Below, piece by piece: positions 1-64,000 of a DNA stretch of 64,000 nucleotides. Location of the stretch: contig NZ_JTFC01000008.1 in the NCBI RefSeq assembly GCF_003991225.1, forward strand, positions 1 through 64,000, read 5' to 3'. This DNA is from Candidatus Kurthia intestinigallinarum. GTDB lineage: Bacteria; Bacillota; Bacilli; Bacillales_A; Planococcaceae. The first letter of the stretch is position 1. The number at the start of each line of letters is the position of its first letter. Under the pieces are notes generated by a model. The model was not told the DNA's origin. It ran no database searches and saw only the letters and a list, made by a program, of their open reading frames with translations. Made by a program: the position numbers and the translations under genes.

Positions 1-1
1 A

Positions 2-907
2 GAACGTAAGCAATTACGTAGTCAACGAAAGACACCTAAACAAATCGTGAAACAAATTCATGATTGGATTACGCGAAAGAAAGTCTATCAACAAGACTTA
101 GAATTGATGGGTGAGCGAAACAGTTATTCTAAAACAGATAGAGATGCGACGTTTATGCGTATGAAAGATGACTATATGAAAAATGGGCAGCTTAAGCCAG
201 GTTATAATCTACAAGTAGCAACTGAAAATCAATATACACTCGCGTATGATGTATACCCTAACCCAACAGATACGAAAACGTTAACGCCTTTTTTAGAAAC
301 GATTACGGACCAGTATTTCGAATTACCGAAATATATTGTGGCAGATGCCGGTTACAGCAGTGAAGTTAATTATCAAAACGTGTTAGAAACACATGAACGT
401 ATCCCTCTTATCACTTATAATATGTATCGCAAAGAAGGAAAGAAGAAGTTTCAGCAAGACCCCTCAAAAACAAATAATTGGCCATACAATGAAAAAACAG
501 ACAGCTATACCTGCCCGAATGAAAAACAATTAACTTATCAATATGATGCGAGCCGTAAGGATCGTTCAGGGTATATACGTACGTTTAAAGTATATCAATG
601 CGAAGACTGTTCAGATTGTCCAATACGTTCTCTCTGTACAAAAGCTGCCGAAGGCGCGCATCGAAAACTGTATGTGAACACGAAATGGGAACAACAGAAA
701 TCATATATACGACAGAAGCTTTCAGAACCAAAAACAGCTGAAATCTATCGTCAACGTAAAATTGACGTAGAACCAGTTTTTGGATTTCTGAAGGCTAATT
801 TAGGTTTCACTCGATTCTCCGTCCGAGGAAAATCGAAAGTAAAAAATGAAATTGGCCTCGCATTAATGGCGACAAACTTAAGAAAATACGCAATAAGGGA
901 ATGGTAA
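2..907 (+). CDS. IS1182-family transposase, C-terminal part (5' truncated by window edge)
   Basis: The reading frame is open from base 2, so the true start lies upstream; the GTG at 47 is internal. The protein contains a DDE-type core with the segment YIVADAGYSSE carrying a catalytic Asp, and a cysteine cluster (YTCPNEKQL, then CEDCSDCPIRSLC) inserted before the last part of the domain, which is typical of IS1182 transposases. The last catalytic Glu is probably in the VEPVFGFLKANLG segment. It ends with ALMATNLRKYA, the usual family ending. No internal stop or frameshift is visible in this part, so the enzyme could be active. Confidence 0.9.
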   Translation, partial: ERKQLRSQRKTPKQIVKQIHDWITRKKVYQQDLELMGERNSYSKTDRDATFMRMKDDYMKNGQLKPGYNLQVATENQYTLAYDVYPNPTDTKTLTPFLETITDQYFELPKYIVADAGYSSEVNYQNVLETHERIPLITYNMYRKEGKKKFQQDPSKTNNWPYNEKTDSYTCPNEKQLTYQYDASRKDRSGYIRTFKVYQCEDCSDCPIRSLCTKAAEGAHRKLYVNTKWEQQKSYIRQKLSEPKTAEIYRQRKIDVEPVFGFLKANLGFTRFSVRGKSKVKNEIGLALMATNLRKYAIREW

Positions 908-927
908 TTCCCAATTTGCGCATAAAA

Positions 928-967
928 ATAGAGAAGGTGATGTCAAATTCGACATCACCTTCTCTAT
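928..967 (+). terminator. Perfect 17-bp hairpin behind the transposase
   Basis: Arms 928-944 and 951-967 are exact reverse complements around a 6-nt loop (AAATTC). There is no long T-run directly behind it. It probably stops transcription or isolates the IS; hairpins of this kind are common near IS ends. Confidence 0.6.
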
Positions 968-1108
968 TAAAGACTGGAATTTTTACTTATGTCCCAACCT
1001 CCTTTTTTTATGTAAAAAATAGTTCATTTGTTGTGTTAAATTATAAGAAATATTAAAAAATATGGTAAAATGAAAGGATTAGAAGGCTTAGGAGAGGATG
1101 AGACTAAT

Positions 1109-1786
1109 ATGAAGGAACGAATTGTTGTTGTAGAAGATGACATAGATATTTTAGAGGTTTTATCAATCTATATTGAAAATGCTGGCTTTCAATTATTCAA
1201 AGCATCAACAGTAGCAGATGGAGAACGTATTATTTTGGAAAGTAAGCCGGACGTCATCGTATTAGATGTGAATTTACCTGATGGTACAGGTTTTGAATTA
1301 GCTAAAAAAATCCGCAGTAAGACGAACGCGGTGTTAATGTTTTTAACGGTAAATGAAATGATTGATTATAAGTTAATGGGATTTGAAGTAGGTGCAGATG
1401 ATTATATGACAAAGCCGTTTATTCCGAAAGAACTTATCGCAAGAATTCAAGCGCATTTAAAACGTCGTACTTCCAATCAAGATGCGAATGCGTTAACATT
1501 TGATGATTTAACGATTCAATTGGATGAAAAAGAAGTGTACCGTGCAGGAGAACGAATCAATTTATTTACGAAAGAGAAGCAATTACTGTTTTATTTAGTC
1601 GAAAATCGTACGCGTGTCGTAAGTTCAGAGCAGTTGCTTAATACAATTTGGGGCTATGATGGAATTGTTGATCCGAAAACATTGTCTGTACACATTAGTA
1701 CATTGCGCAGGAAAATTGGTGATTCCTCAACGAAACCAAGATGGATTCAAACTATCCGAGGTTTTGGCTATAAATTTAATGAATAA
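1109..1786 (+). CDS. OmpR/PhoB-type response regulator
   Basis: 225-residue regulator with an N-terminal receiver domain (acidic pocket VVEDD near the start, phosphoacceptor Asp in VIVLDVNLPDG, Lys in DDYMTKPF) and a C-terminal winged-helix DNA-binding domain ending IQTIRGFGYKF. I chose the ATG at 1109, preceded by AGGAGAGG at 1090-1097, rather than an in-frame ATG at 1070, because the receiver fold starts directly there (MKERIVVVEDD). It lies 32 bp upstream of the giant sensor kinase and is presumably its phosphorylation target. The DNA targets are unknown; the HD-GYP-like genes just downstream are natural candidates. Cytoplasmic. Confidence 0.93.
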   Translation: MKERIVVVEDDIDILEVLSIYIENAGFQLFKASTVADGERIILESKPDVIVLDVNLPDGTGFELAKKIRSKTNAVLMFLTVNEMIDYKLMGFEVGADDYMTKPFIPKELIARIQAHLKRRTSNQDANALTFDDLTIQLDEKEVYRAGERINLFTKEKQLLFYLVENRTRVVSSEQLLNTIWGYDGIVDPKTLSVHISTLRRKIGDSSTKPRWIQTIRGFGYKFNE

Positions 1787-1818
1787 GTTTGAATTTTTTG
1801 CGAATAGGAGTGCTATTG

Positions 1819-4800
1819 ATGGTTAAGAAAACGGAATATATGCCGCAGCTATTGCATCGTAAATATATAGAAATCTATGAATCAATGATGGTATTACAAG
1901 TGATTCCGGATGTTACAACCTTACAGCAGGCACAAGAAAAATTACAATATGTAAAAAAGAATACGGAGCAGTATCCATTTTTGTTTCAACCACTCAACGT
2001 GCTTGAATTTAATGGACAATTTTTATTTTTATATGAAGATTTTACAGGCCAATCCCTTCGTCAACTGTTGTTGTCAAAACTGTCATTAAATCAAGTATTG
2101 CAAATTGTAATCGCTATCATTGCTGCAACTGAAAATTTGCATCAGCAAAATACGATATATCAGTTGATTAATCCATCCCATATTTTTGTGAATCCACAAA
2201 CCCTTGAAGTGAAATTATTGGCGCCTGAAACATTAGCACAAGCGACAACAGAGGTAGACTGGGCTTATTTGGCACCAGAACAAACAGGACGCATCGACCA
2301 AAAAAGTGATGAACGTGTGGATTTATATGCAATTGGGGCATTACTTTATGAAATGATTGCCGATAAGCCCCTTTTTGAAGCGGATACAGAGCAAGAATAT
2401 GTATTTGATATTTTGACAAAACAAGTTGATCACACGGTGATTGTACAAAAAAGTCGTATGCCGATTTTAGGAAATATCGTCCAAAAATTAATTGCAAAGA
2501 GTTCGGGTGAGCGTTACCAAACAGCAAGTAGTTTAAAGTATGACTTAATTCGTGTTTTCGAAGCGCTTGCACAAGGGAAAATGAATATAGATTTTCAGCT
2601 TGCTGAAATGGAACAACACTCGGATATGACGGTTGATTCAAAATTATATGGACGTACAACAGAGAAGCAAATGCTTGAACGCGCATTTCAACGTGTTGTC
2701 AAAGGGGATGGTCAAGTTGTCTTTTTGGTGGGTGCATCAGGGACTGGAAAATCTTCGCTTGCAAAATCGATTATGGAACAAACTTTTTATGCAAAAGGAT
2801 ATTTTATTGAAGGGAAATTTGATCAGTTAAAAAAACAGCATACGTTCGCTCCAGTTGTGGCACCTTTTCGCGATTTATTAAAACAAGTGTATTTAGCAGG
2901 TGATGCCGAAATTTCACGTTTTAAACAAGGTATCAAGCAAGTGGATTTAATCGTTATGGATAGTTTGCTTCAACTCATTCCAGAATTATCCTGGTTCATA
3001 TCAAAAACAACGAAAATTATTGATGACCGCGAACAAGCAACACAACAAATTTATGCGTATATTTTTTCTTCATTGCAAAAATTACTTACTGTTTTTGCAA
3101 CGAAGAAGCGCCCGCTCGTATTTTTTGTTGATGACTTACAATGGGCGGATGATATTGTTGTCGATTTGTTTAAGAAAATTTGTGCATATCATGATAGTGG
3201 CTATTTATTATTTATTGTAGCTATGCGTGATGAGGCATCTACAAAAAATCGTCTTATGGAGTGGCAACAAGAATTAGAAAATTATAGCACCATTCAATTA
3301 GGATTACTGGAGCTTTCAGCTATTGAAGAATGGGTGAAAGCAGTATTAGGCGAAGGTCCGACTGCATATGAAATCGCTAAATATTTAGCGCGTTTAACAC
3401 AGGGCAATCCATATTTTATTGCTGAGGCTTTTCGAATGCTATTAAAAACAAAGATTCTTTTTTATGAGGCAGCGACTGCAAGCTGGCATTATGATGCCCA
3501 AAAATTAAATGGTATTGTGACGAGTGACGGTTTATCAGAATTTATTACCCGACGAGTTGATTTATTGGAGCCGCATTTAAAATATATTTTGCAAACAGCT
3601 GCTTGTTTTGGGCAAACATTTGAATTTCAATTATTACTGAAGTTGTTAGATGTTCCGTATTATAATTTATTAAGTGATTTACATATATTAATGGAGCGTG
3701 GGTTTATACGAATGCGCAGTGTATACCAACGTACGCTACCAAATGAAAAACAACTATTCCAGTTTGTTCATGATGGTGTTCAACAGGCCGTTTATAATTC
3801 TATCCCTGAAACAGAGAGTATGTCGATACATTTTTCGATTGGAAAACTATTGCAAAAAGAAAATAATGGTGTGGAATTATTAGAAGAAATTGTGCGACAA
3901 CTGAATTACTGTAAGAGTCGTTTAAGTACGATTGAGCATGAGCAGCTGGCATTATGGAATCATCAATTAGGTGTTCTAGCAAAGTCGGCTGGGCTTGTAC
4001 AAAATGCACGTTATTATTTTTTAGAAAGTAAAACATTATTACCTACAGACTGCTGGGAACGGTTACGAGTGGAAACTTTGCAAATTTATATGGATCTTGC
4101 AGAGTGTGAAGGTGTATTAATGCATATAGACGAATCGAATGACTATATGAATGAGGCGTTGACTCATGCGGAAACAAAGCTCGAAAAATTACGCGTATAT
4201 TATTTGATGACACGTATGCATCAAGAACATGATTCTTCAGATAAGTTAATTGATATTGGCTTTCGTGCATTAGAACTTGGCAATATGAATATTACAAAAT
4301 CAGTTAAAAAATTAGATATTGTTAAAGAGTTTGTAAAGGTAAAGTGGGCATTACGTCGTAAAACAAATGAGGATTTATTAAATTTGCCCGCCATTGATAA
4401 TGAAGAGATTGATATTCTTATACAAATAATGATTGCATTTAGTCGGTTATCTTCACATCCGAATATTTCAGCGATGCTATTTTTACGTTTACTTCGTTTG
4501 CAGTTGAAATATGGTGCTTCTACGCAGGCGCCTATCGTTTATTGTAATTATGCATTAATACTCATTTCAGGGTTTGATGATATTGAAGGTGCGCTACGTT
4601 TTGGAAGTCTAGCAAAAGAGTTAGCGGATGCTTCAGAGGATATTTATATTAAGGCGCGCGTATATTTTATTTATAGTATTTTCCTACATCATTGGCAGCA
4701 TGATTTACCATCAGCTATTGAATTAATGCGCCAAAGTCAGTTATGTACAAATGAATTAGGGATGAACTATATTACGACATCGCATTCTTGTTTTGTTTGT

Positions 4801-6855
4801 AATACACGGTTTTTATCAGGCGATTCACTAGTGGATGTGCAACAGGAAATCGTGACTCAACAGGACCGTTATGGTCAGCATCCGAATGCCTTAGCAGAGG
4901 ACTTTTTAGCAGAATTGCAGTATTGGATTGAAGCGTTACGAAACGGTGATATTGTACCTGAATATCATATGCCGATTACGCTTGAAGATGAGGCGATGGT
5001 GAAAGCTATGCATTATATCTTGCGTATTCAAATGGCCTATTTCTTTAATGATTGTACAGCACAAGAGGAATTGCTCATGGAGTTAGAAAAACAAAAGCAT
5101 GAAATTATCTCACTACCAATTGCACCATATTACTATTTCTTTAGAGCATTACATCAATTTGATCGACTGCGAGAGGATATTTTACCGCGTAAGGCGTTGT
5201 TGAAGGCTGTACGTGAAATTAAGGAAAGCTTATATAAATTTAAAATTTGGAGTACCAAAGCACCGCATCAATATGAGCATTTATATATGCTATTGGTGGC
5301 TGAAAATGAGTACCGTAAACAAATGTATGAGGAAGCAGCATTACGATATGATCGTGCGATTCAATTATCAAAAATTTATCACTATGTGCACCATGAGGCG
5401 ATTTTTTATGAGCGTGCGGCACGTTTTTATCATAATCAACATGATGAAAAGAAAACGCAGCGCTATGTAGCTCAAAGTATTCAAAAGGTGCGTTTATGGG
5501 GGGCATCAGTTATTGCAGAGCGCCTCGTAGAACTATATACACATTATATTTTACCAGAAGAAACAACAACATCGAATGTGCCAGTTGATAGATTGGCTAT
5601 ATTTGAAGCAACAGAATCATTAGCACGTGAAACGACGATTGAAGAGGTTTATGAGCGCCTACTTAAATTATTAATGCGCCAGGCTAATGCGACGGCAGTC
5701 CATTTTATTAAAAAGCAAGAAGATGAATGGTGTGTCACAGCCTCTCTTTTAAGAGAGCAAGGACCAATACAATTAAATATGATTACAAAGCCATTAACGG
5801 CAGCGCAGCTTGTGATGATTCATGAAGTGCAACAGCGAACACAGCCACTTATATTGCGTGAAAGTACGGATGAGGAAATTCGTTTATATGATAATACAGC
5901 AAAAACATTAATTTGTATGGCAATTCAATATAAAGGAGAAACGAGGGCTTTTTTATATTTAGAAAATCAGTATGTTGAACATGTTTTCAAAGTTGTTGAT
6001 ATGGATATTTTACGTCAGATTGCCTTGCAGTTATTAATTGCAGTTGAAAATGCGGAAGTATATGCAGATTTAGAAAATCGAGTGACATTGCGTACAAATG
6101 AGTTAGAAGAGAGAAATATGGATTTACAAATAGCGATGGGGCGTCTTGAAATGAGTGAGCAGGAGCGTAAACAACTACTACAAAGTGTCTCCCATGAGTT
6201 ACGATCACCAATTACTTCTACACTTGGCTATATTGAAGCAATTTTGGATGGTGTTGTAACAGATGAACAACAGCAAATGAAATATTTAGAACGCAGTAAA
6301 ATGCGGTTATTAAATTTGAATGAGTTGATTCGTGATTTATTTGATTTAGCAAAATTAGAAGCAGGGCGTTTAGATTTCCATTATACACAGTTACCGGCAC
6401 AACAATTGTATGAATCTTTATGCTATAACTATGCAGAGGATGTTGCAAGGGCTGGGTTGATATATGATACAACAAGCACTGTTTCTGCAGAGATTTTGGT
6501 TGTAGTAGATGTAAAACGAATCGAGCAGGTTTTTGTTAATTTAATGACAAATGCGCTGAAATATACAGATAAAGGATATATTTCATTTAGTATGCATGTT
6601 GAAGATGAGTATGTCATATTTGAAATTAAAGATAGCGGCATCGGCATTCCAGCGAAGGATCTGCCTTATATTTTCCAAAGTAATTATCGTGCGAGCAATA
6701 GTAAGCATCGTGATTCACATGGTATTGGATTAGCTATTTGTAAGAAAATTGTAGAAGAACATAAAGGAATGATCGAAGCAAAAAGTGAAGAATCAGAGGG
6801 TACATGTATTCGATTTAAGTTACCGACCGATAATGAGTCTTTAGACTATAAATAA
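1819..6855 (+). CDS. Giant multidomain sensor: pseudokinase - AAA ATPase - helical repeats - GAF - histidine kinase
   Basis: 1678 residues. ATG at 1819 is chosen over the upstream in-frame TTG (1789) because of AGGAG at 1806-1810. Domain order: a Ser/Thr-kinase-like domain (about 10-260) with an APEQ and a DLYAIG motif but without the catalytic HRD (reads YQLINP) or DFG, so probably a pseudokinase; an AAA/NTPase domain with Walker A GASGTGKSS (about 305-313) and Walker B FFVDDLQWADD (about 435-445); a long helical, probably TPR-like region; a GAF-like domain (about 1260-1410); then a coiled coil, the H-box SVSHELRSP (His about 1459) and an ATPase domain with NALKY, DSGIGIP and GIGLAI. No membrane segment is evident, so it should sense a cytoplasmic signal. 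Autophosphorylation and transfer to the upstream response regulator is inferred from adjacency. Confidence 0.88.
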   Translation: MVKKTEYMPQLLHRKYIEIYESMMVLQVIPDVTTLQQAQEKLQYVKKNTEQYPFLFQPLNVLEFNGQFLFLYEDFTGQSLRQLLLSKLSLNQVLQIVIAIIAATENLHQQNTIYQLINPSHIFVNPQTLEVKLLAPETLAQATTEVDWAYLAPEQTGRIDQKSDERVDLYAIGALLYEMIADKPLFEADTEQEYVFDILTKQVDHTVIVQKSRMPILGNIVQKLIAKSSGERYQTASSLKYDLIRVFEALAQGKMNIDFQLAEMEQHSDMTVDSKLYGRTTEKQMLERAFQRVVKGDGQVVFLVGASGTGKSSLAKSIMEQTFYAKGYFIEGKFDQLKKQHTFAPVVAPFRDLLKQVYLAGDAEISRFKQGIKQVDLIVMDSLLQLIPELSWFISKTTKIIDDREQATQQIYAYIFSSLQKLLTVFATKKRPLVFFVDDLQWADDIVVDLFKKICAYHDSGYLLFIVAMRDEASTKNRLMEWQQELENYSTIQLGLLELSAIEEWVKAVLGEGPTAYEIAKYLARLTQGNPYFIAEAFRMLLKTKILFYEAATASWHYDAQKLNGIVTSDGLSEFITRRVDLLEPHLKYILQTAACFGQTFEFQLLLKLLDVPYYNLLSDLHILMERGFIRMRSVYQRTLPNEKQLFQFVHDGVQQAVYNSIPETESMSIHFSIGKLLQKENNGVELLEEIVRQLNYCKSRLSTIEHEQLALWNHQLGVLAKSAGLVQNARYYFLESKTLLPTDCWERLRVETLQIYMDLAECEGVLMHIDESNDYMNEALTHAETKLEKLRVYYLMTRMHQEHDSSDKLIDIGFRALELGNMNITKSVKKLDIVKEFVKVKWALRRKTNEDLLNLPAIDNEEIDILIQIMIAFSRLSSHPNISAMLFLRLLRLQLKYGASTQAPIVYCNYALILISGFDDIEGALRFGSLAKELADASEDIYIKARVYFIYSIFLHHWQHDLPSAIELMRQSQLCTNELGMNYITTSHSCFVCNTRFLSGDSLVDVQQEIVTQQDRYGQHPNALAEDFLAELQYWIEALRNGDIVPEYHMPITLEDEAMVKAMHYILRIQMAYFFNDCTAQEELLMELEKQKHEIISLPIAPYYYFFRALHQFDRLREDILPRKALLKAVREIKESLYKFKIWSTKAPHQYEHLYMLLVAENEYRKQMYEEAALRYDRAIQLSKIYHYVHHEAIFYERAARFYHNQHDEKKTQRYVAQSIQKVRLWGASVIAERLVELYTHYILPEETTTSNVPVDRLAIFEATESLARETTIEEVYERLLKLLMRQANATAVHFIKKQEDEWCVTASLLREQGPIQLNMITKPLTAAQLVMIHEVQQRTQPLILRESTDEEIRLYDNTAKTLICMAIQYKGETRAFLYLENQYVEHVFKVVDMDILRQIALQLLIAVENAEVYADLENRVTLRTNELEERNMDLQIAMGRLEMSEQERKQLLQSVSHELRSPITSTLGYIEAILDGVVTDEQQQMKYLERSKMRLLNLNELIRDLFDLAKLEAGRLDFHYTQLPAQQLYESLCYNYAEDVARAGLIYDTTSTVSAEILVVVDVKRIEQVFVNLMTNALKYTDKGYISFSMHVEDEYVIFEIKDSGIGIPAKDLPYIFQSNYRASNSKHRDSHGIGLAICKKIVEEHKGMIEAKSEESEGTCIRFKLPTDNESLDYK

Positions 6856-6942
6856 TTAAGTAAAAGATGTGCTGTTTAACGTTGTTTTAACCTTTGAAGA
6901 ATATAGTCTATATACAAACTATATCTAATAGGAGGGGTTTTA

Positions 6943-8550
6943 ATGGCAGTGGCACAAAAAAGCTACGAATACTGCACCGTTCATACTGTGTGTTCAGGAG
7001 ACGAATTATATAGTGATTTACGAGTTGAAAATCAAGTTTGGATGCGTAGTGGGCATATTTTAACAGAACATGAAATTGACTTTTTGAAAAAAAGAAATAT
7101 CAGGACTATTTGCGTGAAACGTAGAAAATTTAATGACATAGACGAGTCATTAAAATCTGTGACGGATTTATTTTTCCAGGCAGTTGGCTACAACAGCTTA
7201 GAGATGCGTTATGGTCGTACATTAAAGGATTCAACAGATATTCAATTTATTAAAGAGTTATTTTTATCATATATGAAAAATGCGCAGTGGCGAGAGCACT
7301 TCTTAATGCTGAAAGATTTTGATGGGTATTTGTATAGACATGCGACAGATGTTTTTACACTGGCAACATTATTTGCAAAGCATGAGAATATGCCAAATAT
7401 TTCTCAATTTGCAATCGGTTATTTACTATATGATATAGGAACAGTCTATACATCGTTACTATTACTGCAAAAAAAGGACCCATTTACGAATGCAGAGAAA
7501 CGTGTCGTGCAGCAACATGTGGAACGAGGTGAGATAATGCTTGAGTCACTAGGGCTTGAGCATGTTTCACATTTTTCAAAGCAACATCATGAAAGAATAG
7601 ATGGAAGTGGCTATCCGTATGCACTAACAGAGGAAGATTTATCAGTAGAAGTGCAACTACTACAAATTGTTGATACGTATTCTGCACTTACAATGAAACG
7701 TGCGCATCAACCCGCAATGTCTGCATCAGAGGCTTTTGAGCATATGTATCGCCTTGGTACACAATTTAACAAGCAATTATTAAATCGTTTTATCGAGTTT
7801 ATTGGTATTTATCCGAAGGGTTCCATTGTTGAATTAACAACAGGTGAAAAGGCTGTTGTAGAAGCCAATAATGAATTGATGCAGCTTTTACCACGCGTAC
7901 GAACAGCGCATAAATCAATGATTTTGCCAATGGATTTAAGTATTACGATTAAACGTTTAGTGTCATATGAAGTAGATACGGCAAAAGAATTATTTACGCA
8001 TTTATCGAATTATTTAATTAAAGGTGATACACAGCACGTACAGCGCTATTATGAACAACTAAAATTATGCTATGCATGTAAAGATTGGAGCACGCAAATT
8101 TTTATTCCAATTTATCATTTACTACAGATGCTAAAACGCACAAATTATTTACAAACAGAGCATTTACAACATGCTTTGTCAAAATTACAGCTGCTATTAG
8201 ATGATACATTACAGCAATTTAGAAATGAAAATGTTGATGAACCAGTACTATTAGTTACGACAAATACAACTGAAAATCCTACACTTATTAAAATTTTCAA
8301 AAGCTTATTATATACACAAGGTTGGTCTGTGTATGCGAAATCAAAAGAATCTTGCGAACAAGTGTTGGAGCAGATGTATCTTGAGCATATTATTACAATT
8401 GGGAATCAGCCGTATCAATTTTCTACTAAGCAACAAAATTTTCATCTAACAGAACCTCAGTTAAATTCACTATTGGAGCATTTTTCCGGTAAATATATGA
8501 CGGGGAAAGAATTAGAAATTTATTTAAATAAGTATAAAAGAACTATTTAA
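6943..8550 (+). CDS. HD-GYP-like protein with altered HD motif
   Basis: 535 residues, ATG preceded by GGAGGGG at 6931-6937. The middle resembles HD-GYP phosphodiesterases of cyclic di-GMP: HHERIDGSGYP is intact at 215-225 and later metal-ligand positions (QQHVERGE, VDTYSAL) are kept. The HD dyad, however, reads LLYDIGT (Tyr163-Asp164) instead of HDIGK, so a metal ligand and the conserved Lys are missing. The N-terminal ~70 residues resemble the small domain often preceding HD-GYP modules. After the HD-GYP part comes a ~200-residue extension shared with the next gene. Activity is doubtful; it may bind rather than cleave the nucleotide. It follows the sensor kinase gene by 87 bp. Confidence 0.8.
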   Translation: MAVAQKSYEYCTVHTVCSGDELYSDLRVENQVWMRSGHILTEHEIDFLKKRNIRTICVKRRKFNDIDESLKSVTDLFFQAVGYNSLEMRYGRTLKDSTDIQFIKELFLSYMKNAQWREHFLMLKDFDGYLYRHATDVFTLATLFAKHENMPNISQFAIGYLLYDIGTVYTSLLLLQKKDPFTNAEKRVVQQHVERGEIMLESLGLEHVSHFSKQHHERIDGSGYPYALTEEDLSVEVQLLQIVDTYSALTMKRAHQPAMSASEAFEHMYRLGTQFNKQLLNRFIEFIGIYPKGSIVELTTGEKAVVEANNELMQLLPRVRTAHKSMILPMDLSITIKRLVSYEVDTAKELFTHLSNYLIKGDTQHVQRYYEQLKLCYACKDWSTQIFIPIYHLLQMLKRTNYLQTEHLQHALSKLQLLLDDTLQQFRNENVDEPVLLVTTNTTENPTLIKIFKSLLYTQGWSVYAKSKESCEQVLEQMYLEHIITIGNQPYQFSTKQQNFHLTEPQLNSLLEHFSGKYMTGKELEIYLNKYKRTI

Positions 8551-8660
8551 ATGGGTTTTTAGTTCTATTTTATTAAATAATCTGATAATTTAACTATTTT
8601 TTAACCTTTTTCTCTTATTGTAGAGTGTAACAACGTCTATAAAGAAGGGAGAAAGAACGT

Positions 8661-10079
8661 ATGCAACTACAGTTAACGAAGGCTTATCGCCATGTGAATG
8701 TTTTAAGCTCTGGAGATATTATTTGCGAAAATGTAAAAGATGAAAAAAAGTTATTATTGCGTGCAGGCAGAAAATTAACAGACCGTCTTATTTATTTGTT
8801 GAAACTGCATCATATTCGCTATGTCTATGTAGAACAGTCTTTACCACATCAATATGATGTCGAAACACGTACGTTTTTGACAGAATTTTTTAAAATGATA
8901 CGTGCAAATAATGAAAGAAATCGCTATGCACATTTATTTTTGAATAAAGAATATAGTTGTGTGATTCAAACATTATTAGCTGCGTATTTACAAGATAATC
9001 GGTTGCGTGAGGAAATGCAGCATTTAATGCATGATCAGATGTTTTCGCAGGCGGTAGAACAGTTTTCACTGGGCACACTGTTAGCAAAACGTATGGGAAT
9101 GGAACGCTTAGGGGATACGGCAATTGCCTATCTCTTAATACCTTGCGAAGCACTTGATGATACGTATTTAAAGGGTTATTTTGAACGAATTGGACTTGCA
9201 CATCTTTCGCATATTCTAAAGTATCACTGTATAGAGCAGCCCACATTAGATGTTCAGATTTTACAGGTCGTCCATACGTATGTTACGATGACGCGTGAAA
9301 ATTCAATGATTTCTTTGCAAGAAATTTACCATTTAATGCATGAACAAAATCGTTGGAGTAATGAGTTATTGTATCATTTTCGGGAGCTCTTAGAAGCGGG
9401 GGAACGAAAAAAAGAAGGTTTTATGCAGTCGACGCAAACAACAACAGTGGCGACACAAGCATTGCCGGTACGTACGACTATTACATTATGTAAAATGGAG
9501 TCACCAGATTATGAACGACTACTATGTTTATTGCATTATGTTGTAGAGGAACAATATGAGCAAGCAACGACATATGTCCAAGAACTATTAGCGAAATCGA
9601 CACCAGCAGATTGGTTGACGATGATTGTTATGCCGTTGAAGCAGCTTATTGAGGCGGGGGCATATGCACCGGCTGTGGAGCGCTTTATTGATGATTTATT
9701 AATATCGTTATTAAAGGAATTACGCTTACATGGCGAGCAAAAAAATGTGGCCCTACTCATTATTAATAAGAAAATGAAAAACCCACAATTATTAGCACTA
9801 CTTGAAGGGATTTTGCGTACACAAAAATTGACGGTTTATCGGCCACCTTTTATTAAATCGGCGGCACAAATCGAGCGCCTTAAAGAGCATTACGAGGCGC
9901 AGCATATTATTGTCGTTGGTCATGCACCACAACTTGCAACAAATCCAAAGCATTATTACGAATTGCATGAAAATCAATTGGCGAGTCTATTGTATAGCTT
10001 AGCGGGTGAGAGAATTCGTGATTATGCATTTATGAAAAAATTAGATAGGTATAATATGTTGCAGACCGAGAAGAACTAA
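8661..10079 (+). CDS. Degenerate HD-GYP paralogue
   Basis: 472 residues, ATG behind AAGGGAGAAAG. It has the same layout as the preceding gene: an N-terminal domain reading SSGDIICENV and LLLRAGRKLT, a central all-helical part and a matching C-terminal extension (ALLIINKKMKNPQ, HIIVVGHAP). Here the catalytic signature is gone: the HD position reads LLIPCEALDD (158-167) and the HHE-DGSGYP position reads YHCIEQPTLD (188-197). It can hardly be an enzyme. It is best read as a diverged tandem duplicate kept for binding or scaffolding, since the frame is intact over its whole length. A terminator overlaps its stop codon. Confidence 0.72.
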   Translation: MQLQLTKAYRHVNVLSSGDIICENVKDEKKLLLRAGRKLTDRLIYLLKLHHIRYVYVEQSLPHQYDVETRTFLTEFFKMIRANNERNRYAHLFLNKEYSCVIQTLLAAYLQDNRLREEMQHLMHDQMFSQAVEQFSLGTLLAKRMGMERLGDTAIAYLLIPCEALDDTYLKGYFERIGLAHLSHILKYHCIEQPTLDVQILQVVHTYVTMTRENSMISLQEIYHLMHEQNRWSNELLYHFRELLEAGERKKEGFMQSTQTTTVATQALPVRTTITLCKMESPDYERLLCLLHYVVEEQYEQATTYVQELLAKSTPADWLTMIVMPLKQLIEAGAYAPAVERFIDDLLISLLKELRLHGEQKNVALLIINKKMKNPQLLALLEGILRTQKLTVYRPPFIKSAAQIERLKEHYEAQHIIVVGHAPQLATNPKHYYELHENQLASLLYSLAGERIRDYAFMKKLDRYNMLQTEKN

Positions 10080-10095
10080 TTTTCGGTCTTTTTTG
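10063..10095 (+). terminator. Intrinsic terminator overlapping the end of the HD-GYP paralogue gene
   Basis: Arms AGACCGAGAA (10063-10072) and TTTTCGGTCT (10080-10089) pair with one G-T, followed by a run of T. The 5' arm lies within the last codons of the gene. Confidence 0.85.
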
Positions 10096-10124
10096 TTGAC
10101 TTCTAAAGGTTTCTATTTTATAGT
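10096..10124 (+). promoter_or_regulatory. Sigma-A promoter of the CatE-like gene
   Basis: TTGACT (10096-10101), 17-bp spacer, TATAGT (10119-10124). It starts directly behind the upstream terminator and lies about 50 bp before the start codon. Confidence 0.7.
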
Positions 10125-10172
10125 AAGTTACGAATAGTAATTAACTAATAAAAAATTAGGGGAAATATAATC

Positions 10173-11054
10173 ATGACAACTTATCATAAAAAACCAAATG
10201 CATATGTGTCACATGTGCAATTAAATGTATCAAATTTAGCCCGTTCAATTGAATACTATACAACAATTATTGGCTTCACTGTTTTAAAGCAAACAGCAAC
10301 AACTGCTTACTTATCAGCAGATGGCAAAACAAGTCTTGTATCGATTAATGAAGTACCAGAGGCGGTATCAGCAAAAGGTTATACGGGGTTATATCATTTT
10401 GCATTACTTTTACCAACACGCAAAGATTTAGGGAATTTTGTGCAGCATTTTATTGAATATGATGTACGTATCGGTGCAGGTGATCACGATGTGAGTGAAG
10501 CACTTTATTTATATGACCCAGATGGTAATGGTATTGAAATTTATGTGGACCGTCCAGATACCGAATGGCAATGGGATGATAATAACCAAGTGTATATGAC
10601 AACGCGTGAAGTTGATTTTGCGTCAGTTCTTGCGGAGGCAGATGGACAATATAATGGCTTACCAGCAGAAACCGTAATGGGGCATATTCATTTATCTGTG
10701 GCAGATTTAGCGCAAACAGAAAATTTTTATACAAATGTATTAGATTATGAAGTGGTGACAAGATATGGTCGCCAGGCGTTGTTTATTTCAACAGGCCATT
10801 ACCATCACCATATTGGTTTGAATACATGGAATAGTGCAGGGGCAAGTGAGCGTCCTCATAATGCAGTTGGTTTAAAATCGTACACAGTCGTATTGAAAGA
10901 TGTAGCCTATGCGGATACGGTAGCAGGGCAATTAAAAACGGCTGGGTTTCCTGTTGAAGCATTTGAAGAGGCACCCGCATTTGGTGGTGAACAACGCTTT
11001 TCAACAGTAGATCCAAATGGCATTCGTATTATTTTTACAATTGATGAGAATTAA
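10173..11054 (+). CDS. catE: CatE-like extradiol dioxygenase / VOC-family protein
   Basis: 293 residues with two vicinal-oxygen-chelate repeats. Repeat one starts AYVSHVQLNVSNLARS and contains DPDGNGIEIYVDRP; repeat two starts GHIHLSVADL and contains HYHHHIGLNTW and DPNGIRIIF. Length and these segments match, from memory, Bacillus CatE (YfiE), catechol 2,3-dioxygenase. The His and Glu ligands of the usual metal site are present (SHV, GHIH, HHHIG, GIEIY). Known role of the family: Fe(II)-dependent ring cleavage of catechols, often induced by thiol or quinone stress. The B. subtilis partner gene catD is not next to it here. Single-gene unit with its own promoter and terminator. The exact substrate is not proven. 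Confidence 0.82.
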   Translation: MTTYHKKPNAYVSHVQLNVSNLARSIEYYTTIIGFTVLKQTATTAYLSADGKTSLVSINEVPEAVSAKGYTGLYHFALLLPTRKDLGNFVQHFIEYDVRIGAGDHDVSEALYLYDPDGNGIEIYVDRPDTEWQWDDNNQVYMTTREVDFASVLAEADGQYNGLPAETVMGHIHLSVADLAQTENFYTNVLDYEVVTRYGRQALFISTGHYHHHIGLNTWNSAGASERPHNAVGLKSYTVVLKDVAYADTVAGQLKTAGFPVEAFEEAPAFGGEQRFSTVDPNGIRIIFTIDEN

Positions 11055-11096
11055 AAAAACGCACAAATAGGTATGTGCGGCTAAAATATAGTGGAA

Positions 11097-11125
11097 AAGA
11101 ATCGCAGCAATGTGGTTCTTTTTTT
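11097..11125 (+). terminator. Intrinsic terminator behind the CatE-like gene
   Basis: Nine-bp stem (11097-11105 with 11112-11120, two G-T pairs) followed by a T-run to 11125. It lies between convergent genes. A second small stem (CGCACA/TGTGCG, about 11060-11079) precedes it. Confidence 0.7.
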
Positions 11126-11128
11126 ACG

Positions 11129-11464
11129 TTAGCTTAGTGCTTTGACCATTAGCTCACACACCTCAGCACAGCGTGTACAAGCTTCTTCACATTTACGACA
11201 ATGCTCATGATGCTCGGCGTGTTTGGCGCATTCGTTTGCGCAAGTATGACAGATTTCAGCGCAAAGAGCACAAAGTTGCTTTGCGAAGGGACTATTTCGT
11301 TCTAGCGCACTTGCAGTAGCATGACAAAAATCCGTACATTCTCGTGTTAATCGAATGCACTGAGCAACCATTGTGACATCCTGTTCTGCTAGGCATAAAT
11401 CAAAGCAACGATTTGCAATTTTTGCTGTTGCGACACATTCTGCACTACATGTTTCCATATCCAT
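11129..11464 (-). CDS. Cys-rich four-helix-bundle protein (DUF326 / copper-storage-like)
   Basis: 111 residues with about 17 Cys and several His, mostly in CxxxC or CxxC spacing (CAECVAT-like, CALCAEICHTCANEC, CRKCEEACTRCAEVC). This is the pattern of DUF326 proteins and the cytosolic copper-storage (Csp) family, where Cys residues line the inside of a four-helix bundle and bind Cu(I). No signal peptide is visible, so cytosolic. Start ATG at 11464 behind GGAGTG. No copper regulator or ATPase is adjacent, so metal specificity is inferred from the family only. Confidence 0.8.
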   Translation of the reverse strand: MDMETCSAECVATAKIANRCFDLCLAEQDVTMVAQCIRLTRECTDFCHATASALERNSPFAKQLCALCAEICHTCANECAKHAEHHEHCRKCEEACTRCAEVCELMVKALS

Positions 11465-11563
11465 ATCTTAAACACTCCAATCTTTTTCTACTGTCAATCT
11501 CTTCCCGTCCTCTTGCAATTTAAACAAAAACAGGTAAAACTAAAGAAAAGGAGATGGTTTATA

Positions 11564-12181
11564 ATGAAAGCAATTATTTTTGATGTAGATGGCACAATGC
11601 TAGACACAGAGCGTGCACAGCTGAAGGCGCTTCAACAAGTATTAGAGCAACATGATTTGATGTATACGATGGATGAGCTGCGAGTTGTTTTTGGTATTCC
11701 AGGTAAAGATGCATTGAAGCGTTTAGGTGTAGAGAATATTAATGAAGTACATAAAGAATGGGATAAAGCAGTCGAAGTCTATATGGACGAGGTACAATTA
11801 TTTTATGGTGTCGAAGAAGCTTTAAAGACATTAACGGCACAGGGTGTAAAACTAGGAATTGTAACATCTAAAACACGCGTACAATTTGTGAATGAATTTC
11901 AGCCGTTTGGATTGAATGACTATTTTGCATCTATTATCACAGCAGAGGATGCACCAAAGACGAAGCCGGATCCAGCGCCATTACAACTTTGTTTAACGGA
12001 GTTAGCAGTAGCGCCAGCAGAAGCGATTTATGTTGGAGATACGATTTTTGATTATCAATGTGCGAAAGGGGCAGGTGTTCCTTTCGCGCTAGCATTATGG
12101 GGTGCGCATTCAACAAAAGGAATGGACGATGCGGCATATCGTCTTGAAACAGCTGAAGAGATTACAAATATTATTGTTTAA
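11564..12181 (+). CDS. HAD-superfamily hydrolase (phosphatase)
   Basis: 205 residues. Motif I FDVDGTMLDTE at the N-terminus with both catalytic Asp, motif II around VTSKTR, motif III Lys in KTKPDPAP and motif IV GDTIFD. A cap domain is inserted after motif I, as in the phosphoglycolate phosphatase / beta-phosphoglucomutase subgroup. I chose ATG at 11564 (AAAGGAG at 11547-11553) over an upstream in-frame TTG because motif I starts five residues in. The substrate cannot be told from sequence. It lies 43 bp upstream of the aldo-keto reductase on the same strand, so co-transcription is possible. Confidence 0.85.
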   Translation: MKAIIFDVDGTMLDTERAQLKALQQVLEQHDLMYTMDELRVVFGIPGKDALKRLGVENINEVHKEWDKAVEVYMDEVQLFYGVEEALKTLTAQGVKLGIVTSKTRVQFVNEFQPFGLNDYFASIITAEDAPKTKPDPAPLQLCLTELAVAPAEAIYVGDTIFDYQCAKGAGVPFALALWGAHSTKGMDDAAYRLETAEEITNIIV

Positions 12182-12224
12182 GCACTTCTTCTTGAGGTAA
12201 CAGTACAACGAGGAAGGTGATTGA

Positions 12225-13061
12225 ATGAATTCGACAAAAAAATTAGCAGATGGCTATGATATTCCATCCATTGGTTTTGGGACGGTATTTATGAAAGGTG
12301 AGGACTGTGCAAATAATGTAGCGCAGGCAATCAGACATGGTTATCGTTTAATTGATACGGCGATTCGTTATGACAATGAGGGAGCAGTCGGTGAAGGTAT
12401 TCGCCGTTCCGGAGTTCCACGTGAGGAATTATTTGTGACGTCTAAATTACGTGCACAGTTTTATAAAAATCCTGACGTTGCACTCGAAATGATTGAAGAA
12501 TCACTTTATCGTATGGGATTAGATTATTTGGATTTATATTTATTACATTGGCCAAATCCAAAGCAAGATTTATACGTACAGGCATGGCAGGTTTTAATTG
12601 AGGCGCAAAAACGCGGACTTGTCCGTTCGATTGGCGTGTGTAACTTCATGCCAGAGCATTTAAATCGTTTAGAAGATGAAACGGGTGTCCTTCCGGTCGT
12701 TAATCAGATTGAGTTGCATCCTTACTTTTCACAAGAAGAGCAACGTGCATTTGATGCATCTAAAGGCATTATTACCGAAGCATGGAGTCCCCTTAGCCGC
12801 GGACGTACAGTTATCTATGATGAGACATTAAAGGCTATTGCGGCGGAAAAAGGAAAGACAGTTGGTCAAATCATTTTACGTTGGCATTATCAGTTAGGTG
12901 TTATCGCGATTCCAAAAGCAGGTTCTGAGGAACATCAGCTTGAAAATTTAGCGATTTTTGATTTTGAATTGTCTGATGAAGATATGCAAAAGATTAATGC
13001 GCTAACACAAGAAAATGGACGCATTGATAATCAAGATCCGAGGGAGTTTGAGGAATTTTAA
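12225..13061 (+). CDS. Aldo/keto reductase
   Basis: 278 residues, NADPH-dependent carbonyl reductase of the AKR superfamily. Visible family motifs: IPSIGFGT at the N-terminus, DTAIRYDNE (catalytic Asp and Tyr), VTSKL (catalytic Lys), DLYLLHWP (His), IGVCNF, VNQIELHP and the cofactor-binding IPKAGS near the C-terminus. The full catalytic tetrad is present. Resembles the B. subtilis YvgN/YtbE group of glyoxal reductases by layout. Start ATG at 12225 behind GAGGAAGGTGATTG. Ends just before a repeat element that probably terminates it. Confidence 0.87.
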   Translation: MNSTKKLADGYDIPSIGFGTVFMKGEDCANNVAQAIRHGYRLIDTAIRYDNEGAVGEGIRRSGVPREELFVTSKLRAQFYKNPDVALEMIEESLYRMGLDYLDLYLLHWPNPKQDLYVQAWQVLIEAQKRGLVRSIGVCNFMPEHLNRLEDETGVLPVVNQIELHPYFSQEEQRAFDASKGIITEAWSPLSRGRTVIYDETLKAIAAEKGKTVGQIILRWHYQLGVIAIPKAGSEEHQLENLAIFDFELSDEDMQKINALTQENGRIDNQDPREFEEF

Positions 13062-13080
13062 CCTAATAATTGTTTAGCTG

Positions 13081-13222
13081 AAAAATAGGCTAGAACATAT
13101 GTGTAAAAATAACCGCTCCTAGAAACATAAGAAAAGCCGGAATCGCACGGTGGCGCGGTTCCGGTTTTTCGTTGCGAACGCTAAAAAAAGGAAAATGACG
13201 TATTTCGTCTCAGTCTCTTTTT
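13081..13222. repeat. Dispersed ~140-bp intergenic element, copy 1
   Basis: A diverged copy of an element also found at 28526-28667 and 51881-52019. The conserved core is ACATAAGAAAA, then a stem (arms 13137-13146 and 13155-13164, CCGGAATCGC/GCGGTTCCGG), then TTTTTCGTTGCGAACGCTAAAAAA. The outer ends (AGGCT near 13087 and AGTCTC near 13211) form an imperfect inverted repeat. The T-run behind the stem makes it a rightward terminator for the aldo-keto reductase gene; it lies between convergent genes. Confidence 0.8.
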
Positions 13223-13225
13223 AGT

Positions 13226-14770
13226 CTATAAATCTCGTGCTTTTTTAATACGCTGCTTATCGACATACATCGCGTCATCTGCAAGCTGATAATAATATTC
13301 AAAATGAGCTGATACGTCAGCGTGTACAATAGCGTAGCCAATACTTGGTGAAATAATAAAGGATAGGTCTTCATACTGGAATGGATTTGACACAAAGCGA
13401 GTCCGTAAATCATCTACAAAACGCATCGCAAATGCCTCGTTACTATCAGGTAAATAAAGCACAAACTCATCGCCGCCTAATCGTGCTAACTCATGTGTTG
13501 GCTGTGCAGCATCGCGTAGTAGTTGTGCAGTAAACTGTAGCACATAATCACCAATTTTATGGCCGTACGTATCATTAATTTGTTTGAATGAATTTAAATC
13601 CATTAAAATCAATGTGCCCATTTTTAGGGTGTTGATTAAGTTCGTCACTTTTGGGATGAAGTATGCGCGATTTGGCAAGTGAGTTAATTGATCCTCATAA
13701 GCGAGTTGATGTAAGCGCTGCTGTTGCTTCATTTCTTCTGTCATATCAAAATAAGATAAGTAATAAAAATAATGATGCTCCTCTTCTAAAATGGAGGCAT
13801 TGACAGATAAAAAATACGCATCATCTGAAAAAGGGTCTTCCATACGAACAATATGATTCGTTAAAATCCCTCTTTTTGTTAATAAATCATAAATTGACCC
13901 ACTATGGTTGAGCGATAAATCATTGAAAAAAAGCTGATGAACAATATTTTCGACGCCGTACTGTTCAATGGGTTCTCGCGCATTGTCGTTAATTTCAGAA
14001 ATACGGAATTCATGGTCTAAAATAACGATACCAATCGGTGCCACCGTGATAAGTTCACGATAACGATTGGCGATGCTCGGCGATAGCTCTAGGTGAACCA
14101 TGCCAGCGCCAACCGCTAATATGCAGGCTACTTGAATGTACATCGACATAAATGGAAATGTCGTTTGAGGTGGAAGAAGCCATTCCACTGTGTAAAATGC
14201 ACCGATAACAATAATGAGTACACTTGAAAAATAATAAAACATTTTCTTTTGAATGCCGCGACGGATTTTTAAAGCGATATAGCTGGCAAAACCAAGCAGG
14301 CCCAATAAGAGGATTGCCGATAAACTATAAACAAGTGATATAAACGGTGTCATCGTATTTTGGAGCCAAATATTCCCGTTTTCAAAGCCTGTCGTTGGCA
14401 GGGGTGCAAAAAATGCACCGATAAAAACCGCTGCTGCAGGAGCGTAAAAAATAAAAGGTGCAAACGGAATCCGTACTTGATTTAAGTTACGAATGAGCCA
14501 ATAGGCAAGGTGCATTAGTGCGCTAAGTGATAAAATGCCAATCGGGGCATGCACATAATTTGTTAAATACGGATGGATGGTTGGCTGTAAATGCGCAAAA
14601 AATATGCTAATAAACGACACCATATAGCAACAGCAGATAAAGGCAATTAGTCGATTTTCTAGACTATGCAACCCGCGCGTTAATACGAATAAACTTAAAC
14701 AAATTAAAATGGCTACTGGCAATAAAAAGGCACAGCAGTAAATTAAAAGCGTGGTCGCATCATACGTCAA
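13226..14770 (-). CDS. Membrane-bound GGDEF protein (diguanylate cyclase), paralogue A
   Basis: 514 residues from TTG at 14770, which has AAAGGGGTG six bases upstream; an in-frame GTG at 14779 would overlap that site. About the first 220 residues form 7-8 membrane helices of the kind found as input modules before histidine kinases. A PAS-like segment (around 235-350: PIGIVILDHEFRISEIND) and a C-terminal GGDEF domain follow. The active-site motif ARLGGDEF is intact, with LMDLNSFKQINDTYGHKIGD before it, so it should make cyclic di-GMP. No RxxD inhibitory site is obvious. It lies 15 bp behind its paralogue and shares its transcript. Confidence 0.9.
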   Translation of the reverse strand: MTYDATTLLIYCCAFLLPVAILICLSLFVLTRGLHSLENRLIAFICCCYMVSFISIFFAHLQPTIHPYLTNYVHAPIGILSLSALMHLAYWLIRNLNQVRIPFAPFIFYAPAAAVFIGAFFAPLPTTGFENGNIWLQNTMTPFISLVYSLSAILLLGLLGFASYIALKIRRGIQKKMFYYFSSVLIIVIGAFYTVEWLLPPQTTFPFMSMYIQVACILAVGAGMVHLELSPSIANRYRELITVAPIGIVILDHEFRISEINDNAREPIEQYGVENIVHQLFFNDLSLNHSGSIYDLLTKRGILTNHIVRMEDPFSDDAYFLSVNASILEEEHHYFYYLSYFDMTEEMKQQQRLHQLAYEDQLTHLPNRAYFIPKVTNLINTLKMGTLILMDLNSFKQINDTYGHKIGDYVLQFTAQLLRDAAQPTHELARLGGDEFVLYLPDSNEAFAMRFVDDLRTRFVSNPFQYEDLSFIISPSIGYAIVHADVSAHFEYYYQLADDAMYVDKQRIKKARDL

Positions 14771-14785
14771 AAGATTCACCCCTTT

Positions 14786-16309
14786 TTAAGCGTTTTTTAA
14801 ATGCTTTTTTTCCTTGTACATATTTAAATCTGCTGTATGAAGCACAGTCTCCAAATTTGTAATCGGTTCCTTAGAAATAGCATATCCGAAGCTAGCGCTA
14901 ATAAAAATTTCATTACCATCTTTTAAGGTAAGTGGCTTTGTTTGACATTGCACTCGTAATGTATAAATTAAGGATTCAATTGTGTCGATGGACGTACAAT
15001 TATGCAAATAAATCGCAAATTCATCTCCACCTAGCCGAGCACTTAAATGAGGTGGGGTGATATATTCTTTAAAAAATGATGCAAAAAGCTGTAATAATTC
15101 ATCTCCAATTTGATGACCATACGTATCATTTACTTGTTTGAAACGATTTAAATCACACAGAATTAAAGTGCCAGGTGTGTTTTTAGTGAGAATATAAGAA
15201 TTAAAATACGTGCGGTTAGACAATGTCGTAATGGAGTCTACATAGGCCATTTCCCTAATTTGCCGTTGGCGTTCGATTTCACTTGTTTGGTCATACCAGA
15301 CTAAGTAATAAAAAGGACCATCATTTAAATAAACAACAGAGGCATTACAAGAAAGATAGGTTGTTCTACCAGTTTCCGCGTGCTGAATCGTTAATAATTG
15401 CCCACGTAATGAATTTTCTTTTACAAGTCGGTCCATAAATGATTGGAACCGCAAAATATTTTCTTTTAGAATAAAAGAATCTTTTGCAGGCATACCTACT
15501 TTAAAATCTGCCCAAATCATTGCAGCATCATTAAAGTCAAATACGCGTTGTTTTTCATCTAGTAGCACAATTGCGTAAGGTGTTAATTTCATCATCGTTT
15601 GATAGCGATTCGCTAAACTTGAGGTAAGGTTAAAACGCAATATACCCCAAAATAGCATCAGCGTCGTGAAAATACCTAAATACAGCGGCCACATTGGTGG
15701 ATAAGGTATAAGCGTGAAAGTCACAATACAGGTAATATACGTCGCAAAAACAATGAGTTGACCGATAAATAAAAAGCGAATTAATCGGAAAATATTACGA
15801 TTGAGGCAGCGACGATAGCCGACGTATAAAATCGGTAACGTTGAGAGTGAAATAGAACCAAATCCGATAAAAAATAATGTGGTATAGAATGGTACATCTC
15901 GGTAATACCAAACGGTGTGCGAATAAAAGTTATCTGAATTAAGACCGATAATTGGAATCATCGCAAGCATGAATACAACAGGTACATAAAAAATAATTGG
16001 CGCGAACCGAAATGGAATCGGTGTATATTTTGCAATTACAATATACATAGTATGCAATGTAAATGAGGCGCCTAGTAAAATAAAAGGTGCTACAATAAAT
16101 TCAGTTAGCCACCAACTTTGATTCATTGGAACCATGTGGCGTACAAATTCGCTTATTAATGCAACTGCGTAGCTGCTAAAAGCATAGCCGATAAGCTTTG
16201 CTTCTTTTATAGAATAAGAGCGCGTGAGAAGAATTGTAATACAGCTAATTAAAAGAATTGCAGGAAGCAAAAAGATAGTTATATATATATATAATGTAGG
16301 GATTGGCAT
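14786..16309 (-). CDS. Membrane-bound GGDEF protein (diguanylate cyclase), paralogue B
   Basis: 507 residues. ATG at 16309 is chosen because GGAGG lies 7 bases upstream; an upstream in-frame TTG would overlap that site. Same architecture as the following gene: 7-8 N-terminal membrane helices, a PAS-like segment (TPYAIVLLDEKQRVFDFND) and a GGDEF domain with intact ARLGGDEF and LCDLNRFKQVNDTYGHQIGD. The two proteins are clearly related over the whole length, so this is a tandem duplication with divergent sensor halves. The HD-GYP-like genes 5 kb away belong to the same signalling chemistry. Confidence 0.9.
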   Translation of the reverse strand: MPIPTLYIYITIFLLPAILLISCITILLTRSYSIKEAKLIGYAFSSYAVALISEFVRHMVPMNQSWWLTEFIVAPFILLGASFTLHTMYIVIAKYTPIPFRFAPIIFYVPVVFMLAMIPIIGLNSDNFYSHTVWYYRDVPFYTTLFFIGFGSISLSTLPILYVGYRRCLNRNIFRLIRFLFIGQLIVFATYITCIVTFTLIPYPPMWPLYLGIFTTLMLFWGILRFNLTSSLANRYQTMMKLTPYAIVLLDEKQRVFDFNDAAMIWADFKVGMPAKDSFILKENILRFQSFMDRLVKENSLRGQLLTIQHAETGRTTYLSCNASVVYLNDGPFYYLVWYDQTSEIERQRQIREMAYVDSITTLSNRTYFNSYILTKNTPGTLILCDLNRFKQVNDTYGHQIGDELLQLFASFFKEYITPPHLSARLGGDEFAIYLHNCTSIDTIESLIYTLRVQCQTKPLTLKDGNEIFISASFGYAISKEPITNLETVLHTADLNMYKEKKHLKNA

Positions 16310-16773
16310 CGTCAAAACCTCCAATAAGGCTTATAAGCATAATTCTATTTTTAATTAGAAAGAAAGGACAATTATGCATAATATATGTATAAGTTTGAGT
16401 GATTTTTTAGAATGCTCTTTTAAATAAAAAAGAAAAAAGGCTAGTGTGCCATTTTAAATATAAAACTTTTCAGCTAATCTATATAGAAAGAAGTCAATGC
16501 TTAACTTTACCCCATCGTAAAACAGAAAAACTAGATAAAATACCCTTAATAATGAATAATTAATTAAGGAGTCTATACTAGCATTATAGAATATAATAAC
16601 TTTAATTTTCAGTTAATTCAGAGATTAGTAATAGTCATAAATACTCTTTTTTTAATATTATTTTTCGTTTAAAAGATAAACATTGAGCATAAAGTATTGT
16701 TTTGCTTTGGTTGTCGTAAATGATATTCAAGTATTGGGGAAAAGGGAATAAAACAAAGGCAAAAGGAGTGATA
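16310..16773. other. AT-rich intergenic region, no gene seen
   Basis: Divergent spacer between the GGDEF pair and the TPR gene. Very AT-rich with many stops on both strands. It should hold promoters for both directions, but I see none with a convincing -35/-10 pair. Confidence 0.5.
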
Positions 16774-17232
16774 ATGATGTGGGAATTAGCAATGCGCTTA
16801 CGTAGTGCAGGGAAACATGAAGAAGCACTGAAACAATTTGAAAAAATAACAGTCGAAAATCCTCAAGACGCAGAGGCACAGTACTATGCAGCAACAAATG
16901 AGGTGTTAGGACGAGAAAAAGAAGCGGTACCGTATTATGAAAAAGCGATTGCGCTTGGCTATGATGAAGTGGATGCTTATATTGGATTAGGGAGTACATA
17001 TCGCGTGCTCCATCGCTATGAGGATGCACGAAAAATCTTAGAGCAGGGCTATGAACAATTTCCAGATAACTTCGCTTTACCACCACTTTTAGCGATGCCC
17101 TATTATAATTTACAAGAGCATGAGAAGGCAACGACCTTATTGCTACAATGTTACGTGAAGGCTTCTTTAGACAATGATGTACAGGCATTTAGTCGTGCCA
17201 TTAACTATTATGCGACACATTTAAACGATTAA
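16774..17232 (+). CDS. Small tetratricopeptide-repeat protein
   Basis: About 152 residues made of consecutive helical pairs with TPR spacing (LRSAGKHEEALKQFEKI, GREKEAVPYYEKAIALG, LHRYEDARKILEQGYEQFPDN, LQEHEKATTLLLQCY). ATG at 16774 (or the adjacent ATG at 16777) has AAGGAG at 16763-16768; the longer frame from 16720 lacks a site. No signal peptide, so cytoplasmic. The family mediates protein binding; the partner is unknown. Single-gene unit with a terminator. Confidence 0.82.
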   Translation: MMWELAMRLRSAGKHEEALKQFEKITVENPQDAEAQYYAATNEVLGREKEAVPYYEKAIALGYDEVDAYIGLGSTYRVLHRYEDARKILEQGYEQFPDNFALPPLLAMPYYNLQEHEKATTLLLQCYVKASLDNDVQAFSRAINYYATHLND

Positions 17233-17270
17233 AAAAAGCAGAATGGTGACTCTTCGCCTTTCTGCTTTTT
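17231..17270 (+). terminator. Intrinsic terminator behind the TPR gene
   Basis: AAAAAGCAGAA paired with TTCTGCTTTTT around a ~17-nt inner region (GG/CC closes the inner part). The A- and T-runs on both sides make it usable in both directions; the decayed minus-strand gene ends inside it. Confidence 0.8.
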
Positions 17271-17585
17271 AAATGAACATTTTATGTTCCCCTTTTATCA
17301 GTTGCTGGTCATGATACATGCGTACATCGGTAGGCTGGTAAAGCATTTCATATGGATCACAAGCAGGCGTTGCAACAGCGTAAGCCAAAGCTTGGGCCGA
17401 GCTCGATATGTGTATGATGATGTACGTATAGATTTAATGCAAAACTAATGTGCCATACTGGTAAGCGATTATGAAAAGCCACTTCTGACATGGGAGAAAT
17501 GGCATACAAATTCATCTCTGTTAAGCATGCAAGCAAGTCATTTTTTGTAAAAGCTTAGCAGTATGTTTAAATAACTCATCTCTCT
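17269..17585 (-). pseudogene. Decayed protein-coding gene, family not recognised
   Basis: On the minus strand three short frames join into one continuous protein-like sequence if two frameshifts are allowed. The first reads DELFKHTAKLLQK. The second reads NDLLACLTEMNLYAISP, continues through SEVAFHNRLPVWHISF and ends near HHHTHIELG. The third reads ALAYAVATPACDPYEM and ends at HKMFI before TAA at 17269-17271. The composition is that of real coding DNA and unlike the AT-rich spacers nearby. I do not recognise the family. It ends in the terminator shared with the TPR gene. No start codon with a ribosome site is evident, so the 5' part is probably lost. Confidence 0.5.
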
Positions 17586-17679
17586 GAAAAAACCTAGTAC
17601 CTTTTCTTATTTTTTCAAACTACTTTCAAGCGTTGACGTAATGAAAAAAGGGAATAGACAATAAAAAGGAGGTCTTTGG

Positions 17680-18084
17680 ATGTTAGTTGATATGGAGTTA
17701 GAAGTAATGGAGCCAGATACGGATTTGAATGGGCATATGAATCATGTGCAATATATTTATTATTTAGAGCAGGCGCGTCACACATGGTATAAGGGCATTG
17801 GCATGCCGGTAAAAAAATTAATTGAAGAAGACCGTATTGGGACAGTGGTTGTGCATTTAGAAACGGATTTTAAAAAAGAGGCGCGGCTTGGTGATAAGCT
17901 AATTATTCATACAACATTAGCCCATGTAGGAACAAAAAGTTTCACATTACAGCAGGAAATCATTAATGAACAGAAAGAAACAATCGCAGAAGCTTCTATT
18001 ATAAGTGTTATGTTTGATTTATCTGCTCGAAAAGCGATTCCGGTTTGTCAGGAAATTCGTGATGCACAAAAATCGAGTAATTAA
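17680..18084 (+). CDS. Acyl-CoA thioesterase-like hot-dog protein (4HBT family)
   Basis: 134 residues, a single hot-dog domain. The segment DTDLNGHMNHVQYIYYLEQAR matches the 4-hydroxybenzoyl-CoA/acyl-CoA thioesterase signature (D-x-N/D-GHxNHxxY), which carries the catalytic Asp/Glu region. ATG at 17680 has a perfect AAAGGAGG at 17665-17672. Known role of the family: hydrolysis of acyl-CoA thioesters; the acyl chain cannot be told. Stand-alone gene. Confidence 0.85.
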   Translation: MLVDMELEVMEPDTDLNGHMNHVQYIYYLEQARHTWYKGIGMPVKKLIEEDRIGTVVVHLETDFKKEARLGDKLIIHTTLAHVGTKSFTLQQEIINEQKETIAEASIISVMFDLSARKAIPVCQEIRDAQKSSN

Positions 18085-18096
18085 TAAGTTCGTATG

Positions 18097-18124
18097 AAAG
18101 AAGAAAGATGATTTCTTCTTTTTT
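18097..18124 (+). terminator. Intrinsic terminator behind the thioesterase gene
   Basis: AAAGAAGAAA (18097-18106) and TTTCTTCTTT (18112-18121) pair exactly around GATGA, followed by T. Confidence 0.7.
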
Positions 18125-18237
18125 ATTTTGTGCAAATACATAGAAAAAAACTTTTTAAAAAAAATTTGTACTTTTTTGTAACGAAATGAAAACTCAAGGT
18201 ATTAATACTATGAACGAACCAAGAAGGGAGGTCGCTG

Positions 18238-18729
18238 ATGAATAAAATTGAAGAATATTATGTGGATTTGCAACCGCAAGTCGAAGCTTTTTTCTACGCT
18301 AAAACGGCTAATCGAATGCTGACACAGGATTTATGCCAAGACACATTTTATGAAGCATGTAAAAGTGTCGATACATTTTCTGGGGCAAGCACATTAAAAA
18401 CATGGATTTTTTCGATAGCGAATAACTTATTAAAAAAATATTATCGAAAAAACCATTATGAAAACGATTTGCTAGGTATGTTATCAGCGCTCCCAGAACA
18501 AGAGGTGCCATCAACCGAACATTTAATTGAAGTGCAAGAAGATATGAAGCATTTTTTATATGTATTGTCGAAATTAAAAAAAGATGAGCAAGAACTCGTT
18601 TTACTACGGACATATGGTGAGCTAAGTTTTGCGGAAGTAGGCGAAATGCTTGGCAAGAGCGAAAACTATGCGCGTGTGACGTTTCATCGACTGAAGCGCA
18701 AGTTACAACAAGAAATGGAGGACATGTAA
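18238..18729 (+). CDS. ECF-type RNA polymerase sigma factor
   Basis: 163 residues with the two ECF domains: region 2 (AKTANRMLTQDLCQDTFYEACKSV, TLKTWIFSIANNLLKKYYR) and region 4 (LKKDEQELVLLRTYGELSFAEVGEMLGKSENYARVTFHRLKRKL). ATG at 18238 follows AAGGGAGG. It overlaps the next gene, its zinc-finger anti-sigma, by one base. A TGTAAC box at 18177-18182 upstream of TATT could be an autoregulated ECF promoter, but I could not define the -10. Together the three genes form a membrane-stress-type operon. Confidence 0.92.
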   Translation: MNKIEEYYVDLQPQVEAFFYAKTANRMLTQDLCQDTFYEACKSVDTFSGASTLKTWIFSIANNLLKKYYRKNHYENDLLGMLSALPEQEVPSTEHLIEVQEDMKHFLYVLSKLKKDEQELVLLRTYGELSFAEVGEMLGKSENYARVTFHRLKRKLQQEMEDM

Positions 18730-19277
18730 TGAAAGAATGTCAAATTGTCGAAGACTTATTACCCTCATATGAGGAAGATTTATTACAGCCCGATTCAAAA
18801 GCATTTGTCGACGAGCATTTAAAGCATTGTGAGAAATGTCGAAAACTCGTAGCTGATATGGGGAAACCACTTCCAGCCTTTGAAGTGAAGCGTGATGTAA
18901 GGAAACTTCAAAAAACAATTAAAAAATCAAGCTTCATGCAAATGCTGCTCATTGTCTTAATGGCAGCGGGTGCGGCGTATAGCGCATATGGAGCTGAAGA
19001 GGGTCTTTATTTTATCTTAATTTATCCGCTGCTAGGTGCGCTACTATACGGATTTTATGGCAAGATGCGCATACCACTTGTGATAGCAACGATTACAACG
19101 ACAATCTTTGTGGCACTTATTCCGGCATTAGAGATGCCGACAATGTATGATACGTTGCAAGAATTTATCGGATTATTTATATACGTTCCAATTTTGTTAT
19201 TATTCTTTATGATTGGCTTTTTACTAACAAAATGTTGGAACATGATGACAGGGAGAGAGAAATATGAAAAAAAATAA
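18729..19277 (+). CDS. Zinc-finger anti-sigma factor with membrane helices
   Basis: 182 residues. N-terminal zinc-binding anti-sigma domain with the HLKHCEKC signature (HxxxCxxC). The C-terminal half has about four hydrophobic segments, so it is an integral membrane protein holding the sigma factor at the membrane. Start ATG overlaps the sigma stop (TAATG), indicating translational coupling. It overlaps the next gene by 14 bp. The inducing signal is unknown. Confidence 0.88.
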   Translation: MKECQIVEDLLPSYEEDLLQPDSKAFVDEHLKHCEKCRKLVADMGKPLPAFEVKRDVRKLQKTIKKSSFMQMLLIVLMAAGAAYSAYGAEEGLYFILIYPLLGALLYGFYGKMRIPLVIATITTTIFVALIPALEMPTMYDTLQEFIGLFIYVPILLLFFMIGFLLTKCWNMMTGREKYEKK

Positions 19278-19938
19278 AATGATTGGTGCAATTGGCTTTA
19301 TCGTCATTGTCGCCGCATTACTAATCGCTTACTTTTCAGCGAATGGCAATCCCATTGCGAAACAAAAAGCAAAAGATGTCGTGAAAAATTATTTAGAAAT
19401 GACATACTCAAACGCGAAAGATATGGAAATTGTGAAGGCGGGCCACAACTGGTATATGGACACCTATTCTTTTGAAGTAGAATTTAAAGATGGTTACGGT
19501 AATACAGAAACATTTATTGTTGATACAGTAGGTGATCGTCCATATGAAATTAATTATGATACGCGTTTTTCTAAATTAGAGGATACAAAAAAAAGTGAGC
19601 TATTTACAGAGCAAGCAACAAAAGAATTAAGAAAACAGTTGGAGGCAGAAAATGTGCCACTTGTAACGAAGGATTATGCCGCAGACGAACTTTTAATTAT
19701 TAATGTTGATAAAAAAAATACAGATAAAACATGGTCTCCAAATGTGAAAGCATTTGGCCCTGTAGGTGGGAACATCATATTAGATAACCATTTATCAAAA
19801 GAACAGTTTTTAGCTGAAGCAAAAAAAATCCAAGTGGTGTTAAATAATATGGGTGTGACATACGATAAAATAAATGTTTCAACAAATAATTACGATTATT
19901 ATGTGACACCAAAGAAAATCGAAGACATTGCATATTAA
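19264..19938 (+). CDS. Membrane-anchored extracytoplasmic protein of the sigma operon (YfjL-like)
   Basis: 224 residues: one N-terminal membrane helix (IGAIGFIVIVAALLIAYFS) followed by a soluble, probably extracytoplasmic part with YSFEVEFKDGYGNTETFIVD and a C-terminal DYYVTPKK segment. Resembles the YfjL family as I remember it. It overlaps the anti-sigma gene and is the last gene before a terminator, so it may sense or be controlled by the pathway. No enzymatic motif is seen. Confidence 0.7.
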   Translation: MKKNKMIGAIGFIVIVAALLIAYFSANGNPIAKQKAKDVVKNYLEMTYSNAKDMEIVKAGHNWYMDTYSFEVEFKDGYGNTETFIVDTVGDRPYEINYDTRFSKLEDTKKSELFTEQATKELRKQLEAENVPLVTKDYAADELLIINVDKKNTDKTWSPNVKAFGPVGGNIILDNHLSKEQFLAEAKKIQVVLNNMGVTYDKINVSTNNYDYYVTPKKIEDIAY

Positions 19939-19944
19939 TGAAGG

Positions 19945-19979
19945 CCTAGAAGAGCAGATTTGCTTCTTCTAGGTTTTTT
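19945..19979 (+). terminator. Intrinsic terminator of the sigma-factor operon
   Basis: CCTAGAAGA and TCTTCTAGG pair around an 11-nt loop, followed by six T. Confidence 0.85.
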
Positions 19980-20031
19980 ATGTGTGAAAACTGTATTTTA
20001 GTGGAACTATAATGATAAGGAGGGGATGCCG

Positions 20032-20469
20032 ATGCATCAGGATCAATTAATTGTCAAAGAAGCGTTAGCTGGAAAGTCAGCCAAGGAAATTAAAAAAGTA
20101 TTAAAAGATGAAAAAATTAATATGAAGGCAAAAGAAATTGTTGCAAGTCTTTCCACATATGGTTTTGTGTATGATGAAGAGGAAGGAAAATGGGTACAGG
20201 TGATGCCACTCCATCCATTCACAGATGACGAAGTGAAAAAATTAAAAGAACTTGCGACGGTGGAGTCGCAGGGGAAATTAAAACAAACACTTACGAAGGA
20301 TATTACAGATGCAGCGGCAGCTCTATCATCAGAGGAACGGAAAAGTAAGACATTTTATATTGACCAGGGCATGGCACAGCAGGCAAAAGAGTTTGCGGAA
20401 GAAAAGGGTATAAAACTTGCTGAATTTGTTGAGATTGCTTTATTAGATGCTATGGAAAAATATCGATAA
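20032..20469 (+). CDS. Unknown protein with ribbon-helix-helix-like C-terminus
   Basis: 145 residues. ATG at 20032 is chosen because AAGGAGGGG at 20017-20025 touches the upstream ATG (20026) but is well spaced from this one. The N-terminal part is Lys-rich and helical (AKEIKKVLKDEKINMKAKEIVASL). The last 40 residues (KTFYIDQGMAQQAKEFAEEKG, then KLAEFVEIALLDAMEKYR) have the strand-helix-helix pattern of small RHH DNA-binding domains. DNA binding is only inferred. No partner gene adjacent. Confidence 0.6.
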   Translation: MHQDQLIVKEALAGKSAKEIKKVLKDEKINMKAKEIVASLSTYGFVYDEEEGKWVQVMPLHPFTDDEVKKLKELATVESQGKLKQTLTKDITDAAAALSSEERKSKTFYIDQGMAQQAKEFAEEKGIKLAEFVEIALLDAMEKYR

Positions 20470-20484
20470 ACGAAAATGATTCAG

Positions 20485-20515
20485 AAATCGCACTAGTAAA
20501 AGGTGCGATTTTTTT
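20485..20515 (+). terminator. Intrinsic terminator
   Basis: AAATCGCAC (20485-20493) and GTGCGATTT (20503-20511) pair exactly, followed by T to 20515. Confidence 0.85.
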
Positions 20516-20579
20516 GATGGGTTATTTTGGGTTATTTTTAAAACAATTGATGTGTTTTTGATAATATAAGTGAAAAATA

Positions 20580-20633
20580 TTGAAAAAAATATCATTTTTT
20601 ATATAATTGACTAGTCAACAATTGATGCATCAA
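20580..20633 (+). promoter_or_regulatory. Promoter and tandem palindromic operators of the MarR-nitroreductase operon
   Basis: TTGAAA (20580-20585), 16-bp spacer, TATAAT (20602-20607). Directly behind the -10 lie two perfect 12-bp palindromes, TTGACTAGTCAA (20607-20618) and TTGATGCATCAA (20622-20633), separated by three bases. Both start TTGA and end TCAA, so they are likely two sites for the MarR protein encoded downstream, placed to block initiation. Confidence 0.75.
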
Positions 20634-20652
20634 TAATAAAGGAGTTTTTGTC

Positions 20653-21093
20653 ATGAGTCAGGAAGAGATGAAGCAAGTATTAATGGAAATAAAGGGCATT
20701 GAACGTCAAGTGACGCAATGCTTTGAGAAATCAACGCATATGAGCTTGACGCGCTATGAAATGCTGCAACAACTCTATCATAATGGGCGCATGGTACAAA
20801 GCGACTTACGTGATGTACTGAAAATCGACCAAGCTGCTGTTACAAGGCACTTGAAAGTATTAGAGCAAGAAAACCTTGTGAAACGTGAACGAAACGCTGA
20901 CAATAACCGGGAAGTGTTCGTAGAGTTAAGCTCACAAGGACAACAGCGCCTGAGTGGCTGTTCATGCAACCGTACGCAGTTTTTTGATGAATTGTATGCA
21001 GGGTTTTCAGAAGCGGAATTTTCACAACTGCAACATTTTGTGAAGCGACTTAATCAAAATGTAATAAATATGAAAGAAGGATTAACACAATGA
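20653..21093 (+). CDS. MarR-family transcriptional regulator
   Basis: 146 residues with a winged helix (MVQSDLRDVLKIDQAAVTRHLKVLEQENLVKRERNADNNREVFVELSSQG). One CxC pair (SGCSCN) late in the protein could be redox-sensitive. ATG follows AAAGGAG. It overlaps the nitroreductase gene by four bases (ATGA). By context it represses its own operon through the palindromes upstream. The arrangement recalls B. subtilis ydgJ-ydgI. Confidence 0.88.
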   Translation: MSQEEMKQVLMEIKGIERQVTQCFEKSTHMSLTRYEMLQQLYHNGRMVQSDLRDVLKIDQAAVTRHLKVLEQENLVKRERNADNNREVFVELSSQGQQRLSGCSCNRTQFFDELYAGFSEAEFSQLQHFVKRLNQNVINMKEGLTQ

Positions 21094-21716
21094 TCTCTAC
21101 ACAAACTGAACTTCAACGAATTATGAATGACCGTAAATCGGTACGTAAATATAAAGAGGGTGTCACAATTCCTCAAGAAAAGTTAATGGAATTAGTACGA
21201 CTTGCAACAACTGCTCCATCATCAAGCAATATGCAACCTTGGCGTTTCCTAATTATCCAAGATGAAGAAGCGAAAAAAGAATTATTACCAATCGCATTCA
21301 ATCAAGAACAAATCGTACAATCATCTGCAACAATTGCTGTATTAGGTGATTTGAAAATGTATGAAAATGCACAAGCAATTTATGATGCAAACGTGGAACA
21401 AGGTTTTATGACACGTGAAATTGCGGACAATATGATTAAAAACTCTGTAAACTTATATGCTGGTTTACCAGAGGAAGCATTGAAAAATGTGATTCAATTT
21501 GATGCTGGTTTAATCTCAATGCAAATCATGTTATTAGCAAAAGAAATGGGTTATGACACCGTACCAATGGGTGGCTTTAACAAACAACAATTTGCAGAGC
21601 ACTTCAATCTTCCAGAGAATGAATTCCCTGTATTATTAATTTCTATTGGTGAAGCGGCAGCGCCAGCATATGGGTCTTCACGTATTCCTGCTGAACAATT
21701 AACGCGCTTTATCTAA
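21090..21716 (+). CDS. Nitroreductase-family flavoprotein
   Basis: 208 residues. The FMN-binding signatures RKSVRKYKEG near the N-terminus, APSSSNMQPWRF and MGGFNKQQF are visible. The family uses FMN and NAD(P)H to reduce nitro compounds, quinones or similar electrophiles. YdgI is the closest B. subtilis-type comparison. Translation is coupled to the MarR gene, so the substrate, or a product of the same stress, is probably the MarR ligand. Confidence 0.88.
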   Translation: MISTQTELQRIMNDRKSVRKYKEGVTIPQEKLMELVRLATTAPSSSNMQPWRFLIIQDEEAKKELLPIAFNQEQIVQSSATIAVLGDLKMYENAQAIYDANVEQGFMTREIADNMIKNSVNLYAGLPEEALKNVIQFDAGLISMQIMLLAKEMGYDTVPMGGFNKQQFAEHFNLPENEFPVLLISIGEAAAPAYGSSRIPAEQLTRFI

Positions 21717-21729
21717 ATTATCGGAAGCA

Positions 21730-21757
21730 AAAGGCCGCCATTGTGCGGTCTTTTTTT
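21730..21757 (+). terminator. Intrinsic terminator of the MarR-nitroreductase operon
   Basis: AAAGGCCGC and GCGGTCTTT pair (one G-T) around CATTGT, with a seven-T run. Confidence 0.85.
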
Positions 21758-22103
21758 ATCGTACATAATTTTTTTTGGCATTATTTTTAGGCATGAAAAA
21801 ATTTTTTATGCAAATAGGCTAAAAATAAATACAGATTTTCAGTATAAAGAGTTGAATTATCTTTTTGTCTTTTACTCATTTAGATATGATGAATAGGAAA
21901 AATTAGATTAAATTGTATAATATATCATGTAATCGTATGTTTATAACTTTTGATAAGCTATTTATTGCTATTTGACAGTGGCATTTTTTTAGGATAATTT
22001 CAATAAGGTTAACCAAAAAACATACTGATTTACTATTATGAAACTACATATCCTAGGCAATAGTGCTGTAATAAATTTAAAGCTATACGGAGGCCCAACA
22101 TTT
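21758..22103. other. AT-rich leader before the LysM gene, nothing recognised
   Basis: I searched this spacer for a structured leader because LysM genes can sit behind c-di-AMP riboswitches. I did not find the conserved blocks of that or any other riboswitch I know. No ORF on either strand. Confidence 0.45.
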
Positions 22104-22541
22104 ATGAAAAAAGAATTAGCAGTGACACTGTCTTCGGCTGTATTTTTTGCACCGATGACAGCTCTTGCTGATACTTATAAAGTGGAATTTGGTGATAATT
22201 TGTGGAACATTTCTAAAACACGAAATAAAGATTTCAATGAAGTATTGAAACTTAATAATCAAATAAACAATAAAGATTTAATTTACAAAAATCAATTAAT
22301 CCAATTGCCACCGACAACTATCAAAAAGGCAACAAAAACGTACAAAGTCGTTGTTGCTGATAATTTGTGGTTAATTGCACAAAAGAAACAAGTTGATTTC
22401 GCTGCATTACTAAAAGCAAATCCACAAATAAAAAATAAAAATCTTATTTATCCGGGGCAAGAAATTAATTTGCCAGCAACCTTTACAGATGTGAAAGAAC
22501 GAACGAAAGCAACAAAAGCGTTAGATGGAGCAAACGCATGA
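22104..22541 (+). CDS. Secreted LysM protein, truncated by an in-frame stop
   Basis: 145 residues from ATG at 22104 (CGGAGG at 22088-22093). Signal peptide MKKELAVTLSSAVFFAPMTALA with cleavage likely before DTYKV. Two LysM modules follow (YKVEFGDNLWNISK and YKVVVADNLWLIAQKK), which bind peptidoglycan. The TGA at 22539-22541 ends the frame, but the same frame then continues with a Lys/Ala-rich linker and a third LysM module, so this is the front of a broken gene. It may still yield a two-LysM protein. Confidence 0.7.
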   Translation: MKKELAVTLSSAVFFAPMTALADTYKVEFGDNLWNISKTRNKDFNEVLKLNNQINNKDLIYKNQLIQLPPTTIKKATKTYKVVVADNLWLIAQKKQVDFAALLKANPQIKNKNLIYPGQEINLPATFTDVKERTKATKALDGANA

Positions 22542-22815
22542 ACGAATAAAAAGGAAGCAACGAAAAACTTGCCATCGGATGTAGCAACGAACAAAAAGCA
22601 ACCAGCGAAAAAGAAAACAACCAAAGTTTTGGCAGGTGCTACGCTATGGAGCATTGCGAAGGATAATCATGTTAGTGTGCCTGAACTAGTGAAGGCAAAT
22701 CCGCAAATAAAAGATAAGAATCTCGGATGAAACGTCGGAAGCGGCAACGTATGATATCATTGCTTATGATAAAAAATTAGGTACGACAAAGGCAACAACA
22801 GTAAAAGCACAATAA
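22104..22815 (+). pseudogene. Complete extent of the broken three-LysM gene
   Basis: After the TGA at 22539-22541 the original frame is open again for about 64 codons and encodes a linker and a third LysM module (TLWSIAKDNHVSVPELVKAN, then KDKNL). It then hits TGA at about 22728. Reading on with a one-base shift gives SDETSEAATYDIIAYDKK and ends at TAA 22813-22815, directly before a terminator. So at least one nonsense change and one frameshift, probably with a small deletion where the IYPGQ of LysM 3 should be, have inactivated the 3' half. Confidence 0.75.
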
Positions 22816-22817
22816 AG

Positions 22818-22856
22818 AAAAAGGAGAAAGCGCTAAACTCGCGCTTTCTCCTTTTT
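22818..22856. terminator. Bidirectional terminator, identical twin of the one at 24487-24525
   Basis: Exact 16-bp arms AAAAAGGAGAAAGCGC and GCGCTTTCTCCTTTTT around TAAACTC. With A- and T-runs on both sides it serves the LysM gene (+) and the TetR gene (-). Confidence 0.9.
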
Positions 22857-22861
22857 CTACT

Positions 22862-23449
22862 TTAAGGCACTCGTTTAATGAATGGCCCATTAAGTGAAAT
22901 TTCGATTAATGTTTTAGCCATTTGCCCTGGCTCCGTCGCATAATTGGTTTTTATCCACCAACGAATGCATTCTAAATAAGCGCCTACCACATATGAATTA
23001 ATTAAGTTTTCATCTACATCAATAAGATATGGACGTGTGGCAGAAAGATGCAACCCATTTTTTACATAGTCTCTTAAAATTCTTTGAATACCATTACTTA
23101 GTAATGCATCTGCTTTATAAATTAATAATGTTTCATAAGCTTTTTGATTTTTTTGTATATGTTCAAATAAAAGCGTCAAATTAATATAGCGTTCTTCTAC
23201 AGGCATTTGCTCTAAAGGCTTTGTATTTTGAATCGTTAATGCATGCTCTAGTTCATTTAAAAGTTTAGCAATCAAGTCTTCACGTAAATCTTGTATGTCC
23301 TTATATGATTTGTAAAAAGTAGGACGTGTAATTTCAGCTTTTTTACAAAGTTGCTGAATACTTAATTGGTCATAGCCTTCAATCAATAATGCTAGGTAGG
23401 CCTCTTGTAATTTTTCTTTTGAACGTACTTGTCTTGGATCTAATTTCAT
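22862..23449 (-). CDS. TetR-family transcriptional regulator
   Basis: 195 residues from ATG at 23449 (AGGTGATG just upstream; in-frame GTG/ATG at 23458 and 23455 overlap that site). N-terminal helix-turn-helix LSIQQLCKKAEITRPTFYKSYKD; C-terminal ligand domain typical of TetR regulators of dehydrogenase or efflux genes. It is divergent from the SDR gene, and a palindrome lies on the SDR promoter, so it most likely represses that gene. Confidence 0.88.
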   Translation of the reverse strand: MKLDPRQVRSKEKLQEAYLALLIEGYDQLSIQQLCKKAEITRPTFYKSYKDIQDLREDLIAKLLNELEHALTIQNTKPLEQMPVEERYINLTLLFEHIQKNQKAYETLLIYKADALLSNGIQRILRDYVKNGLHLSATRPYLIDVDENLINSYVVGAYLECIRWWIKTNYATEPGQMAKTLIEISLNGPFIKRVP

Positions 23450-23574
23450 TTTCATCACCTATTAGTTATAGTAGCATGAAACGATTGTTTAGATGCATTA
23501 AAGTGCTGCTTAGCTGTCATCAAATGAATAGCCATCACTTTATTTCCTTTAAAATCTCTCCTTTATAGCAAACT

Positions 23575-23606
23575 TAGTTTACAAAGTGTAAATTAGTTTA
23601 TATAAT
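23575..23606 (+). promoter_or_regulatory. SDR promoter with overlapping TetR operator
   Basis: -35 TTTACA (23578-23583), 17-bp spacer, -10 TATAAT (23601-23606). An inverted repeat TAGTTTACA-AAG-TGTAAATTA (23575-23595, one mismatch) covers the -35 and half of the spacer, as expected for a TetR repressor site. Confidence 0.72.
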
Positions 23607-23673
23607 AATCTAGCAAAGCAGTATTATTTTTGTAAGAAAAAACGCTTTGTAATAAAAATTGAGGTGTTTAACT

Positions 23674-24483
23674 ATGAATCGTTTAGAAAACAAAGTAGCT
23701 ATCGTAACAGGTGCTGCTTCTGGCATGGGTGAAGCAACAGTAAAATTATTCGCCGCACAAGGTGCTAAGGTAGTCGCTGCGGATATTAATGTTGCAGGAT
23801 TAGAGCGCGTGGTGAATGAAGTACAAGCAGCTGGTGGAGAAATTATCGCTAAACAAGTGGATATTGGCAATGAGGAAATGATCAAAGATATGATTCAAAC
23901 AGCTGTTGACACGTACGGACATATTGATATTTTAATGAATAATGCCGCACGCCTCGATTTCCATCATGATGTTAATGTAAAGGATATGGATATCTTTGAA
24001 TGGGACGAAACGATGCGCTACAATTTAAAATCTGTCATGTTAGGTATAAAATATGTGCTACCAGTCATGTTAGAAAATGGCGGTGGGTCAATTATTAATA
24101 CAGCATCAATGGGTGGACAAGTTGGGGAAATGACGAAATCAGCATATGCGGCCGCTAAAGCAGGCGTTATTTCATTAACACGTTCAACAGCGGTTCAATT
24201 TGGCAAGCAAGGCGTTCGTTGTAATGCCATTGCACCTGGAATGGTTTTACCAAAGGAGCGTATTGAAAATGCTCCTGAAGGTTTAGCAGCATTAATTGAT
24301 ATTTATAAAGATGTTAAATTACTAGACCGTATTGGAGATCCAATGGACATCGCTAACTTAGCATTATTCTTAGCAAGCGATGAATCTTCTTTTATTACAG
24401 GACAAGTCATCAATTCTGATGGTGGCATGCTTGTACAAAACCCAACGGTCAGTGCTATAAAAAATGCAAATCTAGCTTGGTAA
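23674..24483 (+). CDS. Short-chain dehydrogenase/reductase
   Basis: 269 residues. ATG at 23674 (GAGGTG at 23661-23666). Rossmann motif TGAASGMG for NAD(P), NNAA, the catalytic Ser (NTASMGG) and Tyr/Lys (AYAAAKAG), and a C-terminal SDGGMLVQ. Asp38-type acidic residue after the second strand (VVAADIN) suggests NAD(H). Substrate unknown. Divergent TetR regulator; a terminator follows directly. Confidence 0.9.
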   Translation: MNRLENKVAIVTGAASGMGEATVKLFAAQGAKVVAADINVAGLERVVNEVQAAGGEIIAKQVDIGNEEMIKDMIQTAVDTYGHIDILMNNAARLDFHHDVNVKDMDIFEWDETMRYNLKSVMLGIKYVLPVMLENGGGSIINTASMGGQVGEMTKSAYAAAKAGVISLTRSTAVQFGKQGVRCNAIAPGMVLPKERIENAPEGLAALIDIYKDVKLLDRIGDPMDIANLALFLASDESSFITGQVINSDGGMLVQNPTVSAIKNANLAW

Positions 24484-24486
24484 TAC

Positions 24487-24525
24487 AAAAAGGAGAAAGC
24501 GCTAAACTCGCGCTTTCTCCTTTTT
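24487..24525. terminator. Bidirectional terminator, identical twin of the one at 22818-22856
   Basis: Same 16-bp arms and same TAAACTC loop as the copy 1.67 kb upstream. It serves the SDR gene (+) and metE (-). Confidence 0.9.
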
Positions 24526-24532
24526 TAGTCGT

Positions 24533-26818
24533 TTAATTCGTTTGTAATGTTTTTTTGCGTAATGCTTTTGCTGCTTCGACCATATGTTTTAGTGAGGCAA
24601 CGGTTTCAGGTTCCTGGCGTGTTTTTAGGCCACAGTCTGGGTTGACCCAGAAATGATTTGCTGGAATGACCGCAAGACTTTCTTCTAAAATCGTTGTCAT
24701 TTCGTCTGCTGATGGGACACGCGGGCTATGGATATCATAAACACCTAAGCCGATACCATACGGATAAGGATTTTCTTTTAGTGAATGAATTAATTCGCCG
24801 TGGCTACGTGATGTTTCAAGTGAAATGACATCGGCATCAAGTGCGGTAATTGGGTCAATAAAGTCATTAAACTCACAATAGCACATATGTGTGTGAATTT
24901 GTGTCGTAGTATTGACGCTTGACGTGGCAAGCTTGAAGGCATCAATAGCCCAGTTTAAGTAAGCTTGCCAGTTGTCTTGACGCAGCGGTAACCCTTCGCG
25001 TAGTGCAGGCTCATCCACTTGGATAATGCGAATGCCCGCTTCCTCTAATGCATGAATTTCTTTTCGAAGTGCTAGGGCAATTTGTGCTGCGACTACATCA
25101 CGTGGAAGATCATTTCGAACGAATGACCAGTTCAAAATCGTGACAGGCCCAGTTAACATACCTTTCATCCATTTATCGGTATGTTGCTGTGCAAAGACGG
25201 TTTCTTTTACAGTCATTGGCGCAAGCCAGTCGACATCACCGTAAATAATTGGCGGTTTAACGCAGCGTGAGCCATACGAGACGACCCATGCAAATTTAGT
25301 GAACGCAAAGCCAGCTAATTTTTCACCAAAGTATTCAACCATGTCCGTACGTTCAAATTCACCATGTACAAGAACATCTAAATCAATTTCTTCTTGTAAG
25401 GCAATCCAGCGCAATGTTTCAGCATCTAGTTTTGCTTCATATGCCGCGTCGTCTAAATCGCCACGTCGCCAAGCAGCACGCCATGAACGGACTTCTTTTG
25501 ATTGTGGGAAGCTGCCAATTGTTGTCGTTGGGAATAATGGTAAATGAAGTGCCTGTTGTTGTAATGCAAGACGTTCTGTAAATGGGACGGTACGCTTGAA
25601 ATCTTTCTCTTCTAACTTAGCAAGTGCTGTAGACACACTTTCATTTTGACGACTTGCATGATTTTTTAATGCTTCAATGCGCTTCATGCTAGCAGATACC
25701 GCCGTTGGTGTTGGCCACTCACTGCTTTCGATATAGCCACTTACTTCGACAAGTTCACCTAATTTTTCATCACTGAATGCGAGTGCATCTTTTAGCGTAT
25801 CGAAGAGCATTGTTTCATTCGCAACGGTCACCGGGCAGTGCTGCAAGCTACAAGAGGGTTGCAGCCAAATAGCTTGTGGCGATACAAGTGTTTGAACAGC
25901 TTGTACATCTTGTGCAACTTCCTGTAAATTACTTGCCCAAATATCACGACCATTAACCACGCCAAGTGCTAATGTTTTTTGTGGTGGGAAGCCATGCTGA
26001 CGAAGCGCAGCTAAATTTTCTTTTTTGCCATGGATTAAATCTAATCCGATACCAGCCACTGGTAAATTCGTGATGCGTTCAAAATCTGTTAACGCTTCGA
26101 AATAGGTTGTCAGCATCACTTTTGCTTGTGGCACAGCCTCGACAAGTTGTGTATAAATAACTTCTGCTAAGCGACAATCTTCCTCTGATAGGGCAGTAGT
26201 CAAAATCGGCTCCTCTAATTGAATCCACTCTGCTCCAACATCTACAAGTTGCTGTAAAACCTGTGCGTAAAGAGGCAGTAGCTCCAATAAATAGTGGGCA
26301 AGTTCTTTATCACGATAGCCTTTCGTTAATTTAGAGAAGGTCATTGGCCCGATTAGTGTTGGTTTCACGTCAATATCAACCGCTTCTTTTGCCTCTAAGA
26401 ACCAATCTACATAATGATTATGATTTAACTTCAGTGTCGCGCCCTCGTATTCGGGAACGATGTAGTGATAATTAGTATTGAACCATTTTGTCATTTCGCA
26501 AGCGACCGTGTCAGTCGTACCACGAGCCATCGCATAATATGTAGTAAGAGAAGGTACATCTTCTAGTGAGCGATAACGAGATGGGATTAAGTTAAAAAGA
26601 AATGCAAGATCGAGCATACGGTCATACATCGTAAAATCACCAGATGTTACTTGCGTTAGGCCGAGTTTTTGTTGTTTTTTTAAATGGGTAATGCGTAATT
26701 TTTTCCACTCTGCTTGTAATGTATCTTCGCTAATCGCTTGTTTCCAAAATTTTTCTACGAGACGTTTCCATTCGCGGTTTTCTCCGATATACGGGTAACC
26801 AATTGTTGTTGTAATCAT
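24533..26818 (-). CDS. metE: Cobalamin-independent methionine synthase
   Basis: 761 residues, the usual MetE length. It transfers the methyl group of 5-methyltetrahydropteroyl-polyglutamate to homocysteine. Two barrels: the N-terminal half, and the catalytic C-terminal half starting at LFPTTTIGSFPQ. The zinc ligands are visible in THMCYCEF (His and Cys) and NPDCGLKTR (Cys), with QVDEPALREG providing substrate contacts. ATG behind AAAGGAGG. Expression is controlled by a cobalamin riboswitch and terminator upstream, which implies that a B12-dependent MetH exists elsewhere in the genome. Confidence 0.96.
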   Translation of the reverse strand: MITTTIGYPYIGENREWKRLVEKFWKQAISEDTLQAEWKKLRITHLKKQQKLGLTQVTSGDFTMYDRMLDLAFLFNLIPSRYRSLEDVPSLTTYYAMARGTTDTVACEMTKWFNTNYHYIVPEYEGATLKLNHNHYVDWFLEAKEAVDIDVKPTLIGPMTFSKLTKGYRDKELAHYLLELLPLYAQVLQQLVDVGAEWIQLEEPILTTALSEEDCRLAEVIYTQLVEAVPQAKVMLTTYFEALTDFERITNLPVAGIGLDLIHGKKENLAALRQHGFPPQKTLALGVVNGRDIWASNLQEVAQDVQAVQTLVSPQAIWLQPSCSLQHCPVTVANETMLFDTLKDALAFSDEKLGELVEVSGYIESSEWPTPTAVSASMKRIEALKNHASRQNESVSTALAKLEEKDFKRTVPFTERLALQQQALHLPLFPTTTIGSFPQSKEVRSWRAAWRRGDLDDAAYEAKLDAETLRWIALQEEIDLDVLVHGEFERTDMVEYFGEKLAGFAFTKFAWVVSYGSRCVKPPIIYGDVDWLAPMTVKETVFAQQHTDKWMKGMLTGPVTILNWSFVRNDLPRDVVAAQIALALRKEIHALEEAGIRIIQVDEPALREGLPLRQDNWQAYLNWAIDAFKLATSSVNTTTQIHTHMCYCEFNDFIDPITALDADVISLETSRSHGELIHSLKENPYPYGIGLGVYDIHSPRVPSADEMTTILEESLAVIPANHFWVNPDCGLKTRQEPETVASLKHMVEAAKALRKKTLQTN

Positions 26819-26851
26819 GTATATTCCTCCTTTGGTGTATTACATAACTCC

Positions 26852-26884
26852 AAATAAAAAAGCTATTTCAATTAAGAAATAGCG
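26852..26884 (-). terminator. Riboswitch-controlled terminator before metE
   Basis: On the minus strand GCTATTTC pairs with GAAATAGC, followed by a T-rich run. It lies between the B12 aptamer and the metE ribosome site and is the likely switch platform. Confidence 0.8.
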
Positions 26885-26969
26885 GAAGAATCTATGCATT
26901 ATTAAAAAAGTCGAATCCTTTTGACCGACCATCGCACAGAACACCGCCCATCTCCACGTGAGCCTTTGG

Positions 26970-27140
26970 TGTGTACTCAAAACAGGCAGGTCTCCTGACT
27001 TATCATCAACATGCTTAAAGCCTTCCCATTTACACAGTGGCGAATTTTTAAGCACTCCGAATTACAGTTGCGGGACAGCGATGGATTCACACCATACTTC
27101 CCTTTTAAGCATGTTCTCACATGCACCGGTTTGTAACACG
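26970..27140 (-). promoter_or_regulatory. Cobalamin riboswitch aptamer
   Basis: On the minus strand the leader shows, in order, CCGGTGCATGTGAG, a GGGAAG block, TGTGAATCCATCGCTGTCCC with GCAACTG, GCCACTG, TGGGAAGGC and the B12 box AGTCAGGAGACCTGCC (plus-strand positions about 26981-26996). These are the conserved elements of the Rfam cobalamin class in the right order. Adenosyl- or methylcobalamin binding should favour the terminator and shut off metE. Confidence 0.93.
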
Positions 27141-27390
27141 TTATGTAATTGAACAATACTATAGCATATATTTTTCAGAAAATAAAATATATTTTGAAAA
27201 TGAGCAGAATTTTACTTAAAACCATCTAAAACAATACGAGATGAATTATTTGATGTTATACTGTAAGAAAACATCGCTACACTCAATAATTTATACATAA
27301 AACGTAGTGTGCGAAAAACTTAGGTATATAGTATAACGCCAAATAATGGGCTGTTTTTAAATACTTATAGAAGAAATTAGGAGGGATACA

Positions 27391-28527
27391 ATGACGATTC
27401 TACTAGTGGATGACAACAAGGTAAATCTATTTGTCATGGAGAAAATTTTAAAAAGTGCTGGGTACGATAATTGTGTATCTCTGACATCGGCTCAGGCACT
27501 GTATGATTATTTGAAAATTGATGAACTAAAGTATAAGCCAGATTCAGTGGATCTAATTTTACTAGACATTATGATGCCAGAAATTGATGGTATCGAAGCG
27601 TGTCGGACGATTCGTCGTGATGAGCGTTATAAAAATATCCAAATTTTATTTACAACTGCACTTGATGATAAGAAAAAATTATCAGAAGCACTTGGCGCTG
27701 GTGGTAATGATTATATTACAAAACCAATTAACAAAACTGAATTACTAGCGCGCATGGATGTGGCGCTCCGTTTAAAACAAGAGCTGGATTGGCATATGAT
27801 TCATGATGAAAAGATTGAAAATGAATTAAATTTAGCAGCACATGTGCAGCGCAGTTTATTAAGTGAACCTTTTACTGGTGACAAGCTTGCTGTACAAGTG
27901 GCGTATAAACCGTCATTTAATTTAGCTGGGGACATGTATTACTGGGAACAAATAGATGAGGATCGCTATGCCGTAATGTTATTTGACATGATGGGGCATG
28001 GTATTTCGGCTTCCCTCGTTTGTATGTTTATTTCATCTGCGCTGCGTGATAGTGTGAAGAAACGTGTAAAGCCGGCTGAAGTGATGATCGAATTAAATCG
28101 CTATATGTCCTTATTGCATACAGATAAAGAAAAAATTCCATACTACTTTACAGGTGTTTATATGCTAATTAATACGAAGGAAAAAACGATTGAGTATGTC
28201 AATGCAGGGCATCCGCACGGCTATGTGTGGCTGAACGAAGAAGAACTTGTACATTTGAACAACAATTCCTGTGCAATTGGCTTTTTCGATGATATTGATG
28301 TGAAATCACAAACGATTTCATACGAAAGCTCGGCGCAAATTATTCTGTTTACAGATGGTGTGCTAGAGGCGATGCATCCAGATGAATTTGAAGCGGAGCG
28401 ACGTATGGATAAGCTTGCTACACAAACATTATCACTTGATAAACCATTACTTGATTATGTTATTCCGCGTGAACAGCAAGAGAATCAACCAGATGATATG
28501 TGTATGCTTGTGATCCAGGCAAATTAA
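27391..28527 (+). CDS. Response regulator with PP2C (SpoIIE/RsbU-type) phosphatase output
   Basis: 378 residues. N-terminal receiver domain (LLVDDNKVNLF, phosphoacceptor Asp in LILLDIMMPEIDG, Lys in DYITKPI) and a C-terminal PP2C-type phosphatase domain from about 150 (LAAHVQRSLL, NLAGDMYYWEQ, LFDMMGHGISASL, ILFTDGVLEA, DDMCMLV) with the metal-binding Asp residues. Such proteins dephosphorylate anti-anti-sigma factors in partner-switching systems. No anti-sigma or STAS gene is adjacent. The hybrid kinase encoded convergently 1 kb downstream is a likely phosphodonor. Confidence 0.9.
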   Translation: MTILLVDDNKVNLFVMEKILKSAGYDNCVSLTSAQALYDYLKIDELKYKPDSVDLILLDIMMPEIDGIEACRTIRRDERYKNIQILFTTALDDKKKLSEALGAGGNDYITKPINKTELLARMDVALRLKQELDWHMIHDEKIENELNLAAHVQRSLLSEPFTGDKLAVQVAYKPSFNLAGDMYYWEQIDEDRYAVMLFDMMGHGISASLVCMFISSALRDSVKKRVKPAEVMIELNRYMSLLHTDKEKIPYYFTGVYMLINTKEKTIEYVNAGHPHGYVWLNEEELVHLNNNSCAIGFFDDIDVKSQTISYESSAQIILFTDGVLEAMHPDEFEAERRMDKLATQTLSLDKPLLDYVIPREQQENQPDDMCMLVIQAN

Positions 28528-28667
28528 AAAGAGGCTTTGACATATGTGTCAGAAAAGCCGCTCCTATGAGCATAAGAAAAACCGGAATCGCGCTGTGGCG
28601 CGGTTCCGGTTTTTCGTTGTGAACGCTAAAAAAGGAACATGACATGTTTTGTCCCAGCCTCTTTTTT
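28526..28667. repeat. Dispersed ~140-bp intergenic element, copy 2
   Basis: Best preserved copy. Ends AAAAAGAGGCTTTGACAT and, inverted, AAAAAGAGGCTGGGACAA form a long imperfect inverted repeat. Inside is a second stem, CCGGAATCGCG with CGCGGTTCCGG, with A- and T-runs. It fills the whole gap between the phosphatase and cheR-like genes, and its right end supplies the cheR-like stop codon. It works as a terminator in both directions. Confidence 0.88.
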
Positions 28668-29493
28668 AGTCATAGATTTTTTGATAAATTTTTTCATTCG
28701 TAATCGTTTCTTCAAATTTAGGCATAATATCTGAGAAGCGGAGCGATTCTTTTGCACCGAGGCAAAGGAAGCCACCACGTGATAGACTATCGTGGAAAAG
28801 CTTATATACTTTATTTTGAAGTGGTGGTGAAAAATAAATCAATACGTTACGACAAATAATTAAGTGAAATTCATTAAATGATTGATCTGTCACTAAGTTA
28901 TGCTGTGCAAAACTAATTGATTCAAGAAGCTCCGGTTTTATATACGCAAAATGACTGTCCGTATAATAATATTCAGAGAAAGCTTGGCTACCACCCGCAA
29001 GCATATAATTTTTCGTATAGTTTTGCATTTTTTGAATGGGGAACCGGGCAGCCTGCGCACGCTCAAGTACGTCCTCATTCATGTCGGTTGCGTAGAGAGT
29101 AGCTTTATCAATCAACCCAAGCTCTGTAAGTAAAATGGCGACGGAAAAAACTTCTTCTCCCGTAGCGCAGCCGGCATGCCAAATACGAATGTCATCTAAT
29201 TTTTTAAAACGCGGTAAAATGTCTTCGCGTAATGCTCTGAAAAAGCTAGGGTCACGAAACATTTCCGTGACATTAATCGAGAAGTCATTTAATAATTCTT
29301 TGCGTATTTTCTCATCATAGATTACTTTTTCCGTTAAACGAGAGATGTTTGGTAAATGCTCGAGTGCTAGACGATTATGCACTCGACGTGTAATAGAGGG
29401 GCGATTGTACTCTCTAAAATCATAAGAGGTTAATTGATAAATCGCTTCTAATAAAAGTGCTACCTCTAATTCTTCTGTTGCCGTTGTTTCCAT
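28666..29493 (-). CDS. CheR-type protein-glutamate methyltransferase
   Basis: 275 residues. All-helical N-terminal CheR domain (YDFREYNRPSITRRVHNRL) and a SAM-dependent methyltransferase domain: HAGCATGEEVFS for SAM binding, ATDMNEDVLERA, and LIICRNVLIYF. CheR methylates glutamates on chemoreceptor signalling domains, but no chemoreceptor is here. The gene overlaps the hybrid kinase stop codon (TAATG), so the two are co-translated. The kinase or another coiled-coil protein may be the methylation target; this is inference. Confidence 0.9.
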   Translation of the reverse strand: METTATEELEVALLLEAIYQLTSYDFREYNRPSITRRVHNRLALEHLPNISRLTEKVIYDEKIRKELLNDFSINVTEMFRDPSFFRALREDILPRFKKLDDIRIWHAGCATGEEVFSVAILLTELGLIDKATLYATDMNEDVLERAQAARFPIQKMQNYTKNYMLAGGSQAFSEYYYTDSHFAYIKPELLESISFAQHNLVTDQSFNEFHLIICRNVLIYFSPPLQNKVYKLFHDSLSRGGFLCLGAKESLRFSDIMPKFEETITNEKIYQKIYD

Positions 29494-32213
29494 TACATCA
29501 CCTCAGTAGTTAACCAAACACGTAAAACAGAGAAAAGTTGCTCTAAGTTTAGTGGCTTACTAATATAATCGGTTGCACCTGCAGCAATGCATTTCTCGCG
29601 GTCTGATTTCATTGCTTTCGCTGTTAATGCAATAATCGGTAGCTCGATATTCATATCTTCGCGTAAAATTTGCATCGTATCATAACCATCTAGTTCAGGC
29701 ATCATAATGTCCATTAAAATTACATCGACATGACGGTCCTTCTCAATAAAGTTTAAACATTCACGACCATTGCGTACACTATCTACAATCATGCCATGTT
29801 GTTGTAATGTTTTTTCGAGTGCAAAAATATTGCGTTCATCGTCATCAACAATCAACACGCGCTTGTTTTTAAAGAAATTCTCTTCTACAATAGCTGGCAT
29901 GTCAGTTTGAGTCGCATCAGGTGTTTCTTCTACTGATGGTACTTCAAAGATTGATTCTGCTGGCATCTCGACATTATTCGGTAAGCCCGTTTGTAAGCTA
30001 GGAATATAAAGTGTAAATGTACTACCCTCACCCTCCGTACTATCGAGTGTAATAGTACCACCAAGTAGTTGCGCAAATTCTTTACAAATGGATAGACCAA
30101 GACCTGTACCACCATATTTACGAACAGTTGCTCCGTCTGCTTGTTGGAAAGATTCAAATATAAGCTCATGTTTTTCTTTTGGAATACCGATACCTGTATC
30201 TGTGACAGAAATAGCTAACCACTGTTCAGAAATTCTTTGCTGTTCCTTCGTAAGTGAAGGATTGTAGAGATGGACATTCACAGAGCCATGTTCTGTAAAT
30301 TTAAAGGCATTTGATAATAAGTTTTTCAAAATTTGCTGGAAGCGTTTATGGTCTGTATGAATAACATCTGCGACATCATCCTCTTTTACAACGTTAAAGA
30401 CAACATCTTTGTCGTTACTAAAATGTGTAAAGGATTGTTTTAAATAAAGCGGCAATTCATTGATATTGACTTCTTCATAAATCATTTCTAATTTACCAGC
30501 CTCAATTTTTGATAAATCTAAAATATCATTAATTAAGTTTAAGAGATCTTTACCAGAAGAATTAATCACACGTGCAAATTCTTCATCTTCTTCTTGATTT
30601 TCCGCTTTTGCATTCTCTGCTAGCATTTCAGATAAAATTAAAATACTGTTAAGCGGTGTTCGCAGTTCATGTGACATATTCGCAAGGAATTCAGATTTGT
30701 ATTTAGAACTTTGAATAAGCTCTTCGGCATTTCGTTCTAAATCAGATTTTGTAATTTCAAGCTCTGCTGTCTTTTCTTCTGCTTCACGCGTACGTTCTTC
30801 AAGCTGTTCATTAATATTTGTTAATTCTTCGGTCTGTGCTTGTAGTTCCTCTGATTGTGTTTGCAGTTCTTCCGATTGTGTTTGCAATTCTTCAGTCTGT
30901 GCTTGTAGTTCCTCACTCATGGCACGAGATTCATTTAATAATTGAACGACTTCCATACGAGTTAAGACGCTGTTAATCGTTAAACCAAGTGAACTTACGA
31001 CTTCTTTTAGGAAAATACGATCTAACTTCTCAAAGGCATTAACAGTGGCAAGTTCTAAAATTGCAATCGTTTTTTCTTCAAATGTAATAGGAAGAATGAT
31101 TACTTCTTTTGGCGGCATATCACCAAGACTCGTTGAAATCATTTGATAGCCTGTCGTATCCGTTAAGTGAATGACACGACGCTCAAGTGCAGCTTGACCT
31201 GCAAGACCTTCGCCTAAAGCAATGGTTTCACGGCCAATTTTCGTATAAGAATTTGCAAAAGAGGTCTGCTGCTCAAATATTTTTCCTTCTTTATCATTGC
31301 GTACGTAAAGCGAACCATAACTAGCACGCGTAATACGAGCGACTTGCGATAAGAAAATAGAAGTTAATTGTTTGATCGCATCAATGCCTTGGTAATTTTT
31401 CACGACTTGTGTGGCATTGCTTCGCACCCATTCGCGGTTTTCTAAGTCATCTAATAAATCATTCGTAGCAACCGCTAGGTCACGTACCTCATCTTTAGTT
31501 GTAATTGGAATACGTGAAGTAAATGTCCCTTTTTCTTGTGCAATGTGACGAATAGCAGCGGTTGTACCGGTGATTGTATTTGTAATCGATTTAGAAATAA
31601 ATGATGAAAAGAAAATTGCAACGATGGCTGCTATAAATAGGAATAGGCCCAACGTAAAGACAATTTTATTGTTTACGTTATCCAGTTTTTTCGCCTCAGA
31701 TGCTAGGTGAGAAATTTCATCACTACGAATTTTCCCAAGTGTTGCCATGGTTGACTGGATTTCAGAACGCCCTACTTCTTCGCGGTAGAATTTTTTAATA
31801 CCAGCTTCATCATTGTTTCGTTTTAAATTAATAGAAGGCTCACCCGCTGTTTCAATCCAACGTGTGATATGTGTTTTAACAGAGTCTAGAGATTCTTGCT
31901 GGTCTGGGCGTCCCTCCATTAATACATTTAATTCATTCCAATTATCTTCCCAGTTTGCTTTTGCTTCACGATAAGGGTCTAAATAGGAATCCTTACCTGT
32001 CACGATGTAACCACGCTGAGATCGGTTCATATTTAATGTGTGATTTTCTAAAGTGCTAAGAAGCGTTTGTACTTTTGCAGTGTTTGTCATTAATTTATTG
32101 CGCTCTGTTTGTAGTGTACTGACTTGAAAGCCGACTACAATGACGCCAATAATTAAACAAAGAATCAATGCAATATACCCGCTCGTTATTTTAGAACGGA
32201 TTTTAAAATTCAC
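29493..32213 (-). CDS. Hybrid sensor histidine kinase (CHASE3-HAMP-GAF-HisKA-HATPase-receiver)
   Basis: 906 residues from GTG at 32213, which has AAAGG upstream and is followed directly by the first membrane helix; longer frames lack a ribosome site. TM1 about 13-31, an extracellular CHASE3-like domain (about 32-180), TM2 about 184-206, HAMP, GAF (about 285-420), then a coiled coil with four consecutive seven-residue EELQAQT/EELQTQS units, H-box ANMSHELRTPLNS (His515), ATPase domain (NAFKFTE, DTGIGIP, GTGLGLS) and a C-terminal receiver (VLIVDDDERN, Asp in ILMDIMMPELDG). Resembles large stress-sensing kinases that feed general-stress phosphatases. Presumed partner: the receiver-PP2C protein across the repeat. 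Confidence 0.9.
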   Translation of the reverse strand: MNFKIRSKITSGYIALILCLIIGVIVVGFQVSTLQTERNKLMTNTAKVQTLLSTLENHTLNMNRSQRGYIVTGKDSYLDPYREAKANWEDNWNELNVLMEGRPDQQESLDSVKTHITRWIETAGEPSINLKRNNDEAGIKKFYREEVGRSEIQSTMATLGKIRSDEISHLASEAKKLDNVNNKIVFTLGLFLFIAAIVAIFFSSFISKSITNTITGTTAAIRHIAQEKGTFTSRIPITTKDEVRDLAVATNDLLDDLENREWVRSNATQVVKNYQGIDAIKQLTSIFLSQVARITRASYGSLYVRNDKEGKIFEQQTSFANSYTKIGRETIALGEGLAGQAALERRVIHLTDTTGYQMISTSLGDMPPKEVIILPITFEEKTIAILELATVNAFEKLDRIFLKEVVSSLGLTINSVLTRMEVVQLLNESRAMSEELQAQTEELQTQSEELQTQSEELQAQTEELTNINEQLEERTREAEEKTAELEITKSDLERNAEELIQSSKYKSEFLANMSHELRTPLNSILILSEMLAENAKAENQEEDEEFARVINSSGKDLLNLINDILDLSKIEAGKLEMIYEEVNINELPLYLKQSFTHFSNDKDVVFNVVKEDDVADVIHTDHKRFQQILKNLLSNAFKFTEHGSVNVHLYNPSLTKEQQRISEQWLAISVTDTGIGIPKEKHELIFESFQQADGATVRKYGGTGLGLSICKEFAQLLGGTITLDSTEGEGSTFTLYIPSLQTGLPNNVEMPAESIFEVPSVEETPDATQTDMPAIVEENFFKNKRVLIVDDDERNIFALEKTLQQHGMIVDSVRNGRECLNFIEKDRHVDVILMDIMMPELDGYDTMQILREDMNIELPIIALTAKAMKSDREKCIAAGATDYISKPLNLEQLFSVLRVWLTTEVM

Positions 32214-32285
32214 GTTATTTCCAACCTTTCTTTCTAAATTGATAAAATATAGCATTTTAAGTGAATCATAGATGACTAAAAAACG

Positions 32286-32321
32286 CAAGAAAACGTCGCC
32301 CTTTCAATGAAAAAGCGACGT
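32286..32321 (-). terminator. Intrinsic terminator of the lipoprotein gene
   Basis: On the minus strand ACGTCGC pairs with GCGACGT around a loop, followed by TTTTCTTGCGTTTTTT. Separates the lipoprotein gene from the hybrid kinase gene. Confidence 0.75.
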
Positions 32322-32334
32322 GTCCCTCCAGATT

Positions 32335-32676
32335 TTATTTCATTTTTAATTCAGGTTTATTTTTTTCTTTTAGGCCAGTTTGATTCATACCTGTAAGTGT
32401 GTAAGCTTCTTTTACAGTTGCTGTTAATTTACCACGTTTTGTTTGTACGTTAATCCACATAGAGTCAGGGCGTGTATTATTACTCATCGCTTTCTCTTCT
32501 AATTCCTCGATGAGGGCTTTAATTTGTTTTTCATCGTCCATTTTTGTTTCAATTGTATATTGTTGCATGCCGCGCACGACGGTATCTTTTACTACTTCAT
32601 AGTCAGTATCGTTGCCACCACAAGCACTTAATAGTAAAACTGAAGAAAGCGCCATAGCGGATAAAATCTTTTTCAT
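32335..32676 (-). CDS. Small lipoprotein, function unknown
   Basis: 113 residues with a lipoprotein signal peptide, MKKILSAMALSSVLLLSACGG, the lipobox LSAC placing the lipidated Cys at position 19. The mature part is charged (EVVKDTVVRGMQQY, MDDEKQIKALIEELEEKA, TKRGKLTATVKEAY). No known domain recognised. ATG behind AAGGAGG; a TATAAT (minus strand, 32706-32711) lies about 30 bp upstream. Single-gene unit. Confidence 0.75.
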   Translation of the reverse strand: MKKILSAMALSSVLLLSACGGNDTDYEVVKDTVVRGMQQYTIETKMDDEKQIKALIEELEEKAMSNNTRPDSMWINVQTKRGKLTATVKEAYTLTGMNQTGLKEKNKPELKMK

Positions 32677-32993
32677 GTGTAAAATCCTCCTTACGAACTT
32701 CTTCTATTATAGCACCTCTACATGACGAAATTGTGACCGATTATGACTATTTGAGGACAATCACCGTTTAATTGTTTACTGAAAGGGAAGGCAATAAGAG
32801 AGGGAGTTTTAGCGTTTTTTTGATACAAGCCATTTAAACAAAATAAAGGTACAGAATCGATTTAATGCTACATAAAACACTTTTTAACCATTTATAAAAT
32901 AATTTTCCAATAGTGAAAAAATTTACTATTACTTTTTTTGATGTTACAGTAAAAAAGTATAGTGAGAAAATTTTAAACGAAAAGGAGAAAAAA
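32677..32993. other. Divergent intergenic region
   Basis: Holds the promoter region of the lipoprotein gene near 32700 and the leader of the BCCT gene. Very AT-rich close to the BCCT start. No ORF or structured RNA recognised. Confidence 0.5.
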
Positions 32994-34502
32994 ATGAAGA
33001 AATTAGGGATTGTTTTCTGGGTATCTGCAGTGGTTGCAATATTTGCAGCAACAGTAGGATTAATTGCACCAGAAATGTTTGAAACAGTTACTGGAAATAT
33101 TCAAAGCTTTTTGACGACGTCATTTGGCTGGTATTATTTATTAACCGTTGCCATTATCGTCGCATTCTGTCTATTTTTAATTTTAAGTCCGGTTGGTGGT
33201 ATTCGCTTAGGAAAGCGTACAGACCGACCAGAATATAGTAATAAATCATGGTTTGCGATGCTATTTAGCGCTGGTATGGGGATTGGTCTTGTATTCTGGG
33301 GTGCCGCAGAGCCATTATCACATTTCGCGATTAGTGCACCATCTGCGGAGGAAGGATCTCAACAAGCACTTAAAGATTCGTTTCGTTATACATTCCTTCA
33401 CTGGGGAATTTCTGCATGGGCAATTTATGGGATTGTAGCCCTTGCCCTTGCTTATTTCCAATTCCGAAAAGGGATGCCGGGCTTACTAAGTTCAACACTT
33501 TATCCATTAATCGGCGAACGTGCTAAAGGATGGATGGGGCATACCGTTGATGTTATTGCCGTATTTGCGACGGTTGTCGGTGTAGCAACAACACTTGGTT
33601 TTGGTGCTCAACAAATTAACGGCGGTCTATCGTATTTAACATCGATTCCAAATAGCTTTACTGTACAATTTATTATCATTATTATCGTAACGGTACTATT
33701 CATGATTTCTGCTTCTACAGGTCTCAACAAAGGGATTCAATTACTGAGTAATGCAAATCTGTATATTGCCTTTGTGCTATTCGTACTCCTGCTTATTTTA
33801 GGGCCAACAGTACAAATTATGAATAACTTTACGAACGGCCTTGGTGGCTATTTACAAAACTTCGTACAAATGAGTCTACGTACCTCTCCAGGTGGAGAAG
33901 GGCGCGACTGGATTAATAGTTGGACCATTTTCTACTGGGCATGGTGGATGTCTTGGTCTCCATTTGTTGGGATTTTCATCGCGCGTATTTCACGTGGACG
34001 TACAATTCGTGAATTTTTAATGGGTGTTATTTTATTACCAACGATTGTTAGTTTATTGTGGTTCGCGGTATTTGGTACATCTGCGATTGATGCATCGAAA
34101 AAAAATCCTGGCATTATTGATTTACCGACGGAGCAAGTGCTCTTTGGAGTCTTCGATCAACTTCCATTCGGTATTATTTTATCAATTATTGCGATTATTT
34201 TAGTAGCGGTATTCTTTGTGACATCTGCCGATTCAGCAACTTTTGTACTTGGTATGCAGACAACAGGTGGCTCGTTAAATCCATCATTTAAAGTGAAATT
34301 AATTTGGGGGATTTTACAAGCGGCCATTGCGACAAGTTTATTATTCTCAGGTGGTTTACAGGCGCTACAAAATGCTGCGATTATTGTTGCCTTCCCATTC
34401 TCGATACTCATGCTCATTATGATTTATTCGCTTTATAAAGCATTAATGCACGAACGACGAGAATTAGGCTTATACATTCGTCCGAAAAAACAACAGAAAT
34501 AA
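32994..34502 (+). CDS. BCCT-family transporter (glycine betaine/choline/carnitine type)
   Basis: 502 residues from ATG at 32994 (AAAGGAG at 32981-32987; the frame upstream to 32913 has no site). Twelve membrane helices expected. Family signatures: [18 protein letters not shown], and the aromatic stretch [23 protein letters not shown], which includes the substrate Trp box. Sodium- or proton-coupled uptake of trimethylammonium compounds; the length fits OpuD of B. subtilis. Likely an osmoprotectant importer; the substrate cannot be fixed from sequence alone. Confidence 0.92.
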
Positions 34503-34504
34503 TG

Positions 34505-34543
34505 AAAAAAGGCAGGAAGCGCATAGGCGTTTCCTGCTTTTTT
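34505..34543 (+). terminator. Intrinsic terminator behind the BCCT gene
   Basis: AAAGGCAGGAAGCGC pairs with GCGTTTCCTGCTTT around a short loop, with T-run on the right and A-run on the left; also usable by the convergent gene. Confidence 0.85.
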
Positions 34544-34548
34544 ATTCG

Positions 34549-35268
34549 TTACGGGGCAACTGTTAAATAATGCGCTTTCCATACATCTCTGCGTTCTTCA
34601 TAACTAGTAGCAGTTAAATCTTCATTATCAAACTGTAGTGTGTAATGATTTGGCGCATGGAAAATAATATTAATTGTCGACCAATTTTCATTATATAGTT
34701 CAACCCATTTATCATGGAATTGTATTAAAATTTGTGCGAATGATTTTTCCTTCCATTCGGTCGGTGTGTTGTAGACAACATCATCGCGGTATTCAAGCTC
34801 ACCCTTTGTATTGTAAAGGCAGTGATGACCAAGCAAGTATGGGTTAGGTTCTGCAATCTCGCGGTAAAGCACACCATGGCCTTGCGTATATTTACGGGCA
34901 ATGCGTACCGCTTTTTCCTCTAAACGATGTAGCTGTGCAAATTCTCCGAAGACATCTTCAGGAATGGCATTGACTTGTTCTACATCCCAAAGGCCGTCCT
35001 CAGGGTGCTTTGTAGCAATTAAAAACACATCACGTTCATTTTCCTCACAGTGTGGTAAAATTTCTTTTTTTAATTTTTCAAGAAGCTCAAAATAGCGTTC
35101 ATCATGAGCTGGAATAAGTACTTTTTCATTTTCTAAACCGAATGTGACTTTAAGAAAAATAGCAGGATAAATGATTTCCGCATCAATTAATACCTTATTT
35201 GCATTTGCGGGTAAATAAGGTGTTACGATTTTTTGGAAACGAATTAAATTTTCAGTGTTTAAACGCAT
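34549..35268 (-). CDS. Unknown protein with a YezG/DUF600-like C-terminal half
   Basis: 239 residues. ATG at 35268 (GAGGAGTG upstream). I do not recognise the N-terminal half, which is acidic with ENEKVLIPAHDERYFELLEKLK. The C-terminal half (HDKWVELYNENWSTINIIFH, YTLQFDNEDL, SYEERRDVWKAHYL) resembles the YezG/DUF600 immunity-type family in pattern. No signal peptide or membrane helix. No toxin gene is adjacent, so an immunity role is only a guess. Single-gene unit between terminators. Confidence 0.5.
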   Translation of the reverse strand: MRLNTENLIRFQKIVTPYLPANANKVLIDAEIIYPAIFLKVTFGLENEKVLIPAHDERYFELLEKLKKEILPHCEENERDVFLIATKHPEDGLWDVEQVNAIPEDVFGEFAQLHRLEEKAVRIARKYTQGHGVLYREIAEPNPYLLGHHCLYNTKGELEYRDDVVYNTPTEWKEKSFAQILIQFHDKWVELYNENWSTINIIFHAPNHYTLQFDNEDLTATSYEERRDVWKAHYLTVAP

Positions 35269-35386
35269 AATTATCACTCCTCTGGCCAATCTATAAGCAT
35301 CTTTGTATGCTACTTCTATCATATAGTAAATATAGGTAAAATGGTAAGGATATGTATGAAATTACGCAAAAAAAGATGTACAAAAA

Positions 35387-35662
35387 CTGACCCACGAAAG
35401 TAAGACAAAGAAAAAGACAGGTTCTTTCAGTTGAATTTGACGGACGCTTTCCTGAGGCATGGCGTAAGCCTTCTCGCTCGCAAGCTCACTTCGGGGTCTT
35501 CCACTCATGCTAGGAGTCCTCTAGGAGTCGCCGTCAAATTCTTGTTGTGCCACCTTTTTCCGGTATTCAACTGGGGCTTAACTTTGAAAAAATTCGCGTA
35601 TGATTATCGTAGTTGATGTATGCTTGAACGGTTTGAACGACAACATCATTTGTCGCACTTTA
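35387..35662 (-). mobile_element. IS3-family insertion sequence remnant (transposase 3' end)
   Basis: On the minus strand a short frame reads VQTVQAYINYDNHTRIFSKLSP, then after a one-base shift PVEYRKKVAQQEF. This matches the end of IS3-type OrfB transposases (YNxxRI...LSPVxYR). Further downstream lie a GC-richer palindromic flank (35435-35540) and GGGTCAGTTTTTGTAC (35385-35400 on the plus strand inverted), which look like the IS right end. The rest of the element is gone. Confidence 0.65.
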
Positions 35663-35826
35663 AGCTATCGAAAGAAGCAACCACCGGGTAATCTAAAAAT
35701 TAGTGTGAGTGAAGTATGTCCGGATGTCGGGGCTAAGTTATTTTTCATGGAATGTACGATGATGCACAATGGCAAGCGTTTATAAACGCGCATTAAGTTC
35801 GGTGAAATTATTTGAAAATCTATAAT

Positions 35827-35865
35827 AAAAACCAGGAGCCACGCAATATGCGGTTCCTGGTTTTT
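35827..35865 (-). terminator. Intrinsic terminator behind the CoA-transferase gene
   Basis: AAAACCAGGAGCC and GGTTCCTGGTTTT pair (one G-T); A-run on the left gives the T-run for leftward transcription. Confidence 0.8.
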
Positions 35866-35876
35866 AATGTATAGGA

Positions 35877-37373
35877 TTAGGCCTTTACTTTCTTCTTCGC
35901 ATTTTTGTATTCAATATGCCAAGAGAAAGCTTCTTCTAAAATATGTGGGGTTTGTGCATTATTCGTTTCTTCTACAGCACGGTTGTAGTAATCCCATAGT
36001 TTGTCTTTGAAGTTCGGGTGCGCGCAGTTATCGATAATGGCTTTCACACGCTCTTTTGGCGCCATGCCACGTAAATCTGCAACACCTTGCTCTGTAATGA
36101 TAACATCAACATCATGCTCGGTGTGATCGACATGCGATACCATTGGCACAATTGATGATACGCTACCAGCTTTTGCAGATGATTTCGTAACAAAAATACC
36201 GATACGCGCGTTACGGGCATAGTCACCTGAGCCGCCGATACCGTTCATAATTTGTGTGCCAAATACGTGGGTTGAGTTGACGTTGCCATAAATATCCGCT
36301 TCAAGTGCTGTATTAATGCACACAAGACCGAGTCGGCGAATAACTTCTGGATGATTTGAAATTTCTTGTGGACGCAATACAAGCTTATCCGCGTATTTTT
36401 CAATATTGTTGTACACCTTATCGCAGTAACGTTCACTTAATGTGATGGATGTACCAGAAGCGATTTTAATTTTACCAGCATCGATTAAATCAAAAACTGC
36501 ATCTTGCAGTACTTCTGAATATAATTCTAAATCCGTTAAATCAGATTCTAAAAACCCGTTTAATACAGCATTGGCTACTGTACCAACACCAGATTGGATA
36601 ACCGGTAGCTCATCTACGCGACCTGATGCCACTTCTTCACGTAAAAATTCGATTAAATGGTTGGCCATCACTTGTGTTTCTTCATCTGGCTCAATGATTA
36701 ATGCAGGCGCATCACGTAGCTCTGAATGCACAATACCAGCAATCTTATCGACATCAACGCGAATGCCTAACTCACCAATACGGTCTGCAGGGTCAACAAT
36801 TGGAATCGGCTGACGGCGACCTTTACCTGCTTTTTCCGGCACGTAAATATCATGAATACCTTCTAAATCTGGCTGAGCTGTATTGAGCTCGATTAAAATT
36901 TTATCCGCATATTGTGCATAGATGGGTGTATTACCGACCGAGTTTGTTGGAATGATAAGACCATCTTCTGTAATAGCCGATGCTTCGATAATGGCGAAAT
37001 CGATTGGCCCGATGATGCCGTTACGTACAAGCTCTGCATTATGTGATAAATGCATATCTGTATAAAGGGTAATCCCTTCATTGATTGAGTTACGCATTAA
37101 TTTTTCAGCTTGGTAAGGACCGCGCTTACGAATAATACCCGCTTCTACCATATAATGATCGACTTCTGGACCAAGAGATGCTCCTGTATAAACATCTAAT
37201 TGAAATGGTTCTTTTTTTGCACGTTCGACAAGCGCTAATGGAATTTCCTTGGCGTCACTTGCACGACCAAAGCCACTCATGCCTACCACCATGCCATCTT
37301 TAAACCATGATGCTGCTTCTTCTGCTGAAACGATTTTATCGATAAGTTTTGGTAATCGGATACGTTCTTTCAT
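35877..37373 (-). CDS. Acetyl-CoA hydrolase/transferase family protein (succinyl-CoA:acetate CoA-transferase-like)
   Basis: 498 residues from ATG at 37373 (GAGGAGG upstream). Signature segments of the family: VGMSGFGRASDAKEIP, TGASLGPEVD, the catalytic Glu region LYSEVLQDAV, and the C-terminal GSGDYARNA, SIVPMVSHVDHTEHDVDVIITEQGVADLRG. It moves CoA between short-chain acids such as acetate and succinate through a glutamyl-CoA intermediate. The long 5' leader contains a hairpin. Adjacent to two LysR genes and a thiolase, suggesting a role in acetate or short-chain fatty-acid use. Confidence 0.9.
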   Translation of the reverse strand: MKERIRLPKLIDKIVSAEEAASWFKDGMVVGMSGFGRASDAKEIPLALVERAKKEPFQLDVYTGASLGPEVDHYMVEAGIIRKRGPYQAEKLMRNSINEGITLYTDMHLSHNAELVRNGIIGPIDFAIIEASAITEDGLIIPTNSVGNTPIYAQYADKILIELNTAQPDLEGIHDIYVPEKAGKGRRQPIPIVDPADRIGELGIRVDVDKIAGIVHSELRDAPALIIEPDEETQVMANHLIEFLREEVASGRVDELPVIQSGVGTVANAVLNGFLESDLTDLELYSEVLQDAVFDLIDAGKIKIASGTSITLSERYCDKVYNNIEKYADKLVLRPQEISNHPEVIRRLGLVCINTALEADIYGNVNSTHVFGTQIMNGIGGSGDYARNARIGIFVTKSSAKAGSVSSIVPMVSHVDHTEHDVDVIITEQGVADLRGMAPKERVKAIIDNCAHPNFKDKLWDYYNRAVEETNNAQTPHILEEAFSWHIEYKNAKKKVKA

Positions 37374-37521
37374 TAAGTAATTGCCTCCTCGAATAGTGAA
37401 TGTATAAGTTGGTGTTGCATTCAAAACATGATTTGGATAACTTTTTACAGAAAATCGTGACGCAGTCTAGAAGCTGCGTGCACGTAGCTATAAGATGTTT
37501 TAGTTCTAAGTTGTTACAATA

Positions 37522-37550
37522 AGTATAACTTTTGGAAATAAATGGTCCAA
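37522..37550 (-). promoter_or_regulatory. Promoter of the CoA-transferase gene
   Basis: Minus strand: TTGGAC (37545-37550), 17-bp spacer, TATACT (37522-37527). It leaves a ~140-nt leader that contains a small hairpin ACGCAG/CTGCGT (37460-37479). Confidence 0.7.
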
Positions 37551-37569
37551 CTGATAATTTCTATGATTA

Positions 37570-38514
37570 TTATAGCGAGAAGCTATCATTACTTAGCAAA
37601 AGTAATGACATATGATCTTTTGCGACGATTCCTTTCGTACCTAAAAACCGTTCAAACATCGGTAAATATTCTTTTACTGCATAAGGTGGTTTTTCTTTTT
37701 TCGGAATAATTAGCACGACTTCTTTCAAAATATCACTATCAATAGGGCGTGCTTCGATATATGGATTACGGAGATGCGAATACAACGAACGTAGCATTAC
37801 CGTGCTACCAAGGCGCTGCTCTAAAAAATGTAGCATCGCATGGGTGTTCTCTGTTTCAAAAATCGGATAATATTCAAGTCCCTGTTCAGCGAGCGTTTGA
37901 TTTAATAGGATACGGCTATGATGCGTTTCTGGGAATAATGTTAATGGCTCATCTACAATATCTTTCCATGCCAATACCTCTTTTTGAATGAATGGGTGAC
38001 TACGATGTGCGACAAAAACAAAGCTTTCATCATATAAAGGGATTTCGACGTAGCTACCATTAATGCGGTTGTCCTCATGATACGAAAAGGCGATATCTAC
38101 CTCATCATTTTCAAGAAGCGTCGTTACGCGCTCATGTGCGAGCACTTTCGCTGGGGCAGTCGGAAATTGTTCAATATAATGAAGTACACTGAGTGAGATT
38201 AAATCGTAAATGGCGCCAGGGTAAGCACCAATTCGTAGCTGTTCATGATCAAAATGGTCGAGTGCCTGTAGCTGTATTTTTGTTTGTTCAAGTGTCGAAA
38301 AAATTTGTTGGCACTGGCTATATAAAATTTCACCGGCCTTAGATAAGGTGATTTTTTTGCCGATGCGGTTAAAAAGTAGCGCGCCAACAGTTTGTTCGAG
38401 TACTTTAATTTGCTGACTTAATGTTGGCTGTGAAATATGTAAGCGCTGCGCTGCACGGGTAAAGTGTAGCTCTTCACTGAGGACCATAAAATATTCTAGT
38501 TGTCTAAGTTCCAT
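37570..38514 (-). CDS. LysR-family transcriptional regulator A
   Basis: 314 residues. N-terminal helix-turn-helix MELRQLEYFMVLSEELHFTRAAQRLHISQPTLSQQIKVLE, followed by a periplasmic-binding-like effector domain. ATG behind GGAAGG. It lies directly upstream of the CoA-transferase promoter, on the same strand, and is the natural regulator of that gene. Twenty-one bp separate it from the second LysR gene. Effector unknown. Confidence 0.9.
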   Translation of the reverse strand: MELRQLEYFMVLSEELHFTRAAQRLHISQPTLSQQIKVLEQTVGALLFNRIGKKITLSKAGEILYSQCQQIFSTLEQTKIQLQALDHFDHEQLRIGAYPGAIYDLISLSVLHYIEQFPTAPAKVLAHERVTTLLENDEVDIAFSYHEDNRINGSYVEIPLYDESFVFVAHRSHPFIQKEVLAWKDIVDEPLTLFPETHHSRILLNQTLAEQGLEYYPIFETENTHAMLHFLEQRLGSTVMLRSLYSHLRNPYIEARPIDSDILKEVVLIIPKKEKPPYAVKEYLPMFERFLGTKGIVAKDHMSLLLLSNDSFSL

Positions 38515-38535
38515 AAGGCACTTCCTTCCAAGCGA

Positions 38536-39405
38536 TTAAAACATATCTAAAAATGCGCGCGTCGCATAAGATAAGTAACGTTCTTTTTTTGTAATCATGG
38601 CGATTTCCCAAAGATAGGGCTCATCACTATCGATAGCAATCATTTTGACATGCGGGTTGTTATGCTTTTCAAAAATGGATTTTGGTAATACGGCAACACC
38701 CATGTCAATTGCGATTAATTCGACCATTAAATCCCACTGTGAGGATTCATAGGCGATATTTGGTTTGAAGCCATTTTTTGCACATAGCTTAATAACCATA
38801 TCTCGCAGTGTAAAATCGGTTGTGAAGACGATAAATTTTTCATCAGCTAGCTCCGCGATTTTAATACGTTCGCGGTAAGCGAGAGGATGATTATGAGATA
38901 AATAAATCATAAATTCATCAACGAAATACGGCTTTACACGGAAATTTCCTTCTGAGAAAGGCTTTACCGTAAAGCCGACATCGATTTTTTCTTCTTCCGC
39001 TAATGTCAAAATATGTTTGGCACCAAGCTCGATCAAGCGTAGCGTTACATCTGGAAAAGCGTGGCTAAAGCGCTGTGCAATCGACGGGAAGATGAGGGTT
39101 CCGATAACGGGTGGAATTCCTAATACAATTTCCCCTTTTTGTAAATTTTGAAGCTCATTCAGTAAATTAGGCATGTCTTGGAGCGGTTTTAAAGCCATGC
39201 GCCCTTGTTCGATAACGATTTTACCGGCATCAGTTAATTCGAGTTTACGTGTTGTGCGATTAAATAATGTGACATTGAGTTCTTCTTCTATTTGCTTCAC
39301 AACCTTACTTAAATAAGGCTGTGTGACAAACGTTTTTTCAGCTGCCTTTGTGAAGCTTCCTTGCTCCGCAACAGCTAAAAATAATTCGATTGCACGTAAG
39401 TCCAT
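38536..39405 (-). CDS. LysR-family transcriptional regulator B
   Basis: 289 residues. N-terminus MDLRAIELFLAVAEQGSFTKAAEKTFVTQPYLSKVVKQIEEEL with the winged helix-turn-helix, then an effector domain. ATG behind TTGGAGGTG. Divergent from the thiolase gene with a 112-bp intergenic region that carries LysR-type dyads, so it probably controls the thiolase and itself. Not closely similar to the neighbouring LysR, so not a recent duplicate. Confidence 0.9.
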   Translation of the reverse strand: MDLRAIELFLAVAEQGSFTKAAEKTFVTQPYLSKVVKQIEEELNVTLFNRTTRKLELTDAGKIVIEQGRMALKPLQDMPNLLNELQNLQKGEIVLGIPPVIGTLIFPSIAQRFSHAFPDVTLRLIELGAKHILTLAEEEKIDVGFTVKPFSEGNFRVKPYFVDEFMIYLSHNHPLAYRERIKIAELADEKFIVFTTDFTLRDMVIKLCAKNGFKPNIAYESSQWDLMVELIAIDMGVAVLPKSIFEKHNNPHVKMIAIDSDEPYLWEIAMITKKERYLSYATRAFLDMF

Positions 39406-39447
39406 TTTTGCACCTCCAAATATTTATAACCAATAGTAATAAAAAAT

Positions 39448-39491
39448 ATTCTTTATATGAATTTTACTAATAATTTAGAAGAATGTAAAAT
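39448..39491 (+). promoter_or_regulatory. Thiolase promoter with LysR-type dyad
   Basis: -35 TTTACT (39463-39468), 17-bp spacer, -10 TAAAAT (39486-39491). Immediately upstream is ATTC-N7-GAAT (39448-39462), containing a T-N11-A motif as LysR regulators use. Confidence 0.6.
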
Positions 39492-39517
39492 TTAGTAAGA
39501 TAGGAAGGGGAGAGAGT

Positions 39518-40699
39518 ATGAGAAATGTTGTAATTGTTGAAGCCGTTCGTACGGCAATTGGTAGCTTTAATGGCACATTACAAAATACAGCAGCGACGGA
39601 TTTGGGCGCTGTTGTTGTGAAAGAAGTGCTAGAGCGTGCAAATGTTGCACCGGAGACGGTTGATGAAGTAGTATTAGGAAATATTTTGCAGGCTGGTCTC
39701 GGTCAGGGTCCTGCACGTCAGGCTGCAGTCAATGCAGGTGTGCCATATGAAGTACCATCAACAACAATTAATAAACTTTGTGGTTCAGGTTTAACAGCAG
39801 TACATTTAGCCGCGCAGGCGATTCAGCTTGGGGAAGCTGATATTGTCGTTGCGGGTGGTATGGAAAATATGACACAAGCGCCATATATTCTGCCACAGGC
39901 GCGTCAGGGATACCGTATGGGCGACGGTAAACTGATTGATACAATGTTACATGATGGCTTGACTGATGCTTTCCATCACTATCATATGGGGATTACAGCA
40001 GAGAATTTAGCAGAGAAATACAACATTACACGTGAAGAGCAAGATGCATTCGCGGCACAAAGTCAGCAAAAAACAGAAGCAGCTCAAAAGGCGGGGCGCT
40101 TCAATGATGAGATTGTGTCAGTTGAAGTCAAATCACGTAAAGAAACAATCACTTTCGACCGAGATGAATTTCCGCGTGCAGGCGTCGTAGCAGAGAAATT
40201 AGCTAGTATGCGTCCTGCATTTAAAAAAGATGGGACCGTTACAGCAGCAAATGCTTCAGGGATTAATGACGGAGCGGCAGCGCTTCTATTAATGTCAGAG
40301 GACAAAGCCAACGAGCTAGGCTTAAAGCCATATGCACGTATTGTAAGTAACGCTGTTGCGGGTGTAGACCCTGCAATCATGGGGATTGGGCCTGTACCTG
40401 CAACGAAAAAAGCACTTGAAAAAGCAAATTTAACAATCGATGATATCGATTTAATTGAAGCAAACGAGGCATTTGCTGCGCAGTCACTGGCTGTAGCGAA
40501 GGAGCTTGCTTTTGACATGAGTAAGGTAAATGTCAACGGCGGTGCAATCGCACTGGGGCATCCAGTTGGTGCAAGCGGTGCGCGTATTTTAGTAACGCTT
40601 CTGCATGAGATGAAAAAACGCGACGATGTAAAATATGGCTTGGCAACGCTTTGTGTAGGTGGCGGCCAAGGGGTATCAACAATCGTTGAAAAGCTATAG
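39518..40699 (+). CDS. Acetyl-CoA C-acetyltransferase (thiolase)
   Basis: 393 residues, the usual length of biosynthetic/degradative thiolases. Catalytic Cys88 in NKLCGSG, His in [14 protein letters not shown] and second Cys in CVGGGQG are all present. It condenses two acetyl-CoA or cleaves acetoacetyl-CoA. ATG behind AGGAAGGGGAG. With the CoA-transferase family protein it could form a route for acetoacetate or butyrate-type acids. Controlled by the divergent LysR gene. Confidence 0.93.
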
Positions 40700-40733
40700 C
40701 ATTTAGGCGATAACATGGGACTAATTTTGATAG

Positions 40734-40763
40734 ACACAGCGTGTGGGAGCGCTGTGTTTTTTT
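40734..40763 (+). terminator. Intrinsic terminator behind the thiolase gene
   Basis: ACACAGCG (40734-40741) and CGCTGTGT (40750-40757) pair exactly, followed by T. Confidence 0.85.
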
Positions 40764-40815
40764 GCGTGTAATGATTTTATGGAAGGGAATAGAGTGCTAG
40801 AAAGTAGGTGTCATA

Positions 40816-41280
40816 ATGAAGCATTTTTTTGAATATAATTGGCAAAAGCGAGAAGAGTGGTTTGACTGGTGTGAAAAGCTTTCAGAGGAACAGTTATGGC
40901 AGGAACGTGTAGGTGGTGTCGGGAGCATTGGCGAGACATTACTGCATATCGTAGGTGTAGAATATAGCTGGATTTGCGATATTTTAGAGAAGACAGATGA
41001 GGCGGTACCGAGGCATTCACTCGCAGGGATTCGCACCTTGTCTAATGAGCTACGTCCAGAAATTGTAGCATTTCTAACGACGAAGTATGACCCACAAAAA
41101 ATCGTAGTTGACCACGGTGATCGGCATACGATTGATGCCATTTTGCATCATATTATTATTCATGAAATTCATCATATCGGGCAGCTTTCTGTCTGGGCGC
41201 GCGAGCTTCATCTAGCGCCTATTTCCGCAAATTATGTCCGTGAACACTTCCCATCACTTGAAAAATATTTCGAAAAGTGA
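40816..41280 (+). CDS. DinB-family protein
   Basis: 154 residues, a four-helix bundle. The metal-binding His positions are visible as LLHIVGVEYSW and IIHEIHHIGQLSVWARE. The family includes metal-dependent thiol transferases using bacillithiol or mycothiol and proteins of unknown role. ATG behind a weak TAGGTG. No partner adjacent. Confidence 0.85.
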   Translation: MKHFFEYNWQKREEWFDWCEKLSEEQLWQERVGGVGSIGETLLHIVGVEYSWICDILEKTDEAVPRHSLAGIRTLSNELRPEIVAFLTTKYDPQKIVVDHGDRHTIDAILHHIIIHEIHHIGQLSVWARELHLAPISANYVREHFPSLEKYFEK

Positions 41281-41331
41281 AATAATTCGATTAAGTAATG
41301 CACTATTCAGTTAATTATAGGGGGAATGAAT

Positions 41332-43119
41332 ATGACAACGTATTCAGAAACATGGGATTTAAATGCGTTTTACGAAGGCGGTACGAGTGACTCAGCGGCT
41401 TTTTTAGCGCATATTGCGGAAGTACCGACATTGATTGAAGCATATAAGGAAGCGGTAGAGGCAGCAATTGCACAGCCATCATCTGCTACAATTGCAACCG
41501 CGCTTGATGTGCAAACAACGACCGTGCTTAATTTACAAAAAATTGGCGTTATGCTGTCTTGCTTAACAGCACAAAATACAAAGGACGAAGCAGCTCAAGT
41601 CATTCAAAGTAATATGCGTACACAATATGCCGCATTATCGGATGTGCGTAATCGCTTTGATAAATTAATTGAAGAACTAGATGATGCGACATTTCATGAC
41701 ATTATTACGAGTGAAGCACTAGCGCCTTTTGAATTTATTTTAACGGAGACACGTAATCAAACGAAACTACTACTGTCAGAAGCAGAGGAATCCATCATTA
41801 CGAGTTTACGCGCAGATGGTGACCAGGCTTGGAGTAGCTTATACGATTTATTAATTGCAGATACGAAAATTCGTGTAACGGTTGATGGCGAGGAAAAAGT
41901 ATTATCCGTTGGTCAGGCGAATAATTTACGCAATCATGAAAGTGCGACTGTACGCGCAGATGTCGATGCCGCGATTGAAGCGGCATTTACTGAGCGAGAA
42001 GCCTTTTTTGCGCATACATTAAATCATTTAGCAGGCTTCCGTTTAACAACGTATAAAAAACGTGGCTGGGAGGATGTTTTAGAAGAGCCACTGCGCATTA
42101 ATCGTATGAAGCGTGAAACATTGGATGCGATGTGGGGGGCGATTGCGAAAACGCGTGAGCCTTTCGTCAATTACTTACAGCGGAAAGCAACTATTTTAGG
42201 GAAAGAGGCCATGACTTGGGCTGATTTAGATGCACCGATTAGCGCATCGACAACAGCGTTAAGCTTTAATGAAGGCGCCGAATTTATTTTACAGCATTTC
42301 GCGAAATTTGGACCAAAGCTTGAGGCTTTCGCGCGTCAGGCATTTGAAAATTCATGGATTGAGGCAGAGGACCGCGATAATAAACGACCTGGTGGCTTTT
42401 GTACGACGACGAAGCTTGACAATGCATCTCGTATTTTCATGACCTATGCGGGCACGATGAACAATGTATCAACGCTTGCCCATGAGCTAGGCCATGCGTT
42501 CCACTCGTATGCACTGCGTGATGTTCACCCACTCAATTCAGGCTATGCAATGAATGTCGCAGAAACAGCCTCTACATTTGCTGAAATGATTATTGCGGAT
42601 GCAGCGGTGCAAGAGGCGACAAATGCGGATGAGCGACTTGCGCTATTAGAGGATAAAGTCCAGCGCTCTGTAGCAATGTTTATGAATATCTATGCAAGAT
42701 TCACTTTTGAAACCCGCTTTTACGAGGAACGTAAAAATGGTGTTGTGCCGGCCGCACGTTTAAATGAATTAATGAGTGAAGCACAGCAGGAAACATATGG
42801 TGGTGCACTTGAAACAACGCATCCGCATTTCTGGGCATCGAAGCTTCACTTCTATATTACAGGTGTACCGTTTTATAATTTCCCGTACACATTTGGCTAC
42901 TTATTCTCACTAAGCATTTACGCGAAAGCAAAGGAAATCGGTACGGATTTTGAAGAGCGCTACATGGCCTTACTACGTGATACAGGGTCAATGAATGTGG
43001 AGGACCTTGTGATGAAGCATTTAGGCGAAGATATTACACAGGAGGCTTTTTGGTTAAAAGGAGTGCACTTAGCGGCACAGGATGCGGAAGAATTTCTGAC
43101 ATTGACTGAAAAAGCGTAA
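41332..43119 (+). CDS. pepF: Oligoendopeptidase F-type metallopeptidase (M3 family)
   Basis: 595 residues from ATG at 41332; AGGGGG at 41319-41324 is well spaced from it and too close to the ATG at 41326. Zinc motif TLAHELGHAFHSYALRD (HExxH) with the downstream Glu in NVAETASTFAEM. N-terminal helical domain typical of M3B peptidases. It cuts oligopeptides in the cytoplasm; no signal peptide. Single gene. Confidence 0.93.
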   Translation: MTTYSETWDLNAFYEGGTSDSAAFLAHIAEVPTLIEAYKEAVEAAIAQPSSATIATALDVQTTTVLNLQKIGVMLSCLTAQNTKDEAAQVIQSNMRTQYAALSDVRNRFDKLIEELDDATFHDIITSEALAPFEFILTETRNQTKLLLSEAEESIITSLRADGDQAWSSLYDLLIADTKIRVTVDGEEKVLSVGQANNLRNHESATVRADVDAAIEAAFTEREAFFAHTLNHLAGFRLTTYKKRGWEDVLEEPLRINRMKRETLDAMWGAIAKTREPFVNYLQRKATILGKEAMTWADLDAPISASTTALSFNEGAEFILQHFAKFGPKLEAFARQAFENSWIEAEDRDNKRPGGFCTTTKLDNASRIFMTYAGTMNNVSTLAHELGHAFHSYALRDVHPLNSGYAMNVAETASTFAEMIIADAAVQEATNADERLALLEDKVQRSVAMFMNIYARFTFETRFYEERKNGVVPAARLNELMSEAQQETYGGALETTHPHFWASKLHFYITGVPFYNFPYTFGYLFSLSIYAKAKEIGTDFEERYMALLRDTGSMNVEDLVMKHLGEDITQEAFWLKGVHLAAQDAEEFLTLTEKA

Positions 43120-43210
43120 ATTAACGGATCTTTTCTATGGGAATATATTCACAAAAATGCATAAATCGAGTATGATGAGGTGAATGTATACATAGAGAGA
43201 AGGCTTACGC

Positions 43211-44089
43211 ATGGGAAAGTATAAAGGCGAGCTGCTCCTTGTGATTACCGCATTAATGTGGGGGAGCGGCTTTGTAGGCATGGCAGTCGGCCTAGAATAT
43301 TGGACTGTCTTTCAGCTAATGGGACTACGCTTTACACTTGCAACGGTGTTACTATGCTTAATTTTCCATAAAAAACTACGGTTGATTAATAAAGCTGTGC
43401 TATGGAAGGGTGCTGTGCTTGGTGTCATTTTATTCGCTGCATTTGCGGTGCAAACGTATGGGTTACTCTATACAACACCTGCAAAAAATGCATTTTTAAC
43501 CGCCATCAATGTACTGATTGTACCAGTGCTTGCCTATTTAATTTATAAACGACGCTTTGATCGCTATGAGGTAATTGCGGCAATCTTAGCTCTTGTCGGC
43601 ATCGGCTTCTTATCTTTAACAAGTTCATTCACGATGAATGTCGGTGATATTTTATCAATCTTATGTGCGGTGCTATTTGCATTCGACATTTTTTATACGA
43701 ATGTTTTTGTGAAAAAAGAGGATGCACTTGCGCTCACAATTGTGCAGTTTATGACAGCATCGGTGTTAGGCATTGTGATGATGATTATACTCGGTGAAGT
43801 GCCAACGGTTGTTGAACCAACTGGGCTTTATATTATTATTTATTTAGCAGTATTTTGTACATGTGTCGCCTATGTGTGTCAAAATATCGGTATGCAATAT
43901 GCGAATCCTACAAAGTCAGCTATTATTTTATCAATGGAGTCGTTGTTCGGCACATTATTCTCGGTATGGCTTTTAAATGAGTTATTAACAGGCCGTATGA
44001 TTTTCGGCTGTTTCTTAATTTTAATCGCGGTATTATTTGCCGAGCTTAAACCGAAGTTTGGCCTCGCGCATATGAAACAAAAAATTTAA
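43211..44089 (+). CDS. EamA/DMT-family transporter
   Basis: 292 residues with ten predicted membrane helices in two EamA repeats; the first starts GELLLVITALMWGSGFVG and the second contains LSILCAVLFAFDIFYTNVF. The family exports amino acids or metabolites. Substrate not predictable. ATG behind GAGAGAAGG. Single gene with terminator. Confidence 0.87.
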   Translation: MGKYKGELLLVITALMWGSGFVGMAVGLEYWTVFQLMGLRFTLATVLLCLIFHKKLRLINKAVLWKGAVLGVILFAAFAVQTYGLLYTTPAKNAFLTAINVLIVPVLAYLIYKRRFDRYEVIAAILALVGIGFLSLTSSFTMNVGDILSILCAVLFAFDIFYTNVFVKKEDALALTIVQFMTASVLGIVMMIILGEVPTVVEPTGLYIIIYLAVFCTCVAYVCQNIGMQYANPTKSAIILSMESLFGTLFSVWLLNELLTGRMIFGCFLILIAVLFAELKPKFGLAHMKQKI

Positions 44090-44096
44090 TGACGAT

Positions 44097-44138
44097 ACGA
44101 GCATTTCTAACTAGGAGATGCTCGTTTTGTTTTTTTCG
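44097..44138 (+). terminator. Intrinsic terminator behind the EamA gene
   Basis: ACGAGCAT (44097-44104) and ATGCTCGT (44118-44125) pair exactly, followed by a T-rich run. Confidence 0.8.
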
Positions 44139-44176
44139 AAACCTTTGCGGGTAAGAAAAAAAGGGGAGGGATACAT

Positions 44177-45397
44177 ATGAAGGAAACATGGATTGCGGCA
44201 GATGATACGCTCGTATTATGGGGCATTATTATTATTGTCGCATCAATTAGTATTGTATTAGAGCAACGTTTTAAATGGGCCTCACGTATTTCAGGGGCCA
44301 TAATCGCGCTTGTTATTGCGATTATTTTGTCCAATACTGGCATTATTCCGACTGAATCTAGCGTATACGATGCGGTTTGGTCAGTCATTGTGCCACTAGC
44401 GATTCCATTATTACTGTTTCAAATTAATTTAAAAAAGCTTTTTCGTGAAAGTGGCCGGCTCTTACTGATTTTCTTAATCAGCTCGATTGGTACAGTAGCA
44501 GGAACAACGATTGCCTTCTTTATGCTGAAAGATCACATTCCAATGCTTGATAAGATGGCGGCGATGTTTAGCGCGAGCTATATCGGCGGTGGGGTCAACT
44601 TTGCGGCAATGGCAGCGAAGTTTGAAACACCAGGTGAGCTTGTTTCTGCATCCGTTGTTGCGGATAATTTGACGATGGCCGTTTTATTTGTCGTATTGAT
44701 CATTATTCCGACGATGAATTTTTTCCGTAAACGCTATAAGACGCCACATATTGATGAGGTGGAAAGTCGCGCGGGGAAGAATGAAAACTTAGCCAAGTCA
44801 TACTGGAAGCCGAAATCGATTTCATTATTGGACATTGCGCTTGCTGTCGGGCTTGCCTTTACGATTGTGTTAGTTGCGAAGAAATTATCGGAATACTTTG
44901 ATAAAGTGATTCCATCTGGGGATAATGTTAGCTTCTTTTGGAATTTAGCGAATGGTCTTTTTGGTGATATGTACTTGATGCTGACGACGTTAACGTTCCT
45001 AGCATTGCTATTATTCCCACACTTTTTTGAGCGTCTTCAAGGAAGTCAGGAAATTGGCACGTATTTAATTCATATTTTCTTCGTTGTCATTGGGATTCCA
45101 GCGTCCATTCCGCTTATTTTACAGGAAGCACCATTATTATTCGTCTTTGCGGTGACGATTGTGATTGTTAATGTGACGATTTCACTCGTATTTGGTAAAC
45201 TACTACGTTTTGATTTAGAAGAAATTATGTTGGCGATTAATGCAAATGCAGGGGGACCGACAACAGCCGCTGCACTGGCGATTGCGAAGGGCTGGCAAAA
45301 TCTTGTTGGCCCGATTTTAATTGTCGGCACATTTGGTTATATTATTGGGAATTATGTTGGCACCGTCATGGGACTGTGGCTTGGGTCCTTTTTATAA
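44177..45397 (+). CDS. DUF819-family integral membrane protein (YjcL-like)
   Basis: 406 residues, about ten to twelve membrane helices. Segments ASYIGGGVNFAAMAAKF and NANAGGPTTAAALAIAKGW are the conserved Gly/Asn-rich motifs of the DUF819 (YjcL) family, probably a transporter fold with two inverted halves. The cargo is unknown. ATG behind AAGGGGAGGG. Confidence 0.87.
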   Translation: MKETWIAADDTLVLWGIIIIVASISIVLEQRFKWASRISGAIIALVIAIILSNTGIIPTESSVYDAVWSVIVPLAIPLLLFQINLKKLFRESGRLLLIFLISSIGTVAGTTIAFFMLKDHIPMLDKMAAMFSASYIGGGVNFAAMAAKFETPGELVSASVVADNLTMAVLFVVLIIIPTMNFFRKRYKTPHIDEVESRAGKNENLAKSYWKPKSISLLDIALAVGLAFTIVLVAKKLSEYFDKVIPSGDNVSFFWNLANGLFGDMYLMLTTLTFLALLLFPHFFERLQGSQEIGTYLIHIFFVVIGIPASIPLILQEAPLLFVFAVTIVIVNVTISLVFGKLLRFDLEEIMLAINANAGGPTTAAALAIAKGWQNLVGPILIVGTFGYIIGNYVGTVMGLWLGSFL

Positions 45398-45404
45398 ATG
45401 GGGG

Positions 45405-45441
45405 AAACAGGGATTACTTCATGGGTAGTCCTTGTTTTTTT
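45405..45441 (+). terminator. Intrinsic terminator behind the DUF819 gene
   Basis: ACAGGGATTA pairs with TAGTCCTTGT (two weak pairs) followed by seven T. Confidence 0.65.
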
Positions 45442-45535
45442 ATTTTTTAAAATATAATAGAATTTTAATGGGTTTATATTTACCTAAGTAGTGTAATTAT
45501 AATGGTATAAATACATACTGGAGGGAGATGCAAAC

Positions 45536-45827
45536 ATGAATGAATTTTTGGATAGTTTAGACCGTTTAATTCAGTTAGAAGAAGCACAGCCACAAATCCT
45601 CTGAATCAATAAAAAAACGCCAGCGCGTGATTGAGGCTGGGCGTCTTGTCTTATTAGAATCTGATATGCAGTCCATTCACTTTTTATCGGTTGAAATGGT
45701 TGCGAAGTATGAAGAATTAAAAGCAGCTTATATTGAATCGCTCAATAGCTTCTCTTATGAAGAGGTGTATCAAAGGTCAAATCATATACTAGCCTTTCAT
45801 CATTTTCAATCTCAAAAAATCATTTGA
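45536..45827 (+). pseudogene. Small gene split by a one-base frameshift
   Basis: ATG at 45536 has GGAGGGAG in the right place and opens a frame MNEFLDSLDRLIQLEEAQPQ that stops at TGA 45602-45604. One base shifted, the sequence goes straight on as SESIKKRQRVIEAGRLVLLE and continues to TGA at 45825-45827. Removing one C in the run AATCCTCTG (45596-45602) would restore a 96-residue, acidic, helical protein. I do not recognise the family. Frameshift, sequencing error or programmed shift are all possible. It ends 8 bp inside the convergent SLAP gene. Confidence 0.7.
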
Positions 45828-46200
45828 TTTGGTGCACATTTGTCCATGATAACGTACCACCTGCATAGCTATCACATCGTACATAACTTCCTTTTGGAAA
45901 TAAAAATGTCCACGGCATACTCGTATGTGGTGGTATTTTTAATTGCGGCAGCGTAAAAAGAGCCGTCGCAATGTGCTGTCCATCAAGCTCATAATCAAGG
46001 GATGTTTGATCGAAAACGAGTGTTTTCTCACTGTGATTATGAATAAGCACACTAATAAGGAGTGTTTCCTGGTGATTAACCGCTTCTCGAATAGCTGTAA
46101 AATTTTCGCTTTTTTTTGCGTGAAGAAATAATTGTTCGATTCGCGTCCTATCAACGCTTGCGAGCGCTTTATCCCAAGATTTCTCGTACTGTAACTGCAT
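45820..46200 (-). CDS. SLAP-domain protein (S-layer-associated type)
   Basis: 126 residues from ATG at 46200 (GAGGTG upstream). A single beta-sandwich-type domain with ETLLISVLIHNHSEKTLVFDQTSL, LKIPPHTSMPWTFLFPKGS and a C-terminal LSWTN, the pattern of SLAP domains found in S-layer assembly and surface proteins of Bacillales. No signal peptide is visible, as is common for the cytoplasmic-side members. The neighbouring small frameshifted gene overlaps its 3' end. Confidence 0.7.
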   Translation of the reverse strand: MQLQYEKSWDKALASVDRTRIEQLFLHAKKSENFTAIREAVNHQETLLISVLIHNHSEKTLVFDQTSLDYELDGQHIATALFTLPQLKIPPHTSMPWTFLFPKGSYVRCDSYAGGTLSWTNVHQIK

Positions 46201-46273
46201 AGAATTCACCTCTATTTTTAAGTTTATCATAAAATGAACTTTACAAATGCCTTATTTATTTGTAAGATTTAAC

Positions 46274-46288
46274 TGATAATGATTATCA
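46274..46288 (+). promoter_or_regulatory. Perfect 7-1-7 Fur box
   Basis: TGATAATGATTATCA, an exact match to the Bacillus Fur consensus, lies 21 bp upstream of the AraC-type regulator start codon. Iron repression of that gene is expected. Confidence 0.9.
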
Positions 46289-46309
46289 ATTGAGAAAGAA
46301 GTGATGATA

Positions 46310-47104
46310 ATGAAAACAGAAGAAGTCATGTCTTACTATGCACATACAAAAATTGAATTTAATGATATGTTTACACACCGCGTCCCTGCAACGATTAATG
46401 GGATGGTTCACCACAGTTCAACAGGATGCTGTAGCTTTGTGTTCCCACTTTCGGGTCAGGGGTATTTTACTTTTGATAATGTGCGCTATAAATTAATGCC
46501 AGGTATGGTGCTCCATATTAATAATACGGCTGATATCGATATGAAGCCGATCGGTAGCGAGGGCTGTCATTATGCGGTAATTTACTATGATGTCGAAGAA
46601 ACGGTTATTGCGCATGATCCATTTGTCATTTCAATCGATGATTACACTACTTGTCAACGTGCGGTTGAGCAAATGATGAAGGCATTTACGACACCAGGGA
46701 ATATTTCACGTGTACAAACAAAGGCGTACTTTATGCAATTTATTAGTGAAATGCTTGTCGCACACCAGCGCAGCAAGCATGTAGATCGTGAGGATGCGAT
46801 GAGTGAGGCATTAGCCTTTATGCGCCAGTATTATCAATCTGGCTTAACGGTGACGGAAGTAGCGGAGCGCTTTAATATTGAACGTCGTCGTTTTGCGCAT
46901 TTATTTGAACGTTATACAGGCATTAATCCAAGTAATTATTTGATTGAACTACGCATTCAGCATGCCAAAGAATTAATGCGTGCTACAGATGAAACAATCG
47001 CATCTATTGCTGAAAAGGTTGGCTATGACGATCCATTTTATTTCAGCCGTATTTTCAAAAAATATACAGGGAAAGCGCCGACTGCCTATCGTCAGTGTCT
47101 ATAA
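46310..47104 (+). CDS. AraC-family regulator, iron-regulated
   Basis: 264 residues. Cupin-like N-terminal ligand domain (FVFPLSGQGYFTF, MVLHINNTADIDMKPI) and a C-terminal double helix-turn-helix (SGLTVTEVAERFNIERRRFAHLFERYTG, ETIASIAEKVGYDDPFYFSRIFKKYTG). ATG at 46310 is chosen for the distance to GAAGTG; GTG 46301 and ATG 46304 are alternatives. With the Fur box it belongs to the class of Fur-controlled AraC activators that switch on siderophore uptake (such as Btr); no siderophore genes lie in this window. Confidence 0.88.
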   Translation: MKTEEVMSYYAHTKIEFNDMFTHRVPATINGMVHHSSTGCCSFVFPLSGQGYFTFDNVRYKLMPGMVLHINNTADIDMKPIGSEGCHYAVIYYDVEETVIAHDPFVISIDDYTTCQRAVEQMMKAFTTPGNISRVQTKAYFMQFISEMLVAHQRSKHVDREDAMSEALAFMRQYYQSGLTVTEVAERFNIERRRFAHLFERYTGINPSNYLIELRIQHAKELMRATDETIASIAEKVGYDDPFYFSRIFKKYTGKAPTAYRQCL

Positions 47105-47188
47105 GCGCAAAAGTCTATTTTTTTAAGCTACAATGAGAATGCTTTTCATTTGGAATTACATAGGTTGATGCTTTAGGCATCACCAACA

Positions 47189-47222
47189 AAAAAGCCGAAA
47201 TCTATTAGGATTTCGGCTTTTG
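47189..47222. terminator. Bidirectional terminator between AraC gene and pxpC
   Basis: AAAAGCCGAAATC and GATTTCGGCTTTT pair exactly around TATTAG, with A/T-runs on both sides. It overlaps the pxpC end by nothing but two bases of spacing. Confidence 0.9.
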
Positions 47223-47223
47223 C

Positions 47224-48168
47224 TTATAGCTGCTGTAAACGTACAGCTTGCGCTAATTTTCGTAAATACTGCGTTTGTTCATTTAATAAGGCATAGCTCT
47301 CTGTGAGTGTCACGCATTCAAATTGGATGCTGTCGCCTGGCTTCATTTGGGCGAATACATGTAAATCACTCGTGATAACTTGTGCGATTCTTGGATAGCC
47401 GCCGGTCGTTTGACGGTCAGCTAATAATACCGTGGGCTGTGCATCATTTGATACTTGAATGGTGCCAAATAACACCGCATCTGATAACAGTTCCTCTGCT
47501 GAAACACGCTGCAGGGGGGTACCCTTTAGACGGTAGCCCATGCGGTCAGCTGCCGCCGTAATGTCATATCGTGTTGTTAAGAATTGCTGCTGACTATCGG
47601 CGGTAAACTGTGCCCACTCAGGACCGGCTGTTACATGCACGGTCCAGTTCTTCTTTGCATAATGTGGTGGTTCTGCCTGCCATTTTACTTGCTGTGCTGT
47701 ATGTTTGTAGACGGTAAGCGCATCACCTTTTTTAAGTGCACGTCCTTTGTAACCTCCAATACCTGCCCGTAAATATGTGCTTTTTGAGTTCATAATAGCT
47801 GGTACATCGATGCCGCCGCGAAAGGCAATATAGTTGCGACAGCCGCTAAGTAATGGCCCAAGCTGTACGGTATCGCCGGCCTTGAGTGCGACAGGTCGGT
47901 AGCTTTGAAGCGGGTCTCTACCGTTAATGGTTCCTTGAATGGCTGCGCCTGTCATCGCCATGACACAGTCATCGTCCGTCTTAAAACGTAGTCCACCCAT
48001 CGTCACCTCAAGGACAGCCTCATCCTGTGCGTTGCCCACTAAAATATTCGCTGTTTGAAGTGCTAACGTATCCATGGCACCACTGACAATGACGCCATAC
48101 TGTTGAAAGCCCTGACGCCCGATATCTTGAATGGTCGTCAGCATGCCTGGTTTTTCAATGTGAATCAT
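47224..48168 (-). CDS. pxpC: 5-oxoprolinase subunit C (KipA; biotin-dependent carboxyltransferase-like)
   Basis: 314 residues. N-terminus IEKPGMLTTIQDIGRQGFQQYGV and the segments GNAQDEAVLEVTMGG, YIAFRGGIDVP, QTTGGYPRIAQVI are the family's signature. With PxpA and PxpB it forms the ATP-dependent 5-oxoprolinase that opens pyroglutamate to glutamate. The pxpB stop and pxpC start overlap (ATGA). In B. subtilis the same proteins (KipA/KipI) also modulate the sporulation kinase KinA. Confidence 0.92.
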   Translation of the reverse strand: MIHIEKPGMLTTIQDIGRQGFQQYGVIVSGAMDTLALQTANILVGNAQDEAVLEVTMGGLRFKTDDDCVMAMTGAAIQGTINGRDPLQSYRPVALKAGDTVQLGPLLSGCRNYIAFRGGIDVPAIMNSKSTYLRAGIGGYKGRALKKGDALTVYKHTAQQVKWQAEPPHYAKKNWTVHVTAGPEWAQFTADSQQQFLTTRYDITAAADRMGYRLKGTPLQRVSAEELLSDAVLFGTIQVSNDAQPTVLLADRQTTGGYPRIAQVITSDLHVFAQMKPGDSIQFECVTLTESYALLNEQTQYLRKLAQAVRLQQL

Positions 48169-48875
48169 GCCATCATCTCCTCAAAATCTGCCGCTGAAAT
48201 GGGCACGAATCGAATCATTGCACCCGCTTCGAGTAAAGTTGGCGGCATTTTTTCAGGCTGGAATAAAGCAAGTGGTGTCCGCCCGATAATCTGCCAGCCC
48301 CCGGGTGTTTCGATCGGATAAATTCCTGTCTGACTACCTGCGATGCCAACAGAACCTGCCTCGATTTTTAAACGAGGGCTCTTTTTCCGTGGCGTCGCAA
48401 TGGTTTCATCAAGTCCACCTAAATAAGGAAAGCCTGGTGCAAAACCGAGCATATAAATTAAATAATGCGGTGTACTATGACGTTTAATCACTTCTTTGAC
48501 CGAGAGCTGATGATAACTAGCCACTTCCTCTAAATCAGGCCCGTATTCTCCGCCATAGCATACTGGTATATCAATGATTTTTGTAGTTGCCGCTGAAGTG
48601 GCCGCATCGACTGATACACAAGCTGTTAATGTCTCAATGACTGCCTGAGCAGGATTTTTAATACCTTGTGTTAGTAAATAAATGGCGTCATAGAGCACCG
48701 TTAGTGTTGTATAAGCAGGAATCATTTCTTGAATGTATGGGATGTTTTGCGCGTCAATTTGCGCCATGGCCTGCGTAATCTGTCGTTGTGTAACGTCCGA
48801 TACACTTGTGCCAAACTGCATACGAATGGCCATCTCCCCAAATGGCATCCACTCAATTGCTTGCGTATTATGCAT
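48165..48875 (-). CDS. pxpB: 5-oxoprolinase subunit B (KipI)
   Basis: 236 residues from ATG at 48875 (GGAGGG eight bases before; GTG 48878 is an alternative). Signature segments IPVCYGGEYGPDLEEVA, LGFAPGFPYLGGLD, SPRLKIEAGSVGIAG and TPGGWQIIGRTP are present. Cyclophilin-like domain, partner of PxpC. In B. subtilis KipI inhibits KinA autophosphorylation. First gene of the leftward pxpB-pxpC unit. Its promoter has a CGGAAT-type dyad close downstream. Confidence 0.93.
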   Translation of the reverse strand: MHNTQAIEWMPFGEMAIRMQFGTSVSDVTQRQITQAMAQIDAQNIPYIQEMIPAYTTLTVLYDAIYLLTQGIKNPAQAVIETLTACVSVDAATSAATTKIIDIPVCYGGEYGPDLEEVASYHQLSVKEVIKRHSTPHYLIYMLGFAPGFPYLGGLDETIATPRKKSPRLKIEAGSVGIAGSQTGIYPIETPGGWQIIGRTPLALFQPEKMPPTLLEAGAMIRFVPISAADFEEMMA

Positions 48876-48900
48876 CACGTTGTCCCTCCAAATACCATTT

Positions 48901-48958
48901 TTCGGAATTGAAATTCTGAATATAGGAATAATTATAACGAAAACTAGGATAAATTCAA
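48901..48958 (-). promoter_or_regulatory. Leftward promoter and dyad of pxpB-pxpC
   Basis: Minus strand: TTGAAT (48953-48958), 16-bp spacer, TATAAT (48931-48936). Just downstream is an inverted repeat TTCGGAATT (48901-48909) / AATTCTGAA (48912-48920), 8 of 9 pairs, a likely repressor site. Confidence 0.65.
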
Positions 48959-49004
48959 TAAATTATCAGAAAAAAAATACAATTCGCAACTTTACATTAA
49001 ATAG

Positions 49005-49059
49005 TTGATTGTGATAATATTCGGAATATAAGTTCCTAAATACGGAATTTAAAAACTGA
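49005..49059 (+). promoter_or_regulatory. Rightward promoter and operator-like repeats of pxpA-ycsG-ycsI
   Basis: TTGATT (49005-49010), 16-bp spacer, TATAAG (49027-49032). CGGAATATAAGTTCC (49022-49036) lies over the -10, and a further CGGAATTT occurs at 49043-49050. The same CGGAAT word is in the leftward dyad 110 bp away. Confidence 0.6.
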
Positions 49060-49095
49060 ATTATGGTTTTTAAAATAGCAATAAGGGGTGATTTG

Positions 49096-49854
49096 ATGTA
49101 TCAAATTGATTTAAATTGTGATCTCGGAGAAAGTTTTGGTGCGTATACACTTGGCAATGATGCGGCCATTCTCGATTATGTGACATCTGCTAATATTGCC
49201 TGTGGCTTTCATGCGGGTGATCCAACTGTTATGAAAAAAACGGTTGAGCTTGCGCTTGAGAAAGAGGTTAAAATTGGCGCCCATCCAGGATTGCCAGATT
49301 TAGTTGGCTTTGGTCGCCGTAATATGGCGATTGCACCAGAAGATGCGAAAAATATTGTCATCTATCAGCTTGGGGCACTGCAGGCATTTACGAAGGCTTT
49401 AGGGGGACAAGTCGAGCATGTGAAGCCACACGGGGCACTGTATAATATGGCCGCAAAAGATGCACGGCTTGCTGAGGCCATTGCAGAAGCGGTGTATGCT
49501 GTTGATCCATCGCTTGTCTTGTATGGCTTAGCAGGGAGCGAGCTTATTACAGCAGGTAAGCGCATTGGTCTTCAAACAGCAAATGAAGTATTTGCTGACC
49601 GTACATATCAGCAAGATGGTAGTCTGACACCACGTACACAGCCTCATGCGATGATTGAAACGGATGAGGAAGCGGTACGCCAGGTGATGATAATGGTCAA
49701 AGAGGGACATGTTCAAACACAGCAGCAAACGAATTTTGCACTTGATGCGCATACGGTGTGTATCCACGGGGACGGTGCACATGCACTGACTTTTGCAAAA
49801 TACATCCATGAAACATTAACAAACAACCAAATAGACGTTACGGCGTATCGTTAG
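49096..49854 (+). CDS. pxpA: 5-oxoprolinase subunit A (LamB/YcsF family)
   Basis: 252 residues from ATG at 49096 (AAGGGGTG upstream). Starts [19 protein letters not shown], with [41 protein letters not shown] and CIHGDGAHA, all diagnostic of PxpA/YcsF. First gene of the rightward unit with a transporter and a YcsI protein. Enzymatic partner of PxpB-PxpC transcribed in the other direction. Confidence 0.95.
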
Positions 49855-49871
49855 ACTTAGGGGGAACCACA

Positions 49872-51074
49872 ATGGGAGAAAAAGTCACACAAAAAGCGAG
49901 CCGTAGCGTCCTGCTCGGTGCCGCATTCTTAATGGCCACTTCATCAATTGGGCCAGGATTTTTAACACAAACAACTGTTTTTACAGAGCAGTTACTCGCA
50001 AGCTTTGGATTCGTTATTTTAGTATCTGTCTTACTCGATATTTTCGCGCAGATGAATGTTTGGCGCATTATCGTCGTTTCAGGCCTACGCGGACAAGAAA
50101 TTGCGAATAAAGTATTGCCAGGGCTAGGAATTGTTTTAGCAGTGCTAATCGTATTTGGCGGTCTAGCATTTAATATAGGGAATGTCGCCGGTGCAGGGCT
50201 TGGCTTAAATGCGATGCTTGGCATGGATACGGTGACGGGGGCCATTTTAAGTGCCATTTTTGCCATCGTTATTTTCTTATTTAAAGAAGCAAGTAAAGTA
50301 ATGGACCGCGCTGCACAAATTGCCGGTGCTGTCATGATTTTCTTAATGTTTTATGTGGCTGTTTCAACACATCCACCTGTTGGCGAAGCGATTGTGCGTA
50401 CGTTCGCACCAACGGATATTAGCATTTTAGCAATTGTTACACTTGTTGGTGGTACAGTCGGTGGGTATATTACGTTCGCAGGTGGTCACCGCCTACTCGA
50501 TGCGGGTCTTAAAGGAGTCGAAGCGATTCCAGAGGTCAATAAAAGCTCGATTACAGGGATTATAGTGACAGCAGTTATGCGTATTGCTTTATTCCTAGCA
50601 GTATTAGGGGTTGTATCACAAGGACTTAAACTTGATGCCGCAAACCCAGCCGCTTCTGTATTCCAATTAGCATTAGGTGATATTGGGTACCGTATTTTCG
50701 GTGTGATTATGTGGGCTGCCGCTGTAACGTCAGTTGTAGGTGCCGCTTATACATCTGTTTCCTTCATTAAAACCTTCCATAAAAATATTGCGAAGTATGA
50801 AAACTGGATCATTATCGCGTTCATTGCTATCTCAACATTGATTTTCGCATTGATTGGCAAACCCGTAAATGTTCTTGTATTAGCAGGCGCATTAAACGGC
50901 TTAATTTTACCATTAGCACTAGGGACATTATTAATTGCGGTATACAAAAAAGATGTTGTCGGCAGCTACAAGCATCCGATATGGTTAACGATTACAGGTG
51001 CCTTTGTGGTTGTCGTGATGGGTGTTCTTGGCATTATGACATTAATTGAACAAATCGGTATTTTAGTAGGCTAG
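49872..51074 (+). CDS. NRAMP-related membrane transporter (YcsG-like)
   Basis: 400 residues, about eleven membrane helices. SSIGPGFLTQTTVFTE near the N-terminus is a variant of the NRAMP DPGN segment, so the metal-binding residues are not the standard ones. In B. subtilis ycsG lies between ycsF and ycsI, as here. Function is unproven; an organic or amino-acid substrate linked to 5-oxoproline use would fit the context better than divalent metal. Follows pxpA by 17 bp. Confidence 0.85.
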   Translation: MGEKVTQKASRSVLLGAAFLMATSSIGPGFLTQTTVFTEQLLASFGFVILVSVLLDIFAQMNVWRIIVVSGLRGQEIANKVLPGLGIVLAVLIVFGGLAFNIGNVAGAGLGLNAMLGMDTVTGAILSAIFAIVIFLFKEASKVMDRAAQIAGAVMIFLMFYVAVSTHPPVGEAIVRTFAPTDISILAIVTLVGGTVGGYITFAGGHRLLDAGLKGVEAIPEVNKSSITGIIVTAVMRIALFLAVLGVVSQGLKLDAANPAASVFQLALGDIGYRIFGVIMWAAAVTSVVGAAYTSVSFIKTFHKNIAKYENWIIIAFIAISTLIFALIGKPVNVLVLAGALNGLILPLALGTLLIAVYKKDVVGSYKHPIWLTITGAFVVVVMGVLGIMTLIEQIGILVG

Positions 51075-51085
51075 GAGGAATGACA

Positions 51086-51874
51086 ATGAACTATCAACAA
51101 CAATCACCACAAGCAATTCGCGAAGCCGTTCGAGCGGGTGTCATTACAGGACCGACAGCTGGCTATGCGATGGGCTATGCGCAAGCTAATCTAGCTATTT
51201 TGAAAAAGGAGCATGCTTTTGATTTTCTATTGTTTGCACAACGAAATCCAAAAGCCTGTCCAATTTTAGATGTCATTGAGCCGGGGAGTGTATCGCCATC
51301 GCGTATCGCAAAGAACGCGGATATTCGTACCGACATTCCAAAATACCGCATTTATAAGCACGGGGAATTAGTCGAGGAAGTGAGCGATTTGAAGGACTAC
51401 TGGTCAGACGATTTTGTGTGCTTCTTAATTGGCTGTAGCTTCTCATTTGAAAATGCATTGATGAATAATGACATCGACGTGCGTCATATTTCAGAAGGCT
51501 GTAATGTCCCAATGTTTAAGACAAATATTGCCACAGAAAAAGCCGGTATATTTGAAGGGCCAACCGTTGTATCTATGCGTCCGATTCCTGAAGCAGAGGT
51601 CGTGCGCGCTGTTCAAGTAACATCACGCTTTCCGTCCGTGCACGGCGCACCACTGCATATCGGCAATCCAGCGAGCATTGGCATTCGTGACGTGACAAAG
51701 CCAGACTTTGGCGATGCAGTACCAATCAAAGACGGCGAAGTGCCAGTGTTCTGGGCATGCGGCGTAACACCACAGGCCATTGCCATGCACGTTAAGCCGG
51801 ATTTAATGATTACACATGCACCAGGGCATATGTTTGTGACCGATGTAAAAGATGCGTTTTACGGGGTTTTATAG
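51086..51874 (+). CDS. YcsI-type putative hydro-lyase (DUF1445 family)
   Basis: 262 residues from ATG at 51086, for which AGGAGG (51073-51078) has good spacing; the ATG at 51080 is too close. Family segments AVRAGVITGPTAGYAMGYAQANL, DDFVCFLIGCSFSFE, GCNVPMFKTNI and ITHAPGHMFVTD. Annotated as D-glutamate cyclase or hydro-lyase in relatives. Last gene of the rightward pxp unit, 11 bp behind the transporter. Confidence 0.85.
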   Translation: MNYQQQSPQAIREAVRAGVITGPTAGYAMGYAQANLAILKKEHAFDFLLFAQRNPKACPILDVIEPGSVSPSRIAKNADIRTDIPKYRIYKHGELVEEVSDLKDYWSDDFVCFLIGCSFSFENALMNNDIDVRHISEGCNVPMFKTNIATEKAGIFEGPTVVSMRPIPEAEVVRAVQVTSRFPSVHGAPLHIGNPASIGIRDVTKPDFGDAVPIKDGEVPVFWACGVTPQAIAMHVKPDLMITHAPGHMFVTDVKDAFYGVL

Positions 51875-51880
51875 CCACAT

Positions 51881-52019
51881 AAAAGAGGCTTTGACATACG
51901 TGTAGAAATCACCTCTCATAGGAGCATAAGAAAAACCGGAACCGCGGCACAGCGCGATTCCGGTTTTTCGTTGCGAACGCTAAAAAAGGAAAATGACGTG
52001 TTTTGTCCCAGCCTTTTTT
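51881..52019. repeat. Dispersed ~140-bp intergenic element, copy 3
   Basis: Shares the outer AAAAGAGGCTTTGACATA end, CATAAGAAAAACCGGAA, the inner stem (about 51938-51964), TTTTTCGTTGCGAACGCTAA and the closing TTTTGTCCCAGCC with copy 2. It lies between the convergent ycsI-type and MFS genes, and its right end supplies the MFS stop codon. Confidence 0.88.
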
Positions 52020-53208
52020 ATTTTGGCTCAATTGTTGCGTTTTTTTTCAGCAATGGATTTTTCCAAGCCATCGCAAGTCCTAGTCCAGCAAGGATAAAGA
52101 CAGTTGCGAAGTAGTATGGATAGTTAATATCAATATCGAATAACACCCCGCCGATAACGGGACCAAACACATTGGCAAGTGATGTGAAAAATGAGTTCAT
52201 CCCACCAACAAAGCCTTGGTCATTACCTGCAATACGTGATAAATACGTAGTAGCAGCCGGACGAATTAAATCAAAGCCGATAAATACCGTAAACGTTACC
52301 GCCATAATCATCCAGTAAGAGTTAACAAGTGTCATCGCAAATACGAGAACGGCAGATAACAGTAGCATAATACGAATTAAATTAATTTCGCCGAGCGCCT
52401 TCATCATTGGATCAAAGAACACCACTTGGAAAATCGCGCCTAAGATGGCCCCGCCGGTAATCGCAATGGCGATATCTGACGGGCTAAAGCTGAATTTATG
52501 GTCTACATATAAGCTAAAGAATGATTCAAAAGCGGCTAGACCAAATGATGAAATGAAAATAACAGCAAATGCGATGAAAAACATCGGCATTAGTAATTTA
52601 CGGAAGCTACTTTTTCCTGCTGTCTCATCTTCTGTAACTGGAATAATTGGACGCTCTGGCTCACGTAGTAAAATCATTGAACCGACAGCGGCCACAAGTC
52701 CAAGGATACCTGCTGAATAGAACGGGACACGCGTGCCAATTTCTGCTAAGAAGCCGCCAATCCCCGGTCCGATAATAAAGCCTGTCGAAATTGCTGCTGA
52801 CATATAGCCAAGTGCTTTTGGACGGTTATCTTCCGTTGTAATATCGGCGATAAAGGCAGTGACAGCTGGCATAATAAATGCCGCACTCAAGCCGCCTAAA
52901 ATACGGGAAATAAATAACACATCAATCGTTTTCCCAAAACCGAATAATAGTTCTGACAAACCGAAAATAATTAAGCCAATGACAATCATAATCTTTCGTC
53001 CGAAACGGTCTACCGCCTTTCCGGCAAATGGGGAGAAGATTAACTGTGTTAAAGCGAACGCCGCTGTTAAATAACCAACGACCTGTCCACTAATGTTTAA
53101 TTCGTTCATCAACCTTGGCAGTACAGGGATAACTAACCCAATACCGAGGAAGGCAATAAACAAATTGACTAATAAAACGCCTAACGTGATGGATACTTTT
53201 TTACTCAT
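52018..53208 (-). CDS. MFS multidrug-efflux-type transporter (Bmr/Blt/NorA-like)
   Basis: 396 residues, twelve membrane helices. Motif A DRFGRKIMIVIG in the first loop, motif C GPGIGGFLAEIG in helix five, as in drug:proton antiporters. Similar in length and layout to Bmr/Blt. It follows a MerR gene whose promoter geometry fits drug-induced activation. Start ATG at 53208 behind GAGGT. Confidence 0.9.
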   Translation of the reverse strand: MSKKVSITLGVLLVNLFIAFLGIGLVIPVLPRLMNELNISGQVVGYLTAAFALTQLIFSPFAGKAVDRFGRKIMIVIGLIIFGLSELLFGFGKTIDVLFISRILGGLSAAFIMPAVTAFIADITTEDNRPKALGYMSAAISTGFIIGPGIGGFLAEIGTRVPFYSAGILGLVAAVGSMILLREPERPIIPVTEDETAGKSSFRKLLMPMFFIAFAVIFISSFGLAAFESFFSLYVDHKFSFSPSDIAIAITGGAILGAIFQVVFFDPMMKALGEINLIRIMLLLSAVLVFAMTLVNSYWMIMAVTFTVFIGFDLIRPAATTYLSRIAGNDQGFVGGMNSFFTSLANVFGPVIGGVLFDIDINYPYYFATVFILAGLGLAMAWKNPLLKKNATIEPK

Positions 53209-53241
53209 GTTGTTTTACCTCTACATCTTAAAGTACCTATA

Positions 53242-53272
53242 ATGTTAAAGCCTACAGTAACTGTAAGGTCAA
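53242..53272 (-). promoter_or_regulatory. MerR-type promoter (19-bp spacer) of the MFS gene
   Basis: Minus strand: TTGACC (53267-53272) and TAACAT (53242-53247) are 19 bp apart. The spacer carries the dyad CTTACAG-TTA-CTGTAGG (6 of 7 pairs). The -35 contains the TGA stop of the MerR gene. Confidence 0.85.
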
Positions 53273-54105
53273 GCCTTAATTTTTACTTTTATCTCCACGA
53301 TGTACGTAGGAGCTTCGTTTGGCGAGAAGCTTGTCGGTAAAAACAGCTCATACACAGGTGACTGTGCTTGCCATCCGCGCGTGTTAATGGCCTGATAGAA
53401 CTTTTGATAATTTGATAAATAGTGATCAAATGTATATTCAAACGCAATGCATGCATAGTGGCCCGCTGGAGAGGTAATCAGATCCATGTTCGTCTGCATA
53501 TAGTCAAAAGTATGTGATGTAAGTAGTGGCATAAACAAATAATCATAGCGTAAATCCTCGATTTTTTGATAATCCTGTAGCGGATAAATGCCGCCATAGC
53601 GTACATTTACAGCACTTCCACTTTGTTCTAGAGTTTCAATTACCGAATTAAAATAAATACTAGGGTCATCAGGGAAGGTGAAACCGGGTGTTTTGACAGC
53701 GAGTAGGCGCTCACCTTCATCATCCTTCTCATAAATTTCTTCATATACAGGAATTTTAATTTGCTCCTCCAACTGCTTCATCGTTTTTTGCAGTACGAGC
53801 TGCACCTCCTGCATTTTACGCAATTTTTCACTCACACGCTCTTGCTGTTCATTTAGAAATGAAAATAACTGCGCAGGCGTAAAATTTTGTGCATGTTTAA
53901 TATCATTTAGCGATGTTCCAATATATTTTAATGATTTAATCAAGTCCATATTTGCTAGCTGCAGCTCACTATAATAGCGATAATTCGTTGCAGGGTCGAC
54001 ATAGGCGGGCTTAAATAACCCGATTTCATCATAATAATGAAGTGTACGTACGGGTAGATGAATCATTTTAGATACTTCACCAATTGTAAAATAATTTTGC
54101 TTCAT
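53269..54105 (-). CDS. MerR-family multidrug regulator (BmrR/BltR-like)
   Basis: 278 residues. MerR helix-turn-helix YFTIGEVSKMIHLPVRTLHYYDEIGLF, then a dimerisation coiled coil (LNEQQERVSEKLRKMQEVQLVLQ) and a C-terminal GyrI-like effector domain ending TYIVEIKVKIKA. The effector half points to binding of lipophilic drugs. Lies 60 bp upstream of the MFS pump, whose promoter has the overlong spacer that MerR proteins correct by DNA distortion. Confidence 0.92.
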   Translation of the reverse strand: MKQNYFTIGEVSKMIHLPVRTLHYYDEIGLFKPAYVDPATNYRYYSELQLANMDLIKSLKYIGTSLNDIKHAQNFTPAQLFSFLNEQQERVSEKLRKMQEVQLVLQKTMKQLEEQIKIPVYEEIYEKDDEGERLLAVKTPGFTFPDDPSIYFNSVIETLEQSGSAVNVRYGGIYPLQDYQKIEDLRYDYLFMPLLTSHTFDYMQTNMDLITSPAGHYACIAFEYTFDHYLSNYQKFYQAINTRGWQAQSPVYELFLPTSFSPNEAPTYIVEIKVKIKA

Positions 54106-54118
54106 GTTGTGTCCTCAC

Positions 54119-54877
54119 TTACGATTCAATATAGCCAAGCTTTGTCGAAATATCACTGGCTGCCTGTTTGCCAAGTGTAATAAAACGTTCAAGTTCCGCG
54201 CCTACGTAATCCTTTTCAATACCTGCAATGCTAATACCAGCGATAATATCCCCTTTATAATCTAAAATCGGGAAGGCAATGGCTGCGGTAAAGTCCTCAA
54301 GCTCTGAATAACTAATCGTGTAGCCAACATTTCGCGCTTGTGAAATGGAGTGACGCAACTCTTCAATCGTTGAAATCGTCCCTTTCGCAAATGGAATAAG
54401 CTCCACGCGCTTTAAATATTCCTCGCGCTCCTGTGCCGGTAGAAAGGATAAAATGACACGCGCACAGGCCCCCGCATAAAGTGGTGTCCGGCGACCAATC
54501 ATTGTATACAGGCGCACTGGTTGAATCGATTGGATTTTTTCGATATACACTGCTTCGTCGCGGTCACGAATAATTAAATTAATCGCCTCGCCAAGCTCCT
54601 TATGTAACTTCTCCATCGCGGGCATCGCTAATTGACGGATATCCATACGTTCCGACACAAGATGACCAAAGCGTAAAAAAAGCACTCCGAGGCTATAGTG
54701 ACCATTTGTATCCTTATCAAGTAAATCCATTTCTTCAAGTGTTTGCACCATACGATAAGCTGATGTTTTTGGAATGCCTGAATACTCGACAATTTCATTA
54801 AATGATAATTTAGCATGTCGAATAAATAAATTTAAAATTTCCATCGAGCGCATAACCGTTTTATTTTTACTCTGCAT
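54119..54877 (-). CDS. IclR-family transcriptional regulator (KipR candidate)
   Basis: 252 residues from ATG at 54877 (GGGGGAG upstream). N-terminal winged helix (LSFNEIVEYSGIPKTSAYRMVQTLEEMDLL) and IclR effector domain (AGACARVILSFLP, GYTISYSELEDFTAAIAFPI). In B. subtilis the kip operon is repressed by the IclR protein KipR encoded in the operon. Here the pxp genes lie 3 kb away, so it could be their regulator after insertion of the MerR-MFS pair. Thirteen bp before the MerR gene on the same strand. Confidence 0.87.
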   Translation of the reverse strand: MQSKNKTVMRSMEILNLFIRHAKLSFNEIVEYSGIPKTSAYRMVQTLEEMDLLDKDTNGHYSLGVLFLRFGHLVSERMDIRQLAMPAMEKLHKELGEAINLIIRDRDEAVYIEKIQSIQPVRLYTMIGRRTPLYAGACARVILSFLPAQEREEYLKRVELIPFAKGTISTIEELRHSISQARNVGYTISYSELEDFTAAIAFPILDYKGDIIAGISIAGIEKDYVGAELERFITLGKQAASDISTKLGYIES

Positions 54878-54975
54878 GTTGTAACTCCCCCTCGTGCTAG
54901 TCCTTTTATTATACCGAAAGAGGGGACGCATGACACAATGAAAAGAAGCACCCAAATAGGAGTGCTTCTGACGTA

Positions 54976-55281
54976 CTATCGTTCACAGGCAATGCCATCC
55001 CGGTCACGGTCCAAATCTGAATTTTGACGTGTGGCCGCTTTGTAAATAGAAGCCGAAACTTTTGCGCGACTTGCTTCATAGACAACGCGACCATTCCGCT
55101 TCTTCACTTTATTTTTCGTACTTGCTGACTTTCGAACACCATAAGGATATGCTTTGTTAAATGCGGTACAATTATTATACGTGCTTTTTGCGTCGGCTGT
55201 TACTGGTGCTGCAGTTGTCGTACCAAAGAACGTCGCACTGAGCATCATAGCCGCAAATGAAAATTTCACCATTTTTTTCAT
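54976..55281 (-). CDS. Secreted excalibur-domain protein
   Basis: 101 residues from ATG at 55281 (GGGAGG upstream). Signal peptide (MKKMVKFSFAAMMLSATFFG, cleavage after TTAAP or TADA). C-terminal excalibur domain: YNNCTAFNKAYPYGVRKS, NSDLDRDRDGIACER, with the calcium-binding DxDxDG and the paired Cys. Extracellular, function unknown. A short hairpin (AGAAGCAC/GTGCTTCT, 54944-54969) lies at its 3' end. Confidence 0.85.
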   Translation of the reverse strand: MKKMVKFSFAAMMLSATFFGTTTAAPVTADAKSTYNNCTAFNKAYPYGVRKSASTKNKVKKRNGRVVYEASRAKVSASIYKAATRQNSDLDRDRDGIACER

Positions 55282-55360
55282 TTGAATCCCTCCCATTCCT
55301 TTGCTCGTTACCCGTATTTATATACATTATTCATATTATTTAATAAGGAGGAATTAAAAA

Positions 55361-56062
55361 GTGGACGCATTTACACTTCATAACTATCAAATAACGGTGA
55401 CAATCCCTGAAAAACCCCATCCAAAGGAAGGGTTTCCTGTGTTGTATGTACTAGATGGTGAGCATAATGGTCCGGTTGTACGTGCCATTATTGATGCGCA
55501 GATGATGATGCGTAAGCTGACAAAAATTTCGCGCATGATTGTCGTGACAATCGAGCAGCCACCTGCAAAGCGCTTTTTTGATTTTACCCCACAAGCTCCG
55601 CATTACAATGTCTCTAACACATTTCCGATGCCAAAAGAAGGACCATTTGGCGGAGCAGAGGCGTTTCAACAATTTTTAGTACATGACGTAAAGCCATTTA
55701 TAGCGGCACATTATCCAGCCAGCTCCCGTAGTACCTTATTCGGTCATAGCCTATCAGGATTTTACGTGCTGTGGCATCTGCTAACAGCGCCAGAAGATTT
55801 TACGAGCTATATTGCGCTTAGTCCATCCGTTTGGTGGAATGACGAGGAATTGTTGACGTACAGTACAGCACTTCTTGAAGCGCATCCGCCAAAGAACTTG
55901 TATGTGGCCGTAGGTGAGTTTGAGCGCTCCATGCATGCACCTATTGAGCGCTTACTAACACATTTATCTGCTGTGCCACACACTTTTTATATGGCACCAG
56001 AGGAAAATCATTTATCCGTTTTACCGACAGTGCTAAGTCGTGCGTTGCGATTTATTAAATAG
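55361..56062 (+). CDS. Alpha/beta-hydrolase of the esterase D / siderophore esterase type
   Basis: 233 residues from GTG at 55361 with AAGGAGGAATT upstream. VLYVLDGEHN, RMIVVTIEQP and the nucleophile elbow FGHSLSGFYVL (catalytic Ser) are visible, with a downstream ENHLSV as the likely His. The family includes Fes/IroE-like and S-formylglutathione esterases. An iron role is suggested only by the fold. No Fur box upstream. Confidence 0.82.
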   Translation: MDAFTLHNYQITVTIPEKPHPKEGFPVLYVLDGEHNGPVVRAIIDAQMMMRKLTKISRMIVVTIEQPPAKRFFDFTPQAPHYNVSNTFPMPKEGPFGGAEAFQQFLVHDVKPFIAAHYPASSRSTLFGHSLSGFYVLWHLLTAPEDFTSYIALSPSVWWNDEELLTYSTALLEAHPPKNLYVAVGEFERSMHAPIERLLTHLSAVPHTFYMAPEENHLSVLPTVLSRALRFIK

Positions 56063-56732
56063 CTCAGAAAAAATCATCGATTCGCTCAGAAAGCAGCTTT
56101 TCGATACGACATATTTTTCGATAAGTGACAACTGTAAGTATATAGGCATAGTGTCGTCGTATTCATTTGCTCTTTATCAGCATTATCACAAATCATTATG
56201 ATTTTTTTGGCGATTTGTAGTAAAAAGTCGTACACTATCCGAATTAAAAACACCCGTTAGAGCTACTCTAGCGGGTGTTTTTTGGCCGTTTATCGGCTTA
56301 TAAGGGTTTTTTTAGCACAGAGAAATCATCCGGATCATGAAAATTTGTCAACCGTCGATTTTTTTGAATAAATGTCATTTTACTTCTGCTATTGCGGCTT
56401 TTTGTATGTCCGAAAAGGTCTTTTTTTGGTAGGAATTGTCCTTTAGGGAATCATTTTTGCCCTAAAATCGTTCTTTTTGGGAATTAAAAATAGTATTTAT
56501 TTTTGATGACGTCGCGAAATAAAAGTTTAGTTGACAGATTTTGCACGATAAGTAGGACTTCGATGAAAAAACGTGCGCTAATGGTCCTGTTTTGACACAT
56601 ATTTTAAACTATGTCGTATCCAAAACACGCTTTCTGCACGTATGATTGATTTCTGAAAAATCATTTCTCAAAAGCTACATTGAACTTTCAAATCGATTAT
56701 AATGAAACTAAGAATGGATAAAGGAAGTACAT
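56063..56732. other. 670-bp intergenic region, no gene recognised
   Basis: Contains a strong terminator at 56250-56283 and otherwise many short T-rich blocks. All six frames are interrupted. TTGACA occurs at 56532-56537 and 56594-56599 but without a well-placed -10. Possibly the remains of a lost gene or an sRNA, but I see no positive evidence. Confidence 0.5.
56250..56283 (+). terminator. Intrinsic terminator
   Basis: ACACCCGTTAGAG and CTCTAGCGGGTGT pair (one T-G) around CTA, followed by a long T-run. It lies 190 bp behind the esterase stop. Confidence 0.85.
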
Positions 56733-57578
56733 ATGATGAATGAAAAACAATTTGCGATGCAAAAGGCGGCGCATCGTTTATTTAAAGAAAAAAGCTACGT
56801 AGAAACATCAATTGCGGATATTGTGAAGGAGAGTAATGTGTCGCGGGGCACATTTTACAATTATTTTGCATCGAAGGCGGCATTGCTCGTTGAGATTACG
56901 CGTTCTTTTCAGGAACATTTAAAAGAGGAGCGCACTTTACTAACAGTGCAGCATCGTGGAACGGATGAGGAATTACTGCGAGAGATCATTTATTTATGTC
57001 GTGAGAAGGAACAAAACTCACGCATTAATCAAATCGTCGCGGAGGCAGCTGGGGAGAAAGATATTGACTTGGTGCGCTATGCAGAAGATTTGCGTATCAA
57101 TCGTATGCAGTGGCTTCATGTGTATGTAAAGCGGGCTTTTGGTAGCACGTATCCGCACGCGACACTTGCAGCTACACAGTTTGTCGAATCAACTTTAAAT
57201 TATCATATTAGTTTTAATCGTATCGTCAATAAACCACGTACCTTACGAGAAATTGTTGATTACTGTGTGGATTTAATGATTTTTGCGTTGCCAAAACTAG
57301 AAGAAAAGCCACTTTTTTCTACAGATGATTTTTTATTTGATGACCAAATGACATGTAAGGAACGCTTTACAGAAGCGGCGGATCAGTTAATTCAATGGCT
57401 CCTAACGCATGAGGTTGATAATACAATGCTGTTTAAAGAATATATTGAGCTTCTCCTTAGCCACCGCGAATTACCACTTACAAATCCAGCGCTAACAGCA
57501 CATATAAAAAAACAGCTAGTCGAGGCGTTAAATCCAGACTACCCAGCAATTCATAATTTTGTAAAACTCATTGGTTAA
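56733..57578 (+). CDS. TetR-family transcriptional regulator
   Basis: 281 residues, longer than typical TetR. HTH SYVETSIADIVKESNVSRGTFYNYFASK; the C-terminal half is extended. ATG at 56733 (or 56736) follows AAGGAAG. Lies directly upstream of the MarR-MMPL operon on the same strand; its own terminator (57563-57595) separates them. Possibly a second regulator of the same efflux pump. Confidence 0.87.
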   Translation: MMNEKQFAMQKAAHRLFKEKSYVETSIADIVKESNVSRGTFYNYFASKAALLVEITRSFQEHLKEERTLLTVQHRGTDEELLREIIYLCREKEQNSRINQIVAEAAGEKDIDLVRYAEDLRINRMQWLHVYVKRAFGSTYPHATLAATQFVESTLNYHISFNRIVNKPRTLREIVDYCVDLMIFALPKLEEKPLFSTDDFLFDDQMTCKERFTEAADQLIQWLLTHEVDNTMLFKEYIELLLSHRELPLTNPALTAHIKKQLVEALNPDYPAIHNFVKLIG

Positions 57579-57595
57579 GGACAATGAGTTTTTTT
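57563..57595 (+). terminator. Intrinsic terminator overlapping the TetR stop
   Basis: AAAACTCATTG (57563-57573) and CAATGAGTTTT (57582-57592) pair exactly, then T. Confidence 0.85.
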
Positions 57596-57596
57596 G

Positions 57597-57658
57597 TTGA
57601 CATTCAATAGTTCACAGGGATAAACTATCAACATTAAAACAGTTCATGCATATGAACT
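57597..57658 (+). promoter_or_regulatory. MarR-MMPL promoter with two dyads
   Basis: TTGACA (57597-57602), 17-18-bp spacer, ATAAAC/TAAACT (about 57620-57626). Dyad one TAGTTCA-N6-TAAACTA (57608-57627, 6 of 7) covers spacer and -10. Dyad two AGTTCAT-GCAT-ATGAACT (57641-57658, exact) lies downstream. Both contain AGTT(C/T)A, a likely MarR site. Confidence 0.72.
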
Positions 57659-57677
57659 ATATAAGGAGGGCTAAAAG

Positions 57678-58130
57678 ATGGAGCGTATTGCACATGCTAT
57701 TTCACTGCTTGAGCGTGTGATGATTTCAGGAAGTGAACTCGTGACGAAGCAATTGAACGAAGAAAACTTCAAAGGATTATCATCAGAACAGTACGAGGTT
57801 TTGAATTATTTGAAAATCCAAGGCGATAAATATCCGAGTGAGATTGCGAAATTTCAAGGAGTCCAAAAAAGTGCGGTGTCGAATCGACTGAGTAAACTGC
57901 TCACGCAGGGGTATATTGAATATGTATCATCTCCAACAGGGGATAAGCGTTATAAGCATGTTCATCTGACAGATGCAGGAATCGCATTATTGACGCAAAT
58001 TAACGAAAAATATTGTGCGTTAATTCAAGAATGGTTTGAGGACTTTGAAGAGGATGAGCAGTTGGAGAATTTTATTAGCACATTAGCAATGATTCAGCAA
58101 CGTATTGATGAGAAAGGGGCGAAAGCATGA
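57678..58130 (+). CDS. MarR-family regulator of the MMPL pump (YdgG-like)
   Basis: 150 residues with the MarR winged helix (KYPSEIAKFQGVQKSAVSNRLSKLLTQGYIEYVSSPTGDKRYKHVHLTDAG). ATG behind AAGGAGGG. Overlaps the pump gene by four bases (ATGA). Comparable to ydgG-ydgH in B. subtilis. Probably represses the operon through the two dyads upstream. Confidence 0.9.
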   Translation: MERIAHAISLLERVMISGSELVTKQLNEENFKGLSSEQYEVLNYLKIQGDKYPSEIAKFQGVQKSAVSNRLSKLLTQGYIEYVSSPTGDKRYKHVHLTDAGIALLTQINEKYCALIQEWFEDFEEDEQLENFISTLAMIQQRIDEKGAKA

Positions 58131-60583
58131 AGAACTTAAAAAATATGCGGACCGTAGCGCTTATTTTTTGGATTATCGCAGTAGTGGTAGCAGTTGTTGC
58201 ATTACCAGATTTACAAAAGCTTGGACAGGAAAAAGGCCAAGTTGCATTACCGGCTGATTTTGAAAGTGAAAAAGCAGCAGCCATTTTAAATGATATGAAT
58301 AACAACGGCAAGTCCACGTATGATTTTGCGATTGTCTTCAATGATGAAAAGGGAATCTCAAAGGCAGATAAGAAGAAAATGAATGAGGTTCTACAATATT
58401 TTGAGGATAATAAAAAGAAATATGGTATTACGGATACGCTGTTTTATAACGATAGTAAGCAAACAGAGGAACAGCTTGTTAGTAAGGATAAGACGACGAT
58501 TATTAATCAGCTGTCAATTAAAAAAGAGTTAGAAAGTGCTACGGAGGTAGCTGATAAATTAAATGCGAAGCTAAAGGATTTACCGATGAAGACATACATT
58601 ACAGGTAGTGATGTTGTCATGGATGACTTCGCGCAAACATCTCAAGAAGGGGTACAAAAAACGGAAATTGTGGCGATTATTTTCATTATTATTATTTTGA
58701 TTATCGTTTTCCGCTCACCTGTTGTACCGTTTGTGTCTCTGTTATCTGTAGGGGTTTCTTATATTGTGTCACTTAGCATTATTGCGCAGCTTGTTGACGC
58801 ATATAACTTCCCCTTCTCAAACTTTACACAAGTCTTTCTTGTCGTTATCCTGTTCGGGATAGGAACCGATTATAATATTTTATTATTCACGCGGTTCCGC
58901 GAAGAGCTTGCGGCGAAGGGGCATGTGCTACATGCTATTAAAGAAACGTATCGCACAGCAGGGCGCACCGTACTTTATAGCGGCATTGCCGTATTATTCG
59001 GTTTAGTGGCGTTATTCTTTGCGGAATTTAGCTTCTACCGTGCAACGGGTGGTGTTGCAATTGGCGTGCTCGTGCTCTTACTCGTACTGTTTACATTAAA
59101 TCCATTTTTCATGGGGCTACTTGGTATGAAACTTTTCTGGCCAGTGAAAAATGTGAAGTCTCATGCAGATAATAAGCTGTGGGGCTTCCTTGCATCCCAA
59201 TCATTTGCGCGCCCATTTGTGGCGTTAGCCATTGTAGCCATTATTGCGGTGCCATCGATTTTAATGTATTCAGGAAAGCTGAACTTTAATGATTTAACGG
59301 AAATTAGTGATAAGTATGAATCGAAGCAGGCGATTAACCTCATCTCAGATAAATTCCCTGCTGGGATGAGTTCACCAACGACATTAGTCATTAAAAGTGA
59401 TGAGAAATTAACGTCAGCAGAGGCGCTACAAGAAATTGATAGACTGACTGCGAGACTAAAAGAAGTAGATGGCGTTGATAAAGTATATAGTGTCACACGT
59501 CCAGAAGCGAAAAAAATCAAGGAGCTGTATTTAGGTGATCAGCTTGATACGGTGACAGATAGCTTAGATGAAATGGAAAAAGGTACGAATAAAGTTCGGA
59601 TAGGTTTAGAGGATGCGGCAAGCCAATCGGCGGCTGCTACCGAGCAAACCGCAGCAATGCTTCCTCCACAAGCTGCTCAGCAAATGGCTACTCAGGCAGA
59701 AGCACAGGCACAGGGCTTAAAGCAAGCAACAGGTGGCTTAAAGCAAGTGGAAGATGGCCTAAAGCAAACGCAGGATTATACAAGTGAAGCGGCAAAAGGC
59801 AATGCGAATGTCTTAAATGTGCCAGATGATGTGCTGACAGGTAAGGACTTTAAACAAAGCTTAGATACGTATATGAATGATGACCAAAATACGACAACGA
59901 TGCGGATTATTTTAAAGGAAAATCCATATACCGCAGAAGCAATGGATGTAATGAAGGAAACGCAAAGTGTCGTGCATTCATTCGTTGAAGGCTCATCTAC
60001 ATTACATGATACAGACGCTTATCTAGGTGGTAAAACGATGTCAAACGTCGATTTACAACAAATGTCGGATAGTGATTTTAAACGCAGCATTATCATTATC
60101 TTAATCGGTATTTCACTGATGTTACTGTTCATTACGCGTTCACTTGCACAGACAGCTACAATTTTAGTCGCACTTGTTGTCGCAAGCTTCGCAAGTCTAG
60201 GTATTACCGAATGGATTGCTGCAACCTTCTTAGGAGAGGAAACACTGAGCTGGAACGTACCATTCTTCACGTATATTATGCTCATCACACTCGGCGTCGA
60301 TTATTCTATCTTCCTAATGATGCGCTACCGTGAAGGTGAGAATTTAGGACTTGAAATGATTGTAGAAGCTTGTAAGAAAATGGGTGGCGTCATTTTATCA
60401 GCCGCTGTTATTTTAGGTGGTACATTCGCCGCACTCATTCCATCAGGTATTAATACATTAATTCAAGTGGCCGTAGCCGTTATGATCGGGCTTGTGTTCC
60501 TAGCCGTGCTACTCATGCCGGTGTTTATCCCAAGTACCTTTGGCTTATCAAAGAAAATGAATGAACCGAAGAAAAAAGCATAA
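58127..60583 (+). CDS. MMPL/RND-family membrane transporter (YdgH-like)
   Basis: 818 residues with two sets of six membrane helices and two large extracytoplasmic loops. The RND/MMPL signature GIGTDYNILLFTRFREE appears in the first half and GVDYSIFLMMRYREG in the second. The second loop (about 470-590) is rich in Ala/Gln and a coiled-coil-like segment (ASQSAAATEQTAAMLPPQ). The Asp residues in the two (G/D)xDY motifs are the proton-relay sites. Likely exports lipids or antimicrobials. Confidence 0.92.
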   Translation: MKNLKNMRTVALIFWIIAVVVAVVALPDLQKLGQEKGQVALPADFESEKAAAILNDMNNNGKSTYDFAIVFNDEKGISKADKKKMNEVLQYFEDNKKKYGITDTLFYNDSKQTEEQLVSKDKTTIINQLSIKKELESATEVADKLNAKLKDLPMKTYITGSDVVMDDFAQTSQEGVQKTEIVAIIFIIIILIIVFRSPVVPFVSLLSVGVSYIVSLSIIAQLVDAYNFPFSNFTQVFLVVILFGIGTDYNILLFTRFREELAAKGHVLHAIKETYRTAGRTVLYSGIAVLFGLVALFFAEFSFYRATGGVAIGVLVLLLVLFTLNPFFMGLLGMKLFWPVKNVKSHADNKLWGFLASQSFARPFVALAIVAIIAVPSILMYSGKLNFNDLTEISDKYESKQAINLISDKFPAGMSSPTTLVIKSDEKLTSAEALQEIDRLTARLKEVDGVDKVYSVTRPEAKKIKELYLGDQLDTVTDSLDEMEKGTNKVRIGLEDAASQSAAATEQTAAMLPPQAAQQMATQAEAQAQGLKQATGGLKQVEDGLKQTQDYTSEAAKGNANVLNVPDDVLTGKDFKQSLDTYMNDDQNTTTMRIILKENPYTAEAMDVMKETQSVVHSFVEGSSTLHDTDAYLGGKTMSNVDLQQMSDSDFKRSIIIILIGISLMLLFITRSLAQTATILVALVVASFASLGITEWIAATFLGEETLSWNVPFFTYIMLITLGVDYSIFLMMRYREGENLGLEMIVEACKKMGGVILSAAVILGGTFAALIPSGINTLIQVAVAVMIGLVFLAVLLMPVFIPSTFGLSKKMNEPKKKA

Positions 60584-60585
60584 TG

Positions 60586-60620
60586 AAAAAAGAGCTTAGC
60601 AAATGCTAGGCTCTTTTTTT
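60586..60620 (+). terminator. Intrinsic terminator of the MarR-MMPL operon
   Basis: AAAAAAGAGC-TTAGCA pairs with TGCTA-GGCTCTTTTTT, T-run behind; the A-run also serves the convergent lipoprotein gene. Confidence 0.85.
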
Positions 60621-60647
60621 GAGCAATACTATGTGCAAATGTCATTT

Positions 60648-61565
60648 TTACTCGTCATAGTGACTGAAATAGTTCCCTTTATCGATGATTTCCTGTGTGC
60701 TTAAGCTTGTCCATTTCTCGATGGAAGTACTCGGAGCGTTTGCTAAATACGATTCAATCATTTTATACCCTTCGCTATAGCCATAGAGAAATGGTAACTC
60801 ATTGCCACCTCGTAGAATTTCGAGTGAACGAGTTGAATTGATTGTGTCCAAATCCTTTTCAATTTCAGCCCAAAAATTCTTATCGTATGTAGGGTCTACA
60901 GGGGTAGATTCTAATGTAGGATAGACCATTTTTTCAAACATTACCGCTTTTCCTTCAAAAATCAAATTGTCTAAAACGGTATTTATATCATAATGAAGCC
61001 CTTTTTCCGCATACATACTATGATGATATTCATGTGCTATCGTCGTTTTTAAAAAATCCGCATCAAATAAATTATTATAAGGAATGATGATTTTTCCAGC
61101 GCCAACCGTGTAGGGAGATGCATTAGTATCAATACTAGGGAAGATACACACGGTTACACCTTTTTCAGTCGGTAATAAGGCTGCAGACTTTTCTAATGCC
61201 TCTTGGATTTCCTCGTTTATCTGTGTTTGATTGGTTGCAAGAAAATCATTGATTATCTTTAATTCCGTTAACCTTGTAGGTGCGTCATAGAGTGTAGCAT
61301 CTGCCATATAAATGTATTCACCTTTTTTAAAGCACTCGTCATAAATTGGTTGAATAACCGTTTCTTGATACAAGTCTGATGATGCTTCACTTGGATTTTT
61401 TTGCGCCTGTTCGATGTAGTTTTTAAATAAGGCGGCCGTGTGAATAATTTGGAAATTTTGCTTATCTTGTTCAAAGGAATAAATGTCCTCTGTAGGTGCA
61501 GCCTGCTGACAGGAGCTCAGCAAAGCCAGTACACAAATTACTAGAAAAAGAATGCCTGATTTCAA
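60648..61565 (-). CDS. DUF2268-type putative zinc-protease lipoprotein
   Basis: 305 residues from TTG at 61565, supported by AAAGGTGG seven bases upstream. Lipoprotein signal MKSGILFLVICVLALLSSC with lipidated Cys. The mature protein carries AHEYHHSMY (HExxH zinc motif) and a downstream NLIFEGKAVMFEK with a Glu in the right place for a third ligand. Matches the DUF2268 family. Anchored outside the membrane; substrate unknown. Confidence 0.85.
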   Translation of the reverse strand: MKSGILFLVICVLALLSSCQQAAPTEDIYSFEQDKQNFQIIHTAALFKNYIEQAQKNPSEASSDLYQETVIQPIYDECFKKGEYIYMADATLYDAPTRLTELKIINDFLATNQTQINEEIQEALEKSAALLPTEKGVTVCIFPSIDTNASPYTVGAGKIIIPYNNLFDADFLKTTIAHEYHHSMYAEKGLHYDINTVLDNLIFEGKAVMFEKMVYPTLESTPVDPTYDKNFWAEIEKDLDTINSTRSLEILRGGNELPFLYGYSEGYKMIESYLANAPSTSIEKWTSLSTQEIIDKGNYFSHYDE

Positions 61566-61778
61566 CTGCTTTCCACCTTTGCTGTGAATGGTCTTTTATT
61601 TCATTGTAACAAATTATGGAAAAAATATGTGCTGTTTCTTTTATTTTATCCGGTAAAATTGGCGATAAATCAGCTGTTACACGATTGCGAGATCTTATAA
61701 AAAGCGTTATGACAATGAAGTACTTGTCATAACGCTTGTATATTTGTAAAAACGAATACTTATTTACATGTAAACAAA

Positions 61779-62000
61779 TTATTGCTTTACTTTTTCTAAA
61801 TTCGCAACGGTTCCACCGTCAACACGTAAGTCAATTCCTGAAATATAGGACGCATCATCGCTTAATAGGAATGCAACAGCTGTGGCGATTTCACTTGCTT
61901 CACCTTCACGTTGTAGCGGTGTTAGCTCAAGCATCGTTTGCATTTCTTTTTGCTGTGACGCTTCCTGGCGACCCATTGGTGTATTGATTGTGCCTGGAGA
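61779..62000 (-). pseudogene. 3' fragment of a short-chain dehydrogenase gene
   Basis: On the minus strand SPGTINTPMGRQEASQQKEMQ continues to DDASYISGIDLRVDGGTVANL and a stop. This is the C-terminal third of an SDR. Upstream of SPGTIN the similarity ends abruptly near 62000 and no Rossmann motif or catalytic Tyr/Lys is present, so the gene was truncated, probably by deletion. Confidence 0.8.
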
Positions 62001-62081
62001 CCTACGAATTTCTGCAAATTGTGGGTAAGTTAATGAAAACTGGGCCGAGCGTGTGGATGCACGAATTGAGGGGATGGAATG

Positions 62082-62119
62082 AGAGGAAATTGCGCAAAAG
62101 CGTAATTTCCTCTTTTTTT
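62082..62119 (+). terminator. Intrinsic terminator with no intact upstream gene
   Basis: AGAGGAAATTGCGC (62082-62095) and GCGTAATTTCCTCT (62100-62113) pair (one mismatch/G-T) around AAAA, followed by seven T. It points rightward although no plus-strand gene precedes it. Confidence 0.8.
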
Positions 62120-62150
62120 GTGTACACTAGCTACAAAGGATGTGAGGCAT

Positions 62151-63149
62151 ATGTTAAATCGTTTGAAAAAAGGGGATAAAATTGGTATCTTTTCACCGTC
62201 CTCCCCAGCATCAGTTACCGCAAAAAAACGCTATGACCGCGCGAAGGCCTATTTAGAGAACAAAGGTTTTATCATTGTCGAAGGGGAGCTGACCGGGAAA
62301 AGTGAGATTTACCGTGCAGGAACACCAAAGGAACGTGCAGCAGAATTGAATGCGCTTCTTCGCGACCCGTCGATTAAAATGATTATGTCGATGATTGGAG
62401 GCACGAACTCGAACAGTATGCTGCCCTATCTTGATTATGCACAATTTGCGCGCACACCAAAGCTCGTCGTCGGCTACTCTGATACTACGGCGATTTTACT
62501 CGCGCTATATGCTAAAACGGGGATTTCGACCTTTTATGGCCCGGCGCTTGTGCCATCTTTTGGTGAATTTCCTCCACTTGTCGATGACACCTATGCGTAT
62601 TTTGAGCAGTATTTTTGCGATGCACAGGTCCCCTATACACCGAATATGCCTGCTATGTGGTCGGATGAAGCGGTCAATTGGCTTGACTATGAACGCCCGA
62701 AAAAGCTATCTAAAAATGAATGGCATAGCATAGGCACAGGCAGAGTCGAAGGACGTCTAATCGGAGGCAATAACAATGCGATGTATGGCTTTATTGGGAC
62801 CCCTTATTTCCCGGAAATCCGTACCGGTGATATTTTATTGATCGAGGATACGATGAAATCACCAGACGTCGTTGAGAAAAATATGGCGATGCTCAAGCTC
62901 CATGGTGTCTTTCATAAAGTGAGTGCCATCTTACTTGGGAAGCATGAGGGTTATGATGATCATGGCACAGGAAAACAGCCACTAGACATTCTCCTAGAAC
63001 AGCTAGACGGCGCAGCTATACCGATTTTATCAGGTATTGATTGCTGTCATACTCATCCCATGCTGCCACTCGCCATCGGGAAAAAGATTCGAGTAGACTT
63101 TGAACATAAAACAATTACAAGCATTGAAGATTGGTTTGTTAATAAGTAA
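62151..63149 (+). CDS. S66-family LD-carboxypeptidase / MccF-like peptidase
   Basis: 332 residues from ATG at 62151; the longer frame from 62118 has no site. GDKIGIFSPSSPA at the start, nucleophile region MIGGTNSNSMLPYLDY (Ser), GRLIGGNNNAM and the His segment CCHTHPMLPLAIGKKI match S66 peptidases. LdcA members cut D-Ala from recycled muropeptides; MccF members degrade microcin C-type compounds. The long DxxE-type insertion favours the MccF side, but I cannot decide. No signal peptide. Confidence 0.88.
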   Translation: MLNRLKKGDKIGIFSPSSPASVTAKKRYDRAKAYLENKGFIIVEGELTGKSEIYRAGTPKERAAELNALLRDPSIKMIMSMIGGTNSNSMLPYLDYAQFARTPKLVVGYSDTTAILLALYAKTGISTFYGPALVPSFGEFPPLVDDTYAYFEQYFCDAQVPYTPNMPAMWSDEAVNWLDYERPKKLSKNEWHSIGTGRVEGRLIGGNNNAMYGFIGTPYFPEIRTGDILLIEDTMKSPDVVEKNMAMLKLHGVFHKVSAILLGKHEGYDDHGTGKQPLDILLEQLDGAAIPILSGIDCCHTHPMLPLAIGKKIRVDFEHKTITSIEDWFVNK

Positions 63150-63176
63150 AAAAATATACATGTTTACAAAAAATAA

Positions 63177-63203
63177 AAGGAATCGCAGCTATTGCGATTC
63201 CTT
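63177..63203. terminator. Bidirectional hairpin between convergent genes
   Basis: AAGGAATCGCA (63177-63187) and TGCGATTCCTT (63193-63203) pair exactly around GCTAT. The T-run is best for leftward transcription. Confidence 0.8.
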
Positions 63204-63209
63204 GTTTAT

Positions 63210-63767
63210 TTAGCGTTTTTTAGCACTTGTTACTTTATAATACGTCACTTGCTTACCTTTTTTCTTAACCGTGATTAAAACAATCCCATGATTTTTCGCA
63301 ATAAACGTATAGCCACCATCTTGGTTTTTAATGCGGATCACATTTTTATACGTTTTGTTGCCAACCTTTTTCGTCGTATTTACTGATTTCACTTCGTAAC
63401 GATAGCTGTAGGCATTGCCCTCTAAATCATATTCTTTCAGCTTATACGTTTTTCCGCTTGTCATTGGAAATTTATATGCGGGCGTTAAATAGACATCTGA
63501 ATACGCTACACCGAGCGAAAGATATTTATCATTATAGAGATGGGTGTAGCCGCGATAATTTGTTGTTGTACATTGACGCAGGGAAGCAGGGCCACTACAT
63601 TTGAGATTTGACAATCGTTTTGGTGTACCTTCTAAATCGTACGTACTGTAGCTATAACCTTTACTTGGCACATAATTGGAACCAGCAGAAACGGTTGCCG
63701 CGGAACTTGTCATCGGTGCGATGGCTAAGGACAGAGTAGTGACGGCAGTGATGAACCATTTTTTCAT
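63210..63767 (-). CDS. Secreted protein of unknown function
   Basis: 185 residues. Signal peptide MKKWFITAVTTLSLAIAPMTSSA with cleavage before ATVSAG. The mature part is Tyr/Lys-rich with two Cys (LKCSGPASLRQC) and two similar DLEG blocks (TYDLEGTPKRL, EYDLEGNAYSY), suggesting a short internal repeat. ATG behind a GGGGTG region (63768-63780). No known domain. Extracellular, single-gene unit. Confidence 0.75.
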   Translation of the reverse strand: MKKWFITAVTTLSLAIAPMTSSAATVSAGSNYVPSKGYSYSTYDLEGTPKRLSNLKCSGPASLRQCTTTNYRGYTHLYNDKYLSLGVAYSDVYLTPAYKFPMTSGKTYKLKEYDLEGNAYSYRYEVKSVNTTKKVGNKTYKNVIRIKNQDGGYTFIAKNHGIVLITVKKKGKQVTYYKVTSAKKR

Positions 63768-63862
63768 AAAAACACCCCTTTTTTGTATTTTATTGACTGT
63801 ACCACATCTTTCTCATGAATGAAATAGGCTATAATTAGGATAATCATAAGGGGGATTTTACG

Positions 63863-64000
63863 ATGCTAAAACCACTGAAGCACCAACAATTTAATCACGA
63901 ACAACAACCAAATAGCGAATACCACGAGCACGAATTAATCGACGTTCAGTTTACGAATACGAATTTAACAGGAAGCTATTTTAATGATAGTCAGCTTACA
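63863..64000 (+). CDS. Start of a possible pentapeptide-repeat protein (3' end outside window)
   Basis: ATG at 63863 with GGGGGAT upstream opens a frame to the window end, 46 codons: an N-terminal polar, His/Gln-rich stretch followed by FTNTNLTGSYFNDSQLT, which has the A/F-N-L-x-x spacing of pentapeptide repeats. The call rests on about three repeats only. Confidence 0.5.
   Translation, partial: MLKPLKHQQFNHEQQPNSEYHEHELIDVQFTNTNLTGSYFNDSQLT

Follow-up and report, generated by a model that had tools for sequence, protein, structure and literature searches.

The HstK/cbSTKIII and Mak2/Mak3 proteins hold an AAA domain in addition to their kinase parts. In the available text on cyanobacterial cbSTKIII/HstK (PMC2176072) and fungal Mak2/Mak3 (PMC5383687), a kinase, a GAF domain and a histidine kinase are joined in one protein. 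Non-hydrolysing HD-GYP receptors are known as well. DvhD of Desulfovibrio vulgaris, in the part of the paper available, is an HD-GYP c-di-GMP receptor whose HD motif is changed to SQ and which shows no hydrolysis in vitro (PMC13090378). PA2572 of Pseudomonas aeruginosa, a YN-GYP protein, has no detectable c-di-GMP degradation and a phenotype nonetheless, according to the available part of its description (PMC3411652).

Here, we analysed a window of 64,000 nucleotides from a Kurthia contig (Candidatus Kurthia intestinigallinarum). Its open reading frames include four co-oriented genes in a row, with starts at 1109, 1819, 6943 and 8661 as the first-pass annotation had given them, all on the + strand. 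The features are as follows.

1109..1786, + strand: OmpR-family response regulator (REC plus winged helix), from Pfam and a 92% identical orthologue adjoining the kinase in another Kurthia genome (G003)
1819..6855, + strand: sensor kinase of 1678 aa, from Pfam, a 28-sequence alignment and wider relatives
6943..8550, + strand: HDG1, HD-GYP-like protein of 535 aa with HD changed to YD and K to T, from Pfam HD_5, a site table and an AF2 model
7975..8547, + strand: HDG1 C-terminal extension (from about residue 345), from a fold search, the bridging relative L119 and a motif check
8661..10079, + strand: HDG2, diverged paralogue of HDG1, 472 aa, from matches to HDG1, the site table and a model
9477..10076, + strand: HDG2 C-terminal cobalamin-binding-like module, predicted by VIA-align to CarH
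10063..10089, + strand: terminator-like hairpin of 10 pairs with a T run, a consensus match that overlaps the end of HDG2

The starts at 1109 and 1819 are preferred to the longest-frame starts at 1070 and 1789, because the alignments with the regulator and kinase of G003 begin at residues 14 and 11 of the longest frames. The hairpin is a plausible end of a four-gene transcript, and the four genes would then be read as a single one. Our literature search, which covered few subscription papers, found no published description of the kinase, regulator and HD-GYP combination, and no title on Kurthia and c-di-GMP concerned such a system. The claim that no system of this composition had been described is too strong for the parts, which have counterparts in HstK, Mak2/Mak3, DvhD and PA2572 as far as the available texts describe them.

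Pfam assigned Response_reg and Trans_reg_C to the regulator, and Pkinase (E 1.2e-11), AAA_16 (E 1e-26), HisKA and HATPase_c to the kinase. The kinase runs from a pseudokinase through an AAA_16 ATPase (residues 285-476, numbered in the 1688-aa longest frame), a helical region with no Pfam match above cut-off and a weak GAF to HisKA and HATPase_c. This is the HstK-type plan of Pkinase, AAA_16, GAF and HisKA/HATPase_c on one chain, and it agrees with the first-pass description, save that the GAF of the window kinase is below the Pfam cut-off (E 0.012); the GAF is clear in two kinase relatives, L083 and L069 (E 4.3e-11 and 6.4e-10). Like HstK and Mak2/Mak3, as the available texts present them, the kinase combines an N-terminal Ser/Thr-kinase-like domain, a GAF and a histidine kinase in one large protein. 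Unlike them, it lacks HRD and DFG, which were missing from all 28 aligned sequences (the window kinase and 27 relatives), and it has a separate OmpR regulator gene and a linked HD-GYP gene. In the window kinase, Q stands in place of the ATP-binding VAIK lysine, so that all three marks of an active Ser/Thr kinase site (HRD, DFG and this lysine) are missing there; its loss is not family-wide, since the 28 kinases have K in 20, Q in 7 and H in 1. HKD[IL]KPxN with DFS/DFG occurs in the wider relatives L173, L175, L176 and L178. The Walker A lysine is kept in 27 of the 28 kinases and the H-box histidine in every one. The window kinase has the SHELRSP and HATPase_c motifs, that is, the H-box and ATP-binding motifs of a two-component histidine kinase. 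No membrane span was predicted, and no 19-residue segment reached a Kyte-Doolittle mean of at least 1.9. A defence role was considered and rejected: the kinase has 18 PADLOC matches (17 PD-T4-6 and one mad6, the latter extending to residue 320), which cover the protein-kinase domain, and PADLOC gave none for the regulator, HDG1 or HDG2. MalT-type LuxR regulators (AAA-like/TPR/LuxR), none of which lies in the window, differ in having a DNA-binding output rather than a histidine kinase.

We searched 261 genomes, the order-level set being the same 261 as the family-level set. The kinase was found in 26, and the regulator adjoins it in 20 of them. Beside these 26 kinases, an HD-GYP gene has a full frame in 7 genomes, is truncated or split in 2, is present as remnants in 6 and was not found in 11; thus, where one was found at all (15 genomes), it is broken or a remnant in 8. 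The window order of four genes was seen in none of the 25 other kinase genomes. The association of the parts is therefore conserved and the gene order rearranged, a split outcome for the refuting test proposed with the first-pass description. In Solibacillus (g16), the best match of the regulator lies away from the kinase in all six genomes searched and adjoins a second extended HD-GYP in five. Second extended HD-GYPs also adjoin MalT-type genes at L099, L100, L102 and L103, called by Pfam at three loci and by clustering at L100. A rule that extended HD-GYPs always stand beside STAND-type genes was rejected, since 9 of 44 unique proteins adjoin the kinase and 4 a MalT-like gene; an 827-residue gene near the Oceanobacillus copy, tried as MalT-like, encodes an ATP-grasp protein.

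It might be supposed that the HD-GYPs are mere neighbours, tied to the kinase by inherited position and not by function. Most members of the wider family do lie elsewhere, and relatives without this kinase nearby occur in K. senegalensis (L107), L. telephonicus (L108) and U. xyleni (L110). K. senegalensis keeps the HD-GYP and has no kinase match at 1e-40; its neighbourhood has in common with the window only an HAD hydrolase (50%) and a glyoxalase (71%), with three other genes between. However, the kinase-HD-GYP linkage recurs in three genera in differing order, and pairwise links join kinase, regulator and extended HD-GYPs in varying combinations. We regard an inherited position as improbable.

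HDG1 matches HD_5 (E 1.9e-24). YDIGT replaces HDIGK in it, and HHE and DGSGYP are kept. Against the sites of PmGH, H221 is Y, K225 is T and the other family ligands, as well as D183, are retained, so that the lysine and a single metal ligand, out of the seven that this family usually has, are lost. HDG2 has no Pfam match; it is recognised by two matches to HDG1 (27%, 8.9e-11; 26%, 8.9e-9) and has lost nearly all of the HD-GYP signature, with only H276 aligned among the PmGH ligand and lysine sites. The site table agrees with the earlier statement that HD became YD in the first protein and the signature was lost in the second. The word "decaying", applied to both, does not suit HDG1, which is not broadly decayed. 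Neither protein has the full set of HD dyad, His/Asp ligands and lysine of an active phosphodiesterase. Both proteins have likely lost hydrolysis, because H221A and K225A essentially abolish PmGH activity in the available part of that study (PMC4159591).

An altered metal site, with a tyrosine ligand or a one- or two-metal centre, could still leave HDG1 a phosphodiesterase, perhaps for another cyclic dinucleotide, with HDG2 as its regulatory subunit. The six of seven family ligands and D183 that HDG1 keeps would suit this. At E185 and D308, most of the aligned family differs from PmGH, which makes for a departure from that enzyme in any case; for the same reason, even the HD members are only putative enzymes. 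Since both residues whose mutation essentially abolishes PmGH activity are changed in HDG1, we think that a surviving enzyme is quite unlikely.

The HD-GYP fold is predicted in both proteins, less strongly in HDG2. The HDG1 model (pLDDT 84.0) reached Z 16.2 to 9rbz (182 residues, 4.0 Å) and 15.9 to 4mcw (173 residues, 2.7 Å). The HDG2 model, built with HDG1 relatives in its alignment, reached Z 11.0 to 9rbz (146 residues, 3.3 Å), and Foldseek gave no match under 1e-3 for it. DvhD was the top VIA-align row for both models; in Foldseek, the first-ranked structure was Bd1817 for the HDG1 model and CarH for that of HDG2. HDG1 and HDG2 are similar to DvhD in the predicted fold and the changed HD motif. 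They differ from it in that DvhD, in the available text, has a periplasmic dCache and a PAS domain, whereas the Kurthia proteins have no membrane span and a predicted cobalamin-binding-like module; HDG1 also keeps most metal ligands. PA2572 and HDG1 both have a changed HD dyad, but PA2572 is REC-fused, and the available part of its description does not mention an extension of the HDG1/HDG2 type.

A serious rival, which we judge less likely than not, is that HDG1 and HDG2 were once phosphodiesterases and are now being lost, and that only kinase and regulator make up the working system. G003 has just these two, adjacent (the kinase 73% identical), with no HD-GYP found. The HD-GYP partner is dispensable, because it is often broken beside the kinase and was not found in G003, and the HDG2 branch is extreme (length 3.01). 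However, both frames are uninterrupted, with a ribosome-binding-like sequence before each start, and neutral simulation, with substitutions only, broke the frame in 200 of 200 runs for HDG1 and likewise for HDG2. Further points against erosion are that the remaining ligands persist in YD proteins from two Kurthia species, and that both folds are still predicted for HDG1 and HDG2. Codon-position identities between the two were little above those of unrelated controls. The kept frames and the likely loss of hydrolysis speak for the earlier proposal that the enzymatic output was replaced, which we keep as a hypothesis.

The C-terminal extensions, noted before as common to both proteins, are now predicted to have a cobalamin-binding fold of the CarH type. 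The HDG1 extension is modelled as a four-helix bundle followed by a Rossmann-like domain, as in CarH/LitR, photocobilins, AerR and the AppA SCHIC domain. Its scores were Z 12.7-14.2 over 163-178 residues to CarH, LitR, photocobilins and AerR and Z 10.8-11.3 to AppA SCHIC, to be read with the caveat that helical bundles can reach Z of about 13 through a common arrangement. The HDG2 module gave a VIA-align Z of 10.9 to CarH (171 residues, 4.2 Å). Sequence profiles alone are weak here, and the predicted fold is backed by a Bacillus relative, L119, which passes the Pfam B12-binding cut-off (PF02310, 5e-10). It was the only one of 19 relatives scanned to pass any B12 family: none of the 10 members of set A1 did, and among 9 others L111 (PF02607, 0.0067) and L147 (0.17) stayed below cut-off. 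For the cobalamin-binding domain, hhalign gave 3% (E 0.015; control 0.7%, E 0.081), and 18.5% (E 0.0013) with L119 and L111 added. The extension profile searched by sequence against the PDB gave no cobalamin protein and one unrelated match at 0.077.

In contrast to the CarH/LitR group, the extensions are fused to HD-GYP and lack DxHxxG, which we take to be the motif of His-on cobalamin binding that carries the cobalt-ligating histidine. It appears as DVHDIG in the MetH alignment, and D.H..G was absent from all 13 extensions; some histidine occurs in that loop in 4 of the 13 (DDHVQN in L112). Light sensing through B12 was dropped as unproven because of this absence. In one figure legend of PMC11796333, "PDE" is given as one of the domains annotated with cobalamin-binding domains, so some such phosphodiesterase fusions may already have been noticed by others. 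A search on HD-GYP and B12 binding, covering few subscription papers, returned only a co-mention of the terms, unrelated in the part available (PMC12288465).

In the family alignment, 41 of 44 proteins retain the HD histidine and the three that lost it are all from Kurthia, so the system began with an HD-GYP of normal appearance. In the midpoint-rooted tree, all nine kinase-linked HD-GYPs fall within one set of 12 rows (support 99/99), where the seven from outside Kurthia all keep HD and the lysine, and six of them HH too. These counts do not support the earlier suggestion of a signalling route that by its nature does without cyclic-di-GMP hydrolysis. One group (99/99) unites HDG1, HDG2 and the K. 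senegalensis protein. At 38% identity, HDG1 and its K. senegalensis relative share the YD change and retain the six remaining ligands; the latter still has the lysine that HDG1 is without. The nearest HDG1 relatives found are about 38% identical over full length and 39-43% over parts, and a search with HDG2 itself, in eight Kurthia genomes only, gave one other match (E 1e-14).

Our preferred reading, held tentatively and at slightly less than even chances, is that HDG1 serves the kinase and regulator as a receptor or adaptor without hydrolysis, and that HDG2 is a further diverged copy. The HstK/STAND-type kinase, without a membrane span, would phosphorylate the OmpR-type regulator of the adjoining gene, with the pseudokinase as regulatory lobe, the AAA ATPase as switch, the GAF and helical parts as sensor and the histidine kinase as output. 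The ancestral third partner may have been a c-di-GMP-linked HD-GYP with a CarH/SCHIC-like C-terminal half, which in Kurthia would have lost hydrolysis and survived as a receptor or adaptor. HDG1 has probably kept its binding of c-di-GMP (or pGpG) and would relay this state to the kinase-regulator pair, possibly by contact with the kinase. HDG2, a tandem copy whose nucleotide site is gone, probably retains only dimerisation or docking.

More speculatively, and we consider this doubtful, these proteins could belong to an undescribed HD-GYP branch whose cobalamin-fold half lacks the cobalt-ligating histidine motif and which, paired with STAND sensors (HstK-like kinases or MalT-like regulators), couples cyclic-dinucleotide status and a small ligand to ATPase switches; in Kurthia, the enzyme half would have become a receptor (HDG1) and then a duplicate without the nucleotide site (HDG2). 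If true, this would give a direct view of an enzyme becoming a signalling adaptor. In any case, one HD-GYP family shows a graded series of HD (41 of 44), YD with lysine (K. senegalensis), YD without lysine (HDG1) and signature gone (HDG2); the series stands partly beside one kinase, so matched proteins are at hand for testing the step from enzyme to receptor. The cobalamin-fold prediction for the extension hints at a ligand input to HD-GYP proteins, one that Pfam misses in most of the family. AAA/STAND kinases are a large and little-studied class of sensor kinases, for which the pairing seen here suggests a partner.

Two proteins with a GGDEF motif are encoded at 13226-16324 of the window, and three further HD-GYP matches lie elsewhere in the same genome.

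We found four co-oriented genes with uninterrupted frames, the first three with the expected Pfam domains, which bears out the first-pass annotation's observation of a four-gene signalling cluster. Two further genes lie on the opposite strand.

1109-1786, + strand: OmpR-type response regulator (Pfam)
1819-6855, + strand: kinase, 1678 residues (Pfam)
6943-8550, + strand: HDG1, an HD-GYP-like protein (Pfam)
8661-10079, + strand: HDG2, its diverged paralogue (open reading frame)
13226-16324, - strand: two tandem proteins, each with an intact GGDEF motif and a hydrophobic N-terminal half (sequence)

The intergenic gaps of the four genes measure 32, 87 and 110 bases. Their + strand shows no terminator-like hairpin, and the best one of that strand overlaps the end of HDG2; this layout is compatible with, but no proof of, a single four-gene transcript. 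Promoter-like sites were below the shuffled expectation (34 versus a mean of 46.6). A DDE transposase frame (47-907, +) occupies the contig start, so the upstream context of the regulator is hidden from view. The tandem GGDEF proteins are 31% identical to each other over their length, and their intact motifs make it likely that c-di-GMP is produced in the host cell.

The linkage of these genes was compared across 261 family genomes, in 26 of which the kinase was called at E 1e-150. The regulator adjoins the kinase in 20 of the 26: in the window and in G003 (same genus) it precedes the kinase on the same strand, and in the other 18 the two genes stand tail-to-tail. An HD-GYP carrying the C-terminal extension stands in full frame beside the kinase in seven (the window, G160, G157, G164, G047, G035, G027), downstream of it only in the window and upstream in the six relatives. 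Two genomes have a truncated or split copy, for which assembly or sequencing error is possible (G030, G039), and six have remnants (a single 35-residue match in G156; also G150, G037, G033, G032, G028); none was found within the stretches fetched in the remaining 11. In six Solibacillus genomes the best regulator match maps apart from the kinase; five of these have it next to a second extended HD-GYP, a gene that G156 lacks. This pairwise linkage in varying combinations argues for one pathway. Synteny is conserved as a recurring association, but not as a gene arrangement.

MalT-like AAA/TPR/LuxR regulators adjoin second extended HD-GYPs at four loci (L099 10265-12823, L100, L102 10904-13429, L103 6017-8518), and small LuxR-type HTH proteins lie upstream of HD-GYPs in L115 and L120. 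The record of L113 (NZ_JADHDX010000008.1) bears the name Arthrobacter beigongshangensis, but its HD-GYP and MalT genes are those of the Bacillota-family genome G166; the name looks wrong.

Within Kurthia, G003 matches the window in the regulator (92%) and kinase (73%), followed by an unrelated 213-residue frame, a shared aldo-keto reductase (89%) and a pair of GGDEF-type genes (74%, 72%). The G003 locus has no HD-GYP, and tblastn over the gap found nothing. The K. senegalensis HD-GYP (38%) sits, with three other genes, between counterparts of the window glyoxalase (71%) and HAD hydrolase (50%), and no kinase match was found in that species at 1e-40. From these gene contents, the kinase pair and the HD-GYP are dispensable independently of each other.

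Pfam detected Pkinase, AAA_16, HisKA and HATPase_c in the kinase; GAF scores weakly in the window protein (E 0.012) and clearly in two relatives, and hydropathy predicted no membrane span. The same kinase, GAF and histidine kinase plan is described for cyanobacterial cbSTKIII/HstK (PMC2176072) and fungal Mak2 and Mak3 (PMC5383687). HRD and DFG are absent from the window kinase and 27 aligned relatives, and in the activation segment Glu in PEQT and Asp in D.R.DLY are invariant (28/28). The VAIK lysine position holds K in 20, Q in the window and six others, and H in one, so nucleotide binding is possible for some relatives. Distant class members, drawn from 11 loci, appear to trace a stepwise decay from HKD[IL]KPxN with DFS/DFG (L173, L175, L176, L178), through HKDINPAHI or HKDVNPDHI with SFG or NFG (L172, L174, L177, L180), to loss. 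Judged from these motifs, the pseudokinase state is thus a family trait and not peculiar to the window gene. Given its intact motifs and linkage, the kinase would pass phosphate to the regulator. In L173, L175, L176 and L178 the match stops before the histidine kinase part, and a different output domain probably follows.

HD-GYP sites were numbered by the ligands and mutants described for the phosphodiesterase PmGH (PMC4159591) and compared in 44 unique family proteins with frames of 400-640 residues, a range that excludes shorter copies such as the one in G030 and admits L076, L098, L106 and L154 (410-475 residues), in which part or all of the extension is missing. At H221, 41 proteins have the histidine, HDG1 and the K. 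senegalensis protein have Y, and HDG2 has a gap. At K225, 41 have the lysine, HDG1 has T, L097 has N and HDG2 again has a gap. The earlier interpretation that hydrolysis had been replaced is a reasonable hypothesis for HDG1 and HDG2, but wrong for the system, most of whose relatives keep the HD-GYP signature. E185 is absent from most of the proteins (commonest residue Y, 29) and D308 is S in 41 of 44, so not even the HD-bearing members are proven enzymes. The kinase-linked HD-GYP of G157 (L069 6463-8139) has HN instead of the HH metal-ligand pair, a change to the catalytic site that by its sequence arose independently.

In the midpoint-rooted tree, HDG1, HDG2 and the K. senegalensis protein form one group (99/99), and all nine kinase-linked members fall within a 12-row set (99/99) together with L095, L096 and L154; kinase linkage needs four changes. 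HDG2 joins the K. senegalensis protein rather than HDG1 (98/86), on a branch so long that this grouping does not fix the timing of the duplication.

Erosion of HDG1 and HDG2 is the strongest rival to a retained function, because the HD-GYP next to the kinase has been damaged or reduced to a remnant in 8 of 15 genomes. However, none of 200 neutral runs kept the frame for either gene, in simulations of substitutions only to 61% (HDG1) and 50% (HDG2) identity. Identity between the two at codon position 2 (0.59 versus 0.48-0.49 in unrelated controls) adds little against erosion. In the favoured reading, HDG1 would be a non-hydrolytic nucleotide receptor, as described for DvhD of Desulfovibrio vulgaris, in which HD is changed to SQ (PMC13090378), and HDG2 would be a docking or dimer partner.

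The extension could then serve as a ligand or contact domain. AlphaFold2 models of both proteins (pLDDT 84.0 for HDG1; 75.6, pTM 0.46, for HDG2) predict an HD-GYP fold followed by a four-helix bundle and a Rossmann-like domain. For HDG1 residues 344-532 a cobalamin-binding fold is predicted, resembling CarH, LitR, photocobilins and AerR (Foldseek E as low as 1e-4; Z 12.7-14.2) and AppA SCHIC (Z 10.8-11.3). For HDG2, modelled from an alignment containing HDG1 and relatives, the best cobalamin row (Z 10.9) falls short of the level that chance may yield for helical parts, and the lowest Foldseek E is 1.6e-3. The sequence points indirectly to the same fold through L119 of Bacillus canaveralius, which aligns with HDG1 over its residues 8-472 of 562, across the bundle and into the final domain (E 1.9e-54), and matches Pfam B12-binding at 5e-10. 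Profile comparison by itself was weak (3%, E 0.015; an unrelated control gave 0.7%, E 0.081), reaching 18.5% with L119 and L111 included, and no cobalamin protein came up when the PDB was searched by sequence with the extension profile. Since DxHxxG is missing in 13 of 13 extensions, of which four have a histidine in that loop, cobalamin is unlikely to be bound in the ordinary His-on manner. The extension may instead bind cobalamin base-on, take another ligand or serve purely for contact. The window encodes a cobalamin-independent methionine synthase (24533-26818, -), and elsewhere in its genome a B12-binding_2 match (G000:C13:30533-30751) lies within a 1142-residue frame that is probably MetH.
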